Assembly: GCA_030651765.1 (NCBI GenBank)
Contig: JAUSBY010000001.1
Location: 62,001 to 126,000 of the forward strand
Length of the DNA: 64,000 nt
Reading direction: 5' to 3'
Source of the DNA: Coriobacteriia bacterium
GTDB taxonomy: Bacteria; Actinomycetota; Coriobacteriia; Anaerosomatales; Anaerosomataceae
How positions within the stretch are numbered: the stretch's first letter is position 1; every line of letters begins with the position of its first letter. The notes under the pieces were generated by a model. That model searched no databases and was not told the origin of the DNA. It worked only from the letters and a program-made list of their open reading frames with translations. Made by a program: the position numbers and the translations under genes. Below are positions 1 to 64,000 of this stretch, one piece after another.

Positions 1-669
1 GGAGCTGCGTGTTCACGCATCTACGGCGAGGATCGCTACCAGACCTCCGCCGCGATAGCCGAGAAGATGGGGACGCTGCTCGGCGGTCCCCACACCATCC
101 GACGGGCCTTCTTCGCACGCGGGGACAACTTCCCCGACGCGCTCGCACTCGGGCCGGTGGCGGCGAGCTCCCTCTCGCCGATCCTGCTCGTTCGCACGAA
201 TGACGTGCCCGAGTCGATCCAGATCACGGTCGACGACCTCGACATCACGAGCGGTATCATCGCCGGCGGAACCGACGTGGTGAGCAACGGGGTGCGTGAC
301 TCCCTGCGCACACTCATGATCGCCAACGGTGGCGACGACCACGACCCGATGATCGTCGAGCGGTGGGGCGGAGCGACGCGCTACGAGACCGCGATCGCCA
401 TCGTCAATGGAGGGCTGGAGGCCCGGTGGATCGATCTTGACACGCTCGGGTTCGCAACCGGATTCAACTTCCCTGATGCTCTCGGCGGAGGCGCGGCACT
501 CGGCTGCTACGGAAGCCCGCTGCTGCTCACCGCACCCACGTCGCTGCCAGACAGTGTGGCGGCGTTCCTCGAGAGCCACGAGTACGAGATCGGTCGCGCC
601 GACTTCTTCGGCGGGATCGACGTGGTCAGCGAGGCCGTGAAGACGACGGTGACCAACAAGCTGAAGTAG
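1..669 (+). CDS. Cell wall-binding repeat 2 (CWB2) surface protein, C-terminal part
   Basis: The reading frame is open at the left edge, so the start lies outside the window; 222 codons plus the stop are visible. Two CWB2-type repeats can be recognised by their signatures: RIYGEDRYQTSAAIA followed by FFARGDNFPDALALGP, and ERWGGATRYETAIAI followed by GFATGFNFPDALGGGAA. CWB2 repeats anchor exported proteins non-covalently to the Gram-positive cell wall, so this is the anchoring end of a secreted protein whose functional domain is missing here. Three further CWB2 proteins lie in the window. The function of the whole protein cannot be told. Confidence 0.9.
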   Translation, partial: GAACSRIYGEDRYQTSAAIAEKMGTLLGGPHTIRRAFFARGDNFPDALALGPVAASSLSPILLVRTNDVPESIQITVDDLDITSGIIAGGTDVVSNGVRDSLRTLMIANGGDDHDPMIVERWGGATRYETAIAIVNGGLEARWIDLDTLGFATGFNFPDALGGGAALGCYGSPLLLTAPTSLPDSVAAFLESHEYEIGRADFFGGIDVVSEAVKTTVTNKLK

Positions 670-730
670 AGACGAGACGCTGGATGACAGGGGCGCACAC
701 GAGCGCTGCGAGATGAAGGAGCCGGTCTTC

Positions 731-813
731 ATGAAGCGTGCGTTCGTGTGTGCCCTTGCCGTTGCACTGCTGGCGATCGGGCCGCGACGCAGATCCGAAG
801 CGCGCTGAAGTAG
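731..813 (+). pseudogene. Decayed CWB2-type gene remnant: signal peptide joined to a C-terminal tail
   Basis: A Shine-Dalgarno GAAGGAG at 715-721 precedes an ATG at 731 encoding MKRAFVCALAVALLAIGP, a typical signal peptide start. The frame then runs into RRRSEAR and stops at 806-808. In another frame the last bases read QIRSALK followed by TAG at 811-813. That resembles the VTNKLK ending of the upstream CWB2 gene. The simplest reading is an exported protein gene that lost its whole middle by a frameshifting deletion. A genuine 25-residue secreted peptide is the alternative. Confidence 0.45.
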
Positions 814-835
814 CCCCGCGTGCCGCCACTTCGGG

Positions 836-850
836 TACCATGCGCACATG
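836..850 (+). promoter_or_regulatory. Possible -10 element for leaderless thrC transcript
   Basis: TACCAT at 836-841 lies six bases before the thrC ATG at 848, and no Shine-Dalgarno sequence is present. The same spacing (TACGAT, six bases, ATG) occurs at 29221-29235. Leaderless transcripts are common in Actinobacteria. No -35 element is evident, so this is only suggestive. Confidence 0.3.
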
Positions 851-2392
851 AGTAGACAGACGCTTTACCTCGATACGCGGGGCCACGATGCTTCGCTACC
901 CACGTTCAGCCGTGCCGTGGTCAAGGGCATCGCTGCCGGCGGAGGCCTCTACGTGCCCGAGCATCTTCCCGAGTTCACACTCGGGGAGATCATCGCCTTT
1001 GCCGATTGGCCGTACTGGCGCCGCGCGGCTGCGGTGTTCTCCCGATTCGGCGTGGACGTCTCGGCAGACCGCGTGGACATGCTCATGCGCACGGCATACG
1101 GCACGCAGTGGAGTGACGAACGCATCGCTCCGGTGATCGAGGTCGTCGCCGGGATGCACGTCCTGGAGCTCTGGCACGGCCCGACGAGCGCCTTCAAGGA
1201 CATGGCCCTCCAGTGCATGCCGCTGTTCTTCTCCGAAGCCGTGGACGTCGGCCACGCTCGTGGCGAGTTGACCGACGACTACCTCGTCTTGGTCGCGACA
1301 TCCGGTGACACCGGGAAAGCCGCGCTCGACGGCTTCGCCGACCGCGCCCACACCGGCATCGTCGTGTTCTACCCGGACGGCGGCGTCTCGGATGTCCAGC
1401 GTCTCCAGATGGTCACGCAGCGCGGTGCCAACGTCGGTGTCTTCGGCGTACGGGGCAACTTCGACGACTGCCAGAACGCGGTCAAGGCCGCCTTCAACGA
1501 TGAGGACTTCAACGCCGAGCTGCACGAACGCCACGGACTCAAGCTCTCGTCGGCCAACTCGATCAACTGGGGCCGCCTGCTCCCGCAGATCGCCTACTAC
1601 GTCAGCGCGTATGCCGACATGGTGGCCGAGGGCGGCGTCAAACCCGGCAGCCCGATGGATGTCTGTGTGCCCACCGGGAACTTCGGCAACATCCTCGGCG
1701 CGTACTATGCCCGTCTGATCGGTGTACCGATCGGCCGCCTGCTGTGTGCCAGCAACGAGAACAACGTGCTCGCGGACTTTGTAGCCACCGGCACCTACGA
1801 CATCTCCGCCCGGCCGTTCGTCACGACGCCGAGCCCGAGCATGGACATCCTCGTCTCGTCCAACCTCGAGCGGCTGCTCTACCATGAGGCTGGCCCGGAA
1901 GCGGTCCGCGGATGGATGGCTGAGCTGGCCGAGAAGCGCCGCTTCACCGTGGACCGCGAGACCTTCGCCTCCCTGCGCGAGATCTTCTCGGCCGACTGGG
2001 TGTCCAACGACGAGAGCCTCGCCACGATCGCGCGCGTCTACGGCGAGACCGGCTACCTCATGGACGCGCATACGGCGGTCGCATGGGAGGTCGCCGAGCG
2101 TCTGCGCGGAGAGGACCCGGTGCTCGTGGTCTCGACCGCCCACTGGGCCAAGTTCGGCGCCGACGTGTACCGCGCGCTCGCAGCGACCCCCTACGGCGAG
2201 CCGCTTACTGGTGATGCCCGGACGATGACCGGCCTGGAGCTGCTCGACGAAGTGCGCCGACTCGCTCCGGAGGGCGCGCCGATCCCGGACCCGCTGGCCG
2301 AACTCGCCAGCCTGCCCGAGCGCTTCACGGGCGTGGTGGATGCGGGAGTGGGCGGGGTTCAGGCCGCCGTGCGAACGTGGCTCGAAACGTAA
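848..2392 (+). CDS. thrC: Threonine synthase
   Basis: A 514-residue PLP enzyme that converts O-phosphohomoserine to threonine and phosphate, the last step of threonine biosynthesis in the cytoplasm. The PLP lysine motif HGPTSAFKDMALQ is at about residues 110-122 (Lys117). The glycine-rich SGDTGKAALDG and the CVPTGNFGNILGAYYA phosphate-binding motif follow. The N-terminal segment YLDTRGHDASLPTFSRAVVKGIAAGGGLYVP is typical of the long (yeast-like) threonine synthase clade, and the length fits it. The ATG has no Shine-Dalgarno, and a leaderless start is possible. It stands alone between CWB2 debris and a convergent small gene. Confidence 0.96.
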   Translation: MSRQTLYLDTRGHDASLPTFSRAVVKGIAAGGGLYVPEHLPEFTLGEIIAFADWPYWRRAAAVFSRFGVDVSADRVDMLMRTAYGTQWSDERIAPVIEVVAGMHVLELWHGPTSAFKDMALQCMPLFFSEAVDVGHARGELTDDYLVLVATSGDTGKAALDGFADRAHTGIVVFYPDGGVSDVQRLQMVTQRGANVGVFGVRGNFDDCQNAVKAAFNDEDFNAELHERHGLKLSSANSINWGRLLPQIAYYVSAYADMVAEGGVKPGSPMDVCVPTGNFGNILGAYYARLIGVPIGRLLCASNENNVLADFVATGTYDISARPFVTTPSPSMDILVSSNLERLLYHEAGPEAVRGWMAELAEKRRFTVDRETFASLREIFSADWVSNDESLATIARVYGETGYLMDAHTAVAWEVAERLRGEDPVLVVSTAHWAKFGADVYRALAATPYGEPLTGDARTMTGLELLDEVRRLAPEGAPIPDPLAELASLPERFTGVVDAGVGGVQAAVRTWLET

Positions 2393-2399
2393 CCCGAGC

Positions 2400-2666
2400 T
2401 CAGGGCCCGAAGATCGCGAGGGCCGGCGAGACTCCGCGTCTGGTCCAGCGCGTGCTCAAGATCTCATAGGCGGCGGTGTGATCGGTGGGGAGCATCCGTG
2501 CGGGGACCGCCTCGAGACCGGCCTCACGCGTAACGGCGAACCGTGCGCACTCCTGCCAGTCGTCAACACAGTAACCGGTGCGCAACCGGCGTGCCACGCG
2601 CGGGTCGAGTGACAGGGAGCCGTTGCAGACCGGACACCCGTCCGCGAACCTGCACATCTCGGCCAT
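2400..2666 (-). CDS. Small Cys-containing conserved hypothetical protein
   Basis: An 88-residue protein starting at ATG 2666, chosen because GGAGG stands seven bases upstream; an in-frame ATG at 2681 has no such site. The N-terminal half has the pattern C-x5-CPxC followed by RRLRTGYCVDDWQECARFAV. This resembles small anaerobe proteins with the form C-x5-CPFF ... YC-x5-CARY, possibly a metal or Fe-S site; that link is from memory of the pattern. Four of its cysteines would suit one metal site. It is convergent with thrC, leaving only seven bases between the two stops. Function unknown. Confidence 0.7.
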   Translation of the reverse strand: MAEMCRFADGCPVCNGSLSLDPRVARRLRTGYCVDDWQECARFAVTREAGLEAVPARMLPTDHTAAYEILSTRWTRRGVSPALAIFGP

Positions 2667-2860
2667 GTCACACACCTCCACACCTGATCCTCTATCTGGT
2701 GCTTCGGCAGACCGCCACTACAACCTGAGGACAGGCCGACGAGCGGACATCCGCGGCCCTTGGCGTACACTAGGCGTGTCGGGCGCGTGCATGTGACGGA
2801 AGGCGGAACGGCCACTCCGACGGACGGCCGCCCCGCAGACCTCGAGAACGGACTGAGGCG

Positions 2861-3145
2861 ATGACCCTGCTCGAGTTCTTCGGCCAGTTCTTCGCGCGAC
2901 GACCACCCGCATCCGATTCCGGCCGTGGCCTTGCCGCCGCCGAGGTGATGTCGAAGCATGCCGAGCGACTGATGCGCATGAAAGGCGTCATGAGCGTCAG
3001 CGTGGGCACGACCGATGATGGCGAGCCGGCGATCGTCGTGGGCCTCGACGATCCGCGCGCGGCCTCGGTGGCCGATATCCCCGAGTCCATCGACGGCGTC
3101 CCGGTCGTGCACCACCGGATCGGACGCTCCGACGTGCAGGACTAA
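2861..3145 (+). CDS. Hypothetical 94-residue protein
   Basis: The reading frame starts with MTLLEFFGQFFARR and contains VMSKHAERLMRMKGVMSVSVGTTDDGEPAIVVGLDD. That pattern looks like a small alpha/beta fold (a helix, then a strand, then a charged turn and another strand). Codon use is like its neighbours, and a clear hairpin follows directly after its stop, both supporting a real gene. The Shine-Dalgarno is weak (GAGG close to the ATG). No family could be assigned. It is convergent with glnA. Confidence 0.6.
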   Translation: MTLLEFFGQFFARRPPASDSGRGLAAAEVMSKHAERLMRMKGVMSVSVGTTDDGEPAIVVGLDDPRAASVADIPESIDGVPVVHHRIGRSDVQD

Positions 3146-3164
3146 GGGCGCCCACCGGGCGCCC
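3146..3164. terminator. Intrinsic terminator between convergent genes
   Basis: Perfect 8-bp arms GGGCGCCC separated by three bases, followed on the + strand by TTCT. It sits immediately after the hypothetical gene's stop and 30 bases from the glnA stop, so it may serve both. Confidence 0.6.
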
Positions 3165-3194
3165 TTCTGATCATCCGTCCAATGACCGCAGCAC

Positions 3195-4523
3195 CTACAG
3201 CAGCGGCAGATACTCTTCGAGCTCGAACGGCGTGACGCGTGTGTGATAGCGCATCCACTCGGCCTTCTTGTTGCGCAGGAACCAGTTGAACACCGGCTCG
3301 CCAAGAGCCTCGCGCACGAGCTCGCTCTCCTCCATCGCCACGATGGCCTCGTCGAGATCCCCCGGCAGCTGGCCGATACCGAGTTCGGCGCGGCGGGCGT
3401 CCGACATCTCGTAGACGTCGTCGGTCACGTCGTCGGGAAGGGTCATGCCCTTCTCGATGCCGTTGAGGCCAGCGGCGAGCATCACGGAGAACGCAAGGTA
3501 CGGATTACACGCCGGGTCCGGCGAACGCAGCTCGATGCGCGTCGCGTTCTCCTTCCCGGGCTTGTACATCGGCACACGCACGAGCGCCGAGCGGTTCCGG
3601 TGCGCCCAGCAGATGTAGACCGGCGCCTCGTACCCCGAGACCAAACGCTTGTAGGAGTTGACCCACTGGTTGGTGACGGCGCACATACCGCGTGCATGGT
3701 GCAGGATGCCCGCGATGTAGCTCTTGGCGATCGCCGACAGGTGGAAGGGGTCCTCCGCGTCGTAGAACGCGTTACGACCGTCCTTGAACAGCGACTGGTG
3801 CACGTGCATGCCGCTTCCGGCCTCGCCGTAGATCGGCTTGGGCATGAAGGTCGCGTAGACACCGTTGGCCTGCGCCACTTCCTTGACCACCACGCGGTAT
3901 GTCATGACCTTGTCGGCCATCGAGAGCGCCTCGGCGTACCTCAGGTCGATCTCGTGCTGGCTCGGCCCCACCTCGTGGTGGCTGTACTCCACCTGGATGC
4001 CGAAGCGCTTGAGCTGCCGCACCGTGTCCATGCGTAGGTCGATGGCAAGATCGCGCGTCGTCTGGTCGAAGTACGTGCCTAAGTCGAGGACCTCGGGTTC
4101 GCGGTCACTCTTGAGGTAGTAGTACTCGAGTTCGGGACCCACGTACATCGTGAAGCCCAGCGCCTCGGCACGCTCGAGATTGCGCTTGAGCACCCGTCGC
4201 GGGTCGGCGTCGTACGGCGTGCCGTCGGGACGCACGATGTCGCAGAACATCGTCGCTACGAGTACGCCCTTCTGACGCCACGGAAGGATCTGGAGCGTGC
4301 TCGGGTCGGGCATCGCGATCATGTCCGACTCCTGGATCCGTGCGAAGCCCTGGATGGAGCTGCCGTCGAATCCCATCCCCTCGGTCATGGCGAGCTCGAG
4401 CTCCTCGACGTCGATCGTGAAGCTCTTGAGGAATCCCAGGACGTCGGTGAACCACAGGTGGATGAACTCGATCTTCTTGTCCTTGATGGCCTTGACCGTG
4501 TCGTGTCTCAACTGCTGCGGCAT
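3195..4523 (-). CDS. glnA: Glutamine synthetase, type I
   Basis: A 442-residue enzyme joining ammonia to glutamate with ATP. The start is ATG 4523 (MPQQLRHD), with GAGGAG five bases upstream; the frame is open further up but lacks a ribosome site. Recognisable signatures are MGFDGSSIQGFARIQESDM (N-terminal beta-grasp), the metal and glutamate site GSGMHVHQSLFKDG, the ATP region NRSALVRVP and ELRSPDPACNPYLAF. The length matches the short GSI-alpha form of Gram-positives, which lacks the adenylylation tyrosine insert, so control is probably transcriptional or by feedback. It is divergent from a glutamate synthase-like gene, forming a nitrogen assimilation unit. Confidence 0.97.
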   Translation of the reverse strand: MPQQLRHDTVKAIKDKKIEFIHLWFTDVLGFLKSFTIDVEELELAMTEGMGFDGSSIQGFARIQESDMIAMPDPSTLQILPWRQKGVLVATMFCDIVRPDGTPYDADPRRVLKRNLERAEALGFTMYVGPELEYYYLKSDREPEVLDLGTYFDQTTRDLAIDLRMDTVRQLKRFGIQVEYSHHEVGPSQHEIDLRYAEALSMADKVMTYRVVVKEVAQANGVYATFMPKPIYGEAGSGMHVHQSLFKDGRNAFYDAEDPFHLSAIAKSYIAGILHHARGMCAVTNQWVNSYKRLVSGYEAPVYICWAHRNRSALVRVPMYKPGKENATRIELRSPDPACNPYLAFSVMLAAGLNGIEKGMTLPDDVTDDVYEMSDARRAELGIGQLPGDLDEAIVAMEESELVREALGEPVFNWFLRNKKAEWMRYHTRVTPFELEEYLPLL

Positions 4524-4552
4524 AGTGTCTCCTCGGATCAGCGCCACCTACT

Positions 4553-4608
4553 GTTACGAAAGCACTTCTACTGTGTTTCCAACAGGTTACAATAGCCGAA
4601 ATCGTAAC
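4553..4608. promoter_or_regulatory. Repeated GTTAC/GTAAC motifs in the glnA divergent promoter region
   Basis: The 121-bp divergent spacer holds GTTAC at 4553-4557 and 4586-4590 and GTAAC at 4604-4608. The last two form an inverted repeat with 13 bases between. A GTTTCC (complement GGAAAC) lies between the first two. Such GTnAC/GAAAC half-sites resemble actinobacterial GlnR boxes. TACAAT at 4588-4593 could be the -10 of the rightward gene. This assignment is inference only. Confidence 0.4.
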
Positions 4609-4644
4609 GGCCGTGTGGCCGGATCCAACCAGGGGGTAGAAGAA

Positions 4645-6237
4645 ATGAACTTGCAGCGCCCGAATGCCAACGACGCGACCCAGACCTCCAACCGCTCTCG
4701 CGATGTCGCGCCTGCCAGCGGGATATGCACCCGCTGCCTGGACGGGTGCCGCGGCAACTGTGAGGTCTTCAAGGCCTCGTTTCGTGGCCGGGAAGTGATC
4801 TACCCCGGCCCGTTCGGCGAGATCACGGCCGGCGGCGACAAGGACTACCCGGTCGACTACTCGCACCTGAACATCATGGGCTATGCGCTCGGCGCCGAAG
4901 GCCTGCCGGGCGGCGCTGTAGGCGATTCGGACAACACGCTCTTCCCGAATGCGAACACCGAGACTGTCTTCGGCGACGTCAACAAGGTCAAGATGAAGGT
5001 GCCCGTCTTCACCGGCGCGCTCGGCTCCACCGAGATCGCCCGCAAGAACTGGGAGCACTTCGCTGTCGGCGCGGCCATCAGCGGCATCTCGCTCGTATGC
5101 GGCGAGAACGTCTGCGGCATCGACCCCCTGCTCGAGCGCGACGCTAACGGTCACGTCACACGGGCACCCGACATGGACCGCCGCGTGGAGAACTACCGCC
5201 GCTACCACCAGGGCTACGGCGACATCCTCGTGCAGATGAACGTCGAAGACACGCGCCTCGGCGTCGCCGAGTACGTCATCGAGAAGCTCGGGGTCGAGAC
5301 CGTCGAGCTCAAGTGGGGCCAGGGCGCCAAGTGCATCGGTGGCGAGATCAAGGTGAGCGACATCGAGCGTGCGCTCGAGCTGCAGCGCCGCGGCTATCTC
5401 GTCACGCCTGACCCGAGCGACCCGGCTATCCAGGCGGCGTTCCGCGACGGCGCCATCCGCCAGTTCGAGCGCCACAGCCGCCTCGGCTTCATCGACGAGG
5501 AGGGCTTCTACGCGGAGGTCGAGCGGCTGCGCGGTCTCGGCGCCAAGCGCGTCACGCTCAAGACGGGCGCGTACGGCATGCGTGAACTCGCGATGGCCAT
5601 CAAGTGGGCCAGCAACGCCCGCATCGACCTGCTCACGATCGACGGCGCACCCGGCGGCACCGGCATGAGCCCCTGGCGGATGATGGAGGAGTGGGGCATC
5701 CCCACCTTCTATCTCCAGTCGATGACCAACGAGCTCGTCAACAAGCTCAGCGACACGAGCGGCGCGTACATCCCCGACATCGCGATCGCGGGCGGGTTCT
5801 CCACCGAAGACCACGTCTACAAGGTCCTCGCGATGGGCGCTCCCCACACGGTGGCCGTCTGCATGGGCCGCGCGCTCATGATCCCCGGCTTCGTCGGCAA
5901 GAATATCGAGGTGTGGATGAAGGAGAACAACCTGCCCAAGACCGTCTCCGAGTTCGGCACGACCAAGGAAGAGATCTTCGTGTCGTACGAGACGCTCAAG
6001 GCCGAGTTCGGCGCCGAGGTCGACGACATGCCGCTCGGGGCGATCGCACTCTACACCTTCTCGGACAAGCTCAAGGTCGGCCTGCAGCAGCTCATGAGCG
6101 GCAGCCGCAAGTTCGACATCCCCTCGATCTCGCGTTCCGACGTCTTCGCGCTGACCGAGGAGGCCGCAAAGGTCTCCGGGCTCACCTACGTGATGGACGT
6201 ACAGCGCGAGGAAGCGATGCGGATCATGAGCGAGTAG
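4645..6237 (+). CDS. Glutamate synthase-like FMN-binding protein (GltB central/FMN domain family)
   Basis: A 530-residue protein starting at ATG 4645, with AGGGGG eight bases upstream. The N-terminus has GICTRCLDGCRGNCEVF, a four-cysteine cluster that probably binds a metal or Fe-S centre. The body carries the glutamate synthase FMN barrel signature ELKWGQGAKCIGGEIK and IDGAPGGTGMSPWRMMEEWG near the FMN phosphate site. It lacks the glutaminase domain of full GltB, so ammonia would have to come from another subunit, or it acts on a different substrate. It is paired divergently with glnA, which favours a role in glutamate formation. A small subunit (gltD) is not nearby. Confidence 0.85.
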   Translation: MNLQRPNANDATQTSNRSRDVAPASGICTRCLDGCRGNCEVFKASFRGREVIYPGPFGEITAGGDKDYPVDYSHLNIMGYALGAEGLPGGAVGDSDNTLFPNANTETVFGDVNKVKMKVPVFTGALGSTEIARKNWEHFAVGAAISGISLVCGENVCGIDPLLERDANGHVTRAPDMDRRVENYRRYHQGYGDILVQMNVEDTRLGVAEYVIEKLGVETVELKWGQGAKCIGGEIKVSDIERALELQRRGYLVTPDPSDPAIQAAFRDGAIRQFERHSRLGFIDEEGFYAEVERLRGLGAKRVTLKTGAYGMRELAMAIKWASNARIDLLTIDGAPGGTGMSPWRMMEEWGIPTFYLQSMTNELVNKLSDTSGAYIPDIAIAGGFSTEDHVYKVLAMGAPHTVAVCMGRALMIPGFVGKNIEVWMKENNLPKTVSEFGTTKEEIFVSYETLKAEFGAEVDDMPLGAIALYTFSDKLKVGLQQLMSGSRKFDIPSISRSDVFALTEEAAKVSGLTYVMDVQREEAMRIMSE

Positions 6238-6262
6238 GTGTAGACTGACCTCTCGGCGCACC

Positions 6263-6294
6263 AGCGCCGCTCCCGGGCACCCGGGGGCGGCGCT
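6263..6294 (+). terminator. Hairpin terminator after the glutamate synthase-like gene
   Basis: A 15-bp stem (AGCGCCGCTCCCGGG against CCCGGGGGCGGCGCT, one G-T pair) with a two-base loop lies 25 bases after the stop and before the MFS gene. Only a weak T-rich tail (TGCATTT) follows. Confidence 0.6.
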
Positions 6295-6319
6295 TGCATT
6301 TGCAGGAGACGATCTGACC

Positions 6320-7663
6320 GTGACCGACCGATACGCCAAGCCACCCGAACCGCAGGCACCGCTGCCTGCAGACACCCCCACCTACGAAGCCGACGTCTCA
6401 AGCCCGCCACGACGCGTGCTACGTGGACTGCGCACCTTCGAGTCGTTCCGGCACCGCGACTACGCGTACTTCTTCGTGGGCGCCCTGCTTTCCAACATAG
6501 GAACGTGGACGCAGACCGTGGCACTCGGCTGGGTCATCTACGCGCTGACCAGCTCGTCGTCGTCACTCGGCATCGTCAACTTCCTCTCCGGCATCCCGAT
6601 CTTTTTCCTCACGCTTCTCGCCGGCTCGCTCGTGGACCACATGGACCGTCGGACGCTGCTCATCTGGGCGCAGGTGGTCATGATGGCTCAGGCGACTGCG
6701 TTCGCGTATCTGAACCACACCGGGCATATCACGATCGGCTGGATCTACGCGCTCACGCTTGCGGGTGGCGTGGTCTCGGCGTTCATGTTCCCCGCCTGGC
6801 AGGCTATGGTCCCGGACCTCGTGCCGCGCTCATCGCTGCTCAACGCCGTCGCGCTGTCCTCGGCGCAGTTCAACGCCGCCCGCCTCGTCGGCCCGATGGT
6901 GACCGCGGCGATCATGGCCGCCTTCGCGGCCAACGAGAGCCTCGGGATCACGATGGTCTTCTCGTTCAACGCGCTGAGCTTCCTCTTCGTCATCTGGGCA
7001 CTCGCCGTCATCCGGCCGAACCAGGAGGTGCAACAGCGCACCGGGGAGTCGGCCCGCCGCACCCTTGGCGCCGGTCTCGCGTACGCCCGCGACCATTCGC
7101 ACGTGGCGATGCATCTGCTGACGGCGACGATGCTCGTCATATTCGGGATGCCGTTCATGACGCTCCTGCCGGCGATCGCCGTCGATACACTCGGCCTCGG
7201 CAGCGCAGGGTACTCGTCGCTCATGGTCTTCAACGGCCTCGGCGCCCTTGCCGGCGCCCTTGCCGTCGCGTCCTTGCCCAGGAGCGTGCGGCGGGAGCGG
7301 ATCATCCGAGGCGGGCTCCTGATCATGGCCCTCGGCTCGGTGGCGCTCGGGTTCTCACACTCGTACGTGCTCTCGTCGGTGCTGCTCATCGTGTTAGGCG
7401 CTGCGTTCCTGGCCTGCGTCTCGAGCATCAACACGAACCTGCAGACCGCGGCCCCCAACCACCTCCGGGGCCGGATCATGGCACTGTTCGTCGTCGCGTT
7501 CATGGGGATGATGCCGTTCGGCTCGCTCGCCTTCGGCGCGCTCGGCGACGTGATCGGCTCAGGTTGGGCCGTCGTCGGCGGCGGAGTCGTGCTGCTCGGA
7601 TGGGCGCTGTTCCTGCAGCTCAAACCTGCGCTGCTGTGCCCGAGCGGTACCGCCGACTGCTGA
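6320..7663 (+). CDS. Major facilitator superfamily transporter, drug/siderophore exporter (DHA3/EntS-like) type
   Basis: A 447-residue membrane protein starting at GTG 6320 (AGGAG upstream). About 40 polar residues precede FRHRDYAYFFVGALLSNIGTWTQTVALGWVIYAL, the characteristic first helix of the EntS/MFS_3 group. The loop DHMDRRTLLIW is the usual MFS motif-A position between helices 2 and 3. About twelve hydrophobic segments are visible. Family members export siderophores, macrolides or other small molecules by proton antiport; the substrate here is unknown. It is separated from the upstream gene by a hairpin and probably has its own promoter. Confidence 0.88.
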   Translation: MTDRYAKPPEPQAPLPADTPTYEADVSSPPRRVLRGLRTFESFRHRDYAYFFVGALLSNIGTWTQTVALGWVIYALTSSSSSLGIVNFLSGIPIFFLTLLAGSLVDHMDRRTLLIWAQVVMMAQATAFAYLNHTGHITIGWIYALTLAGGVVSAFMFPAWQAMVPDLVPRSSLLNAVALSSAQFNAARLVGPMVTAAIMAAFAANESLGITMVFSFNALSFLFVIWALAVIRPNQEVQQRTGESARRTLGAGLAYARDHSHVAMHLLTATMLVIFGMPFMTLLPAIAVDTLGLGSAGYSSLMVFNGLGALAGALAVASLPRSVRRERIIRGGLLIMALGSVALGFSHSYVLSSVLLIVLGAAFLACVSSINTNLQTAAPNHLRGRIMALFVVAFMGMMPFGSLAFGALGDVIGSGWAVVGGGVVLLGWALFLQLKPALLCPSGTADC

Positions 7664-7683
7664 GTCCGTGTGACGGCATTCAC

Positions 7684-7702
7684 TTGTAACTCTTGTTACA
7701 AT
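7684..7702. promoter_or_regulatory. Palindromic operator candidate overlapping a -10 element
   Basis: TTGTAAC-TCTT-GTTACAA (7684-7701) is a perfect inverted repeat with 7-bp arms. It overlaps the possible -10 hexamer TACAAT at 7697-7702, upstream of the dehydrogenase gene. This is the layout expected for a repressor operator, but no linked regulator gene is present. Confidence 0.45.
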
Positions 7703-7738
7703 CGTTGGCGTACGCATGTCCCGATGGAAGGAGTGCTG

Positions 7739-8500
7739 GTGTCTACATTCGAGGGTAAGATCGCGCTGATCACCGGCGCAGGATCAGGTATAGGCCGCGA
7801 GTCGGCGCTTGGCTTTGCGGGCGGCGGCGCGAAGGTGGCCGTCTCCGACGTGGACGACGCCGCGGGAGCCGAGACCGTCTCACTCATCGAAGCTGCGGGT
7901 GGCAGTGCGATGTTCGTGCATGCCAACGTCGCCGATGCAGCCCAGGTCGAAGCCGCTGTAGCAGCGACAGTCGAGGCGTTCGGCGGACTGAACATCGTCG
8001 TGAACAACGCCGGCATCGGTGGTGAGGCCGCCCTTACCGGCGAGTATTCGCTCGAGGGCTGGCAGAAGGTCATCGACATCAACCTCAACGGCGTCTTCTA
8101 CGGCATGCGTTTCGGAATCCCGGCGATCCTCGCCTCCGGCGGCGGCGCCATCGTCAACATCTCCAGCATCCTCGGTCTCGTCGGCTGGGCGTCCGCTCCC
8201 GCCTACGTCGCCGCCAAGCACGCGGTATCCGGCCTCACCAAGGCCGCCGCTGTCGAGTACGCGCAGCAGGGCATCCGCGTGAACTCCGTACACCCCGGCT
8301 TCATCGCGACACCGCTGCTCACCAACGCGGGCATCACGAGCGGCTCGGACCTCGAGGCTTTCATCGCCGGTAAGCACGCCATGAATCGCCTCGGCACAGC
8401 CACGGAGGTCGCCAATCTGATCGTCTGGCTTGCCTCGGACGAGGCATCGTTCGTCACCGGTTCGAACGTCGCCGTCGACGGCGGCTACACCTGCCAGTAG
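7739..8500 (+). CDS. Short-chain dehydrogenase/reductase (SDR)
   Basis: A 253-residue NAD(P)-dependent oxidoreductase. GTG 7739 was chosen because GAAGGAG lies about six bases upstream and the protein then begins directly with FEGKIALITGAGSGIGRE, the Rossmann TGxxxGIG motif. NNAG (about residue 87), a catalytic Ser in VNISSIL, and YVAAKHAV (Tyr-x3-Lys) give the full classical SDR set. The ending SFVTGSNVAVDGGYTCQ is the family's usual C-terminus. Substrate is not predictable; FabG-like and glucose dehydrogenase-like SDRs look alike. It is a single-gene unit with its own palindrome-bearing promoter and a strong terminator. Confidence 0.92.
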   Translation: MSTFEGKIALITGAGSGIGRESALGFAGGGAKVAVSDVDDAAGAETVSLIEAAGGSAMFVHANVADAAQVEAAVAATVEAFGGLNIVVNNAGIGGEAALTGEYSLEGWQKVIDINLNGVFYGMRFGIPAILASGGGAIVNISSILGLVGWASAPAYVAAKHAVSGLTKAAAVEYAQQGIRVNSVHPGFIATPLLTNAGITSGSDLEAFIAGKHAMNRLGTATEVANLIVWLASDEASFVTGSNVAVDGGYTCQ

Positions 8501-8524
8501 CGTCACTGGCGCCCGACTATCGGG

Positions 8525-8557
8525 AGTGGCGGGGGCCTTCGGGTTCCCGCCACTTTT
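8525..8557 (+). terminator. Strong intrinsic terminator after the SDR gene
   Basis: AGTGGCGGG pairs with CCCGCCACT around a 12-base loop and is followed by a run of T residues, the textbook Rho-independent form. Confidence 0.9.
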
Positions 8558-8577
8558 TTGTGACCGGTCGCCGAAAA

Positions 8578-8593
8578 TGGCACGCTCATTGCA
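8578..8593 (+). promoter_or_regulatory. Perfect match to the sigma-54 (-24/-12) promoter consensus
   Basis: TGGCACG-CTCA-TTGCA fits the published consensus TGGCACR-N4-TTGCW at every fixed position. It lies between the SDR terminator and the 3' end of pstB and points rightward, towards no protein gene. RpoN is uncommon in Actinobacteria and no rpoN gene is in the window, so chance is possible. Confidence 0.4.
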
Positions 8594-8603
8594 TACAGTC
8601 CGG

Positions 8604-8698
8604 CAGAGCAGTGCGACCCGCAATCCCTCCCCCCCTCGGACGCGGGGAATCGCCGCTCACTGAAACGAGGCGCGCCCCCCACGCGCCTCGTTCGCTTT
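8604..8698 (+). ncRNA. Candidate small RNA downstream of the sigma-54-like site
   Basis: If transcription began about 11 bases after the -12 element, the transcript would be roughly 90-95 bases. It would end in the hairpin 8664-8692 (AACGAGGCGCG paired with CGCGCCTCGTT, 7-base C-rich loop) followed by CGCTTTCC. No open reading frame with a ribosome site is seen in it. The whole assignment is inference from a promoter-like site and a terminator-like hairpin. Confidence 0.25.
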
Positions 8699-8730
8699 CC
8701 CGGGGACCGCGCATCCGGTCCCTGGCACGC

Positions 8731-8764
8731 ACGAAGGCCCCCGCTTCCCGGCGGGGGCCTTCGT
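8731..8764. terminator. Hairpin terminator at the end of the pst operon
   Basis: A perfect 14-bp stem (ACGAAGGCCCCCGC / GCGGGGGCCTTCGT) with a 6-base loop lies 24 bases beyond the pstB stop, so it most likely ends the leftward pst transcript. Confidence 0.75.
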
Positions 8765-8787
8765 CGTCGAGCACCCGGTGGCGAGCT

Positions 8788-9669
8788 CTAGCCGAAGCGG
8801 CCGGTGATGTAGGACTCAGTACGCGCGTCGTCCGGATTCGTGAACATCTTCCGGGTCTCGTCCATCTCGACCAGGTGCGCCGGTTCGTCGAGACTCTCGC
8901 GCAGCATGAACGCGGTCTGGTCCGAGATGCGCGCCGCCTGCTGCATATTGTGCGTGACGATGACGATCGTCACCGAGTCCTTCAGCTGGGCGATCGTGTC
9001 TTCGATCTGCTGGGTGGAGATCGGGTCGAGCGCCGAGGCCGGCTCGTCCATGAGAATCACCTCAGGCTTGGTCGCGAGCGCCCGGGCGATGCACAGACGC
9101 TGCTGCTGCCCGCCGGAAAGCTCGAACGCATGCTTCTTGAGGTTGTTCTTCACCTCGGCCCACAGCGCCGCGCCCTTGAGCGACTCCTCGACCAGCTCGT
9201 CAAGCTCGGACCGCTTGCGGATACCCTGCGTGCGCGGGCCGTAGGCGACGTTGTCCCAGATCGTCATCGGGAAGGGGTTCGGCCTCTGGAACACCTGCCC
9301 CACCCGCATCCTCAGCTCGACCGGATCCATCGCCCGGCCCATGATATCGGCACCGTCAAGCGTGATCGTGCCGCCGACGTGCACGTTGCCGAGCTCGTCG
9401 TTCATCCGGTTCAGGCACCTGAGCAGCGTCGACTTGCCGCACCCCGAGGGGCCGATGAGCGCGGTGACGGCGCGCGGCGGGATGTACATGCTCACACCTT
9501 CGATGACCCGGTCGCGACCGTAGGCGACCGACACGTCGGCGAGCGAGAAGCTCCCCTGCAGGTCGGCGGCCTTCGACGCAGCCCCCTCCCGTGCGTCAGC
9601 GCGCGGGAGCGTCACGCTCCCCGCGCCGTACGAAAGGGTCCCGTCACCGGTTACGAGCAGCGGACTCAC
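8788..9669 (-). CDS. pstB: Phosphate ABC transporter ATP-binding protein PstB
   Basis: A 293-residue ATPase of the high-affinity phosphate importer. The start is GTG 9669, whose bases overlap the pstA stop (GTGA), with AGAGGAGGAAGG just upstream. It has Walker [10 protein letters not shown], the PstB-specific [17 protein letters not shown] around the Q-loop, the signature [15 protein letters not shown], Walker [14 protein letters not shown] and the H-loop VTHNM. About 35 residues precede the usual N-terminus (LADVSVAYG), slightly longer than typical PstB. It is the last gene of pstSCAB; no phoU follows. Confidence 0.97.
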
Positions 9670-10532
9670 CACTTGACCTTCCTCCTCTGTACCGACCGCC
9701 ACCACGCGGCCATGACACTGACGATACTGACGCCGAGCACCAGCACGAGCGCGGTGCCCCAGATGAGCTCGCGGTTCCAGCCCGGGACCGAGGTGACCTG
9801 CGCGTAGATGTGGTACGGGAGCGCCATGAACTGTGACGAGGGGCCGTCCGGCAGCCGCCGCATCTGGAAGACAGCGCCTGTGAACAGGATCGGGGCCGTC
9901 TCACCGGCGGCACGCGCCAGTCCCAGGATGGCGCCGGTGATTATCCCCGGCGCCGCCGCGGGAAGCACGACCTTGTAGATCGTCCGCAGACGCGTCGCGC
10001 CGAGTGCGAGCGAGGCCTGTCGCAGGTCTTGCGGGATCTGCCTCAAGGCCTCTTCGGTGGCAGTGATGACCACCGGGAGCGTCATGCACGTGAGCGTGAG
10101 CGCGGCGGCGATGATCGAGCGGCCGAACCCGGCGAGCAGCACGAAGGCAGCCAGGCCGAACAGGCCGTAGACGATCGACGGGACACCCGCCATGTTCGTG
10201 ATCGCCAGGCGGATCGCCCGCGTGGTGAAGTTCCTCGGTGCGTACTCGGCGAGGTAGACCCCGGCAAGCACGCCGATGGGCAGCGTGAGGCCCGCGGTCG
10301 CGCCGATGAGGTAAAGCGTGCCGACGATGATCGGCAGGATGCCACCCTCGCGGCCCCGGTCTCGCGGACCTTCCGAGAAGAAGGTCCAGTCCAGCGCGCC
10401 GATGCCGTTGTAGACGATGTATACGAAGACGAAGATGGCGACCGCCACCACCGAGAGCGCGATAGCCCCCGTGACTACCTTGGCGGTCGCTTCCGCGGTG
10501 CGGGCCTTTCTCGTGCGCGAGCTCCGGCTCAT
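9666..10532 (-). CDS. pstA: Phosphate ABC transporter permease PstA
   Basis: A 288-residue inner membrane permease. ATG 10532 overlaps the pstC stop as ATGA; GTG 10541 (three codons longer) is possible but too close to its GGAAG. An N-terminal helix ([24 protein letters not shown]) is followed by the conserved [32 protein letters not shown] segment. The permease EAA-type loop is [25 protein letters not shown], where it contacts PstB. Six membrane helices are expected. It pairs with PstC to form the phosphate channel. Confidence 0.95.
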
Positions 10533-11455
10533 CGGCGCCACCGCTTCCGCTGGCGCTCGAGCACGAGGTCGGCGACCAGGTTGATGCCAAAAGTGATAGT
10601 GAACAGTACGAGCCCGACTGCGAAGAGCACCGAGTAGTGCAGACCGCCCTGGACGACCTCGCCCATCTCGGCGGCGATCGTGCCGGTCATGGTGCGCACC
10701 GACTCGAAGACGCTCGCCGGCATGACGGCGGCGTTGCCGGTGAGCATGAGGACCGCCATCGTCTCACCGATGGCACGGCCGAGTCCGAGCATGACGGCCG
10801 CGAAGATGCCCGAACTCGCGGCCGGAAGCGTCACTTTGAACGTCGTCTGCCAGCGCGTGTTGCCGAGTGCGGCCGACCCCTGCCGCAGCTCCTCGGGAAC
10901 CGCGTGCAACGCGTCTTCCGAGATCGAGATCACCGTCGGGATCGACATGATGCCGAGCACGATACCGCCGGTGACCGCGGTCATGCCGCTCATCAGAGAG
11001 AACGCGTCCTTGACGAACGGGATGAGCACGGCCACGCCAATGAGTCCGTAGACCACCGACGGGACCGCCGCCATGAACTCGATGATCGACTTCATGACCT
11101 CTTTCACGAGCCGGCCCGAGAACTCCGAGATGAAGACCGCGGCAGCCACGCCGACCGGCACGCAGACCACGAGCGCGACGCCCGTCACGTATAGAGATCC
11201 CACAATCAGCGGCAACATGCCGAACTTACCCGGCGATGAGGTCGGGTACCAGGCCGTGCCGCTGAGCATGGTGAACAGGCCGGCCTCGTTCACCGCCCGA
11301 AACGAGTTCCACATCAAGAAGACCGCTATCGCGGCAAGGATGATGATGGCCATCCACCCGCACAGGTAGATGATGGCCCGGACGACGGCCTCGGCCGCAC
11401 GACGCGTGGTCGTGCGGCCGAGCCTCCGCCCGCTATGGGTCGGGGGAGTCGTCAT
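10529..11455 (-). CDS. pstC: Phosphate ABC transporter permease PstC
   Basis: A 308-residue membrane permease, the partner of PstA. The first helix is IIYLCGWMAIIILAAIAVFLMWNSF. PLIVGSLYVTGVALVVCVPVGVAAAVFISEF and the coupling loop EDALHAVPEELRQGSAALGNTRWQT are characteristic of PstC. The ATG lies six bases after the pstS stop with no strong ribosome site, suggesting translational coupling. The basic C-terminus ([10 protein letters not shown]) ends on the pstA start. Confidence 0.95.
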   Translation of the reverse strand: MTTPPTHSGRRLGRTTTRRAAEAVVRAIIYLCGWMAIIILAAIAVFLMWNSFRAVNEAGLFTMLSGTAWYPTSSPGKFGMLPLIVGSLYVTGVALVVCVPVGVAAAVFISEFSGRLVKEVMKSIIEFMAAVPSVVYGLIGVAVLIPFVKDAFSLMSGMTAVTGGIVLGIMSIPTVISISEDALHAVPEELRQGSAALGNTRWQTTFKVTLPAASSGIFAAVMLGLGRAIGETMAVLMLTGNAAVMPASVFESVRTMTGTIAAEMGEVVQGGLHYSVLFAVGLVLFTITFGINLVADLVLERQRKRWRR

Positions 11456-11461
11456 CTGTGG

Positions 11462-12352
11462 CTACGGGAGCGGCACGAAGCCCTCGTCGACCACGAGCTG
11501 CTGACCCTCGGCACCGAGGATCCAGTCGAGGTAGGCGGCCATGACGCCGGCCGGCTCACCGTCGCTGTACATGTAGAGGTAGCGGCTGATCGGGTAGGAA
11601 CCGTCGGCGGCGGCCGGAACCGACGCCTTCACTCCGTCGACCGCCACGACCTTGACCTCATCGGTCAGATACCCAAGGCCGATGTAGCCGATGCCCGCAT
11701 CGTTGGCCACGACCTCATCCACGATCGCCTGGGTCGACGGCAGGAGCTTGGCGGCCGCGGCGTACTCGGAGTCCTCGCCAACGACGGTCTCCTTGAAGAA
11801 CTCGTAGGTGCCCGACGAGCTGTCACGAGACAGGAGCACGATCGGCTTGTCTACGCCGCCGACATCCTTCCAGTTGGTGATCTCGCCACGGTAGATCTGG
11901 CCGAGCTGGTCCATCGTGAGGTCCTCGACGCCGTTGGCCGGGTTCACGATGACCGCGATGCCGTCGATGGCCACCTGGTGCTCGACGATGTTCATGCCCT
12001 TGCTTTCGCCATCCGCCATCTCCTCGTCCTTGATGTCACGCGAGGAGTGCGCGAAGTCCACGGTGCCGTTCAAGAGCGCCGCGATACCCGTACCGGAGCC
12101 GCCGCCCTGGATCGAGACCTCCACCATCGGGTTCTCGTCCATGAACGCCTCACTCCACGCGGTGCCGATGTTGAGCATCGTGTCAGAGCCCTGCACGTCG
12201 ATGGTGCCCTCGAGCTCGGCCGCGGGCTCCTCGGCGGGCGTCTCGGCGGGCGTCTCGGTCACGGGCTCCTCGGCGGCACAGCCTGCGAAGGCGACGGTGC
12301 TCATCAGCAGCAGCATCGCAAGCCCGGGCGCAACGAGCTTCTTCAGGTTCAC
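11462..12352 (-). CDS. pstS: Phosphate-binding lipoprotein PstS
   Basis: A 296-residue periplasmic-type binding protein anchored as a lipoprotein. GTG 12352 has AAGGAG seven bases upstream and gives MNLKKLVAPGLAMLLLMSTVAFAGC, a lipoprotein signal with the modified Cys at about residue 25. A TPAE-rich linker follows. The phosphate-binding segments are VQGSDTML, SIQGGGSGTGIAALLNG and SRDSSSGTYEFFKE. It captures phosphate for PstCAB. It is the first gene of the operon, directly behind the Pho-box-like site, so induction under phosphate limitation is expected. Confidence 0.96.
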   Translation of the reverse strand: MNLKKLVAPGLAMLLLMSTVAFAGCAAEEPVTETPAETPAEEPAAELEGTIDVQGSDTMLNIGTAWSEAFMDENPMVEVSIQGGGSGTGIAALLNGTVDFAHSSRDIKDEEMADGESKGMNIVEHQVAIDGIAVIVNPANGVEDLTMDQLGQIYRGEITNWKDVGGVDKPIVLLSRDSSSGTYEFFKETVVGEDSEYAAAAKLLPSTQAIVDEVVANDAGIGYIGLGYLTDEVKVVAVDGVKASVPAAADGSYPISRYLYMYSDGEPAGVMAAYLDWILGAEGQQLVVDEGFVPLP

Positions 12353-12468
12353 GCTCACACTCCTTGGTCTCGGTTCCATTGGTCGGCCGACACGACGCCA
12401 GCCATGCACCAGGCTAGAGGTAGCACGACACCAGGTGGTTGCACCGGTGTAAAAAGACTCAGTCCATA

Positions 12469-12519
12469 TATGAACTCTTTGTTACATTGATGTTCATCGG
12501 GCGCGGCGCCTGTCACAAT
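12469..12519. promoter_or_regulatory. Pho-box-like direct repeats and phoB promoter in the pstS/phoB divergent region
   Basis: On the minus strand TGAACA, GTAACA and TTCATA occur exactly 11 bases apart (complement positions 12491-12496, 12480-12485, 12469-12474). The periodicity and hexamers match PhoP/PhoB-type boxes of the TTAACA form. On the plus strand TGTTCA (12491-12496) lies 17 bases before CACAAT (12514-12519), which could be the -35 and -10 of phoB. The box therefore probably serves both pstSCAB and phoBR. Confidence 0.55.
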
Positions 12520-12556
12520 GCCGCCAGGACGACCGTTCCGGCTTGGAGGGTGATCC

Positions 12557-13267
12557 ATGGCGCGCATACTCGTGGTCGAAGACGACCCGATCATCAGGCA
12601 GACGGTGACCTACGCGCTCAAACGCGCGGGCTTCGAGACGCTGGCGTCCGGAGACGGCCTCGAGGGCCTCGACCTGGCGACAGCCGAGCGCCCCGAACTC
12701 ATCGTGCTCGATCTCATGCTCCCCGGCATCGACGGATACCGCTTCGCCGAGGAGGTCCGCCGCACCAACAGCGAGGTGGCGATCATCATGGTCACCGCGC
12801 TCGATGGCGAGCGCGACACCGTGCGCGGCCTGGATGCCGGCGCGGACGACTACCTGACCAAGCCGTTCTCCATGGAGGAACTGCTCGCACGGGTGCGCGC
12901 CAACCTGCGCCGGGTACGGGAACGCAGCGTGCTGGAAGCCGACGAGGTCATCGAGGCGGGTGACCTTGCGATCGAGCCGGCGCAACTGCGCGTCTCGGTC
13001 GCGGGATCACCGGCCAAAGTCCGCCTCAAGGAGTTCCAGCTCCTGATCGCCCTGGCCCGCAACAGCGGGACGCTCATGTCTCGCCAGCGCCTCGCCCGTG
13101 AGGTCTGGGGCTACGAGTTCCTGCCGTCCTCGCGGACGATCGACGTGCACATCCGGCGCCTCAGGCAGGCTGTCGAGGAGCCGTCGGCCTACCGCTACAT
13201 CCACACCGTGCACGGTGTGGGCTACCGCTTCGACCCCCAGCCACGAGAGGGTGTCGCATCGACGTGA
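12557..13267 (+). CDS. phoB: OmpR/PhoB-family response regulator of the phosphate system
   Basis: A 236-residue two-component regulator. The receiver domain (about residues 1-120) has the acidic pair ED-D at 8-10, phospho-acceptor Asp52 in LIVLDLMLPG and Lys102 in YLTKPF. The C-terminal winged helix (about 135-230) ends with the OmpR-type VDVHIRRLR-like segment IDVHIRRLRQAVEE and VHGVGYRFD. ATG 12557 has GGAGG seven bases upstream. It overlaps the kinase gene by four bases (GTGA). Placement opposite pstSCAB makes the PhoB/PhoP role very likely. Confidence 0.92.
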   Translation: MARILVVEDDPIIRQTVTYALKRAGFETLASGDGLEGLDLATAERPELIVLDLMLPGIDGYRFAEEVRRTNSEVAIIMVTALDGERDTVRGLDAGADDYLTKPFSMEELLARVRANLRRVRERSVLEADEVIEAGDLAIEPAQLRVSVAGSPAKVRLKEFQLLIALARNSGTLMSRQRLAREVWGYEFLPSSRTIDVHIRRLRQAVEEPSAYRYIHTVHGVGYRFDPQPREGVAST

Positions 13268-15027
13268 CGCGCCCGCCCGAAGAGCGGACCTCGCGGTACC
13301 GCATCAGACTGGTAGCGAGCTTCATCGCCGTCATGGCGCTGTTCGCCGGCGCCTGGACGTGGAGTCTGTACGGCCCGCTCACGCGCGCGATCGTCGACCA
13401 GCAGGAGGAGTACCTCGTCGGCATCGGCCGCGCCGCCGCGCTGGCGGTCGCGCGCACCGATGAGCCGCTCGAAGACGAGGTCGAGCGGCTGGCCGAGGGG
13501 ACCGAGCTGCGGTTCACGATCGTCGATCCGACCGGCGTCGTGCTTGCCGACAGCGACGAGGATGCGCGCGCGCTTGAGAATCACGCCGACCGGCCCGAGA
13601 TCCGCTCGGCACTCGGCGGGCGCGTGGGCGCCGATGTACGCCGCTCGGACACCCAGGGTGTGGACCGCATGTACGTCGCGGTCCCGCTGGCAACCGACGG
13701 CGAGCGGATCGCCGTGCGCGTCTCGACCTCGCTCGCGCACATCGACGACGTCGCCGGGCGCACGCGCCGCACCGGACTACTACTGCTCGGCTTCGCCCTG
13801 ACGGTCGCGATCATCGCGGTGTGGCGCCTGAGCTACGCGGCCGCAGGCCCCGTGGAGCGGCTTGCCGCCGCCGCGCACGCCATGGCCGAAGGCGACCTCT
13901 CATCCCCGATACCTGTCGAGGGTGACTCCCTCGCGCCGCTCTCAAGCGCACTCGCCCGTCTCGCCGGACAGATGCGCGATCGCATCAGCGCCCTTGAAGC
14001 CGAGGAGCATACCCTCCGCCTCGTCCTGGACAACCTCTCTGACGCGGTCGTGCTCCTCGAGGATGAGCGCGTCGCGCTCTCCAACCGCGCACTGACCTCG
14101 ATGTTTCGCATGCCGCCGACAAGGACTCGCGGCAAGACGATCGACTCACTCGGACTCCCCGCCCCGGTCGAGAGCGCCATCGTCGCGCGGCTGGGAAGCG
14201 AGGAGCCCGCATCGGCCGAGATCGGCCCCGACCCGTACCGGCGCTCGCACCGGCTGCTCGCGGTGCCGCTGGGCACGACGGACGGTTTGCGCCGTACGCT
14301 CGTGGTGATCGCCGACGTGACCGACCGCATGCGTCTGGACGCCATGCGGCGCGACTTCGTCGCTAACGCGTCACACGAGCTCAAGACGCCGACCGCCGGC
14401 ATCCTGCTTCTGGCCGGATCGGCCGACGACGCCGCGCGAGACGGCGACAGCGCGCAGGCCCTCGCGTTCCTCTCGCAGATCCAGGCCGAAGCGGCACGCC
14501 TCAAGCGCCTGGTGGGCGACCTGCTCGACCTCTCCCGACTCGAGACGCTGCCGGCGGCAGACGCCGTGACCGACGTGCGCAGGGCCGTCGAACTCGCAAC
14601 GGCAGGCCACCGAAGAGCCGCCGCAGCCAAGGGACTCCGCCTCGAGACCGACTTCTCCGGGGTCACGGGACAGGACGTCGCGGTACACGCCGAGTCCACC
14701 GACATCGCCGTCGCGCTCGACAACCTGCTCTCCAACGCGATCGCGTACACGGAGCATGGATCGGTCACCGTCGGCGTACGCGCGGACGACGGGCAGGCAC
14801 AGATCTCGGTCGCCGACACCGGCATCGGCATACCCCCGGCCGACGTGGAGCGGGTCTTCGAGCGCTTCTACCGCGTCGACCGGGCGCGCTCGCGGACAAG
14901 CGGCGGCACGGGACTCGGACTCTCGCTCGTACGCAACGTGGCCGAGCGCTCGGGAGGCACGGTCACCATCGAGTCCGAACCCGGCGCGGGCACGATCGTC
15001 ACCCTTCGGCTCCGCCGCGCGACCTAG
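13264..15027 (+). CDS. phoR: PhoR-like sensor histidine kinase
   Basis: A 587-residue membrane kinase. TM1 is at about residues 15-35, an extracytoplasmic sensor region follows to about 160, TM2 (TGLLLLGFALTVAIIAVW) at about 163-180, then HAMP, a PAS-like domain (about 245-345), HisKA with His371 in FVANASHELKTP, and the ATPase domain with N-box DNLLSNAIAYT, G1 DTGIGIP and G2 GGTGLGLSLV. It would phosphorylate the PhoB-like regulator in response to phosphate, usually through PstSCAB. GTG 13264 overlaps the phoB stop, so the two are co-translated. Confidence 0.92.
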   Translation: MTRPPEERTSRYRIRLVASFIAVMALFAGAWTWSLYGPLTRAIVDQQEEYLVGIGRAAALAVARTDEPLEDEVERLAEGTELRFTIVDPTGVVLADSDEDARALENHADRPEIRSALGGRVGADVRRSDTQGVDRMYVAVPLATDGERIAVRVSTSLAHIDDVAGRTRRTGLLLLGFALTVAIIAVWRLSYAAAGPVERLAAAAHAMAEGDLSSPIPVEGDSLAPLSSALARLAGQMRDRISALEAEEHTLRLVLDNLSDAVVLLEDERVALSNRALTSMFRMPPTRTRGKTIDSLGLPAPVESAIVARLGSEEPASAEIGPDPYRRSHRLLAVPLGTTDGLRRTLVVIADVTDRMRLDAMRRDFVANASHELKTPTAGILLLAGSADDAARDGDSAQALAFLSQIQAEAARLKRLVGDLLDLSRLETLPAADAVTDVRRAVELATAGHRRAAAAKGLRLETDFSGVTGQDVAVHAESTDIAVALDNLLSNAIAYTEHGSVTVGVRADDGQAQISVADTGIGIPPADVERVFERFYRVDRARSRTSGGTGLGLSLVRNVAERSGGTVTIESEPGAGTIVTLRLRRAT

Positions 15028-15181
15028 CCGTCCGCACTGGTACCCGCCGGTTAGCGCCAGACCCGCACTGTGGGGCAAGATACGGGTGCGGGGAGTCGTG
15101 GAGACCGAGCAGACACGACGTGATCGTTGACCGCTCCGCCGCTTGGTCCCGTGACGCACTGAGGTCCGACAGGAGGTCCAG

Positions 15182-15787
15182 ATGCTCGTGACAAGGACGC
15201 CGTTGGCGCGGCTCGCAGGCGCGCTCCTGCTCACGCTGTCGATGTCCCTAGCCATCGCATGTAGTGGCGAGGGCACGTTGCAGTCAATCAGGCAGGCGGG
15301 GGCGGCCGTTCCTGAGGCGGTGCTGGAGGATATCGGGGTTTCCACAGTTGCAGCCGCAGCTGAGTCCGACGGACCCTACCCTGTAGGCCTGGCGATTCTC
15401 GACCGCACGTCCGCTGCACCGTTCCAAACGATCAGCGTGGCGACGTGGGTGAGGTCGGACTGGGAAGGGTATCGGATGCTGCACGGCGACGTTGCGTGGA
15501 GGGTGACCAACGTGTTGGTCGAATCGGAAGACGGGGTGCGTGTGTTTGACGATGCGGCGACGAGACCGATCATCAGGAGTCTAGGACCCGTGATCGTCGC
15601 ACTCGGCAACGGGGAGGTCTTCCAGTCACGAGCAAGCTTCTCGCTCGACCGCCCGGGAGCATATCGCGTGTTCGCTGTGGCCGAGTTCGCAATCCGCTCA
15701 CCCGAAGCGACAGGGACCGTCTTCACATCGGACCAGTTCGAAGAGCACCGGGTCGTCACACCGGCGATTGCCATCACCATTGAGTGA
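15182..15787 (+). CDS. Hypothetical lipoprotein or secreted protein
   Basis: A 201-residue protein with a good ribosome site (AGGAGG six bases before ATG 15182). The N-terminus is a signal sequence ending in SMSLAIACSGEG, consistent with a lipoprotein Cys at about residue 27. The mature part looks all-beta: alternating hydrophobic strands such as ISVATWVRSDW, GDVAWRVTNVLVE and YRVFAVAEF suggest one immunoglobulin-like fold. No family was recognised. It begins a run of three exported genes of unknown function after phoR. There is no obvious terminator between it and phoR, so co-expression with the phosphate regulators is possible. Confidence 0.75.
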   Translation: MLVTRTPLARLAGALLLTLSMSLAIACSGEGTLQSIRQAGAAVPEAVLEDIGVSTVAAAAESDGPYPVGLAILDRTSAAPFQTISVATWVRSDWEGYRMLHGDVAWRVTNVLVESEDGVRVFDDAATRPIIRSLGPVIVALGNGEVFQSRASFSLDRPGAYRVFAVAEFAIRSPEATGTVFTSDQFEEHRVVTPAIAITIE

Positions 15788-15915
15788 CGTGGGCTGGGGT
15801 TGCGACCGCGCCTCAGGTGTCCAGCCAGTCGTGATGTCGGTGGCTCGAAGCGAGTTGCTGTACTCGCCCGCGCCAGCCCCGCAAATCGCCACGCTGTCAA
15901 TCTCGAGGAGGCGGG

Positions 15916-16086
15916 GTGCGGCGGCGTCCCACTCGGATCCGCGACCTGATGGCCTTCTTGCGCCCGCGCATCTCAGGTCCGCGGCGCCTCATCGGGTTGG
16001 CTGGTGCGCGGTGGCTTGCAGGGGCCGGAGCTGGAAGTGTGTGTTCGTTGGGCGAAGGGTGGCAACACCAAGTTGGGAGGCTGTAG
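15916..16086 (+). CDS. Possible small basic protein coupled to the next gene
   Basis: A 56-codon frame from GTG 15916, preceded by GAGGAGG, reads MRRRPTRIRDLMAFLRPR and onward with many Arg, Gly and Ala residues. It ends in TAG at 16084-16086, overlapping the GTG start of the next gene (TAGTG). The ribosome site plus stop-start overlap argue for translation. The lack of any recognised homology and the low-complexity composition argue against. It may be a leader that couples translation of the downstream gene. Confidence 0.3.
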   Translation: MRRRPTRIRDLMAFLRPRISGPRRLIGLAGARWLAGAGAGSVCSLGEGWQHQVGRL

Positions 16087-16847
16087 TGCGAGCACGGGTG
16101 TTCCTTGCGCTGGCCGTGTTGATGTGTCTGTTGGCGCCGGGCACGGCAAGCGCGGCTGGAAACACAGATTGGTACAACTTCGCGGGTCAGCACACGACTC
16201 GACTATCCGCACCTGGAAGCCTCTACTACAGCTGGTGGGGCGTACGAGGGTGGATACACTGGCAAACTCGGCCGCAGCTGGTGGGCTCCGGGTGGAATCG
16301 TCATGTCGGCAGCTTTCTCATGATTACTCAGGCGACATCTACAACTCATCTGGTCGCCGCGGGACTGACGACAGACCCGACCTTTTATCCCTCTGTCAAG
16401 AGGTACATTGAGCATGTTCAGAACGGCCTCCCGAGTACGACGTTCTCCGGTGCAGTTCCTATACCAACGAGCATATACGCGAAGGTCGAGGCAACGGGAT
16501 ATCGACAACAATGGAGCGGACTGTACGAGTACTACGTGTACAACCATGGGATGGAGGCGGTTCGTTACCTCCCAAACCAGACTGGGTGTGCGCAAGCCTA
16601 TAGTGAGGCGAAGAACGACGGCGGATACAATGTGTTGGCGACGACGTTCTTCGGCACGAACACAAGCGGATACAACGGTTCTGGATATGCCCTGAACCTG
16701 AAGAACATGTACCACAACTGGTATCTATGGAACACGTCGCTTCCAGCCGAAGGAACGTACATCGAGACAAGATTCAATCCCCCCTACTACTACTCGCCGC
16801 ACTCATCGTACCGACATTACTACTTCGGCACCTGGAACAGGTCGTGA
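16086..16847 (+). CDS. Unrecognised secreted Tyr/Trp/Asn-rich protein
   Basis: A 253-residue protein starting at GTG 16086 with GGGAGG at 16076-16081. The signal peptide MRARVFLALAVLMCLLAPGTASAA should be cleaved after residue 24. The mature part is unusually rich in Tyr, Trp, Asn, Ser and Thr (for example LYYSWWGVRGWIHWQT, LYEYYVYNHG, PPYYYSPHSSYRHYYFG), as in secreted beta-sandwich proteins. Only one Cys is seen in the mature part. Base composition is lower in GC than the neighbours: line 16381-16440 counts 30 of 60 G+C. That hints at a separate origin. No family assigned; the next gene is 12 bases away, probably the same operon. Confidence 0.7.
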   Translation: MRARVFLALAVLMCLLAPGTASAAGNTDWYNFAGQHTTRLSAPGSLYYSWWGVRGWIHWQTRPQLVGSGWNRHVGSFLMITQATSTTHLVAAGLTTDPTFYPSVKRYIEHVQNGLPSTTFSGAVPIPTSIYAKVEATGYRQQWSGLYEYYVYNHGMEAVRYLPNQTGCAQAYSEAKNDGGYNVLATTFFGTNTSGYNGSGYALNLKNMYHNWYLWNTSLPAEGTYIETRFNPPYYYSPHSSYRHYYFGTWNRS

Positions 16848-16859
16848 GGAGTGACTGCG

Positions 16860-18107
16860 ATGCGCAGATGGTCTTCCGCTATAGCAATCCTAGTGGCGTT
16901 CTTCGCTGTCGGCGCCACCGTCTCCCTGGCAGCGTCTACAGTACGTCAGAATGACGCTGCGCCTCGCGCCAGCGGTGTCGGTGCCGTCAAGTTCCTCGAC
17001 CTCGCCGGAACGCCGCTCGAGGGAGACTACCACGTCGCTCCTGATGCGTCGTCCGGCACAGTGTGGATCGTTCATCCTGCGACCACATGGGACGAGGACC
17101 CTGAGTTGGCGGCAGTGACGAGGTACACCGTGCTCGAGTACGACACTGCGACGGGTGACGTTGTGAGCCACAAACTCCCGCTCGAGACGAGGCGCTACAT
17201 CGGTGGGGACGTCTTCACCCCAGGCGCGTTCACCATTCATGACGGTGCCGACAAGCTCTGGATCGCATCCTACGATGCGTTCGGCTACTTCGACGCCGTG
17301 AGCCGCGAGTTCGTTCCACTGACAATGCCCGCCCAGGAGCGGCTCCCGGCCTCCGAGGAGCTTGTGCCGGCGGGCGGGGATGCTCGCGCACGGTGGCGCG
17401 ATCAGAGGGTGGTCTCCATGGCACTTGGGACAGACGGGACCGTGTGGCTCGCGCGCGACTACGCCCGCGGTATCCTGCGCTACACCATAGCGAGCAGCCG
17501 GTTCGACGTTCTAGAGACGCCCGGCGAGATCGAGGTGCCTGGCTACCTGAGGGTGGTCGGCGACGAGATCCTTCTGGCAGAGTACAGGCGGCCGTCACAG
17601 CCACCCCAGACCGGGGCGCGACGCGGGTGGTCGGCGGTATCGGCCGATGGCGCCGAATGGAGGAGACTCGAGACCACCGACTACATCGCCGCCTCAGACG
17701 GTGCCAGGGCGCTCATCGTCCGCCCGGAAGGAAGCCCCGGTGTCGCCACGATCGGGGAGGGTGAACGCGCGCCCAGGCCTGAACTCGCGGATGCGGGAGG
17801 TTCTCCCGTCGGAGCAATCACAGAACCCTGGCGTGACCTGCTCGCTGCTGGGCCTGATGGCGACGTGTGGTACGTGAAGGACCGCCTCGATCTAGCTATG
17901 TACAACCTGTCGTCAGGCGTGGAGACCGTCTACGCCTTGCCCCGCGTTGAATCCACTCGTGGCGGAGGCGCCCCGGGCAATGGCGGTGACTCAGGAGTCT
18001 CGCCATTCCTCGCCCCCATCTTCACGAGTGCGGCGGTGGACGCCGAGGGCAACCTCTGGTTCTCGTACATAACGGGAGATGCGCACGTTGGTGTCGCTTA
18101 CCGGTAG
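16860..18107 (+). CDS. Secreted protein, probable beta-propeller of unknown function
   Basis: A 415-residue protein. ATG 16860 is chosen because GAGGA lies nine bases upstream; a GTG at 16851 is too close to it. The signal peptide is MRRWSSAIAILVAFFAVGATVSLAAS. Repeating strand pairs such as GTVWIVHPATTW, DKLWIASYDAFGYFD, GTVWLARDYARGILRYT, GDVWYVKDRLDLAMYN and GNLWFSYITG are spaced like blades of a streptogramin-lyase/NHL-type propeller. This identification is by pattern only. It is the last of three exported genes and may bind a surface or carbohydrate partner. Confidence 0.7.
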   Translation: MRRWSSAIAILVAFFAVGATVSLAASTVRQNDAAPRASGVGAVKFLDLAGTPLEGDYHVAPDASSGTVWIVHPATTWDEDPELAAVTRYTVLEYDTATGDVVSHKLPLETRRYIGGDVFTPGAFTIHDGADKLWIASYDAFGYFDAVSREFVPLTMPAQERLPASEELVPAGGDARARWRDQRVVSMALGTDGTVWLARDYARGILRYTIASSRFDVLETPGEIEVPGYLRVVGDEILLAEYRRPSQPPQTGARRGWSAVSADGAEWRRLETTDYIAASDGARALIVRPEGSPGVATIGEGERAPRPELADAGGSPVGAITEPWRDLLAAGPDGDVWYVKDRLDLAMYNLSSGVETVYALPRVESTRGGGAPGNGGDSGVSPFLAPIFTSAAVDAEGNLWFSYITGDAHVGVAYR

Positions 18108-18200
18108 GCAGCGGTTCTAGAGGTCCGGCTCTCAACGCGTACTGACCACGAAGAGGGGCGACCAAGGTCTAACCAGATCCAGGCGTGGGGCCGCGGCGAT

Positions 18201-18887
18201 CTAGCCGTCCGCGTCCTCGGGCACGCCCGCTCCCCATCGCGCGGAGACGAGCACCACGAACGAGAGCCACGCGAAGCCGAGCAGCCACGCACCGATCACG
18301 TCGCCGAGGTAGTGCACGCCGAGATAGACGCGCGAGAGCGCTATCGCAAGGGCCGCAAGGGTGCAGCCGGCAACGAGCAGGACCGCATAGCGCCGCCGGC
18401 GCACGTCAAGGGCCGCCACGACCATCAGCGATCCGAAGTAGAGCAGACTCGAAAGCGCGTGCCCGGACGGGAAGCTGTACGTCTCGGGCAGAGGTATGCG
18501 GGCCACTTCGAGAGCCGGTCGCACGCGCATGAACGCCAGCTTGAGGCCGACGCCCAGAAGCGCCCCGCCGAGCACCGCAACGACGATCATGACGGCCTCG
18601 GTACGGCGTCCGCGAAACCACAGGACCGCCGACGTGACGGCGGTCAGCGCGGCGATCGGCCAGAAGTCACCCGCCGAGGTCGCAAGGCGCGCCAGCGTCT
18701 CGAGTCCGGGGAGATCGATCGCACGGATCGCAGCGGACAGCGCCAGGTCCGCCTCCATGAACGCCGGGGCGAGCAGCAGGCCCGCCGCAAGTGCGATGAA
18801 CCCCGCGACGCCGGCGCCCGCGATGAGGACGAGCACGCCCGCCCGCGGATCGCGCCGCCAGCGTTCCTGCCGTCCGGGAATCATCAT
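18201..18887 (-). CDS. PAP2-family membrane phosphatase
   Basis: A 228-residue integral membrane enzyme with about six helices. It has the three PAP2 motifs: KLAFMRVRP (C1), YSFPSGHALSS (C2, catalytic His) and SRVYLGVHYLGDVIGAW (C3). The family dephosphorylates lipids such as phosphatidic acid, undecaprenyl pyrophosphate or phosphatidylglycerol phosphate; substrate cannot be decided here. ATG 18887 lies two bases after the upstream pyrophosphatase stop, so the two form one transcript. Pyrophosphate/phosphate chemistry is the common theme. Confidence 0.9.
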   Translation of the reverse strand: MMIPGRQERWRRDPRAGVLVLIAGAGVAGFIALAAGLLLAPAFMEADLALSAAIRAIDLPGLETLARLATSAGDFWPIAALTAVTSAVLWFRGRRTEAVMIVVAVLGGALLGVGLKLAFMRVRPALEVARIPLPETYSFPSGHALSSLLYFGSLMVVAALDVRRRRYAVLLVAGCTLAALAIALSRVYLGVHYLGDVIGAWLLGFAWLSFVVLVSARWGAGVPEDADG

Positions 18888-18889
18888 GC

Positions 18890-20518
18890 TTACGCTCCCG
18901 CCGCCTCGAGCAGCCGCGATGCGATCTGCTTCTTGCGGGACAGTACGCCGTCCATCCAGACCGGGCCGTCGGAGAGATCGACACCGAGCGCGCGGCTGGC
19001 CACACGGGTCTTTCCGGCCGCGAAGACCTCGCTCCCTTCGCGGACGACGTCGGTGACGAGCAGCATCGCAAGGTCGAAGCCGCGCCTGGCCCGGAACGCC
19101 TCCAGAGTCGCGGCGAGCTCGTCGGAGCGATCGAGATACGGCGTCGTGTCCACCGTCTCGACCTGGGCCACACCGATCGTCAGATCGCCGACCCGGTACT
19201 CCTTGAGGTCGGCGCTCACCGCATCGGCAAGCGAGAACTCCGCAGCAGCCGAGCGCGCCCGGAACATCTCGAGGCCGAACTCGACGGCGTCGAAACCGAG
19301 CTGTGCGGCGAGCCGCTCGGCGACTGCACGGTCGACCGCCGTCGTCGTGGGCGACTTCAGAAGGACCGTGTCGGTCAGCACCGCCGAGAGCAGTATCCCC
19401 GCCATCGGAGCGGGCGGCACCACACCGAGATCCCGGTAGCGCTCGGCCACGATCGTAGCGGTCGAGCCGACCGGCATGTTCAGGAACAAGATCGGCGTGG
19501 TGGTCTGAACGTCGCCGACACGGTGGTGGTCGACGATCTCGACGACCGCGGCCTCCTCGACGCCGGGAGCCGACTGCGAGAGCTCGTTGTGGTCGAGCAG
19601 CACGACTCGCCTGCGGACACCGCGCGCAAGGTTCGTCCTCGTGAGAATGCCGACGAGGCGCCTGTCGTCATCGACCACGAGCGCCTCGCGGTGCACGCTT
19701 TCCATGAGGTCCTCCGCGACCTCCGTCAACAGCGCATCGGGGCCGACCACGAGTGGCGTCGTGTCCATCACGCCGCTCACCGCATGCCCGAGGTTGACGA
19801 GGCGAGCGGTCGTGTATGTGTTGTGCGGGCTTGAGACGATCGCAGCGCCGCGTTGGCGGGCAAGCGCGACGACACCGTCGTCCGGGGCATGCCCACCGCT
19901 GATGACGAGACACGCCGCGCCCGCCTCGATGGCGCGGGGCTGGGTCCTCACGCGGTCGCCGACGATGAGTGTGTCGCCGGCAGCGATGTACGACGTCATC
20001 GTCTCCGGCTCCATCGCGCCGATGAGAACGTTGCCGACGAGGCGGGTGTCCGCCGCCCCGACCAGGATCTCCCCGCCGAGCACCTCGGCGAGCTGGCCGA
20101 CGGTGACGGGTAGTGCCTCCAGGCCACGCATCTCGGTCTCGTCGATGTAGAGCTCCGCCAGGATGCTTTGATTGAGCAGCCCCCGCGCGACCCCGCCGTC
20201 GCCGATGACGGGAAGCGCCCGGACGCCGTGCTCGCGCATGAGACGACCGGCGGTCAGCAGGTTGTCATCGGCGTTCACGACGATCGCATCGGCGGTCATC
20301 GCATCGCGCACGCGCGTCCGGACGTGGGCGATCTCGGCGGGCAAGTCGGCGCCGAATCGCGCGAACACCCAGGCCGTCTCGGGAGGGACCGGGCCCAGGC
20401 GCGCCGGGACGTAGACGTCGTCGGGGTCGGTCACGTTCTTGAGATGCGCGTAGGCGACCGCCGAGCAGATCGAGTCGTTGTCGGGGTTCCTGTGTCCAAA
20501 GACGAGGATCGGTCCCAT
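18890..20518 (-). CDS. ppaC: Manganese-dependent inorganic pyrophosphatase with CBS and DRTGG domains (family II)
   Basis: A 542-residue cytoplasmic enzyme hydrolysing pyrophosphate to phosphate. Catalytic DHH-family motifs frame an insert: GHRNPDNDS near residue 8, then a first CBS domain (about 65-120), a DRTGG domain (about 130-245), a second CBS (about 250-305), the metal motifs LLDHNE and VDHHR, and the C-terminal DHHA2 domain ending SRKKQIASRL. Such CBS-PPases are inhibited by AMP/ADP and activated by ATP or diadenosine polyphosphates. The insert makes it about 230 residues longer than simple family II enzymes. It is co-transcribed with the PAP2 phosphatase. Confidence 0.95.
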   Translation of the reverse strand: MGPILVFGHRNPDNDSICSAVAYAHLKNVTDPDDVYVPARLGPVPPETAWVFARFGADLPAEIAHVRTRVRDAMTADAIVVNADDNLLTAGRLMREHGVRALPVIGDGGVARGLLNQSILAELYIDETEMRGLEALPVTVGQLAEVLGGEILVGAADTRLVGNVLIGAMEPETMTSYIAAGDTLIVGDRVRTQPRAIEAGAACLVISGGHAPDDGVVALARQRGAAIVSSPHNTYTTARLVNLGHAVSGVMDTTPLVVGPDALLTEVAEDLMESVHREALVVDDDRRLVGILTRTNLARGVRRRVVLLDHNELSQSAPGVEEAAVVEIVDHHRVGDVQTTTPILFLNMPVGSTATIVAERYRDLGVVPPAPMAGILLSAVLTDTVLLKSPTTTAVDRAVAERLAAQLGFDAVEFGLEMFRARSAAAEFSLADAVSADLKEYRVGDLTIGVAQVETVDTTPYLDRSDELAATLEAFRARRGFDLAMLLVTDVVREGSEVFAAGKTRVASRALGVDLSDGPVWMDGVLSRKKQIASRLLEAAGA

Positions 20519-20546
20519 CGCTGCCCTCCCACCGGCTCCGGCGCCG

Positions 20547-22784
20547 CTAGCCCTCGATCTTCCGTATCGGAGCGTACCCTAGAAGCAGACTCTTCGTCCC
20601 GCCCGAGGCGAACGTCACCGTCACCCGATCGCCCGCGATCGACTGCACCACCCCTCGCCCGAACACCTTGTGGTCCACGGCGTCGCCCTCAGCGAGCTCG
20701 AGCGGTTGCTCGACCTGACGGGGCGCCGGCTTGCCCGAGCCGAAGACGCGGCCCTCGGACGGAGCCGTCGGCCTGCTCCCCCACCGCACCGAACCGCCGC
20801 GGTCCCCCCTGCCGCGACCCGGCGCAGACGCACCGAACCCGGCCGAGCCGATCCCCTCGGACTTCACGTGCTCGTCCGGGATCTCCCGAATGAACATGCT
20901 CGGTTGGTTGTACTGTGTCTGGCCGAACAGACTCCTCTGCGACGCATGGGTCAGATAGAGCCGCTCGCGGGCACGCGTGATGCCCACGTAGCACAGCCGC
21001 CGCTCCTCCTCGAGACCCGCCTCGTCGAACATGCAGTTCGCGTGCGGGAAGATCGAGTCCTCCATGCCGAGCAGGAAGACGACCGGGTACTCGAGTCCCT
21101 TGGCCGCATGCAGCGTCATCATCGTCACGGAGCGCTCGTCCCCCTCGACCTCGTCGAGGTCGCTACGGAGCGCCACCCACTCGAGCAGCGCCGAGAGCGT
21201 GCGCATCTCCGGATCGACGTGCTGCGCATCGTACTCGTCCACCACCCCGAAGAACTCCCGGATGTTCTCGGCACGCCCGACAGCCTCCCGGCTACCGTCG
21301 GCCGAAAGCGCGCCCAGGAGTCCCGAGCGCGAGACGATGCCCTCGACGTGCTCGCGGAGCGTCTCGCCGGGGACCTCGCGCGCCGAGGCGAGATCGTCTG
21401 CCAGCGTGGCGACCTTGCGTGCCGGTGCGGTGGCGAGCCAGCCCGCCTCGGCCGCACGCCCGATGGCCTCGGCCAGGGTGATGTCCTCCTCGATCGCGCG
21501 GGCACGCAGCACGTCGATCGTGGTCTTGCCGATTCCCTGCCGCTTCTCGAGCACGCGAACGAGCGACTGCACGTCGGCGGGGTTGACGGTGGCGCGCAGC
21601 CACGCCATGACGTCGCGGATCTCGGCCCGCTCGAAAAAGCGCGTCCCGCCGACAAGGCGATACGGGACACCGGCGCGCAGGAAGATGTCTTCGATGACGC
21701 GCGACTGGGCGTTGGTGCGGTAGAACACGGCTACGTCCGCGTACGAACGGTGCTCCTCGCGGAGCAGCCGCTCGATCTCCTCGGCGACGAAGCGGGCCTC
21801 GTCGCGCTCGTCGGTGGCCGAGTAGCGGGTGATCGCTTCACCACCGGCATTCGCGGTCCACAACGTCTTGGGTTTGCGACCACGATTGTTGGCCACAACA
21901 GCGTTGGCGGCGGCCAGGATCGTCTCGGTCGAGCGGTAGTTCTGCTCGAGGCGGATGACGGTGGCGTCAGGATAGTCGCGCTCGAACTCGAGGATGTTGC
22001 GGATGTCGGCCCCGCGCCACGAGTAGATCGACTGATCGTCGTCGCCCACCACCATGAGATTTCGATCGCGGGCCGCAAGCAGCTTCACGATCTCGTACTG
22101 CGCCTTGTTGGTGTCCTGATACTCGTCGATCAGGATGTAGCGGAAGCGGTCCTGATAGAACTCCCGCACGTCCGGGTGCTCGCGCAGGAGACGCTCGGCA
22201 TTCACGAGCAGGTCGTCGAAGTCCATCGCATTTGCCGAGACGAGTCGCTGCTGGTAGAGACGGTACGCCTTGGCGGTCGCGCGCTCGGGCGCCGTTGCGG
22301 CGCTCGCCTCGTACACGGCGGCGCCTACGAGCTCGTTCTTAGCCGCCGAGATGCGACCGGCCACCCCCTTGACCGGATACTGCTTCGGGTCGAGATCGAG
22401 TTCGGTCAGCACGCTAGTGAGCATCCGGCGGGTGTCGTCGGCGTCGTAGATGGTGAAGGAGCGCGTGTAGCCGAGGCGGCCGCCATCGCCGCGCAGCAGG
22501 CGCACGCAAAACGCGTGGAACGTCATCACCCACATCGCTCGCGCGGCAGGGCCGACGATACCTTCGAGCCGCTCGCGCATCTCACCGGCAGCCTTGTTGG
22601 TGAACGTGATCGCCAGCACCCCGGCCGGCGAGACGCCATGGTGGCCGATCAGGTGGCCGATACGGTACGTGAGCACGCGCGTCTTACCGCTGCCCGCGCC
22701 GGCAAGCACCAGCAGGGGGCCTTCAACGGTGGTGACGGCGTCACGCTGCGCCGGATTGAGGTCGTCAAGAGGGAGTGTGGTCAT
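20547..22784 (-). CDS. pcrA: ATP-dependent DNA helicase PcrA/UvrD
   Basis: A 745-residue superfamily 1A 3'-5' helicase for repair and removal of obstacles to replication. Walker A GAGSGKT (about 30-36), DEYQDTNKAQY (Walker B), GDDDQSIYSWRGA, RLEQNYRST, TLHAAKGLEYPVVFLLG and VGITRARERLYL are all present. The C-terminus has a glycine/arginine-rich linker, then DAVDHKVFGRGVVQSIAGD, the Tudor-like tail of PcrA that contacts RNA polymerase. ATG 22784 reads MTTLPLDDLNPAQRDAV. Single gene, separated by about 30 bases from ppaC, so possibly the same transcript. Confidence 0.97.
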   Translation of the reverse strand: MTTLPLDDLNPAQRDAVTTVEGPLLVLAGAGSGKTRVLTYRIGHLIGHHGVSPAGVLAITFTNKAAGEMRERLEGIVGPAARAMWVMTFHAFCVRLLRGDGGRLGYTRSFTIYDADDTRRMLTSVLTELDLDPKQYPVKGVAGRISAAKNELVGAAVYEASAATAPERATAKAYRLYQQRLVSANAMDFDDLLVNAERLLREHPDVREFYQDRFRYILIDEYQDTNKAQYEIVKLLAARDRNLMVVGDDDQSIYSWRGADIRNILEFERDYPDATVIRLEQNYRSTETILAAANAVVANNRGRKPKTLWTANAGGEAITRYSATDERDEARFVAEEIERLLREEHRSYADVAVFYRTNAQSRVIEDIFLRAGVPYRLVGGTRFFERAEIRDVMAWLRATVNPADVQSLVRVLEKRQGIGKTTIDVLRARAIEEDITLAEAIGRAAEAGWLATAPARKVATLADDLASAREVPGETLREHVEGIVSRSGLLGALSADGSREAVGRAENIREFFGVVDEYDAQHVDPEMRTLSALLEWVALRSDLDEVEGDERSVTMMTLHAAKGLEYPVVFLLGMEDSIFPHANCMFDEAGLEEERRLCYVGITRARERLYLTHASQRSLFGQTQYNQPSMFIREIPDEHVKSEGIGSAGFGASAPGRGRGDRGGSVRWGSRPTAPSEGRVFGSGKPAPRQVEQPLELAEGDAVDHKVFGRGVVQSIAGDRVTVTFASGGTKSLLLGYAPIRKIEG

Positions 22785-22836
22785 GGGGTGACCAGTGTAC
22801 CCCGCGGGTCGCTCGCGTTGAAGCGCCTGAGGACGG

Positions 22837-23043
22837 CTACTTCACGAACTTGATCATCGAGAAACTCGACTGGTCGGCGTCACGCAGGCAGCTGTCGTGC
22901 ATGACCTTGCGCTCGGAGAGCGTGATCTGCGTGTTGCCGCACTTCTCGCATACCGGCGTGTCACACACGCTGCAGTAGCCGATACGCCCGGCCCCGACCG
23001 ACCCGCAGTGGGTGCAGATACTATGGAGTGACGACTTCTGCAC
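22837..23043 (-). CDS. Small zinc-ribbon protein of unknown function
   Basis: A 68-residue protein from GTG 23043, with GAGG about nine bases upstream. Cysteines are arranged as CTHCGS ... GYCSVCDTPVCEKCG, that is several CxxC knuckles that could hold two zinc ions, followed by a helical tail with another Cys. Its own promoter (TTGTTG-N17-AATAAT) supports expression. No named family could be assigned; B-box-like or rubredoxin-like folds are possible. Confidence 0.65.
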   Translation of the reverse strand: MQKSSLHSICTHCGSVGAGRIGYCSVCDTPVCEKCGNTQITLSERKVMHDSCLRDADQSSFSMIKFVK

Positions 23044-23108
23044 GTTCGTCCGCCTCTCCCGCAACCGCCAGATGCTTGCCGTGCACTTCCCCAGCAAACG
23101 CCCCGCCG

Positions 23109-23156
23109 AATCGTGATGCCGCTCACGATTATTGCAGCCCCGCACGAACGCAACAA
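23109..23156 (-). promoter_or_regulatory. Sigma-70-type promoter with an overlapping palindrome for the zinc-ribbon gene
   Basis: On the minus strand TTGTTG (23156-23151), a 17-base spacer and AATAAT (23133-23128) form a good promoter. A perfect inverted repeat AATCGTGA-N6-TCACGATT (23109-23130) begins inside the -10 hexamer and covers the expected start site, like a repressor operator or a 5' stem. Confidence 0.6.
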
Positions 23157-23198
23157 GGTTCCGTAAGGTTCATTCCCTCTTCGGGAGCCGCAGACCCG

Positions 23199-24020
23199 CT
23201 AGCCCAGCTCCCTACCCACTGCTGACGCGATCGGCGCGAGCTCGGCCACGAGCGCGCGCAGCCCCGGAAGATCGAGCGACTGCGGACCGTCACACAGCGC
23301 CGCACGCGGATCCGGATGCACCTCCACCATGAGCCCGTCTGCACCGACCGCCACCGCAGCGCGGGAGACCGCCGGGACGAGGTCCGCCTGGCCGGTGGGG
23401 TGCGAGACATCGACGATGATCGGCAGAAGCGAGAGCTTCTTGACCACCGGAACGGCGCTGATGTCGAGCGTGAACCGTGTCGCCGTCTCGAAGGTGCGGA
23501 TCCCGCGTTCGCACAAGATCACGTTCTCGTTGCCGAGCATCGTCAGGTACTCGCTTGCCTGCAGCCACTCCTGGATCGTCGCAGCCATGCCGCGCTTGAA
23601 GACGACGGGCTTGTGGCTCTCGGCCGTCGCCTGCCCGATCTTCTTCAGCAGGCTGAAGTTGGCCATGTTGCGCGTCCCGATCTGCAGGATGTCAGCGTAC
23701 GCGTCCACGACCTCGACGTGCGCCGAGTCCGTCACCTCGGTGACGAAGATGAGACCGTACTTGTCGGCGGTCTCACGCAGGATCTTCAGGCCCTCCTCCT
23801 CGAGCCCCTGGAACGAGTGCGGGCTCGTGCGCGGCTTGTACGCGCCGCCGCGCATGACGCGAATGCCGAGTTCCGCCAGCGCCGCACCGACCTCGTCCAT
23901 CTGGTCGCGCGTCTCCACCGAGCACGGACCCGCGATGATCGTGACCGCGCCGTCCCGCACGACCGCCGGCCGCGCCGCGCCACCGGAACCGGCGCCGCCC
24001 CCCCGCTCGAGCGCTGCCAT
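23199..24020 (-). CDS. aroF: 3-Deoxy-7-phosphoheptulonate (DAHP) synthase, type I beta
   Basis: A 273-residue enzyme condensing phosphoenolpyruvate and erythrose 4-phosphate, the first step of the shikimate pathway. ATG 24020 overlaps the chorismate mutase stop (TGATG). Signatures are VTIIAGPCSVET, RGGAYKPRTSPHSFQGLEEEGLKIL, VFVTEVTD-like IFVTEVTDS, LQIGTRNMANF, PVVFKRGM, and the metal site HPTG. It is the short form without a regulatory N-terminal domain. Fused or adjacent chorismate mutase commonly confers feedback control on this type; the overlap here suggests the two work together. Confidence 0.94.
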   Translation of the reverse strand: MAALERGGGAGSGGAARPAVVRDGAVTIIAGPCSVETRDQMDEVGAALAELGIRVMRGGAYKPRTSPHSFQGLEEEGLKILRETADKYGLIFVTEVTDSAHVEVVDAYADILQIGTRNMANFSLLKKIGQATAESHKPVVFKRGMAATIQEWLQASEYLTMLGNENVILCERGIRTFETATRFTLDISAVPVVKKLSLLPIIVDVSHPTGQADLVPAVSRAAVAVGADGLMVEVHPDPRAALCDGPQSLDLPGLRALVAELAPIASAVGRELG

Positions 24021-24298
24021 CAGTCCCTCAACTCCTTCATCACGTGCAGGATCGCCTCGTAGATCTCGCGCAGATTCTCGGCGTAGAGCGGCCCTTCGTT
24101 GCACGATGCGAGGTGCCCAAAGATCTCCTCTTCACGCTTCGGGTCGTACAGGCCCATGTGCACCTGCGGCTTGAGCTCGCGGATCGCAAGCGCGAGAGAA
24201 GCGCGCTCGTTCAGAAGCGCCACGATGCGACAGTCGATCTCATCGATACGCGTGCGGTACTCGGCGATCCTCGCCTGGGCATCCGGTGTCTCGGTCAT
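24020..24298 (-). CDS. Chorismate mutase, AroQ type
   Basis: A 92-residue all-helical enzyme converting chorismate to prephenate for phenylalanine and tyrosine. ATG 24298 has GAGGAG six bases upstream. The AroQ pattern is clear: IAEYRTRIDEIDCRIVALLNERASLALAIRELK with Arg and Lys active-site residues, then YDPKREEEIFGHL and a final helix. Its stop overlaps the start of the DAHP synthase gene, tying entry of the shikimate pathway to its branch point. Confidence 0.9.
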   Translation of the reverse strand: MTETPDAQARIAEYRTRIDEIDCRIVALLNERASLALAIRELKPQVHMGLYDPKREEEIFGHLASCNEGPLYAENLREIYEAILHVMKELRD

Positions 24299-24368
24299 GA
24301 TCGGCTCCTCGCACTGCTCGTCTGCGCGCGACGCCGGTCGCCCGGCACCGCCTACGTCCGTATGCTTA

Positions 24369-25916
24369 CTATTCCCACTCAATGGTTCCGGGCGGCTTGC
24401 TCGTGATGTCGTACGCAACCCGGTTGATGCCCTCTACCTCGTTGATGATCCGGTTGCTCATCTTCGCGAGCAGATCGTGGGGCAACCGCGCCCAGTCGGC
24501 GGTCATGGCATCTGCCGATGCCACCGCCCGGATGATGATCGGGCGCCCGTAGGTACGCTCGTCGCCCATGACGCCGACGCTTCTGATGTCCGGAAGGACG
24601 CCGAAGTACTGCCACACACTGCGTTCGGTGTCCCAGGCGCCGATCTCCTCACGGATGATCGCGTCGGCCCGGCGTAGCGTCTCGAGCTTCTCGTGCGTGA
24701 TCTCGCCGATGATGCGGACGGCGAGCCCCGGCCCCGGGAACGGCTGCCGGTGCACGATCTCGTCAGGCAGACCCAGTTCTGAGCCCACGGCGCGTACCTC
24801 GTCTTTGAAGAGCGCCTTCAGAGGCTCGATAAGGTCGAAGTGAACGCCTGCGGGGAACGGGATCAGGTTATGGTGGCTCTTGATCTTGGCGGCGGTCTTG
24901 TTGCCGCTCTCGATGACGTCCGGGTACAGCGTCCCCTGCGCGAGCCACTTGACCCCTTCGAGCCTGGTGGCCTCGTCGAAGAAGACCTTCCAGAACTCCT
25001 CGCCGATGATGCGGCGCTTGAGCTCGGGATCGCCCACACCGGCCAGGAGCGAGAGATAGCGCTCCTCGGCCTCCACGTGCACGAGGTCGATGTGGAACTG
25101 GTCGCGGAACGTACGGACGACCTGCTCGGCTTCGTCGAGGCGAAGCATCCCGTGGTCGACGAACACGCAGGTGAGCTGATCGCCGATGGCGCGGTGGAGC
25201 AGCGCGGCCACGACGCTCGAGTCCACGCCGCCCGAAAGACCGCAGATCACGCGGTCGGTGCCGACCTGCTCGCGCACGCGCTCGACCGTCTCATCGATGA
25301 TGTTCACCATCGTCCACACCGGCGGGATACCGGCGATGTCGTGCAGGAACGTACGGATGATCTGCTGGCCGCACTCGGTGTGCGCCACCTCGGGGTGGAA
25401 CTGCGTCGCGTAGAGCTTCCTGGCCGGGTCCTCCATAGCCGCTATGCCCGTCGTGGGCGTGCACGCGGTGACCGTGAAGCCCTCCGGCGCCGTACCGACA
25501 CTGTCGCGGTGGCTCATCCAGCACTGCGAGGTCCCGGGCAGGCCGACCAGGAGCTGTCCGCCGTCACCGACCACCGTGAGCTCGGCGAACCCGTACTCAC
25601 CGATGTCGGTGCGCGGGATGTCGCCACCAAGATGCAGCGCCATCTCCTGGATGCCGTAGCAGAAGCCGAGCACCGGGATCCCGAGTTCGAGCACGCCCGG
25701 ATCGAGATGCGGCGCGCCCTCGGCATAGACGCTCGCAGGCCCGCCCGACAAGATGATGGCTGCCGGTCTGCGCTCGGCCACCTCCTCGGCGCTGATGTCG
25801 TAGGGCACGATCTCCGAGTAGACGCGCGCCTCTCGCACGCGTCGCGCGATCAGCTGCGCGTACTGCGCACCGAAGTCGAGGACGAATACCGCAGGCTGCT
25901 CGTCGTGGTAGGTCAC
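24369..25916 (-). CDS. guaA: GMP synthase (glutamine-hydrolysing)
   Basis: A 515-residue enzyme making GMP from XMP, ATP and glutamine. The class I amidotransferase domain (about 1-195) has the nucleophile Cys in [10 protein letters not shown] and the His-Glu pair in QFHPEVAHT. The ATP pyrophosphatase domain has the P-loop [10 protein letters not shown]. The C-terminal dimerisation domain ends [16 protein letters not shown], the family's invariant tail. GTG 25916 has GGGAG upstream. It follows the GuaB3-type gene by ten bases, forming a guanine nucleotide operon. Confidence 0.97.
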
Positions 25917-25926
25917 CCGGGGCTCC

Positions 25927-27099
25927 CTATCGGCCCATGCCGACGCCCTGCGACTGCTGGAGGACTTTGCCCTCGGTCTGCAGCGCGGGCGCGACCATGA
26001 CCTCGGCCTTCTGAAACGCCTTCAGGTTCTCGTATCCCGTCGTGGCCATCGACGTGCGCAGACCGCCGAGAAGGTTCAGTGTTCCGTCGTTCTCGCGGGC
26101 GGGACCGATGAGGATCTCCTCGAGGGTGCCCTTCTGACCGGCCTTGACGCGTGTGCCGCGCGGCAGGTCGGGATGGAACGTCGCCATACCCCAGTGGTAG
26201 CCGCGCCCGGGCGCCTCGCTCGCAGCCGCAAGGGGCGAGCCGATCATCACGCTGTCGGCTCCGCACGCGACCGCCTTGGCAAGGTCGCCACCGGTCCGCA
26301 TGCCGCCGTCAGCGATGACGTGACAGTACGACCCGGTCTCGTCGAGGTGACGCATACGTGCCGCAGCCGCATCGGCGATCGCCGTGGCCTGCGGAACGCC
26401 GATGCCGAGTACGCGCCGCGAGGTGCAAGCGTGGCCGGGGCCGACGCCCACGAGCACACCGACGGCGCCCGTGCGCATGAGGTGCAGCGCGCCCTGGTAG
26501 CTGCAGCAGCCACCGACGATGACGGGCAGATCGAGGTCGCGGATGAACGCATTGAGGTCGAGGGGCTTGTCGTAGCTCGAGACATGCTCGGCGGAGACGA
26601 CGGTGCCCTGGATGACCAGGATGTCCAGACCGCCGGCCAACGCCGCGTCGATGTACCGCTCGACGTTTTGGGGAGTGAGCGAGGCGGCAGCCAGCACGCC
26701 ACCGTCCTTCACTTCCTTGATCCGGCGCGTGATGAGCTCTGCCTTGACATCCTCGCGGTAGATCTCCTGCATCTTGCGTGTCGCCTCTTCGTGCGAGAAC
26801 GACGCGATAGCGTCGAGATGGGGCGCGGGATCCTCGTACCTGGTCTGGATGCCCTCGAGGTTGAGCACCGCCAGCCCACCGAGCTTGCCCATGGCGACGG
26901 CGAACGCCGGATCCACCACGCCGTCCATCGCCGAGGCGAGGACCGGCAGCGCGAACTCGTAGTCACGTCCGCGGAACGAGAACTCCCAGCCGATGTTCAC
27001 GTCACGAGGGTCGCGCGTGCGACGGCTCGGAACGATCGCGATATCGTCGAAACCATATGCCTGACGTGCCGTCTTGCCGCGTCCGATCTCCATCTCCAT
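25927..27099 (-). CDS. guaB3: GuaB3-family IMP dehydrogenase-related protein
   Basis: A 390-residue TIM-barrel enzyme starting at ATG 27099 (GAGGAGG about 11 bases upstream). [31 protein letters not shown] is the GuaB3-type N-terminus. The catalytic loop holds Cys in [10 protein letters not shown], followed by [22 protein letters not shown]. The CBS pair of ordinary GuaB is absent and the length is short, both typical of GuaB3. Actinobacterial genomes usually also have true guaB. GuaB3 has been reported to work as a GMP reductase in cyanobacteria, so the direction of the reaction here is open; adjacency to guaA fits guanine nucleotide balance either way. Confidence 0.9.
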
Positions 27100-27473
27100 A
27101 CTGCGCGCCGCCTCCTCGACTAGAGCCGCCCGTTCCAAGAAGGACCGTGCCGGCCTGACATACTGCTGTACCGCGTGAGCCCGATCCCGGATACGACACG
27201 ACCAGGCTCCGCCGAGTGCCGCAACGGGCGAGCCTGGTCCGATGAGAGCTGCTATGGCTGCGCCGTCGATTGGTGTGCGAGCACTCCGACGATGGCGCCC
27301 CGGTGCCGACATTCTAGATGAGTGTACGCCGTTGGGGAACCGCCGTACGCGGATTCGGCCGTAACATCGTCGTCCGGTCGGTCGACGCGACCTCCTCCAC
27401 ACTCGGCTCGCCTGCACGACGGCGCACCGATGTGCTTTACTGGAACCTGCTGGACCCCGACAGGGAGCCATCG
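27100..27473. other. Divergent intergenic region with a long inverted repeat
   Basis: This 374-base spacer separates guaB3 (leftward) from the amidase (rightward). It holds one clear structure: 10-bp arms GACCAGGCTC (27200-27209) and GAGCCTGGTC (27230-27239) around a 20-base loop. On the guaB3 side the hairpin would lie in the mRNA leader about 100 bases before the start. No tRNA, open frame with a ribosome site, or recognisable riboswitch was found. Confidence 0.4.
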
Positions 27474-29198
27474 ATGCAGCCGCAGCAGACCGTCGTAGAC
27501 CGCATCCGCCGCACGCACGCGCTCCGGCTCGCCACGGCGTTCGTCGCGCTCGTCATCCTCCTCACTCCCTCGCCGGCGCGCGCAGCGTCCATCTTCATCG
27601 ATCCCGGACATGGCGGCCGCTATCCCGGCGCCGTGTACGCAGGCGTGGAGGAGCAGTGGATCAACCTCCTCATCGCCCGGGAGACGCGCACCGAGCTCAT
27701 CGTACGCGGCCATCGCGTGAACATGAGCCGCACGGGAGACTACACGATAGAGAACGGCGACCGACCCACCTGGCACTGGGACGAGGCGGCGCAGACCTAC
27801 TATCTCTACGCCGACGGAAAGACCGGTGTCTACAGCTACACACCTGATGGCAGCGCCGTGGCCTACGACGACCTGCAGGCCCGTTGCGATTCCGCCAACC
27901 TGTGGGGCGCCGATGTATTCGTCTCCATCCACAATAACGCTGGCGGCTCGAGCGCCACGGGCACCGAGACCTTCTACAACAGCTGGGAGACGGATACCGA
28001 CCGGATCCTCGCGCAGCGGCTGGCGACCTACGTGCAGCAGGGCGTCGTCGCGTCGGCAGGAACCTACAGCAGAAGGGTCGACGACATCGGATTCTACGTG
28101 ATCCGGTGGGCGAACATGCCAGCCGCCCTCGTCGAGGTCGCGTTCCTGTCCAACCCGAACGATCGCGCCAAGTTGCTGAGTGCGTCGTTCCGGCGGCGTG
28201 CCGCCATCGGGATCGCAGACGGCATCGAGCGCTACCTGGCGAGCGATCCCCACAAGCCGCGTGAGCAGCGGATCGAGGGTCCGGACCGCTACGCCACGGC
28301 AGCGGCAGCCGCCCGGTCCGCGTGGCCCGACGGTGCCGATACCGTGATCGTCGCATCCGGCGAGCAGTGGCCGGACGCCCTGGCGGCCGCGCCGCTGTCG
28401 CAGCATCTGGACGCCCCCGTGCTCCTCGCGCCCGCCAATCGGATAGGCCCGGCTGCCGCAGAGGCGATCACCGCGCTCGGCCCCGAGAACATCGTGCTGC
28501 TCGGCGGAGAGAAGGCGCTCTCCTCGGCAGTGGCCACCGAAGCCGCCGTGGCGGCGAGCATCGAGACCACGATGGTCGCCCGGATCGCCGGCATCAACCG
28601 CTACGAGACGGCCGCGCTCATCGCGCGCGAGATCGGCCCGGGTAGCGGACAGGTCATCTTCGTCAACGGAGAGACGTATCCCGATGCCGTCTCGGCCTCG
28701 GCGTACGCCGCTGCTACAGCCTCTCCCATCCTGCTCGTGCAGCGCAGCACGCTGCCCACGCAGACCGCCGCGTTCCTCGACGACAACGCCGGGGATCTGA
28801 CAGATGCGTACGCCATCGGCGGGCCGGCGGTCATCTCGGAGCCACTGCTGAACAGCGCGCTGAGGACCCGCGTCCGGACGGAGTGGCTCTACGGCGCGGA
28901 CCGCTACGCGACGAACCTCAAGGTGGTCAAGCGCTTCTGGCCGAGTGGCGACGTGCGGCCGTTCGTGGCCACCGGCACGGACTTCCCCGACGCGCTCGTC
29001 GCCGGCTCGATAGCCGGCCGCACCGACGAGCCGATCGTGCTGTGCGGGGCCAAGTACCTGCCCGGCTCCACGCGCGAGTGGATCATGCACGACACCGCGC
29101 GGATCCGCTCGTTCACGATGATGGGCGGCCCCCAGGCGCTCTCCTACCTGCTCGAGTGGGAGCTGGCGAAGGCGCGACGGGTACTGCCGCCGCGGTAA
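27474..29198 (+). CDS. N-acetylmuramoyl-L-alanine amidase with CWB2 anchor repeats
   Basis: A 574-residue secreted zinc amidase that cuts peptide stems from glycan strands. ATG 27474 has AGGGAG six bases upstream. The signal peptide ends about residue 38 (TPSPARAA). The Amidase_3 domain (about 39-265) has the zinc ligands His46 (DPGHGG), Glu60 region, His153 (SIHNNA) and the catalytic Glu221 (VEVAFLSN). Three CWB2 repeats follow, marked by RIEGPDRYATAAA, RIAGINRYETAAL and WLYGADRYATNLK, anchoring it in the wall. Same layout as CwlB-type autolysins. It stands alone on the plus strand. Confidence 0.93.
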   Translation: MQPQQTVVDRIRRTHALRLATAFVALVILLTPSPARAASIFIDPGHGGRYPGAVYAGVEEQWINLLIARETRTELIVRGHRVNMSRTGDYTIENGDRPTWHWDEAAQTYYLYADGKTGVYSYTPDGSAVAYDDLQARCDSANLWGADVFVSIHNNAGGSSATGTETFYNSWETDTDRILAQRLATYVQQGVVASAGTYSRRVDDIGFYVIRWANMPAALVEVAFLSNPNDRAKLLSASFRRRAAIGIADGIERYLASDPHKPREQRIEGPDRYATAAAAARSAWPDGADTVIVASGEQWPDALAAAPLSQHLDAPVLLAPANRIGPAAAEAITALGPENIVLLGGEKALSSAVATEAAVAASIETTMVARIAGINRYETAALIAREIGPGSGQVIFVNGETYPDAVSASAYAAATASPILLVQRSTLPTQTAAFLDDNAGDLTDAYAIGGPAVISEPLLNSALRTRVRTEWLYGADRYATNLKVVKRFWPSGDVRPFVATGTDFPDALVAGSIAGRTDEPIVLCGAKYLPGSTREWIMHDTARIRSFTMMGGPQALSYLLEWELAKARRVLPPR

Positions 29199-29220
29199 GC
29201 GACGGCGCCGCGCGCTGCGC

Positions 29221-29274
29221 TACGATACCACCATGCAGACCGCCATCCCCCCCACACCGGTCCCCCTCACGTGA
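29221..29274 (+). promoter_or_regulatory. Possible leader peptide and leaderless promoter for the LysE-type gene
   Basis: TACGAT (29221-29226) lies six bases before ATG 29233, which begins a 13-codon frame MQTAIPPTPVPLT. Its TGA (29272-29274) overlaps the GTG start of the exporter gene (29271). The main start has no Shine-Dalgarno, so translation may depend on this short proline-rich leader. Inference from layout only. Confidence 0.3.
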
Positions 29275-29921
29275 GCGGGCAGCTGGCACAAGCGCTCGCG
29301 CTCGGGGGCGCCGCCTTCGTCGTAGGCCTGTCAGGTGCGATGTCGCCCGGCCCCTACCTGACGGTGACGATCACACGCACCATGACGCGCGGCGCACTCT
29401 CGGCGGCGCTCATGCTCGTCGGCCATGCGCTGCTGGAGGGGACGCTGCTCATCGGGTTCGCGTTCGGGCTGCAAAACGTGCTCCGTCACGCGACGGTAGC
29501 GACCGGCCTGGCTCTTGTCGGAGGTGCCATCTTGCTGTGGATGGGCCAGGACCTCCTGCGCGGCGCGCTCAGCGGGACCATCGTGCCTAAGGCCGGACCT
29601 GCGGCTGCGGAGTCACGCTTCGGTCCCATACTGCAGGGCATCACGGTGAGCCTTTCCAACCCGTACTGGACGCTGTGGTGGGCGACGATCGGCGTGAAGC
29701 TGGCCTCCGACGGGCTTGCCATCGGCGCGCTCGGGGTCGTCGCGTTCTTCATCGGCCACCAACTGGCCGACATCGCGTGGTACGGGTTCGTGATCGCGGC
29801 GGTCTCTCGTGGGCGCGGGCTGCTGCCCGAGCGACCGTACCGTCTCATCATCGGCGCGCTGGCCCTGTTCCTTGTCTACCTGGGCGGCCGGTTCGTACTC
29901 GACGGACTCGGCGTGATCTAG
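29271..29921 (+). CDS. LysE-family amino acid exporter
   Basis: A 216-residue membrane protein with about six helices. The LysE/RhtB signature is seen in GLSGAMSPGPYLTVTITRTMTRGALSAALMLVGHALLEG, the first-helix/loop motif, and in LSNPYWTLWWATIGVK in the second half. These proteins export amino acids or related metabolites using the proton gradient; substrate unknown. The GTG lacks a ribosome site and overlaps a short upstream frame. It is convergent with the small Cys-rich gene. Confidence 0.88.
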   Translation: MSGQLAQALALGGAAFVVGLSGAMSPGPYLTVTITRTMTRGALSAALMLVGHALLEGTLLIGFAFGLQNVLRHATVATGLALVGGAILLWMGQDLLRGALSGTIVPKAGPAAAESRFGPILQGITVSLSNPYWTLWWATIGVKLASDGLAIGALGVVAFFIGHQLADIAWYGFVIAAVSRGRGLLPERPYRLIIGALALFLVYLGGRFVLDGLGVI

Positions 29922-29982
29922 GACTCACGTCAGCGTCGTGGTGGGTGCTGTGCTCCATGGCCCCCGGTCCGTTGCGAGAGGG

Positions 29983-30330
29983 TCAGATCGACGCGTACGG
30001 GTCCATCGGATCGAACGCCTGCACGTTCCAGTCGACACCGAGTTCGCGCAGCTTCGCGTAGTACTCTTCCTCGGTGTGCTCCTTGTTGAGGATGTGGAAC
30101 CGCGCTCCGTTCAGCCCCACGCAAAACGCGCAGTCCCGGCAGTCCACACACTGGACGCACTCGATGATGCTGTCGCAGTTGTGGCAGCTGATGCACGCGC
30201 GAGCGTTGTAGATGTAGTTGCAGTTCCGCGACGTCTCCACGTTGAAGCAGCCGTAGTTGTTCGACTGGTCACGGTCGTGCGTGTGCTCGTTCTTGATGCG
30301 ATTCCATTCGGCCATGAACCGTGCGTCCAT
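29983..30330 (-). CDS. Small Cys-rich protein, possible metal-binding module
   Basis: A 115-residue protein from ATG 30330 (GAGGGG about nine bases upstream). Between residues 28 and 70 there are eleven cysteines in short steps: GCFNVETSRNC, ACISCHNC, then ECVQCVDCRDCAFCVG. The following ARFHILNKEHTEEEYYAKLRELG recalls Cys-rich stretches of candidate-phylum proteins with the pattern C-FGCVGL ... YCILNKxYTxEEY; this link is from memory. The Cys spacing suggests a stack of solvent-exposed metal or beta-helical turns. The aromatic/acidic end (AFDPMDPYASI) is short. Function unknown. Confidence 0.75.
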   Translation of the reverse strand: MDARFMAEWNRIKNEHTHDRDQSNNYGCFNVETSRNCNYIYNARACISCHNCDSIIECVQCVDCRDCAFCVGLNGARFHILNKEHTEEEYYAKLRELGVDWNVQAFDPMDPYASI

Positions 30331-30365
30331 GCGTGCAACCCCTCTGTCTCCCGTCTGTCCGCATT

Positions 30366-32282
30366 CTATCCGATGCGGGGCGAGCGCGTGGAGAGGTCGG
30401 CCTCCGGCACCAACGCTTCACGCTCGTGCGGCCGCTCGGGAGTGAGCGCGAGCACGACCCTGTCGCGGCCCTCGTCCTTGGCGGCATACAGCGCAGCATC
30501 GGCCGCGGACAAGAGTGCGTCGCCGCTGTCGCCGTGCTCGCCGAGAAGCGCCACGCCGATGGACAGCGTGACCTGACCGATCGATTCGCCGTCAAGCGTG
30601 AACGCGAGGTCTCCGACGCCCTGACGCAGCGCCTCGGCGCGCGAGAAGCCTGCGGTGATGTCGGTCCCTGCCCAGATGACGACGAACTCCTCACCGCCGA
30701 AGCGGCACACGACGTCGCCGGCACGCGTGTTGTCACGCAGGTACGCGCCCACCTCCCGGAGCACGTGGTCTCCGGCCTCGTGCCCGAACGTGTCGTTGAA
30801 CTCCTTGAAGTGATCGATGTCGATCAGGCCGACGACCAATGGCGTGACCTCGCGGCCGGCCCTGGCGATCTCGCGGGTGAGCGCCTCTTCCATGATCCGG
30901 CGGTTGTACAGGCCGGTCAGGGGATCGCGCAGCGACTGCTCCCTGAGCGTCTCGCGCAACTGCATGTTCGAGATCGCGAGCGCCACGCGCCCGGCGAAGG
31001 CAGCGACGATGCCGGCCATGTGCTCGGCCGTGCCCTGCTCCCCGGTCAGAGACTCCCCGGCCGGGCCGATCAGGACGATCGTACCAAGCACCTCACCATG
31101 CGCGACGAGCGGAACGCACGCCGAACATGCATCCGATGCGTCGATGTGCGCGCACGCGGGCAGGTCGGGCTCGCCGAAACGGACCCAGTGGGGCTTGCCG
31201 GTCCGAAGCGACCAGCACTCGTCCGGCCTGTAGTGTTCGGCATGGACGCGGTTGTCTCCCCAGTCGACCTTGCGCTCGAGCTCACTGTCCGAAGCGCGGT
31301 ACAGGTAGAGCGCACCATCGAGCCGCTCGAACAGCCTCCGGCCGTAGCTCGCCATGACTGCGTATGCCTCGTCCCACGACAGATCCGCCTGTAGCAGCTC
31401 GCCCATCTCGCCCATCGCGTTCATCTCATCGCTCGCGTGGCGTGCGCCATCAAGAAGCCGGTTCAGCTCGTGGTTGGCCTCGGCCAGCGCCTCTTCCGTG
31501 GTGGTCCGCTCTTCGATCTCCGAGTGGAGCGAGAAGAGCGCTTCTCGAAGACTCATGCGGAGTTGCTCGACTGCCGATGCGACCTCTCCGATCTCGTCCT
31601 TGCCGAGCGGTGGTACCGGACGCTCGAGGTCGCCCGCTGCGAGGCGCTGCACAGCATCGTCGAGCTCGGTCAGGGGACGTGCTACCGAGCGCGAGGAGAA
31701 CACCGTGAGGGCAACGATCACGGCCACTGCCGCCAACCCGAGTACCACCACGGTGGTCCTTGCGGCCACGACGCTCGCACCCACACGGCTCGTGGCCTCC
31801 CGCGCTCGCTGTGACTCTTCGGCGGACAGGTCCTCCAGAGAGGCCGTCAGCGAACCGATCGCGCCAGTGATGCGAACAGTCGCCTCCGCGGGGACTATCA
31901 CCTTCGCCGCCCTACCGCTCACCGCGAAGCGCACGTCTGCCCACGACTCCGCTACGTGTGCGACGGTCTCCGCAACCGGCCCCTCGGCCAAGGCGCTGTC
32001 GCCCACCAACGTCCGATATCGGGCGACGCTGCGCTCGAAGCGCGTCGCCCCCTCCTCGAACGCGATCAGGTCGGCGCCAGAGCCACTGATGACGAATACC
32101 TCCCCGAGACGCGCGGCGTCCTGCGCCTCAACACCCACGCGCTCTGCCAGCAGCGCTCGCTCGAATGCGGACTCCTGCTCGGCGTTGCTCGCGAGAACGG
32201 GGGACAGGACGCTGAATGCCGCGAGGCCGATCAGCACGACACCGACGGTCGCAAGAGCGGTTATGCGATGCCTGAACTTCAT
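30366..32282 (-). CDS. Membrane diguanylate cyclase (HAMP-GAF-GGDEF)
   Basis: A 638-residue protein. TM1 is at about 8-30, an extracytoplasmic helical sensor region follows, TM2 (TTVVVLGLAAVAVIVALTVF) at about 177-196, then HAMP, a coiled coil, a GAF-like domain (about 290-450) and GGDEF (about 465-620). The active site is intact (RFGGEEFVV), as is the inhibitory RxxD site five residues before it (RAGD). It should make cyclic di-GMP and be product-inhibited. The GAF domain carries a Cys/His set (ECWSLRTGK, PACAHIDASDACSACVPL) that may bind a metal or sense redox. No partner gene adjoins it. Confidence 0.92.
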   Translation of the reverse strand: MKFRHRITALATVGVVLIGLAAFSVLSPVLASNAEQESAFERALLAERVGVEAQDAARLGEVFVISGSGADLIAFEEGATRFERSVARYRTLVGDSALAEGPVAETVAHVAESWADVRFAVSGRAAKVIVPAEATVRITGAIGSLTASLEDLSAEESQRAREATSRVGASVVAARTTVVVLGLAAVAVIVALTVFSSRSVARPLTELDDAVQRLAAGDLERPVPPLGKDEIGEVASAVEQLRMSLREALFSLHSEIEERTTTEEALAEANHELNRLLDGARHASDEMNAMGEMGELLQADLSWDEAYAVMASYGRRLFERLDGALYLYRASDSELERKVDWGDNRVHAEHYRPDECWSLRTGKPHWVRFGEPDLPACAHIDASDACSACVPLVAHGEVLGTIVLIGPAGESLTGEQGTAEHMAGIVAAFAGRVALAISNMQLRETLREQSLRDPLTGLYNRRIMEEALTREIARAGREVTPLVVGLIDIDHFKEFNDTFGHEAGDHVLREVGAYLRDNTRAGDVVCRFGGEEFVVIWAGTDITAGFSRAEALRQGVGDLAFTLDGESIGQVTLSIGVALLGEHGDSGDALLSAADAALYAAKDEGRDRVVLALTPERPHEREALVPEADLSTRSPRIG

Positions 32283-32425
32283 GGCGGGATGCGCCTACTC
32301 TCTCCGTCGGCGGAGAATCGTTTACAACTCCACTTATCGGCAGATATCGACCGCTTGCTGAGTAGAGAAGCCGTCCGACAGTGACATTCGACCGCTCGCA
32401 CCAAGAGCAACTCATCGGCCAAACG

Positions 32426-32459
32426 AGCGGAGCCCCGGCGCTATCGCCAGGGCTCCGCT
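32426..32459 (-). terminator. Terminator of the groES-groEL operon
   Basis: A perfect 10-bp stem (AGCGGAGCCC / GGGCTCCGCT) with a 14-base loop begins about 30 bases after the groL stop in the direction of transcription. Confidence 0.7.
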
Positions 32460-32490
32460 TGGAAGGGAAGGGCGCGTGAATGCGCGGGTG

Positions 32491-34457
<1,967 letters not shown>

Positions 34458-34551
34458 GCTCTACCCTCCTGTTTTCCTACACGTACGTTATGGACACGTC
34501 CGGCACCGTGGATAACACGGCAGATACCCTATGTACCCTTACGACCGGGGT

Positions 34552-34578
34552 TTGGCACTCACTGCCTCCGAGTGCCAG
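34552..34578. promoter_or_regulatory. CIRCE operator (HrcA binding site)
   Basis: TTGGCACTC-N9-GAGTGCCAG matches the CIRCE consensus TTAGCACTC-N9-GAGTGCTAA with symmetric changes in the outer bases. It lies just downstream of the groES promoter, where HrcA repression at normal temperature is expected. hrcA itself is not in the window. Confidence 0.9.
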
Positions 34579-34587
34579 CAGATATGG

Positions 34588-34616
34588 ATTCTAGTACGAC
34601 CGCCCGACGGTTTCAA
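34588..34616 (-). promoter_or_regulatory. groES-groEL promoter
   Basis: On the minus strand TTGAAA (34616-34611), 17 bases, then TAGAAT (34593-34588): a strong housekeeping-sigma promoter. The start site would fall at the edge of the CIRCE element, leaving a leader of about 120 bases. Confidence 0.8.
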
Positions 34617-34714
34617 CCTCCCTTGAGGCAGAGTCCGCAAGAATGTTGAGTGTCACACACTCATATCCTGCCGAGCGGCCAGGGTACCGCTCGCGCGCGC
34701 ATGCGCGAAGAGAA

Positions 34715-34739
34715 GGGAGGCCGGGTGACCCGGCCTCCC
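34715..34739 (-). terminator. Hairpin terminator after the CWB2/PPC gene
   Basis: An 11-bp stem GGGAGGCCGGG / CCCGGCCTCCC with a three-base loop lies 25 bases beyond the stop of the leftward surface protein gene. Confidence 0.75.
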
Positions 34740-34763
34740 TCGTGGTGATCGATGCAGTGGCTG

Positions 34764-36305
34764 TTACGGCAGATACTCCATCCAGAGGTCACGGAAGTCC
34801 GCGTAGACGGCGTCGCTGATCGCAACAGGACCGCCCAGAACGTAGCAGCCGATGCCGCTATTCAAGTCGTACTCGGACCCGATGGCGCCAGCCTCGTCGA
34901 AGTACTCCACCACCTCGGTGTGGAGCGCATCCTGCGTGGTGAGCAGAACGGGCGCACCGGTCCACCACGATATCGGCGCAGCGGAAAGCGCGTCGGCGAA
35001 GACCTCGCCTGAGACCAGCGTCGCCAGCATCCCCTCCATACCGAGGTTGTTCACACCGTAAAGCGCGATCTCCTTGGCCGTTTCGTAGCGAATCGCCCCG
35101 AAGACCCGTTCGACGGCGTACAGCGCGTCGAGCTCATCGTAGACATCTTCGCTCACGACCGACTCACCACCGACGATGACGACGTCGGTGATGCCGTTGT
35201 CGGCAAGCCAGTCGAGGGTGACGTCGGGAACCGAGTCGGCCTCGGTCATGAGCACAGGAGCGTTGTCCCACGCGGCCACCGGCGCGACAGCGAGTGCGTC
35301 AGGCCACGCGAACCCATTGACCACGTACGCCGTCGTGCCAACCCCGACCTCGTCGCTCATCGCATTCGCGACCTCCACAGCGGTACCGTAGCGGGTGGCA
35401 CCCGCGTGACGGACGACCTGCGTGACGTGCGGAATGCCCTGAAGCTGCTCGAAGACATTGGCGCTCACAGCAGCCTCTCCACCCAGCACATGGATGGTCA
35501 CATCATCGTAGTTCCAGTACCGCGACTCGCTCACCCTCAGGATCTCGGCGAGGGTCTCTGCAGGAAGGCTGTCCGTATCCGTCAGCAGCAGCACGCCCTC
35601 GAGCTGCGCCGCGAGCGAACCGCCAGCGAGAGCGTCAGCGGGGTCTTCCCCCTTGGCGATGATGATGTCCTCGGGACCGTAACCGGTGCCGTAGTAGGGG
35701 TTGCCGGTGTTATCCCACTGGAGACGCGAGACTTCGGCCGCGGTCTCGAACCGGTCGGCGCCCCACACGCGCCGCGCGTTGCCGACGGTGATGAAGAGCT
35801 CGTAGGCTTGCGGATAGCCAGACAGATTGTAGACCTCGACGTAGTACGTACCGGGCTCGGGCGCCACGTAGTACACCGACTGGGAGTATGTGCTATCCCA
35901 GTAGTCATGGTCATCCGCGCTCGCTACCTCGTTCTCGTCCTCGTCATAGAGGTAGACGTAGGTGTCGAACCATCCGTCGAGATGCTGGGTCTCCACCCAG
36001 ATCGGCGTGCCGGTCACCTCGATGGTGACCGCGACCTTGTCGTACTCGTCGTCCTCGACGTTGTCAACGCCATGGAACGTCCGGTACGACCAGAACGTGT
36101 TCCCGTCGGTCGCCGGGTCGTACGCATAGGCGTCCTCGAAGTCATCGTCCGGCTCGTACGCATCCTCCTCGAAGTACGCAGCTTGGGCCGACACGTCGGC
36201 AGCGGCCACGCCCTTACCGGCGAAGCCAACGGACGGCACGGCAAGCGCGAGAAGCAGCGCAAGGACCACTCCAAGCGCCAGTCTCCTCCGAATTACCCCA
36301 CTCAT
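34764..36305 (-). CDS. Secreted surface protein: PPC-like domain plus CWB2 repeats
   Basis: A 513-residue exported protein starting at ATG 36305 (GGGAG upstream). The signal peptide ends near GFAGKGVAAA. A very acidic N-terminal domain (about 45-180; YEPDDDFEDAYAYDP ... GTYYVEVYNLSG) has the look of a bacterial pre-peptidase C-terminal (PPC) beta-sandwich. Three CWB2 repeats follow, marked by RVWGADRFETAAEV, RHAGATRYGTAVEV and RVFGAIRYETAKEI. It should sit in the cell wall; a catalytic domain is not evident, so it may be an adhesin or structural layer protein. Monocistronic with its own terminator. Confidence 0.85.
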   Translation of the reverse strand: MSGVIRRRLALGVVLALLLALAVPSVGFAGKGVAAADVSAQAAYFEEDAYEPDDDFEDAYAYDPATDGNTFWSYRTFHGVDNVEDDEYDKVAVTIEVTGTPIWVETQHLDGWFDTYVYLYDEDENEVASADDHDYWDSTYSQSVYYVAPEPGTYYVEVYNLSGYPQAYELFITVGNARRVWGADRFETAAEVSRLQWDNTGNPYYGTGYGPEDIIIAKGEDPADALAGGSLAAQLEGVLLLTDTDSLPAETLAEILRVSESRYWNYDDVTIHVLGGEAAVSANVFEQLQGIPHVTQVVRHAGATRYGTAVEVANAMSDEVGVGTTAYVVNGFAWPDALAVAPVAAWDNAPVLMTEADSVPDVTLDWLADNGITDVVIVGGESVVSEDVYDELDALYAVERVFGAIRYETAKEIALYGVNNLGMEGMLATLVSGEVFADALSAAPISWWTGAPVLLTTQDALHTEVVEYFDEAGAIGSEYDLNSGIGCYVLGGPVAISDAVYADFRDLWMEYLP

Positions 36306-36449
36306 GTGTACCACACTCCCTTGAAACGGCCGTCCGGCGGGCACAGACCCTCCGCGGCAGCACCACCGACATGAACGCACAGAGGGATACGTACCCTATC
36401 GAGGCGAACGGCGAACGGCGAATCGGAAGAGAGTCGGCATTCGGGAGCG

Positions 36450-37940
36450 CTAGGAGCGCGAATCCAGGCGCAAGGCGGACTCGGCATCAGCCGAGATACC
36501 GAGAAACCGCCCGGCGACGATGCGATCGTGCGCCGCTGCCGCGATCATCGACGCATTGTCGGTGCACAAGCCGAGCGGGGGAACCGTAAGGCTGATGCCC
36601 TGCCGGGCCAACGCATCCCGAAGCCCGTCGCGGAGTGCGGCGTTGGCGGCCACGCCGCCGGCCAGGATGACCGTGCGCACGCCAAACGCCTCTGCCGCGC
36701 TTTCGGTCTTCGCCACCTGCACGTCGACGACGGCCGCCTCGAACGACGCCGCGATATCGGGGAGCCGGAGCTCTCGGCCCGCTGCACGCTCCCGTTCGAC
36801 GTACTGGATGACTGCGGTCTTGAGGCCCGAAAGCGACGTATCGAGGTTCCCACTCCGCATCATCGGCCGCGGGAACGGTATCGATGCCGGATCCCCCTCG
36901 GCGGCCAGACGCGAGATCACCGGCCCGCCGGGGTAGCCGAGGCCGAGAAGCTTGGCGACCTTGTCGAACGCCTCACCCGCCGCATCGTCGAGCGTGCGCC
37001 CGAGCACCTCGTAACGACCCCATACGGGCACGTGGACGAGCATGGTGTGCCCGCCCGAGACCAGGAGGGCGATCAGCGGCGGCTCCAGGTCCGGATCGAT
37101 CAGCCGGGCAGCGTAGATGTGCCCCTCGAGGTGGTTCACGCCGACGAGCGGGAGCCCGGTGGCGAGCGCGAGTCCTTTTGCGTACGCGAGCCCGACTACG
37201 AGCGCACCCACGAGCCCCGGCCCTTGCGTGACGGCGAGGGCGTGCAGGTCGCCGAAACCGACACCGGCTGTAGCAAGCGCCTCGTCAACCACCGAGACGA
37301 CCGCCTCGGTGTGCTTGCGGGACGCGATCTCGGGCACGACTCCCCCGAAACGCGCGTGAAAGTCCACCTGACTCGCGACCACGCTCGAGAGCTCCTCGCG
37401 ACCGCCGCGCATCACCGATGCCGCGGTCTCGTCACACGACGTCTCGATGGCGAGCACGAGATCGTTCCCTGCCCGCGCGGCGCCCATCGCGCGAACCTGC
37501 GGCGCGAGCGGGCGCGACCACAACACGAGTGCGTCCTCACCCGCTTCAGGATAGTAGCCGACACGCCTGCCGCCCACGTCGAAGCCGCACGACGCGTACA
37601 AGTCGAGAGCCGCCCGGTTCGACTCGGCCACCTCAAGGGTTATGCGCCGCACACCCCTGGCCGTGGCCTCAGACGCAAGCGCCCAGATGAGTTCTCGTGC
37701 CACACCGGCCGAACGTTCGGGCGGATCGACCGCGATGTCCATGAGGTGGGCTTCGTCGCCGATGATCATGATGCCGCCGAAGCCGAGCACGCGGTCGGCA
37801 GCGGCGGCGACCTTCCAGACACGATCGGCGCGAACGAGTTCCTCGCGGAAGAGCACCTCGCTCCACGGCGCGGGGAAGCTCGCCGACTCGATCGCCAGCA
37901 CCGCCGGTACGTCACGAGCGGTCATCGGCCTGATCCTCAC
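36450..37940 (-). CDS. Fusion of ribosomal protein alanine acetyltransferase RimI and t6A synthase TsaD
   Basis: A 496-residue bifunctional protein. Residues 1 to about 150 are a GNAT acetyltransferase (MRIRPMTARDVPAVLAIESASF, AVDPPERSAGVARELIWAL, ESNRAALDLYASCGF), as in RimI. From about 158 the TsaD kinase-fold begins (LVLAIETSCDETAASV) with the metal-binding HTEAVVSVV and NHLEGHIYAARL histidines and the aspartate of CTDNASMIAAAA. TsaD transfers threonylcarbamoyl to A37 of ANN-decoding tRNAs. GTG 37940 overlaps the tsaB stop. The reading frame continues through the joint with no internal stop, so the fusion is real in this sequence. Confidence 0.95.
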   Translation of the reverse strand: MRIRPMTARDVPAVLAIESASFPAPWSEVLFREELVRADRVWKVAAAADRVLGFGGIMIIGDEAHLMDIAVDPPERSAGVARELIWALASEATARGVRRITLEVAESNRAALDLYASCGFDVGGRRVGYYPEAGEDALVLWSRPLAPQVRAMGAARAGNDLVLAIETSCDETAASVMRGGREELSSVVASQVDFHARFGGVVPEIASRKHTEAVVSVVDEALATAGVGFGDLHALAVTQGPGLVGALVVGLAYAKGLALATGLPLVGVNHLEGHIYAARLIDPDLEPPLIALLVSGGHTMLVHVPVWGRYEVLGRTLDDAAGEAFDKVAKLLGLGYPGGPVISRLAAEGDPASIPFPRPMMRSGNLDTSLSGLKTAVIQYVERERAAGRELRLPDIAASFEAAVVDVQVAKTESAAEAFGVRTVILAGGVAANAALRDGLRDALARQGISLTVPPLGLCTDNASMIAAAAHDRIVAGRFLGISADAESALRLDSRS

Positions 37941-38746
37941 GACGATCCCCCGCCCCCGGGACCGGCCACGCCGCCTGCGGCCATACCCGTCGCTCCGCCG
38001 CCGGTACGCCGCTCAGCCTCCTCGGCATCGGACAGGCGGGTGTAGACCGGCAGCAGTACAGCCGGGTGAGCTACACGGAACGCCTCGGCCTGGTCGATTC
38101 CCGCCAGGGCGGCCAAGGACCCTGGCCCCTCCTCGGTCCACGCGGCCGCGATCAACGACGCGCCGTCCGGCACCCACAGATGGGGCTCGGCCACGCGCAC
38201 ATCTTCTCCGAGCACGGCTTCGAACAGCGCGCCGTGCTTCGTGAGGCCCCACCCCGTAAGCGTCAGCGGCTCGCCGAGCGACTCCCACTCGGCAGCGGCA
38301 AGCTCCGGACGCGTCACGCGGTCGGGCGTCAGCCGCTCGGCACGCCCGTCGCGAAGGCGGAAGAGCGCCGGATACACCTCCTGCCGCATCGCGTCACCGA
38401 TCACGCCGACGAGTCCATCTGCGGTCGGGCGTGACGCGACCGCATCGAGCGTCCCGACGCCGCACGCGAAGACGCCGAGTCCGTGGGCAAGGCCCTTGGC
38501 GGTCGCCACCCCGATGCGCACGCCGGTGAACGAGCCCGGTCCGCGCCCGCACACGACCGCCACGATGTCGCGCATCTCAAGGCCCTCGGCACGAACCAGC
38601 CGCTCGACCGCGGTCAGGACGACCGTGTTCGCCGCGCGAGGAGCCCGGAAGTCGTCCGCCTGGATGACTGCCCCCGGACGGTCCAGATCGCCGACGGCGA
38701 CCGCGATGTGGTCGGTGGCGGTATCGAGCGCGAGGAACGGTCTCAT
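37937..38746 (-). CDS. tsaB: tRNA t6A threonylcarbamoyladenosine complex subunit TsaB
   Basis: A 269-residue partner of TsaD. It has [20 protein letters not shown] and the signature VCGRGPGSFTGVRIGVATAKGLAHGL. Family length is usually 220-240; the extra tail is a Gly/Ala/Ser-rich stretch (GGGATGMAAGGVAGPGGGG) that looks disordered. ATG 38746 overlaps the tsaE stop (ATGA) and its stop overlaps the rimI-tsaD start, so all three are translated together. Confidence 0.94.
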   Translation of the reverse strand: MRPFLALDTATDHIAVAVGDLDRPGAVIQADDFRAPRAANTVVLTAVERLVRAEGLEMRDIVAVVCGRGPGSFTGVRIGVATAKGLAHGLGVFACGVGTLDAVASRPTADGLVGVIGDAMRQEVYPALFRLRDGRAERLTPDRVTRPELAAAEWESLGEPLTLTGWGLTKHGALFEAVLGEDVRVAEPHLWVPDGASLIAAAWTEEGPGSLAALAGIDQAEAFRVAHPAVLLPVYTRLSDAEEAERRTGGGATGMAAGGVAGPGGGGSS

Positions 38747-39228
38747 CGGCTCTCACCCCCATCCCGGCACGCTGCGGCCCAAGCCACGGCGATCGCCTCG
38801 CCGCGCGGGCCGGTCGGCCGAAGAACGAACCGCCGGGACTCGGCCCCCGTTCGGTGGATCACGACGAGAAGATGGTCCGCGGGCAACGCTGACGGAAACC
38901 GGTCTCCCCACTCGATCATGGACACTCCGTCACCCTCGAGCGTCTCGTAGAAGCCGATCTCCTCGAGATCCGCCTCGCGCTCGAGACGGTACAGGTCGAA
39001 GTGAAAGAGCGTCAGCCGGCCGGAGTGCACGAGAAGCAGGTTGAACGTGGGGCTCGTGACCGGCCCGTCCACGCCAAGACCGCGCGCCACTCCCTGGACA
39101 AGATGCGTCTTGCCGGCGCCGAGGTCGCCCGCAAGCGCGATGACATCTCCGGGCCCGACGAGCCCCGCGAGCACGGTGCCTGCCCGTTCGGTCTCCATGG
39201 CGCTTGACGTGGTGAATCCCTCGGTCAT
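38743..39228 (-). CDS. tsaE: tRNA t6A biosynthesis ATPase TsaE
   Basis: A 161-residue ATPase that drives the TsaBD cycle. The P-loop is [21 protein letters not shown], followed by [12 protein letters not shown] (switch) and [18 protein letters not shown], which are TsaE hallmarks, and [11 protein letters not shown] 39228 (MTEGFTTSS) gives the usual N-terminus; the ribosome site (GGAG) is very close, so a slightly different start is possible. Confidence 0.93.
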
Positions 39229-39238
39229 GTCTCCGCTT

Positions 39239-39907
39239 TCAGAACAGCGAGGGCTGGTCGCCCCCGGAGTCGGTATCCGCCTCACCTCCGGGGGCGGCGT
39301 CTGAACCCCCCACGCTATCGAGTACCGATCTCAGGCGCCTGAAGTCGTCCACGAGGACGTCGTGCTTGGTGCGATCATAAAGCGCCGCGGCAGGGTGGAA
39401 CACCGGGACGACGCGCTCGCCGCCCACGCGGAACAACCGTCCGCGCACGGCGCTTATCGGCAGATCGGTGCCCAGCACGTAGCGCGTCGCGAAGTTGCCG
39501 AGCGTGCCGATCACGGACGGTGCGATGAGCCTGATCTGCTCGGTCAGGAACGGTGCGCACGTCTCGATCTCCCCGATGAGCGGGTCCCGATTGCCCGGTG
39601 GCCGACACTTGAGCACGTTTGCGATGTAGACCTCCGACCGCGTAAGGCCGATTCCTCCGAGGAGTCCGTCGAGCAGCTTGCCGGCCGCGCCCACGAACGG
39701 CTCTCCTTTCAGGTCCTCGTTGCGCCCCGGCGCCTCGCCCACGAACATGAGCCGGGCATGCGGGTCGCCGACACCGAAGACGACTGTCGTCCGCGTGAGC
39801 GCCAACGGACAACGCCGGCAGTCGCCGATGTGGTCCCGAAGCGAGTCGAGGTCGCCGAAGGTCGGGCCCTCGGCGTCGCTGCCGGATCCATACCGCACTT
39901 CGACCAC
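39239..39907 (-). CDS. Uracil-DNA glycosylase, family 4 (4Fe-4S)
   Basis: A 222-residue repair enzyme that removes uracil from DNA. Four cysteines for the Fe-S cluster are Cys30, Cys33 (CRRCPLAL), Cys101 (VLKCRPP) and Cys117 (ETCAPFL), in the family spacing. The uracil pocket [24 protein letters not shown] and HPAAAL motif are present. GTG 39907 follows GAGGGGG. The last residues DQPSLF resemble a sliding-clamp binding peptide. It sits ten bases before tsaE, so it may head the t6A operon. Confidence 0.93.
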
Positions 39908-39916
39908 GCCGCCCCC

Positions 39917-40432
39917 TCACAGCCAGGTCGTTACCTCGGCGAGCGGACGCCTCGCTGGTTTGCCTGCCGACTCGGCCGAGTAGCCCACCGGCAGTACCGC
40001 GACTGGTGTGATCGGCGATGAGATATCGAGTGCCTCGGCGACCGCCCGGTCGTCGAACGCGCCGATCCAGCACGACGCAAGGCCCCGGTCCACCGCGGCC
40101 AGCAGGATACTCGCTGCGGCGGCCGCAGTGTCCTGGATCGAGTACAGGTACTCCCCTCGATCACCGTAGCGCGCAGCGCATGGCCGAGGGTCGACGGCGA
40201 CCACGATGACGACGGGTGCCGCCGCGGCCCAGCGCTGTGGCAGCGCTGCGGCGAGACGCTGGCGGGCCGCCGCGCTCCTCACGACGAAGAAGCGCCAGGG
40301 CTGGATGTTGCCCGCCGACGGTGCAGACACTGCAGCCTGGAGCAGGGCGCTGACATCGTCGTCGGAAACGGCCAGCCTTGTATTGAAATGGCGCACGCTT
40401 CGGCGCTTTGCTACGACCTCACTGAACTCCAT
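39917..40432 (-). CDS. Nitroreductase-family FMN protein
   Basis: A 171-residue NAD(P)H:flavin-type oxidoreductase. ATG 40432 has GGAAGG six bases upstream. The FMN-binding start [13 protein letters not shown], the loop [15 protein letters not shown] and the second FMN contact [19 protein letters not shown] ... VAVLPVGY are typical. The substrate may be nitroaromatics, quinones or a cofactor such as in cobalamin-lower-ligand type enzymes; not decidable. It precedes the glycosylase gene by nine bases and may share its transcript. Confidence 0.9.
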
Positions 40433-40580
40433 ACCGGCCTTCCGAAGACAGGGGGCGGCGCCCCAGCGCATGCGTCACGCGCCCATTCTACCCGAGCGGC
40501 GACATGCGCACGATGGCCGCGCAGGCGTGCAGGAGACCGAACCGTCGGCGACGAACATAGCAACCAGGAGGTGAGGCCTC

Positions 40581-40922
40581 ATGAACACACGCCCTGACGT
40601 CAGGGACGAAGACATCGGCATGCGGGCGTTCCAGATCCGCAAGGCCAAGGCGGTCGAACGGGCCATGGACAGGCTCCGCCAGGGCATCCGCGAGAGTTGG
40701 GGAATGTTCACCCAGCGCGACCTGGCCGATCTCGGCTGGATGATCGGCGAGCTTTGGGCGTACGAGAAGCGTGCCGACTGGGAAGAGCTGCACTTCAGCA
40801 AGCTCTCCGCTGAGGACGTCGTCAGCATCATCGCTATCGCGCGGGAGTTGCGGGACGACCCGCACAACACCGTCGAGACGCTCGAACGGGTCGGAGACAT
40901 CATACGGGCGCGCAGCGTCTAG
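40581..40922 (+). CDS. Hypothetical helical protein, 113 residues
   Basis: It starts at ATG 40581 with an excellent ribosome site (GGAGGTGAGG). The protein is rich in Arg, Glu, Asp and Ile and predicted mostly helical: MRAFQIRKAKAVERAMDRLRQG, RDLADLGWMIGELWAYEKRADWEELHFSKL, then EDVVSIIAIARELRDDPHNTVETLERVGDI. No signal peptide, membrane helix or Cys motif is present. No family was recognised. It is flanked by its own terminator and is the only plus-strand gene in the 30-59 kb stretch. Confidence 0.7.
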   Translation: MNTRPDVRDEDIGMRAFQIRKAKAVERAMDRLRQGIRESWGMFTQRDLADLGWMIGELWAYEKRADWEELHFSKLSAEDVVSIIAIARELRDDPHNTVETLERVGDIIRARSV

Positions 40923-40949
40923 TTCGCCATACCAGCGCGCTTCAAGACC

Positions 40950-40984
40950 AACACGAGCGGCCGCACATCGCGGCCGCTCGTGTT
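40950..40984 (+). terminator. Terminator of the 113-residue hypothetical gene
   Basis: A perfect 15-bp stem (AACACGAGCGGCCGC / GCGGCCGCTCGTGTT) with a five-base loop, followed by GGCTTTC, 27 bases after the stop. Confidence 0.8.
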
Positions 40985-41016
40985 GGCTTTCGGGACCACA
41001 CATCCGGAAAACAGCG

Positions 41017-41060
41017 GTGAGGCGGCGCCTGGTACCCCCCGGTAGGCAGCGCCGCCTCAC
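41017..41060 (-). terminator. Terminator of the V-ATPase operon
   Basis: A 12-bp stem (GTGAGGCGGCGC / GCGCCGCCTCAC) with a 20-base loop containing a run of C. It lies 22 bases beyond the stop of subunit D in the direction of transcription. Confidence 0.7.
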
Positions 41061-41082
41061 AGTGTGGACGTCAGGGCACACC

Positions 41083-41730
41083 CTACGAAGCGTGGGCTGC
41101 CTTCTTGGCCTCGATCTTCCGCTTGACCTTCTTCAGCCGGAAAAGGTCTTCGCGCGCGCGCTCGTCGAGCGCCTGGCGAATGTAGGCGACCTGCTCCCTG
41201 AGTTGCGGCACCGTGATCTGCTCGAGAGCGTTCACGCGCCGGTTCGTCTTCTGGATCTCTTCGCCGAGCCGCTTCAGACGAGTCTCGATGTCGGCGTACT
41301 CGATGATGACGTCGAGGATGCGCTCGAACTTGTCGGCGGTCTCATCGATACGAGAAGACACGCTGGTGATGGCGTAGCCACGGGTGAACGACGTGCGCAG
41401 CGGGCTCTCGCCCTTTGTCACGACCGGCACCGAGATACCCATGATCTTCGTACCGGTCATGTCGATGGTGATCTCACCGCGTGTCGCGAATGCCGCAGAA
41501 CGCACGGACACGGTGCCGTCGACCGCCTTGGCGATCGCGAGACTGTACTGCGCCTCGTTGGTCGTGCGCTGCAAGTCGCTCGAGAGCCTGAGCGTCTCGT
41601 CCATGACGGACATGAACTCAATGAGCAGCGCGTCACGCTTCTGCTTGAGCAGGTCCATGCCCTGCTCGGCAAGGGTGATCTGCTGCTTGCGCTCCAGCAG
41701 TTCGGATCTGGTTGGCCGTACCTCTTCCAC
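41083..41730 (-). CDS. atpD: V-type ATPase subunit D (central stalk)
   Basis: A 215-residue coiled-coil rotor subunit, analogous to gamma of F-ATPases. GTG 41730 follows GAGGAGGTGAG. The N-terminal helix EVRPTRSELLERKQQITLAEQGMDLLKQKRDALL and C-terminal helix RLGEEIQKTNRRVNALEQITVPQL are the conserved antiparallel pair. It is the last gene of the operon, as in most archaeal-type clusters. Confidence 0.95.
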   Translation of the reverse strand: MEEVRPTRSELLERKQQITLAEQGMDLLKQKRDALLIEFMSVMDETLRLSSDLQRTTNEAQYSLAIAKAVDGTVSVRSAAFATRGEITIDMTGTKIMGISVPVVTKGESPLRTSFTRGYAITSVSSRIDETADKFERILDVIIEYADIETRLKRLGEEIQKTNRRVNALEQITVPQLREQVAYIRQALDERAREDLFRLKKVKRKIEAKKAAHAS

Positions 41731-41764
41731 GTCTCACCTCCTCGCCGCTAACCGACACGACGTC

Positions 41765-43195
41765 CTACAGGTCGCCGCTCTCGGCCGCCTTCTCGGTAGC
41801 CGCGGTGGGATGGTACTGATCGATGAAGTCACGCACTCGCTTGAGTTCGCCCAGCGGCAGGCCGCTCATGAGTTCCCAGCCGATCCCGAGGGTCTCTTCG
41901 ATCGAACGGCCTACATCACCCTGACCGATGATCTGACGCTCGAACTCGTCGGCGAAGTGCAGGTAGCGCCGGTCGGTGTCCGACAGCGCTTCCTCACCGA
42001 CGATGGCGACGAGACGACGGAGGTCGCGGCCCTGCGCGTACGCGGCGTAGAGTTGGTTAGCGACCGCGCGGTGGTCGTCGCGGGTCTTGTCCTCGCCGAT
42101 GCCGAGGTTCATGAGTCGTGACAGGCACGGCAGAACGTCGATCGGCGGGAAGACACCACGGCGGTGGAGGTGACGGGAGAGAACGATCTGACCCTCGGTG
42201 ATGTAGCCGGTAAGGTCCGGGATCGGGTGCGTGATGTCGTCGTCGGGCATCGTCAGGATCGGCAGCTGCGTGACCGACCCTTTCTGGCCCTTGATACGGC
42301 CGGCGCGCTCGTAGATCGTCGAGAGGTCGGTGTACATGTAGCCGGGATAGCCACGCCGACCCGGGACCTCTTCGCGCGCGGTGGAGACCTCGCGGAGCGC
42401 CTCGCAGTAGTTGGTCATGTCCGAGAGGATGACGAGCACCTGCAGGTCCTTCTCGAATGCGAGGTACTCGGCGACCGTCAGTGCGCACTTCGGCGTCAGC
42501 AGACGCTCGACGGTGGGATCGTCGGCGAGGTTCAGAAAGAACACGACTCGCTCGAGAGCGCCGGTGGACTCGAACTGGTTCATGAAGTACGCCGCTTCAC
42601 GGTGCGTGATGCCCATCGCGCCGAACACGATAGCGAACTCCTCGCCCGACTTGACCCGCGCCTGGCGGATGATCTGCGCGGCAAGCTCGTTGGCCGGCAG
42701 ACCCGAACCGGAGAAGATCGGAAGCTTCTGTCCACGCACGAGCGTGTTGAGGCCGTCGATGGCGGAGATGCCGGTCTCGATGAAGTCGGCCGGCTGCGCA
42801 CGGCGGTACGGGTTGATCGGCGAGCCCGTGATGTCGAGGCGCTTCTCGGGCATGATCGGCGCGCCACCGTCGATCGGACGACCGGTGCCGTTCAGGATGC
42901 GTCCGAGCAGCTCGGGGGCGACGTCGATCTTGGCGACCTCTTCGAGGAAGCGCACCCGCGTGATGTCGATGTCGATGCCCTGCGTTCCCTCGAACACCTG
43001 GATGACGGCCGTCGTACCCGAAACCTCCAGGACCTGGCCGCTGCGCTCGCTGCCGTCAGGCATGAGAACGGCGACCATCTCGTTGTACGCGACGTGGTGG
43101 ACGTTCTCCACGAAGATGAGCGGACCCGTGACGTAGGTCAGCGTCCGGTACTCGGTGGAAAGCAGCGAGCGGTCGAGTGTTGCCTCCACAGTCAT
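41765..43195 (-). CDS. atpB: V-type ATPase subunit B
   Basis: A 476-residue non-catalytic nucleotide-binding subunit of the V1 head. It contains [19 protein letters not shown]-type N-terminal beta barrel ([13 protein letters not shown]), [70 protein letters not shown] and the Arg finger region. No classical GKT P-loop is present, as expected. Its ATG directly abuts the stop of subunit A. A C-terminal tail of about 15 residues ends [12 protein letters not shown]. Confidence 0.97.
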
Positions 43196-44950
43196 CTACA
43201 ACACCTCGATTCCGGAGATCTGTTCACTGATCTCTTGTACGAGCTCGGGCATCCGTTCGAGCGCCTCATCGTGCGGCGTGGTCTTGAGAGTCGAGATCTC
43301 GTCTCGCGCGGGCATCTGAAGCACCTGCCGGAGCGACACGCCTCGCGACATCGCCTGCGTCGCGCCGTCGTTGAACGCAAGGATCGTCTTCAGGATCCAG
43401 TACGACTTCTGCGGCGGACAGTACGCATCGACAGCGTCGAAGGCGAACTGCTGCAAGAAGTCCTCGCGGATCATGCGGGCGACCTCGAGGATGATCTTCT
43501 CCGTCTCGGGAAGCGCATCCGGGCCGACCAGCTGCACGATCTCCTGAAGCTCGGTCTCCTTCTGGAGGATGAACATCGCGCGCTCACGCACGGCGCGCCA
43601 GTCATCGGCGATCTCGGTCTCGAACCAGTCCTTGACCTGGCCGAGGTACAGCGTGTACGACTTCGTCCAGGAGATGGCCGGGAAGTGCCGGCGATGCGCG
43701 AGCGACGTGTCGAGCGCCCAGAAGGCACCCGTCACGCGCAACGAGTTCTGCGTCATCGGCTCGGACATGTCGCCACCGGGAGGTGAGACGGCGCCGACCA
43801 TGGTCACGGAACCAACGCGGTCGCCATCACCCAGCGCTTCGCAGCGGCCGGAGCGCTCGTAGAAGCTGGCCAGGCGCGTGGCGAGGTAGGCGGGGTAGCC
43901 TTCCTCACCGGGCATCTCTTCGAGACGGCCGGAGACCTCGCGGAGCGCCTCGCCCCAGCGGGAGGTCGAGTCGGCCATCATCGCGACACTGTAGCCCATG
44001 TCACGGTAGTACTCGGCGAGTGTGACACCCGTGTAGATGGATGCTTCGCGCGCCGCGACCGGCATGTTCGAGGTGTTGGCCACGAGAACGGTGCGGTCCA
44101 TGAGCTTGTGACCCGTGCGCGGATCGTCGAGTTCGGGGAACTCGGCGAGCACCTCGGTCATCTCGTTGCCGCGTTCACCGCAACCGACGTAGACGATGAT
44201 GTCGACGTCGGCCCATTTCGCGAGCGACTGCTGGGTGACCGTCTTACCGGTACCGAAGCCGCCCGGAATGATGGCGTTTCCGCCAAGCGCGACCGGGAAG
44301 AACGTGTCGAGAATGCGCATGCCGGTCATGAACGGGGTGGTCGGGTCCAGCTTGCGCTTGTACGGACGTCCGTACCGGACCGGCCACCACTGGCTCATCT
44401 TGATCTCCGTGCCGTCTTCAAGCACGGCCATGATCTCGTCGATCGTGTACGAACCGGCGGGAGCCATCTTGGCGATGGTCCCCTTCACACTAGGCGGCAC
44501 CATGATGCGATGGAGAACCGTCGCACCCTCGGGCGTCGTTCCGATCACGTCGCCCGCGGAGACCTGCTGGCCCACCTCGGCCACAGGCGTGTACTCCCAT
44601 AGCTTCTTCCGATCGAGCGCGCTTGCCACGGTACCGCGAGCGATGAAGTCGCTCCCGGTGTCCTCGGCGATGACCGGAAGTGGCCGCTGGATACCGTCAT
44701 AGATCGATGACAGAAGTCCGGGACCGAGCTCCAACTTGAGCGGTCCCTCCGTCGACTCGACCGGCTCGCCGATCAGCAGTCCCGAGGTGTCCTCGTAGAC
44801 CTGGATCGTGGCGAGCTCGCCTTCGAGCCTGATGACCTCGCCCATGAGGCCGGCATCGCCGACCCGGACGACGTCGTACATCTTGGTCCCCGTCATGCCG
44901 TCTGCGACGACGACAGGACCGGTTATCTTTGAAAGCGTTCCGACAATCAT
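43196..44950 (-). CDS. atpA: V-type ATPase catalytic subunit A
   Basis: A 584-residue catalytic subunit. The P-loop is [17 protein letters not shown]; the catalytic segment [13 protein letters not shown] and [36 protein letters not shown] follow. A long non-homologous insert typical of A subunits precedes the P-loop. ATG 44950 overlaps the F stop (TGATG). With B it forms the A3B3 head. Membrane side work is by I and K. Confidence 0.97.
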
Positions 44951-45282
44951 CAGCCTCGCCTCAGCGTAATGTCGAATCCGATTGCACGTCTGATCAGGCG
45001 CGATAGGTACGCCCGATGGTCTTCATCTGTAGCCAACTTCTCGCGTATCGGCAAAGAGATCACGATCGGCCGATACGTCTGGTTGATCTTCTGCTGCGTC
45101 CGCTCGTCGATGTCCGCCATGAACGCCTCGTTCACGGCGACGATCCCGCTCTCATCGTCATCGATGAGTCCCGAGAGCTTTCGTCGAGCATCCTCCGGCG
45201 ACTCGGCCACGACCACGTCGACGCCGGCAAGGCCGAAGCCGTCAGCGTGGTCGGGATCGGTGAGGACGATGAGCTTATACAA
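44950..45282 (-). CDS. atpF: V-type ATPase subunit F
   Basis: A 110-residue Rossmann-like subunit attached to the central stalk. The start is TTG 45282 with GGAGG about eight bases upstream, inside the end of subunit C (8-base overlap); no ATG or GTG fits. It reads [31 protein letters not shown], then [14 protein letters not shown], matching the F family. Confidence 0.92.
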
Positions 45283-46372
45283 CGATGAGCTCCTCCCTCA
45301 TTCGCTCCACCGGCATGCCGACAGCGATGCCCTTCACGACGATGCGCATGTTCGTGGCCTCGTTGGCCTTCGCCCACAGATAGCTGATCGAGATACCGAT
45401 CCCGAGGGGATCGCCCTTGCTCGTGGCGAACGCCTTTCGGAAGAGATAGTCCTCCAGCGCGCGCTCGAACACTGAGATCGAGCCCTTCTCGATGTACGTG
45501 ATCGCGACCTGCTCGAGAATCGATCCGAACTGAGTGCGCTTCAGCCTCTGGAACACCTCGTCGACATCGGACATCGCCGAGAGGCTGGCGAACAACTCCT
45601 CGGTCACACGGTCGCCACCGGGGAGATAGAACCGCAGTACATCCTCCGGCGGCAGGTCCGAACTCAGCAGCCTGAGGCACGTCAGCAGATTGAGCGTATC
45701 CACCTGTATGCTCAGGAACGTCCTGGCCAGCCGCGTGTTCGCGCGCCTACCCTTCAGCCGCTTGGTCGCCCACTCGTAGTAGTAGCGGTCGAGCGCGAGC
45801 TCGAGGACCGAAAGGTCCGCGTTCTCGTTGTAGTCCGGCAACACCTCGCGAAGCGGAACCGCGAACGGCAACCCCCAGGTTGCAAGAGTGTCGACGACAC
45901 TCTTCACGCTCTCCTGCTTCGCAAGCTCCTCGGCATCCACCTGCGTCAGCTGCCCGACCGTGATGAGACTGTCGATAATGACCTCGTCCGGAAAGCTCAT
46001 GTGCTTGCCGCGAATGATGGTCTTGATGTTGAACAGGTCCCATCTGCCAAGCAGCGTGGTGAGTAGCCGCCGCGCCTCGTCGTTCGAGACACTCATCACT
46101 TTGGCGAACGTCCGCACCATATTGTCCTTGAGCGCCTCGTCTACCTGTGCTGCCGTGCGCCCATGCAGGATGCGGTCCTCCAGATCCGGACCGTACTCGG
46201 TGTCCATGATCTTGTGGATGACCGCACCGATGTCGGGTGCCGTCATGAGGTCGTCGAAGAACGCCTGCTTGAGCAGACGCGATCGCATACCGCGGATCCG
46301 TGCGTTGGAGTAGCCGTAGTCCCGGCCCCGGGATCCGACGCGACGAGTGGTCTCGGTAGGTGCGGTGCTCAT
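45275..46372 (-). CDS. atpC: V-type ATPase subunit C
   Basis: A 365-residue helical funnel that links the rotor stalk to the K ring. ATG 46372 overlaps the subunit E stop (ATGA); the frame is open further upstream but inside subunit E. It has YGYSNARIRGMRSRLLKQAFFDDLM and DLFNIKTIIRGKHM, typical of C. The ending [24 protein letters not shown] is the conserved C-terminus. Confidence 0.94.
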   Translation of the reverse strand: MSTAPTETTRRVGSRGRDYGYSNARIRGMRSRLLKQAFFDDLMTAPDIGAVIHKIMDTEYGPDLEDRILHGRTAAQVDEALKDNMVRTFAKVMSVSNDEARRLLTTLLGRWDLFNIKTIIRGKHMSFPDEVIIDSLITVGQLTQVDAEELAKQESVKSVVDTLATWGLPFAVPLREVLPDYNENADLSVLELALDRYYYEWATKRLKGRRANTRLARTFLSIQVDTLNLLTCLRLLSSDLPPEDVLRFYLPGGDRVTEELFASLSAMSDVDEVFQRLKRTQFGSILEQVAITYIEKGSISVFERALEDYLFRKAFATSKGDPLGIGISISYLWAKANEATNMRIVVKGIAVGMPVERMREELIVV

Positions 46373-46947
46373 GAAGTCAGTACCTCTGCGACCTTCGACT
46401 GAGCCAGCCCACGCACCTTCTCGAGCCTGCTTTCGAAGGTGTTCCTCCGTACGATACGGCCCCCATCGTACGAGACGACCGCGCCGCCGATACCTTCGAG
46501 CGAAGATGCCACCGTACACGTCGCGCCAAGATCGGCCACGACCTTCTCCGCCAGCGCCGCGTCGTCAGGAGCGACGACCAACTCACACGCCCCCTGGACA
46601 CCCTCGACGGCCTCGGACACAAGTCCCCGGAAGACGCCCTCGTACTCGGCGCTGCCACGCAAGGCCGCAAGTCTCTCGGCGGCAAGCTCGAACACGCGAT
46701 CGACAGCTTCATCGCGCACTGCGGCAAGATCGCGCCTGACCTGCAGGCGGGCCGCGTTGACGGACTTGGCCGACCTGGCCTTCACCGAATCCTCGGCAGC
46801 CTGCACGCGAGCCTGGGTGATGCGGTCCGCTTCGTCACGGGCCTCCTGCACCATGGCATCGGCCTGAACCTGGGCGGCGCGAAGAATCGCGCTCACCTCG
46901 TCGTCAGCCTGCTCCTCAAGCGCTCTGAAGATATCCTCGATCGCCAT
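46369..46947 (-). CDS. atpE: V-type ATPase subunit E (peripheral stalk)
   Basis: A 192-residue stalk subunit. The N-terminal half is a charged Ala-rich coiled coil (MAIEDIFRALEEQADDEVSAILRAAQVQADAMVQEARDEAD-type, quoted in part), the C-terminal half a globular cap (GACELVVAPDDAALAEKVVADLG, GGAVVSYDGGRIVRRNTFESRL). It pairs with the G/H subunit to hold the head still. Confidence 0.93.
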   Translation of the reverse strand: MAIEDIFRALEEQADDEVSAILRAAQVQADAMVQEARDEADRITQARVQAAEDSVKARSAKSVNAARLQVRRDLAAVRDEAVDRVFELAAERLAALRGSAEYEGVFRGLVSEAVEGVQGACELVVAPDDAALAEKVVADLGATCTVASSLEGIGGAVVSYDGGRIVRRNTFESRLEKVRGLAQSKVAEVLTS

Positions 46948-46984
46948 TCGTCAGTCCCTCCGTGCGTTCGTCGTGAGTCGGAGC

Positions 46985-47311
46985 CTACGCCTGGATCATG
47001 AAGGCGATAACGAAGCCGAGCAGCACGATAACCTCAGGCAGCGCCATCAGGACGATAAGGGTCGTGCCGGCCTCGGGACGCTCAGCAAGCGTACCGGCGC
47101 CAGCGGCACCTATCCTCGACTGCGCGTACGCGGCACTCATGGCAGCGATGCACATCGAGGCGCCGGCCGCTGCGTACTTGGCGACCCCCACTGCGGGGTC
47201 GAGATCGGCCACGCTGGTGCCGCCCTCGGCGGCCATGGCCATGGCCGGGACCATGACGGCGGTCAGGAAGGTACTCCCGAACACCACCTTTGCGAGCTTG
47301 TTCTTGATCAT
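46985..47311 (-). CDS. atpK: V-type ATPase proteolipid subunit K (membrane rotor ring)
   Basis: A 108-residue hydrophobic protein. The first about 27 residues (FGSTFLTAVMVPAMAMA) look like a cleavable signal. Two membrane helices follow: VGVAKYAAAGASMCIAAMSAAYAQSRIGAAG and TTLIVLMALPEVIVLLGFVIAFMI. The ion-binding Glu is in ALPEV. The residues after it (VIVLL) lack the Thr and Tyr seen in many sodium-type rings, so protons are more likely. It is a single-hairpin type, like Thermus. Its ATG overlaps the subunit I stop. Confidence 0.93.
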   Translation of the reverse strand: MIKNKLAKVVFGSTFLTAVMVPAMAMAAEGGTSVADLDPAVGVAKYAAAGASMCIAAMSAAYAQSRIGAAGAGTLAERPEAGTTLIVLMALPEVIVLLGFVIAFMIQA

Positions 47312-49284
47312 GCGCGCTTTTCACCTCCGGTTTTGTGGAACGGCTTGTACTCTTGCTTGCTCGTCTCGTAGAACTTCCCGAAGAACTCGAGGAAGTTGAG
47401 ACGCAATGCATGAATGTTGGGCGTGAACGCCGCCAGCACGAGATGGAGAGAGTGGAAGATGACTCCGGCCAGGATGCCAGCCACCAAACCGACCGACGAG
47501 GCGAGCTCATTGATCGCGTCTGCGAAGATGGCGCCCGAGATGCCGACCGCCATGATACGGATGTAGCTCGCTATGCTCGAGAAGGTCTCGAGTATCTCCA
47601 CGAAGCCCATGACCGCCCCGAAGCGAAGCGCGACGAGTACCCCGCCGCCCAGGACGATGGCGCCGGCGGCGCGCAGCACGGGCGAGACACCGCTGTCTGC
47701 GAGTACGGATCCGGCGACCAGGAGGATGATGCCCAGGATGAAGCCGAGCAGTCCGCCCTTGATGTAGGCATGCTTCATGTGCTTGCCCTTGACGGCGTTC
47801 ACAACACCCAGAACGAGACCGAACGCGATCTGGATCACGCCCACCGCCAGGACCATATAGATGAGCGGATAGACGTCGTGGGTTCGCACGTAGGGCAGCG
47901 AGAAGTCGCCCCACAGCGGGATAGGTATCACCAGGTCCAGGCGTGCCGGGAGCAGCCAGTCGCCGAAGAACTCACCGTAGAAGAAGCCGAACAGGATGGC
48001 CGACGTGGCCGCAGGACCCAGAATGGATGTCGCCATCTGCATCCCGGGGGTCGCCTTGTACTTGTTGCGCAGCCACAAGATGAGGCCGAGCATGATGGCG
48101 CCGTAGCCGATGTCACCGACGATCATGCCGAAGAAGAGCGGGTACGTGATGGCGAGGATGACCGTCGGGTCGATCGTGCCGTACTGCGGCGGCCCGTCCT
48201 TGAGCTTACCCAGGAGCCACTCGTACGGTGCGGCGAACTTCGGGTTATGCAGCTGCACGGGCGTTTCGGCGTACTCGTGCACGTCCACCTCGAGCTGGTT
48301 GACGATGACGTCCGTGCCGAATGTCTCGATGATCGTGCGGCGGAACTGCTTCACGTCGTCTACGGGCAGCCAGCCGGTTATCACGAACGCGTACTCGGTT
48401 TGGCCGAACTTCGGGATCGCGCTGATCTCCTCGATCTTGTCGACGAGGACGTCACGAATCGTCGAGAGCTGCATGTACCACTGTGACGACATCTCGGAGA
48501 GCTCGACTTTCACCTGCTCGAGCTGGGTCGGAAGCTCCGTGCGACGCCGACGCAGTTCGTCGTAGGCAGCGTCGAACGGCATGTCCTGGAACTCCGAGGG
48601 GAGACGGATCTGGTTGACGTTCTCCATGGCCAGGAACTTGTGGACCGCCTCCGAGTACTTCCGTCCGAACACGACGATGACCGCAGTCGTGTCGTCGTCG
48701 ACGTCGGTTGAGACGATCTCGCACTGGTTCTTCGTGATCTCGTCGAGCTCCTTCTTGAGCATCTCGAGTGCGCCCTTGTACCGACGCTCGACGAGCAGCG
48801 CGACCGAGTCGTACGCCCCGGTGGTGACGATCTGCTTGGCTAGGGGTTGGATCTTCTGCAAGATGGGCTCGTAGCGGGCGAGGAGCGCAAGCTCGGCCTC
48901 CATGGAGGACTGCGCCTGTGCCAGACTCGAGGTCTTGTCCTCGACCTGCTCGATGACCTCGGTCACCTGGGCAGCAAGCGCCTTGCTGTCCAACTGCCAG
49001 AGCCCGAGGTAGTGCTTCTGCCGTGCCACTTCGTCCACTGTGGACGTGGGCAGGTGCAGCGCCTTGATGATAGAACGCAGACGGATGAGGAGGTCCTCCA
49101 TCCGCTCCTTCTCAGCGAGCTGGTTCTCCACCAGATCCATCTGCTCAAGCGGGATCTCACCGGCTGCGATCTTCTTGGTGAGATCCTCGATGTGCAGGGT
49201 GCCGATCTCGTGGAGGAGACTGACCACGTCGAAGAAGCGATTCTTCGGCCCGATCAACTCGACCTTGGCCATTGGGACCAACAT
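47308..49284 (-). CDS. atpI: V-type ATPase subunit I (a subunit, stator)
   Basis: A 658-residue stator. The soluble N-terminal half (about 1-330) is a coiled-coil dumbbell; the C-terminal half has about seven or eight membrane helices. FFGMIVGDIGYGAIMLGLILWL and the last conserved helices with the essential Arg region (SYIRIMAVGISGAIFADAIN) form the ion path with K. ATG 49284 follows GGGAGGG; MAKVELIGPK four codons later is the usual family start. Confidence 0.95.
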   Translation of the reverse strand: MLVPMAKVELIGPKNRFFDVVSLLHEIGTLHIEDLTKKIAAGEIPLEQMDLVENQLAEKERMEDLLIRLRSIIKALHLPTSTVDEVARQKHYLGLWQLDSKALAAQVTEVIEQVEDKTSSLAQAQSSMEAELALLARYEPILQKIQPLAKQIVTTGAYDSVALLVERRYKGALEMLKKELDEITKNQCEIVSTDVDDDTTAVIVVFGRKYSEAVHKFLAMENVNQIRLPSEFQDMPFDAAYDELRRRRTELPTQLEQVKVELSEMSSQWYMQLSTIRDVLVDKIEEISAIPKFGQTEYAFVITGWLPVDDVKQFRRTIIETFGTDVIVNQLEVDVHEYAETPVQLHNPKFAAPYEWLLGKLKDGPPQYGTIDPTVILAITYPLFFGMIVGDIGYGAIMLGLILWLRNKYKATPGMQMATSILGPAATSAILFGFFYGEFFGDWLLPARLDLVIPIPLWGDFSLPYVRTHDVYPLIYMVLAVGVIQIAFGLVLGVVNAVKGKHMKHAYIKGGLLGFILGIILLVAGSVLADSGVSPVLRAAGAIVLGGGVLVALRFGAVMGFVEILETFSSIASYIRIMAVGISGAIFADAINELASSVGLVAGILAGVIFHSLHLVLAAFTPNIHALRLNFLEFFGKFYETSKQEYKPFHKTGGEKRA

Positions 49285-49337
49285 ACGCGAACCCTCCCCC
49301 CTCGTATCCTAAAGGGATGCTGCCTGGCGGACGGGCA

Positions 49338-49706
49338 TCAGAACGTCGTCACGAGTTTGACGACGAGATCCGCTGCCTCACCCTGCCGTTCAACCAGCGT
49401 CTTTCGAAGTGCCTCGACGTCAGCGGCCCCCTGTGCCTCGACCTGCGTGACCGATGCCTCTGTCTCCTTGAGCACGGTGTTCGTGCGCTCGGTCGACAGC
49501 CGTTCGGCATCGGAACCCGCACCCTTCACGATCTTGGCGGCCTCGCTCCGAGCGTCTGACACGATCTTCTCAGCCTGGTTCCTCGCCGCGAGCACCCTGC
49601 CCGAGATCTCCATCTCCTTCTCGCGTATCTGGAACAACGGCGAGTTGGCGTCTTTGGTGACGACGTCCTGATGGAACCTGATCTCCTCCAGAACCTTCTC
49701 GTCCAT
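49338..49706 (-). CDS. atpH: V-type ATPase subunit G/H (peripheral stalk coiled coil)
   Basis: A 122-residue coiled coil starting at ATG 49706 (GGGAGAGG upstream). The heptad-like charged Ala-rich body (EKEMEISGRVLAARNQAEKIVSD, EAAKIVKGAGSDAERLSTERT) is typical of the NtpF/AhaH subunit that pairs with E. It is the first gene of the nine-gene operon. Confidence 0.85.
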   Translation of the reverse strand: MDEKVLEEIRFHQDVVTKDANSPLFQIREKEMEISGRVLAARNQAEKIVSDARSEAAKIVKGAGSDAERLSTERTNTVLKETEASVTQVEAQGAADVEALRKTLVERQGEAADLVVKLVTTF

Positions 49707-49945
49707 GGAACCTCTCCCTGTGCGATACATATGCGGGCGCTGCGATCACCGAACGCCGAACTCCAAGGCGTTCAGCGCAGGGAGGATCTCCCTGCGACAC
49801 GCAGGCGAGAGCGCGCGTCGCGTTCCCGTCTCCCAAGCATTGTTCGCCAGGATGAATGGGAACTCCTGCTAGATTCTGTGAACAAATCCTCCAGGGCTGC
49901 ACCATCAGGATGGGTGCCCGCCGTCCGCGATCGGCATGCCGCGAA
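49707..49945 (-). promoter_or_regulatory. V-ATPase operon upstream region with two hairpins
   Basis: The 239 bases between alr and the first ATPase gene contain two inverted repeats: CGCAGGGAG-GAT-CTCCCTGCG (49776-49796, perfect 9-bp arms) and GAACGCC-N9-GGCGTTC (49751-49773). They lie 45-90 bases before the ATPase start. One may end the alr transcript, or both may structure the ATPase leader. No clear -35/-10 pair was found. Confidence 0.4.
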
Positions 49946-51061
49946 CTAGACCGCGCGACGCTCCAGCCGAAGCGCGAAGCCGCAGGCGATCTCGTAGTTG
50001 ATCGTGCCGGCCACGGATGCAAGGCCATCGATGAGGATCGTTTCGGAACCCTGTGCACCGGCGATCACCACCTCATCGCCGGGATTGACGCGCAGCCCCG
50101 GCGGGATCTCGACCATGAACTGGTCCATGCAGATGCGCCCGACCTGTCTGCAGCGCCGTCCGCCGATGAGGACCTCCATGCGATTCGAGAGGACGCGGTG
50201 AAGCCCGTCAGCGTAGCCGAGCGGCACCGTGGCGATGGTTGTGGGGCCGGATGCATGCCAGGTGAAGCCGTAGCTGACGCCGTCACCCAGGCCGATGCGC
50301 TTGACCAGAGACACCCGCGCCTTGACGCTCATCGCAGGCTCGAGCGCGATACCGGACCGGGTCGCCTCCCCGGGATGTAACCCGTAGATGGCGATCCCGC
50401 AGCGCACCATGTCGAAATGGGTCCCGGGGTGCAGGATCGTGGCCGCGCTGTTGGCCGCGTGCACGAGAGCCGGGCGAACGCCATTGTCCCGGAGGTCGTC
50501 CAGTGCGAGCCCGAAGCGCTCGACCTGCCGATAGAACTCCCAGTCGCCCGGTGTGTCCGCCGTGGCGAAGTGCGTGAAGACGCCCTCGAGCCTGATGCCC
50601 GGCACCCGGCTGAATCGGCCGACGATCTCGGCGACATCTTCGGCCCGGAAGCCGATCCGGTTCATTCCGGTGTCCACCTTGAGGTGGTAGACGGTCTCCC
50701 GTCCGAGGGAGACCGCGACACGGCCGAGCGACTCCGCGAACGCCTGCGTTGTGACGGTGGGGATCAGGCCATGCTCGACGATCGCCTCGGCTGCCTCCGG
50801 GGGAGGCTCGGCGAGCAGATGGAGTGGCGCGCCGATGCCGGCTTCGCGCACCGCGACCGCCTCGGCAAGCGTGGCCACGCCGAGCCGCTCGGCTCCCGCC
50901 GAGAGCGCCGCGCGCGCGGACGGGATCGCACCATGCCCATACCCGTCGGCCTTCACGACCGCCATGAAGCGGGTGCCCTGACGGGTCAGCGAGGCAAGCG
51001 CGCGGACGTTGCGCGCGATGGCAGCGGCATCGACCTCGACCCAGGCGTGGCGGGGATACAA
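49946..51061 (-). CDS. alr: Alanine racemase
   Basis: A 371-residue PLP enzyme making D-alanine for peptidoglycan. TTG 51061 is the start, with GGAGGGG nine bases upstream. The PLP lysine is in VVKADGYGHGA (about Lys38), and the catalytic tyrosine near GVSYGFTWHA. RVGRICMDQFMVEIP is the second signature in the C-terminal barrel (seen as RQVGRICMDQF). It lies seven bases after the CBS protein stop in the glmS-acpS-nnr-CBS-alr series. Confidence 0.96.
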   Translation of the reverse strand: MYPRHAWVEVDAAAIARNVRALASLTRQGTRFMAVVKADGYGHGAIPSARAALSAGAERLGVATLAEAVAVREAGIGAPLHLLAEPPPEAAEAIVEHGLIPTVTTQAFAESLGRVAVSLGRETVYHLKVDTGMNRIGFRAEDVAEIVGRFSRVPGIRLEGVFTHFATADTPGDWEFYRQVERFGLALDDLRDNGVRPALVHAANSAATILHPGTHFDMVRCGIAIYGLHPGEATRSGIALEPAMSVKARVSLVKRIGLGDGVSYGFTWHASGPTTIATVPLGYADGLHRVLSNRMEVLIGGRRCRQVGRICMDQFMVEIPPGLRVNPGDEVVIAGAQGSETILIDGLASVAGTINYEIACGFALRLERRAV

Positions 51062-51068
51062 GGCGCCG

Positions 51069-51530
51069 CTACCCCTCCGAGATGAGCGAGCGGACGATAT
51101 CGGACTTGCTCACGATCCCGACCAGACGCTCGCCGTCGAGCACGGGTACGCGGCTCACCTCACGGTCCACCATGAGCGTCGCGACGTCGGCCACCGACGT
51201 GTCTGCCTGGACGGTCACCGGCTCTGCGGTCATGACGTCTTCCACGGTCGCGCCCACGGCCTTCTTGAGTTCGCTCTCGAAGCGGGCGGTCGCCGGCGGG
51301 TACATGATGAACCCGTCGAGCAGGTGCAGGTATGTGGGGAACTCGACCTTCACGTCGCGCATGATCAGGTCGCCCTCGGTGACGATGCCTACGAGCGCAT
51401 CACCGTCGAGCACGGGCAGCGCGCCGATTCGGCGCTCCACCATCATGCGCGCCGCCTCGGTCACGGTAAGGTCCCTCGTCACGCTCACGGGATCGGACGT
51501 CATGATGTCCCGAGCGGTGAGATCAGCCAT
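51069..51530 (-). CDS. Two-CBS-domain protein
   Basis: A 153-residue protein with two CBS motifs: MADLTARDIMTSDPVSVTRDLTVTEAARMMVERRIGALPVLDGD-like (about 1-55, quoted in part) and VEDVMTAEPVTVQADTSVADVATLM (about 95-150). Stand-alone CBS pairs bind adenine nucleotides and control other proteins; the target is unknown. ATG 51530 follows GGAGG. Its neighbours (nnr and alr) suggest it may modulate cell-wall or NAD repair enzymes, which is only inference. Confidence 0.88.
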   Translation of the reverse strand: MADLTARDIMTSDPVSVTRDLTVTEAARMMVERRIGALPVLDGDALVGIVTEGDLIMRDVKVEFPTYLHLLDGFIMYPPATARFESELKKAVGATVEDVMTAEPVTVQADTSVADVATLMVDREVSRVPVLDGERLVGIVSKSDIVRSLISEG

Positions 51531-51584
51531 CGTGCCTCCACATCGTAGTCAGCTAGCGGCGCGCGGTCCGCACCTCTTCCGATT

Positions 51585-53111
51585 CTACCCGCCAATCAGC
51601 TCGCGCACAGCCTCGGGCAGAAACGTCGCGATATCCGCCGAGGTGAAACACGTCTCCGTGAGCGCCGCCGCGCCGATCTCGCCCGCTCGGCCATGCAGGT
51701 GAGCCGCGAGCATCCCCGCCTCGTACGCCGGCAGGCCCTGCGCCATCAGCGTCCCCGCCATTCCCGCGAGTACGTCACCGGAACCGGCGCGGGCAAGAGC
51801 ACCGCTTCCGGCAAGGACGATGCCGGGGCGTCCCTGTCCGGCGACGATGGTGTGCGGGCCCTTGAGTAGGCACACGGTAGTCGCGCCCGTCAGCGCACCC
51901 GCGGACCCCACGCGGTCATCCTGGATCGCGACCACGCTCTCGGAGAGCAGACGCGCGGCTTCCCCGGGATGCGGAGTGATCAGCAGCGGGGCCCGCCGCT
52001 CGACAAGCGGACGGGGATTCCCCGCGTAGACGTTCAGGCCATCCGCATCCAGCACAAGCGGCTGCCGGGCCTCTGAGACGAGCGCGCGTACCGCAGCGAC
52101 AGAGCCGGCCCCCGTCGTGAGCCCCGGGCCCGCAACGATCGCATCGGCATCCGCAACCGCGCCCAGGACGGCATCCGCCGAGGCGATCGATCCGTCGGCC
52201 GATGCCGGCACCGTTCGGACGATCACGTTGGGGAGTGCGATCCGTACCACGTCGCCGATCGTTTCGGGCACGACCACGTAGACATAGCCCGCACCCATGC
52301 GCAGCGCGCCCGTCGCGGTCAGCACGGCCGCTCCGGCGTAGGCGAGCGAGCCGGCCACGACCGCCACGCGTCCGCGCGAGCTCTTGTGGTCTTCGGGTCG
52401 CACTCGCGGCATCAGACGGTGCAGATCGGCGATGTCCAGAACCTCGAGGTCACCGGGACCCCCGAGCACAGAGGGGGGAACACCGATGCCAGCCACAACG
52501 ACCTCACCCGCGTGCGCCGCCCCGGGGTAGATGAGCAGCCCGGGCTTGAGCGCCGAGAACGCCACGGTTACGTCGGCGCGGACCGCACAACCGCGCACCA
52601 CACCGGTATCGGAGTCGACACCCGACGGAACGTCCGCCGAGATGACGGGGCAACGGGCGCGGTTGATCGCTTCCATCACCTCGGCATAGGGTTCGAGCGG
52701 TGGTCCCGCAAAGCCGAACCCGAAGATCGCGTCGATGATGGCCGCGGCACCCGGGAGTCCTCGCAGGATCTGGTCGTCATGACCCCCGACCGGGGCCCAA
52801 CGGACGCCTGCGGCGGCAGCCGCCTCGGCTGCCTGCCGTGCCTCAGCCGCCAGCTCCCCGGGCTCCCTGAGCGCCAGAACGGCGACGTGTCGGCCCTGCG
52901 CGGCAAGCAGTCGCGCGGCGACCCACCCGTCCCCACCGTTGTTGCCCGGGCCGCACACAACGACCACACGACCGTCGGGCCACCGCCGTGTCACTTCGGC
53001 AGCCAACACGCCGCCGGCTCGCTCCATCAGCCCCGGAATGGTGGTGGCGCCGCTGGATACAGCCTCGTTCTCGGCGGCGCGCATCCGATCGGCGGTGATC
53101 GCGAACCGCAT
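51585..53111 (-). CDS. nnr: Bifunctional NAD(P)H-hydrate epimerase / ADP-dependent dehydratase
   Basis: A 508-residue repair enzyme for damaged NAD(P)H. The N-terminal YjeF_N epimerase (about 1-210) has VVVCGPGNNGGDGWVAARLL. The C-terminal dehydratase (about 220-500) has HKSSRGRVAVVAGSLAYAGAAVLTATGALRMGAGYV, the ribokinase-like ITPHPGEAARLL, and GSGDVLAGMAGTLMAQG. Both halves are complete. ATG 53111 follows AAGGAGG. Standard neighbour of acpS and alr. Confidence 0.96.
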   Translation of the reverse strand: MRFAITADRMRAAENEAVSSGATTIPGLMERAGGVLAAEVTRRWPDGRVVVVCGPGNNGGDGWVAARLLAAQGRHVAVLALREPGELAAEARQAAEAAAAAGVRWAPVGGHDDQILRGLPGAAAIIDAIFGFGFAGPPLEPYAEVMEAINRARCPVISADVPSGVDSDTGVVRGCAVRADVTVAFSALKPGLLIYPGAAHAGEVVVAGIGVPPSVLGGPGDLEVLDIADLHRLMPRVRPEDHKSSRGRVAVVAGSLAYAGAAVLTATGALRMGAGYVYVVVPETIGDVVRIALPNVIVRTVPASADGSIASADAVLGAVADADAIVAGPGLTTGAGSVAAVRALVSEARQPLVLDADGLNVYAGNPRPLVERRAPLLITPHPGEAARLLSESVVAIQDDRVGSAGALTGATTVCLLKGPHTIVAGQGRPGIVLAGSGALARAGSGDVLAGMAGTLMAQGLPAYEAGMLAAHLHGRAGEIGAAALTETCFTSADIATFLPEAVRELIGG

Positions 53112-53135
53112 CGGTCAGGCCTCCTTCACCTGCAA

Positions 53136-53164
53136 ACAGGGCCGCGCACCTGGCGCGGCCCTGT
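53136..53164 (-). terminator. Hairpin between acpS and nnr
   Basis: A 12-bp stem ACAGGGCCGCGC / GCGCGGCCCTGT with a five-base loop in the short acpS-nnr gap. It could stop or reduce transcription so that nnr and later genes need read-through or their own promoter. Confidence 0.65.
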
Positions 53165-53181
53165 CATCATCGCACGTGCGT

Positions 53182-53679
53182 CTATCTCTGGTCGTTCCCC
53201 ACGTCGTCGAGCATCGCGCGCGCGCTCTTGAACGACGACGCCAGCCGGTCGGCAGGCGTCTCCGGTTCGGGATCGCGGCGCGGGCGCATGCCCTCGGTGA
53301 TCGCCACGGCGGAGGCGACCGCGTTGGCATGGGTGAACGACAGCGAGAGGTGCATCTCCACGACGCCGGCAGCCTCGGCCACCTCGGCAGCCCTACCCGA
53401 GAGTCTCGGCACGGGACGACCACGCTCGTCGCGGACCACCTCGACGTCGCGGAACGTCATGCCCGAGAACCCCGTCCCGAGCGCCTTCAAGACGGCCTCT
53501 TTGGCCGCGAAGCGCATCGCATAGTGGATCTCCGGCTTGTTGCGAGCATCGCAGTAGGCGCGCTCCTCCTCGGAGAACAGCCGCTCTCTGATGCGCGGAT
53601 GCCTCCGCAGCGCCTCGCGCATGCGGTCGATCTCCACGATGTCGACGCCGAGCCCGGCGACTTGCTGATCGGGAGCCAT
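53182..53679 (-). CDS. acpS: Holo-[acyl-carrier-protein] synthase
   Basis: A 165-residue transferase that attaches phosphopantetheine to ACP. VAGLGVDIVEIDRMREAL (magnesium Asp), RFAAKEAVLKALGTGF and HLSLSFTHANAVASAVAI are the family motifs. The usual length is about 120-130; this protein has about 40 extra C-terminal residues (RRDPEPETPADRLASSFKSARAM), probably helical and charged. ATG 53679 follows the glmS stop by three bases. Confidence 0.93.
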   Translation of the reverse strand: MAPDQQVAGLGVDIVEIDRMREALRRHPRIRERLFSEEERAYCDARNKPEIHYAMRFAAKEAVLKALGTGFSGMTFRDVEVVRDERGRPVPRLSGRAAEVAEAAGVVEMHLSLSFTHANAVASAVAITEGMRPRRDPEPETPADRLASSFKSARAMLDDVGNDQR

Positions 53680-53682
53680 CGT

Positions 53683-55509
<1,827 letters not shown>

Positions 55510-55599
55510 AGGTAGAGTCCTCCCGTGAGAAGGGTTGGGTTAGAAGGTGCGCGATGCTGCGCACGGACAGGCGCGATCGCGATGGTCACGCTCCCGGTC

Positions 55600-55742
55600 C
55601 GATGACGCTTTGTCCACCGCGGTCACCCGCGGGCTTTGTCGTCATCGTTTCGACCCCGGGACTGAAGGGCCGGAGGGCCATCCGCCGAATGTTTCGATAG
55701 ACCCTCACCTCGTCACCTGACGGTTCGTCAGGCCTGGCGCTT
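55600..55742 (-). ncRNA. glmS ribozyme: glmS self-cleaving ribozyme (glucosamine-6-phosphate-activated)
   Basis: On the minus strand, about 90 bases before the glmS start, the sequence follows the glmS ribozyme plan. The cleavage site AA|GCGCC puts the cut between 55741 and 55740. P1 is CCTGACG-AAC-CGTCAGG (55732-55716). The core TGACGAGG, TATCGAAAC and TTCGGCGGATGG contains P2 (GAGGG/CCCTC) and P2.1 (CGAA/TTCG). P4 is CGATGACG/CGTCATCG (55647-55640, 55607-55600), enclosing two GACAAAG-type internal loops and a CCGCGG hairpin. In known cases glucosamine-6-phosphate is the cofactor and cleavage exposes the mRNA to decay. Confidence 0.93.
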
Positions 55743-55782
55743 GCGTTCAGTCAGGGGGGCGCCCTCCTCTCAGCCGATCGGA

Positions 55783-55795
55783 CAGCGTGATTATA
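55783..55795 (-). promoter_or_regulatory. glmS promoter -10 element
   Basis: TATAAT on the minus strand (complement of 55790-55795) would start transcription near 55783, leaving about 42 bases before the ribozyme cleavage site. No convincing -35 hexamer at normal distance was found (TTGCGC is 21 bases away). Confidence 0.55.
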
Positions 55796-55845
55796 TCAGT
55801 GATACGCGCATCCATAGCGCAACGAGCGGATGACGCTCACCGAAG

Positions 55846-55877
55846 CATCGGGCCCCGGCAATTGCCGGGGCCCGATG
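55846..55877 (-). terminator. Perfect palindromic terminator after the CWB2 propeller gene
   Basis: A 32-base perfect palindrome (16-bp arms, CATCGGGCCCCGGCAA and complement) lies 20 bases beyond the stop of the leftward surface protein gene and just upstream of the glmS promoter. Confidence 0.8.
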
Positions 55878-55897
55878 GTAGGCGATATGTCGCAGGT

Positions 55898-57865
55898 CTA
55901 CGGGAGTATCTCGGCGACCTGCGCGCGTGTCGCAGATGACACGGCCGAGAGCCCACCCACGAACTTGAGGTGTCCGATCATGAACTTGTTGGCCGCGATG
56001 GCCGATGCGGGCGCGGAATCCAGGTATGCGGTGGGGGTCAGCAGCATCAGCTGGTTGGTCTGACCCTGCGCGGCACCTGCGGAGAGCGCATCCGGGAAGT
56101 TCTCGCCGGTCGCGACAGCCACGCCGTTCCAGATCAGTCCGAGCTGGTCAGCGCCGAACTGAGCGACGGCCACGGCGGTCGCATACCGGTTCATGCCGCC
56201 GATGCGCTCGACTTCGAGGATCCCGACCTCCGAGCCCTGCGCGACGATCTCAGCCGGCACGACGCCGGTGCCGCCGAGCACGAGCATCTTGGTCACGTCG
56301 AGGTCGTCCATCGCCGTCTTCGTCGCGGCCGACACACCGTCGGCATTGCTCAGGAAGATCGGCCAGCCGGCCTTGGCGGCCAGCGGCGATGCGGCCAGCG
56401 CATCCGGGAAGTTCAGGCCGGTGGTGACGAAGGCCACACCGTCCCACTCCATGTGCGCGGCCACGACCTCCTCTGCGACGAGGTTCGCGGTCTCGTAGCG
56501 GTCGTAACCTCCGAGCCGGATAACGGAGCCGGTCAGTGCCGCTACCAATTCGTCTTCGACGTCTTCGGAGACTGCAGCGGGTCCGCCAATGACGAACGCA
56601 TCGACGGCTTCGAGGCGCTCGATCTCGGCGAGTACGTCTGCCGGGAGCGCATCCGGGCGGGTGAGCAGGATCGGTGCGTCGTACACACCGGCGAGTGCCG
56701 AGGCGCCGAGGGCGTCAGGCCAGTTGGCGCCGGTCGCAACGATCACGGTCTCCGCGCCATTCGGGAACGTCCGCTGCGAGACCTCGACCGAGGTGCCGTA
56801 GCGGTCAGATCCGGCGGCCGTCACGTACTCGGTCGCGATCTCCTCGAGCGGCATGATGAACATGTCGGGATAGCCCGCCGCTGGCATGTAGCGGTTGAAC
56901 GAGACCCACGCCCCGGAGATCGCCGGCCGCCCGTCACAGTACGGGTCCATCGTCAGGCGCACGGTGGCGCCGGATGCGAGGTCGTACATGTAGAGGTCGC
57001 CGTCACCGGTCGTCTCATCACTCCAGATGAGGCGCCCCTGATCGATCGCGAGTCCGTCGATGTCAGAGTCGGAGGTGTAGACCTCTTCCTCAGTACCCTC
57101 GGCGATGCTGTACACGTAGATGGAAGACGTGCCGTCGTCATTGCGCTCATCGATCCACGCGATCGTGTCGCCTTCGACCACCGGGTCCCACTGGTAGTAA
57201 TCAGCGGTGCAGACCTCGAACTCGGTGTCGGTGGACAGGTCGTAGGCGTAGATGTCCGAATCACCGTTGCGCTGGTCCTCCCACACGACGATGTCGCCGT
57301 CGACGCGGGGGTTGTACTGCCAGCCGGTGTCATCGGTCAGCTGGGTCTCCGTATCCGTGCTGCGGTCGTAGGCGTAGATGTCCCAGTCCGCCTTGCCGTA
57401 GTAGTAGTACTCGGCCCAGACGACGACGTCGCCGGAGATGTCCGGCACTTCCTGGTCGGCTTCCCGATCGGCGATCACCGTGTATTCATCGGCCTCGATG
57501 TCGTACACGTAGATGTTCGTGTTGTTCGGCCAACCGTCACAGTCCTGATCGCTTTGGTAGACGACCACGCCGTCACTGATCCGTGGGTTCTCCTGCTTCT
57601 TCTCTTCGGTGGTGACCTCAAACTCCTCGCCGGTAGAGATCTTGTAGCCGTAGATGTCCCAGTCTCCGCAGGTGCCGTTGCGGCCGTCACGCCAGACGGC
57701 GTAGTCGCCGTCGATGTCCGAGCGGTTCTGCGGATAGGAGTCGTTGGTGAGCTGGATCTCCGTCAGGGCGAAGTAGCCGCTGGCCGGCATCGGGCCGGCG
57801 AACGCCCCCAGAAACGCTGCAAACAGTGAGGCGACGAGCAGGACACGCAGGAATCTTGAGTGCAT
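55898..57865 (-). CDS. Secreted surface protein: TolB-like propeller plus CWB2 repeats
   Basis: A 655-residue exported protein from ATG 57865 (GGGGGAGAGG upstream). The signal peptide ends near GPMPASGYF. A repeated blade pattern (DYAVWRDGRNG...DWDIYGYKIST, GDVVVWAEYYYYGKADWDIYAYD, GDIVVWEDQRNGDSDIYAYD, GDTIAWIDERNDDGTSSIYVYS) forms a TolB-like beta-propeller over about residues 35-345. Three CWB2 repeats follow (AAGSDRYGTSVEV, RLGGYDRYETANLV, RIGGMNRYATAVAV). It would display a binding propeller on the cell wall. It interrupts the glmM-glmS neighbourhood with its own terminator. Confidence 0.88.
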   Translation of the reverse strand: MHSRFLRVLLVASLFAAFLGAFAGPMPASGYFALTEIQLTNDSYPQNRSDIDGDYAVWRDGRNGTCGDWDIYGYKISTGEEFEVTTEEKKQENPRISDGVVVYQSDQDCDGWPNNTNIYVYDIEADEYTVIADREADQEVPDISGDVVVWAEYYYYGKADWDIYAYDRSTDTETQLTDDTGWQYNPRVDGDIVVWEDQRNGDSDIYAYDLSTDTEFEVCTADYYQWDPVVEGDTIAWIDERNDDGTSSIYVYSIAEGTEEEVYTSDSDIDGLAIDQGRLIWSDETTGDGDLYMYDLASGATVRLTMDPYCDGRPAISGAWVSFNRYMPAAGYPDMFIMPLEEIATEYVTAAGSDRYGTSVEVSQRTFPNGAETVIVATGANWPDALGASALAGVYDAPILLTRPDALPADVLAEIERLEAVDAFVIGGPAAVSEDVEDELVAALTGSVIRLGGYDRYETANLVAEEVVAAHMEWDGVAFVTTGLNFPDALAASPLAAKAGWPIFLSNADGVSAATKTAMDDLDVTKMLVLGGTGVVPAEIVAQGSEVGILEVERIGGMNRYATAVAVAQFGADQLGLIWNGVAVATGENFPDALSAGAAQGQTNQLMLLTPTAYLDSAPASAIAANKFMIGHLKFVGGLSAVSSATRAQVAEILP

Positions 57866-58073
57866 GGGCCTCTCCCCCTTCGGCGCAGCTGTGCCGCGCC
57901 ACTCGCGATTGCGATCCGATCGCACAAACCACACGGATGGCCGCGTCGAGCCGCCCCCAGCCTCTGCAGCCACCATCATAAAGAGTGTATATCAATCATC
58001 GTGGCACATGAACAGTCGTCAGCCGCGCACGATCCGGGGTGCGCTCTCGTGCCGTAGCGACCGAACCGCATCC

Positions 58074-59408
58074 CTACCCAAGTTCGCGGGTCACGACCTC
58101 GGCGATGCGCGCGACGATCGCGCGCGCCTGCGCCTCGTCGGCAGCCTCGACCATCACGCGTACGAGCGGCTCGGTACCCGAAGAGCGCACGAGCACGCGA
58201 CCGGTCTCGCCGAGTTCAGTCTCGGCAGCGAGGACCGCGTCGGCGACGGCGGCGCTGCCCGACAGCATCCCGCGGTCGGCTACGCGCACGTTCTCGAGGA
58301 CCTGCGGGTAACGTGTCATGACCCTCGCGAGCTCGGAGAGAGGCCGGCCGGTACGCTTGATGGTGGATGCGAGCTGCAGCGCGGTCACAAGCCCGTCGCC
58401 GGTGGTGGCATGGTCGAGGAAGATCACATGCCCGGACTGCTCGCCACCAAAGGCAGCGCCTGAGGAACGCATCTGGTCGAGAACGTAGCGATCGCCGACA
58501 CGGGTCTTGACCACGGTGATACCGTGGTCGCGGAGCGCGCGCTCGAAGCCGAGATTGCTCATCACTGTGGAGACCACGGTGTTGCCGGGCAGAGATCCCC
58601 GGCCGGCCATGTCCACGGCGCAGACGGCCATGATCTGGTCGCCATCGAGCTCCGCGCCGCTCTCGTCGACAGCGAGCACGCGGTCGGCGTCACCGTCGTG
58701 TGAGATACCGAGGTCGAATGAGCCCGACCGGACGAGTTGCGCCACGACCTCGAGGTGCGTCGAGCCGCAGCCGGCGTTGATGTCCGTACCGTTCCAGTCG
58801 CAGTTGACGCTCGTGACCTCGGCGCCGAGCCGCTCGAACGCGTGGGGCGTCGTGAGCGCGGATGCGCCGTGCCCGCAGTCGAGCGCGACGCGTAGTCCCG
58901 AAAGATCGCCGCCGACGGTGGCCACCGCATGCGCTACGTAACGCTCGGCGGCGTCGGCTACGACAGTGGCCCGACCGACCCGCGCGCCCGTCGGCCGACT
59001 CCAGTCGCGCTCCGAGACGAGATACTCCTCGATCTCATCCTCGATCTCGTCGGGCAGCTTGAAACCGCCGCGGTCGAAGAACTTGATGCCGTTGTACTCG
59101 GCCGGGTTGTGAGATGCCGAGATGACCACGCCGCCGTCGGCCTCGAGATCCCGCGCCAGAAACGCGACCGCTGGTGTGGGCACGATACCGGCCCTGAGCG
59201 CATCGGCTCCCGAGGAGCAGATGCCGGCGACCACGGCCGCTTCGAGCATGTCGCCGCTCAGGCGCGTGTCCATGCCCACGACGATCCTGCCCTCGCCCCG
59301 GTTGGCGAGGAAGTGGCCGGCCGCCTCGCCGAGCTTGAACGCAAGCTCCGGCGAGAGGTCCGCGTTCGCGATGCCGCGCACGCCGTCGGTGCCAAAGAGC
59401 CGGACCAT
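58074..59408 (-). CDS. glmM: Phosphoglucosamine mutase
   Basis: A 444-residue enzyme converting glucosamine-6-phosphate to glucosamine-1-phosphate, directly after GlmS in UDP-GlcNAc synthesis. FGTDGVRGIAN, the phosphoserine loop GVVISASHNPAEYNGIKFF, the metal loop DGDADRVLAVDESG and the sugar loop GGEQSGHVIF are all present, as is the phosphate site VRSSGTEPLVRVMVE. ATG 59408 follows GGGAG. Transcribed leftward behind rpsI but after a terminator. Confidence 0.98.
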   Translation of the reverse strand: MVRLFGTDGVRGIANADLSPELAFKLGEAAGHFLANRGEGRIVVGMDTRLSGDMLEAAVVAGICSSGADALRAGIVPTPAVAFLARDLEADGGVVISASHNPAEYNGIKFFDRGGFKLPDEIEDEIEEYLVSERDWSRPTGARVGRATVVADAAERYVAHAVATVGGDLSGLRVALDCGHGASALTTPHAFERLGAEVTSVNCDWNGTDINAGCGSTHLEVVAQLVRSGSFDLGISHDGDADRVLAVDESGAELDGDQIMAVCAVDMAGRGSLPGNTVVSTVMSNLGFERALRDHGITVVKTRVGDRYVLDQMRSSGAAFGGEQSGHVIFLDHATTGDGLVTALQLASTIKRTGRPLSELARVMTRYPQVLENVRVADRGMLSGSAAVADAVLAAETELGETGRVLVRSSGTEPLVRVMVEAADEAQARAIVARIAEVVTRELG

Positions 59409-59433
59409 GAGGTCGCTCCCTTCGTTACACGAT

Positions 59434-59460
59434 CAAGGCCCGCCACGAGGGCGGGCCTTG
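59434..59460 (-). terminator. Terminator of the rplM-rpsI operon
   Basis: An 11-bp stem CAAGGCCCGCC / GGCGGGCCTTG with a five-base loop, 30 bases beyond the rpsI stop and before glmM. Confidence 0.8.
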
Positions 59461-59489
59461 AGACTGGTCGATCGGAACGCCCCGCTGCT

Positions 59490-59888
59490 CTAGCGCTTGG
59501 AGAACTGCGGGCGCTTGCGGGCCTTCTTCAGGCCGTACTTCTTGCGCTCGACCATACGCGGGTCGCGGCGCAGCAGGCCGGCACGCTTGAGCTCGGCACG
59601 GTAATCATCGCCAGCCTCGAGCAGCGCACGGGAGATGGCGTGGCGCAGCGCGCCAGCCTGACCCGAGATGCCGCCGCCCTTGATGTTGGCGAAGACGTCG
59701 AAATGCCCGACCGTCTCGGTCACGCGGAACGGCTGCTCGACGAAGCCCCTGAGCACGGCCCGGCCGAAGTAGTCATCGAACGCCCGTCCGTTGACCACCA
59801 TCTGGCCCGTACCCGGGATGAGGCGGGCCCGCGCCACCGAGGTCTTGCGGCGGCCGGTGCCCCAGTAGACTGCCTTGTTCTCAGCCAT
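59490..59888 (-). CDS. rpsI: 30S ribosomal protein S9
   Basis: A 132-residue ribosomal protein. [28 protein letters not shown] opens the family fold, and the basic end [18 protein letters not shown] reaches the P-site tRNA. ATG 59888 has GGAGG seven bases upstream, three bases after the rplM stop. Confidence 0.98.
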
Positions 59889-59891
59889 GCG

Positions 59892-60326
59892 CTAGACCTC
59901 CAGGGTGATCGAACGGGGGTTCTGGGCCTCGTGCGGGTGCTCGGCGCCGCCGTACACCTTCAGCTTCTTGCCCATGGCCCGCCCGAGGGTGTTCTTGGGA
60001 AGCATTCCCCTGACCGCCATCTCGATGACGCGCTCGGGACGGGTCGCAAGGATCTCGGAGATCGGGGTCTCCTTGAGGCCGCCCGGATAGCCCGAGTGGC
60101 GGTACTTCATCTTGGTCGCGAGCTTGTTGCCGGTGAGCTTCACCTTCGACGCGTTGATGACGATGACGAAGTCACCGGTGTCGACGTTTGGCGTGTACTG
60201 CGGCTTGCGCTTACCCTTGAGGATAGAGGCGACTTCGCTCGCCAGTCTGCCGAGCGGGATGTCGGTGGCGTCGACGACGAGCCACTCGCGCTCCACCTCG
60301 CCGGGCTTGGCGTAATAGGTCTTCAA
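59892..60326 (-). CDS. rplM: 50S ribosomal protein L13
   Basis: A 144-residue early-assembly ribosomal protein. The start is TTG 60326 with GGAGG five bases upstream, giving [20 protein letters not shown], the universal L13 N-terminus; an upstream in-frame ATG lacks a ribosome site. [18 protein letters not shown] and [29 protein letters not shown] follow. It heads the rplM-rpsI operon. Confidence 0.97.
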
Positions 60327-60397
60327 CGGTTCCTCCAAAAGCACTGTGGACGTGTGTCGTTCATCGAGTTCACGGGGCTCTCCAAACGAACCCTTAC

Positions 60398-60426
60398 ACT
60401 TTAGCGGCGGCATCAGGGGGTGTCAA
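60398..60426 (-). promoter_or_regulatory. rplM-rpsI promoter
   Basis: On the minus strand TTGACA (60426-60421), a 17-base spacer, then TAAAGT (60403-60398): a near-consensus housekeeping promoter. It leaves a leader of about 65 bases before the TTG start. Confidence 0.85.
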
Positions 60427-60483
60427 CAAACGCCACCGGGCGTATCCATCGGATCCGCGCGACCCCTCCGTGTCCGAAGCGGG

Positions 60484-61257
60484 TCACAACCAGCACTCGT
60501 CCGGATAGGACACGTGCCAGAGTACGAGCCCGTGCGGAGGGGCCGTCGGCCCCGCACCCCCGCGGTCACATGCGGCCAGCGCCTCGGCAACCCAGGCAGC
60601 GGGTCGCCTCCCCCGTCCCACCTCGACGAGACTGCCCACGATGACCCTCACCATAGAATGCAGGAACGCGTTGCCGCTCACGCGCACGACCACTGAGTGC
60701 TCTCCGAGCACTGTCTCCGTGCCGATATCGATGAGGTCGAGCCTGCGCACCGTCTTCTGCCCCTCGGCCGACGCCGTCACGCAGAAGGACTTGAAGTCGT
60801 GCTCGCCTACGAGCGCGCGGGCAGCCTCACGCATCGAGCCCAGATCGAGCGGCCCCTTCACCCACCACGCGTGTCGCGCGAGGAACAGCGGGGGAACCGG
60901 TCCCGGGACCAGCCGGTACCGGTACTCACGGCCGACCGCCGAGTGCCGCGCGCTGAAATCGGCGGCCGCCTCGCGCACGCCGGTGACGACGATGCCCTCA
61001 CCCACCAGCGCGTTCAGCGACCGCAGGAGTGCCGATGTATCGAACTCCGTGCTGTCCGACGCGAAGCTCATGACCTGTCCGAGCGCGTGCACTCCCGCAT
61101 CGGTCCGCCCGGCACCGACGGTGTCGACCTCGCACCGCAGGATCGTGGCAAGCGCCTCCTCGACGCGCCCCTGCACGGTCGGCAGGCCCGGCTGACGTGC
61201 GAAACCCGCAAAGCCGCTGCCGTCGTAGGAGAGCGTGATAGCGATGGTTCCGGTCAC
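60484..61257 (-). CDS. truA: tRNA pseudouridine(38-40) synthase TruA
   Basis: A 257-residue enzyme isomerising uridines in the tRNA anticodon arm. GTG 61257 follows GGGAGG. LSYDGSGFAGFARQPGLPTVQGRVEEAL and the catalytic Asp in GAGRTDAGVHALGQV identify it, with FLHSMVRVIVGSLVEVGRG near the end. It follows the ECF module by nine bases, a common bacterial arrangement. Confidence 0.97.
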   Translation of the reverse strand: MTGTIAITLSYDGSGFAGFARQPGLPTVQGRVEEALATILRCEVDTVGAGRTDAGVHALGQVMSFASDSTEFDTSALLRSLNALVGEGIVVTGVREAAADFSARHSAVGREYRYRLVPGPVPPLFLARHAWWVKGPLDLGSMREAARALVGEHDFKSFCVTASAEGQKTVRRLDLIDIGTETVLGEHSVVVRVSGNAFLHSMVRVIVGSLVEVGRGRRPAAWVAEALAACDRGGAGPTAPPHGLVLWHVSYPDECWL

Positions 61258-61266
61258 GGGACCTCC

Positions 61267-62064
61267 CTAGAGCGCGACGCCGACCGCGATCATGACCACC
61301 GTGGCGAAGGCGAGTGTCATCCAGTCTGCGGGCCGCATCACGGATGCGTTCAGGCGGGTTCTGCCTCTGCCGCCACGATAACACCGCGACTCCATCGCGA
61401 GCGCGAGATCCTCGGCACGCCTGAAGAGGTTGATGAACAGCGGCACGAGCACGGGAACGAACGCGCGAGCACGGCGGATCGGCCCGCCCTCGTCGAAACG
61501 TGCGCCGCGCGCGGTCTGCGCGATGACGATCTTCTCGGCCTCGGCGGCGGTGGTGGGGATGAACCGCAAGGCGATGGTAAGCATCATCGCCACCTCACCC
61601 GCCGGGAACCGCACGACCTCGAGCGGCCGCATGACGCGCTCGAGTCCGTCGGTCAGCTGGACTGGCGTCGTCGTCAGCGTGAGCAACGACGTCCCGACGA
61701 CGAGCAGCATGATGCGCGCCGCGAAGAAGACGCCGGTCACCAGGCCAGGGCCGTCGACCGCCAGCGGACCCAGTCGAACGAGCGTGACGGTCGCGGGGTT
61801 CCAGCGAAGCCCGTGTGCGAGCAGCGTGAACGCCAGGATGAACGAGAGCGCCCGGACGCCTCGGACGGCGATGCGCCACGGCACGCGCGAGACGGCCACC
61901 GCAGCAACCACCACGAGCGCCATCACCACCAGGCCCGGGAAGCCGTCCACCATGAACACCCCTGCGGTGAACGCCGCGACGAGCCCCATCTTCGTCTTGG
62001 CGTCGAGCGCGTGGATCGGTGAGTCCACCGGCACGTACTGACCGAACGCGACGGGCACTCTCAT
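61267..62064 (-). CDS. ecfT: ECF transporter transmembrane component EcfT
   Basis: A 265-residue membrane scaffold of energy-coupling factor vitamin transporters. About five or six helices are visible, and the cytoplasmic coupling motifs are AQTARGARFDEGG and AMESRCYRGGRGRT. It joins two ATPases and an S-component that is not in the window. ATG 62064 overlaps the ecfA2 stop (ATGA). Confidence 0.94.
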   Translation of the reverse strand: MRVPVAFGQYVPVDSPIHALDAKTKMGLVAAFTAGVFMVDGFPGLVVMALVVVAAVAVSRVPWRIAVRGVRALSFILAFTLLAHGLRWNPATVTLVRLGPLAVDGPGLVTGVFFAARIMLLVVGTSLLTLTTTPVQLTDGLERVMRPLEVVRFPAGEVAMMLTIALRFIPTTAAEAEKIVIAQTARGARFDEGGPIRRARAFVPVLVPLFINLFRRAEDLALAMESRCYRGGRGRTRLNASVMRPADWMTLAFATVVMIAVGVAL

Positions 62065-62891
62065 CGGCGATCACCCCGTGCTGCCATGAGAACCCGCGCG
62101 GCTTCCCGGGGCTCGAAGCCGATCGACGGGATGTGCGCACCTCGTTCGCGCGCGAGGAGCTGCGCGCGAACGACCTCGGGCAGGCGCAAGCCTGCGGACT
62201 CGTACTCCCGGAATGCGTCGAACAGCGCCGCGACCGATCCGTCGAACACCGGTGCGCCCTCGCTAAGCGCAAGGACGTGATCGGCGTGACTCAGGAACTC
62301 GTCGGGGTCGTGCGTGACGACCGCAACGCCGGCGCGCACGCGCTCAGCGGTGACAGCCGCTATGACATCGCGCCTCCCGCGCGAGTCGAGACCTGCCGTA
62401 GGCTCGTCGAGCAGCAGGTATGGCGCTCGCATCGCCAGTGCGCCGGCGATCGCCGCGCGCCGCGCCTCCCCTCCCGAGAGCGTCAGCGGTGACCGTCCCC
62501 CGAACGTGTCCGGGTCCAGTCCGACAGCGGCCAATGCGTCCGCCGCCACCACGTCGGGATCGTCGGCGCCCAGGTTGCCCGGGCCGAAGGCCACGTCGGC
62601 CAACACGGACTCGGCGAAGAACTGCGACTCCGGGTTCTGGAACACGATCGCCACTTTGCCTCGAGCAGAACGCGCATCGGGGGCCGCGCCGTCTACCGTG
62701 ACCGAGCCGGCCGAAGGCCGAAGCAGGCCCGCCAGCAACCGGAGCAGCGTTGACTTGCCCGAGCCTGTGGCACCGGCGATCACGAGCAGCTCGCCCGGCG
62801 AGAGATCGAAGTCGACTCCCCGAAGCGCATCGATGCCGAAGCCGGTTCCCTGACCGTAGATGTAGCCGAGTCCGCGTGCGATCAGCGCCAT
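62061..62891 (-). CDS. ecfA2: ECF transporter ATPase EcfA2
   Basis: A 276-residue ABC ATPase. Walker A GATGSGKSTLLRLLAGLL, the Q-loop FQNPESQFFAESVLADVAFGPGNLG, signature LSGGEARRAAIAGALAM, Walker B LLLDEPTAGLDSRG and H-loop VTHD are complete. ATG 62891 lies in the last codons of ecfA1 (10-base overlap). With EcfA1 it forms the heterodimer that drives vitamin uptake. Confidence 0.94.
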   Translation of the reverse strand: MALIARGLGYIYGQGTGFGIDALRGVDFDLSPGELLVIAGATGSGKSTLLRLLAGLLRPSAGSVTVDGAAPDARSARGKVAIVFQNPESQFFAESVLADVAFGPGNLGADDPDVVAADALAAVGLDPDTFGGRSPLTLSGGEARRAAIAGALAMRAPYLLLDEPTAGLDSRGRRDVIAAVTAERVRAGVAVVTHDPDEFLSHADHVLALSEGAPVFDGSVAALFDAFREYESAGLRLPEVVRAQLLARERGAHIPSIGFEPREAARVLMAARGDRR

Positions 62892-63694
62892 AGCGCCTCC
62901 ACAACCGACTCTGCGTCGAGCATGAGTGCAGGAACATCGATGCCCCGGGCTCTCAACCCGGCAGTCAGTACCGCCATGTGTGGCAGGTCGACGCCGTAAC
63001 GCTCGGCGCGCTCCGGCTCGCCTATCAGGCCGAGGGGAGTACCCTCGTAGACGATCCGACCCTCGGACAGGACGACCAGCCGATCGGCGTCGGCAGCCTC
63101 GGCCAGCTGATGGGTGATGTGCAGGATACCGACACCCTCGTCACGCAGCGTCTGCAGCACCGCCGCGACCTCGGCCCGCCCGGTGCCGTCGAGCATCGCG
63201 GTCGGCTCGTCGAGAACGAGGTACGCAGGGCACATCGCGAGCGCCCCGGCGATGGCAAGCCTCTGCTTCTGCCCGTCCGAGAGCAGATGGGGCTCACGTC
63301 GCTGCATCCCGGCGAGCCCGACAGCCTCAAGCGCATCATCGACGCGACGTCTGAGCTCTCCGGCAGGCACGCCCAAGTTCTCCGGCCCGAAGGCCACGTC
63401 CTCCTCGGCCACTGTTCCGACGATCTGGTTCTCCGGATTCTGCTGAACGAAGCCGACGCGACTTCGCACGTCCCACACAGCCGCGGCGTCACGCGTGTCC
63501 ATGCCGTCGACACTGACCGTCCCGGCCGACGGTAGCAGGAGCGCGTTACACAGGCGCGCAAGCGTGGACTTGCCCGAGCCGTTGGCACCGAGTAAGGCGA
63601 CGGACTCCCCCGGTGAGAGCGTGAGCGAGACGCCGTCGAGCGCCGGGCGTCCGGCACCCGGATAGACGACCATGACGTCCCGCACATCGATCAT
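62882..63694 (-). CDS. ecfA1: ECF transporter ATPase EcfA1
   Basis: A 270-residue ABC ATPase. ATG 63694 follows AGGAGG by seven bases and gives MIDVRDVMVVYPGAG. Walker A GANGSGKSTLARLCNALL, FVQQNPENQIVGTVAEEDVAFGPENLG, signature LSDGQKQRLAIAGAL and Walker B LVLDEPTAMLDGTG are intact; the D replacing G in the signature (LSDGQ) is common in EcfA1. First gene of ecfA1-ecfA2-ecfT-truA. Confidence 0.95.
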   Translation of the reverse strand: MIDVRDVMVVYPGAGRPALDGVSLTLSPGESVALLGANGSGKSTLARLCNALLLPSAGTVSVDGMDTRDAAAVWDVRSRVGFVQQNPENQIVGTVAEEDVAFGPENLGVPAGELRRRVDDALEAVGLAGMQRREPHLLSDGQKQRLAIAGALAMCPAYLVLDEPTAMLDGTGRAEVAAVLQTLRDEGVGILHITHQLAEAADADRLVVLSEGRIVYEGTPLGLIGEPERAERYGVDLPHMAVLTAGLRARGIDVPALMLDAESVVEALWR

Positions 63695-63711
63695 CGGCTT
63701 CCTCCTACGCG

Positions 63712-63744
63712 ACGGAGGGCCCCGCAACGAGCGAGACCCTCCGT
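63712..63744 (-). terminator. Putative terminator after rplQ
   Basis: 8-bp arms ACGGAGGG / CCCTCCGT around a 17-base loop, between the rplQ stop and ecfA1. The stem is modest and no T run follows. Confidence 0.4.
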
Positions 63745-63768
63745 ACGCCAGACCCTCGCGGGCCGATA

Positions 63769-64000
63769 CTAGTCCACAAGCTCCATGATGACCATCGGAG
63801 CCGCATCGCCTTTGCGCGGGCCCAGCTTGAGGATGCGTGTGTAGCCACCCGGCCGCTCGGCGAACCGCGGTGCGATGTCGTCGAAGACCTTCTTCACCAG
63901 CGCCTGGTCGCCGAGCTCGGCGAGTGCCAGACGACGGGAGTGGACGTCCCCGCGCTTGCCCCAGGTGATGATGCGGTCCACAAGGGTCCGCACCTCCTTG
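63769..64000 (-). CDS. rplQ: 50S ribosomal protein L17, C-terminal part
   Basis: The frame runs off the right edge, so only about the last 76 codons are seen. [29 protein letters not shown] and [38 protein letters not shown] are typical of the L17 C-terminal half. The missing N-terminal part would hold the usual MRHRKAGRKLGR-like start. It is the usual neighbour of ecfA1. Confidence 0.96.

Follow-up and report, generated by a model that had tools for sequence, protein, structure and literature searches.

The leader of the glmS gene in the window (the whole 64,000-nucleotide stretch of Coriobacteriia DNA analysed here) had initially been annotated as carrying a complete-looking glmS ribozyme, which raises the question whether the element is genuine and how far this type of switch reaches in the surrounding lineages. 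A scan of the window against all 4227 Rfam families gave a single match above the curated score, to the glmS model RF00234, on the minus strand (55752-55590; 98.6 bits, E 8e-22; gathering score 37 bits). The covariance-model check proposed with the initial annotation thus returned a significant match, which spans model positions 1-167 of 167 without any pair marked as non-standard and has a G+C content of 64%. No other copy occurs in the 2.26 Mb genome, and the element lies upstream of the only glmS gene. The glmS start codon (55509) is found 80-90 nt 3' of the ribozyme and is preceded by a Shine-Dalgarno-like GGGAGGA (55524-55518).

The published pairing scheme for the core of the Thermoanaerobacter tengcongensis glmS ribozyme (PMC7125110) maps directly onto the sequence when G1 of the cleavage product is placed at 55740, and the predicted cleavage site, A|GCGCC, falls exactly between 55741 and 55740, where the cut had been expected. 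The P1, P2, P2.1 and P4 pairings are all present as first described, together with P2.2, P3, P3.1, P4a and a GUGA tetraloop, which were absent from that description (Table 1). P2.2 consists of the pairs C2-G, G3-C, C4-G, C5-G and G7-C with A6 bulged, and P2.1, which contributes to the active site and the cofactor pocket (PMC7125110), consists of C-G, G-C and A-U. All eight pseudoknot pairs are present and invariant in 28 sequences, which is expected for active-site helices and uninformative alone. The 'paired GACAAAG loops' of the initial annotation correspond to the A-rich internal loop of P4, with one strand at 55640-55634 and the other at 55613-55607. Roles for this internal loop and for the tetraloop have been described, and in B. 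subtilis the GNRA tetraloop docks on P1 (PMC11602151). The peripheral features are all there, comprising the P3/P3.1 pseudoknot, the P4 domain, the GNRA loop and the A-rich internal loop. The pairing between L3 and the 3' flank, which we take to be P3.1 after the B. subtilis ribozyme, has its 3' strand at 55596-55592, so that the element ends at 55592; the ribozyme had been put in the right place, with the limit of 55600 given for it about 8 nt too short.

Table 1. Features of the glmS leader in the window, and ribozyme loci in family f18
Feature	Position	Strand	Observation
Extended -10 promoter element TGATATAAT	55790..55798	(-)	Conserved in carriers
Purine-rich leader box GAGAGGAGGGCGCC	55758..55771	(-)	GGRG-N(0-8)-GCC in carriers
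glmS ribozyme, A-1 to end of P3.1 3' strand	55592..55741	(-)	RF00234 98.6 bits; covariation of 45 pairs, 28 sequences
P2.2 pseudoknot, CGCC(A)G 55739-55734 with CGGCG 55687-55683	55683..55739	(-)	Invariant 28/28; scheme PMC7125110
P1 hairpin	55715..55733	(-)	4 pairs changed on both sides
P2.1 pseudoknot, CGA 55712-55710 with TCG 55697-55695	55695..55712	(-)	Invariant 28/28
P2, GAGGG/CCCTC	55673..55706	(-)	100% paired in 28 sequences; 3 pairs changed on both sides
P3 with loop L3	55651..55672	(-)	98.2% paired
P3.1 pseudoknot, L3 TCCCG 55661-55657 with 3' flank CGGGA 55596-55592	55592..55661	(-)	5/5 pairs in window
P4 with internal loop (ACAAAG strands), P4a, GUGA tetraloop (55626-55623)	55600..55647	(-)	98% and 96% paired; 10 pairs changed on both sides
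glmS, glutamine--fructose-6-phosphate transaminase, 608 aa	53683..55509	(-)	TIGR01135 842.5 bits, cut-off 418
f18 ribozyme loci, genomes with nagB-associated copies	L145 (3271-3423 and 5582-5731, the latter in the nagB leader), L155, L157, L159-L161, L163, L228, L232-L234, L240, L241		

The likeness to a glmS ribozyme is beyond chance. In an alignment of 28 sequences from the same order as the window, 25 of the 45 assessed pairs showed two-sided changes (shuffles 14.4, sd 1.7), and 127 cells were changed on both sides (shuffles 41.8); neither value was reached in any of 500 shuffles. Standard pairs filled 95.4% of the pair cells, a level also not reached in 500 shuffles, and slid structures were 30-43% paired; because the structure was drawn up with the window sequence and the published scheme as its basis, this percentage leans towards the window, and the two-sided changes are the stronger evidence. 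Within P3.1, four of the five pair positions were changed on both sides in relatives, with A-U, C-G, U-A and G-C variants that remain paired in most species. The active-site segments AGCGCC, GACGAGG, ATCGA and TCGGCGG were invariant or near-invariant in the 28 sequences. Minimum-energy folding without pseudoknots gave z values that were only moderate, -2.5 for the ribozyme and -1.6 for the leader as a whole, for which alternative pairings with the GC-rich leader were predicted; we counted this against the best explanation.

At the sequence level, assignment to the glmS class is supported by the covariance model, the conserved active site, covariation in relatives and the position before the only glmS gene. 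We consider it almost certain that this is a genuine glmS ribozyme, in which cleavage triggered by glucosamine-6-phosphate (GlcN6P) would lower GlmS; what the analysis shows is family membership, an intact structure, covariation, a conserved promoter, the gene context and the presence of RNase J, while ligand, cleavage and mRNA decay are inferred. Transcription would start downstream of an extended -10 element, at about 55783, and run through the ribozyme into glmS. Accumulating GlcN6P would bind the preformed pocket and supply its amine as the general acid, upon which the RNA would self-cleave, with A 55741 and G 55740 on either side of the cut. The 3' fragment, bearing a 5'-hydroxyl end, would be degraded, most likely by the RNase J encoded in the genome (TIGR00649, 570.5 bits, above cut-off), and less GlmS would be made. 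RNase J reportedly degrades the 5'-hydroxyl cleavage product in B. subtilis (work of Collins et al. from 2007). Members of the family bind GlcN6P and cleave themselves ahead of G1, after which the cleaved mRNA decays (PMC6154101, PMC11477304).

The upstream TATAAT recorded in the initial annotation was found at 55795-55790. It is preceded by TG at 55798-55797 and lies approximately 50-58 nt upstream of the ribozyme; a promoter scan returned no standard two-hexamer promoter, and the element is of the extended -10 type. A second conserved element, the purine-rich box, is located about 30 nt upstream of the cleavage site (approximately 25-47 nt across carriers). Of 30 carriers, 26 had an extended -10 of this kind located 58-82 nt upstream of the cleavage site, where shuffles gave 0.24, and 24 had the GGRG-N(0-8)-GCC box, where shuffles gave about one; both patterns were written after viewing the leaders, so these counts are descriptive. 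The leaders inspected for the box were those of L002-L030 and L145-L163; its GCC part belongs to the window's order, and the ribozymes of f18, another family of the class, are preceded by a similar GGAAGGGAG-like stretch. The extended -10 is also kept in ribozyme-less orthologues, in which inspection by eye revealed no purine-rich box. To our knowledge, no such conserved purine-rich box is known upstream of the B. subtilis or T. tengcongensis ribozymes. Pairing of the box with the ribozyme as an off-state found no support and was rejected: leader and ribozyme of one species gave duplex energies no better than mismatched combinations across species, and position by position there was little excess over shuffles (best mean z approximately -0.7). 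A leader peptide behind the box was likewise rejected, with a suitably spaced start codon in just 4 of 30 leaders. Between the stop codon of the upstream surface-protein gene (55898) and the glmS promoter, the window contains a perfect 15-bp inverted repeat (ATCGGGCCCCGGCAA/TTGCCGGGGCCCGAT, 55847-55876) without a T run, which is perhaps the terminator of the surface-protein gene.

The suggestion that the motif extends into this lineage holds widely. RF00234 matched in 65 of 398 sampled genomes of the class, 64 of them above cut-off and chiefly from the window's own order and f18, and in 75 of 396 genomes of the phylum sample; most sampled families of the order, one more family in the class and several elsewhere in the phylum are represented. 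The ribozyme precedes glmS in all fetched carriers of the order and of the phylum families outside f18. No report of a glmS ribozyme in Coriobacteriia was found in the literature searched, the main distribution surveys lying outside its reach, and a GlmS search for named close relatives gave only distant GlmS proteins among the matches listed. The switch type itself is familiar, and the window copy adds a further, non-isolated case.

Because glmS ribozymes are best known from Bacillota, and several changes of state are needed on the GlmS tree, we considered whether the element arrived through recent horizontal transfer of a glmS gene from Bacillota, ribozyme included. We regard this as unlikely, because the GlmS proteins of the order form one clade of 37 rows (SH-aLRT 100), 30 of them with the ribozyme, apart from the sampled Bacillota, and because of the spread over the families of the order. 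The actinobacterial affiliation rests on the tree, in which same-phylum rows cluster with records labelled Actinomycetota; one of these records (L085) carries the ribozyme motif itself. A very old transfer is possible. Seven rows of the order's clade have no ribozyme; as the tree is drawn they fall in four places, separated in part by weak forks, and this distribution points to repeated loss within the order. Four genomes of a single genus in the window's family encode a GlmS with 76-77% identity, and their leaders retain the TGNTATAAT element without the ribozyme. The orthologous glmS genes of L170-L176 lack a ribozyme and have retained a TGNTATAAT-type promoter (TACAAT in L176); searches of the ribozyme-less orthologue leaders down to E 1 gave no ribozyme remnants, and L170-L176 appear to be clean losses. 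Five other genomes of the family (L178-L182) have a different GlmS (approximately 49% identical), placed elsewhere in the tree and without the ribozyme, an apparent replacement of the glmS gene. That several relatives are without the ribozyme was counted against the best explanation.

In f18, 24 glmS ribozymes were found among 140 genomes, 23 of which carried at least one. According to the gene that follows, 11 precede glmS and 13 precede nagB, which encodes glucosamine-6-phosphate deaminase, with both arrangements in one genome. The distance from cleavage site to start codon is 168-189 nt in the nagB type, and the nagB product of L145 matches TIGR00502 with 381 bits. Seven of the 13 loci have a gene for a GlmU-like acetyltransferase after nagB, with glmM next in L145 and L163; some loci are cut short. 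L155 and L157 have neither the GlmU-like gene nor glmM within 4-5 kb of nagB. The full-length regions upstream of glmS in five nagB-type genomes contained no ribozyme down to E 1, and a sixth genome (L187), with just 189 nt upstream of glmS, was uninformative. One would not expect a deaminase to be repressed by its own substrate; repression by the product would be less surprising if NagB worked in the synthetic direction, from fructose-6-phosphate and ammonia to GlcN6P, and such feedback is put forward as a hypothesis. NagB as the only source of GlcN6P in genomes without GlmS was rejected: GlmS is present in 15 of 15 genomes examined, which weakens the hypothesis of a synthetic NagB. For the class, we tentatively propose, as a possibility with less than even chances, that the ribozyme is an old module not bound to glmS, which in f18 came to stand before nagB by relocation or duplication (alongside the GlmU-like acetyltransferase at about half of the loci) and may there give product feedback on a synthetic NagB. 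Near glmS in two f18 genomes, matches to the ZMP/ZTP riboswitch (RF01750) above cut-off were present (L183, 3693-3772, plus strand; L197, 1024-1103, minus strand).

The nagB-associated copies also bear on whether the window copy could have kept its fold with a changed ligand or output, for example with cleavage raising expression. Simple repression by GlcN6P is not expected for a catabolic enzyme, and a conserved leader box precedes the ribozyme; nevertheless, the pocket and catalytic segments fit the consensus and glmS itself is the gene that follows, which makes such a change very unlikely. A structural relic, descended from a glmS ribozyme and no longer cleaving in this species, is extremely improbable: decaying copies could exist in an order that has apparently lost the ribozyme several times, but here no pair is broken, every invariant core residue is kept, P3.1 has a compensatory C-G where A-U is usual, and the congener L016 retains the same structure.

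With a genuine glmS ribozyme in front of glmS in the window, a thoroughly studied metabolite-dependent ribozyme reaches into actinobacterial lineages that have received little study, and its diverged copies are numerous enough for tests of covariation, loss and re-use. Relatives that appear to have lost the ribozyme cleanly and kept the promoter serve as natural controls for its role in the cell. The window copy itself is of modest interest compared to the nagB copies, which lead to a concrete, testable prediction on an enzyme usually seen as catabolic; the broad occurrence in actinobacterial lineages and the link to nagB in a sister family deserve notice.

Compared to the RF00234 family, the window copy shares the full-length match, the core, P1-P4, the tetraloop, the internal loop and the position in the glmS leader, and differs in being GC-rich, in its very short P1 loop and in having TCCCG/CGGGA for P3.1. 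With the B. subtilis and T. tengcongensis ribozymes (PMC11602151, PMC7125110) it has in common the double pseudoknot P2.2-P2-P2.1, the G7-C and C2-G pairs, the A-rich P4 internal loop and the GNRA loop, in another host lineage. The E. coli GlmY/GlmZ/RapZ system (PMC7073468) relies on trans-acting small RNAs and a protein instead of a ribozyme, and serves the same purpose, feedback of GlcN6P on glmS.
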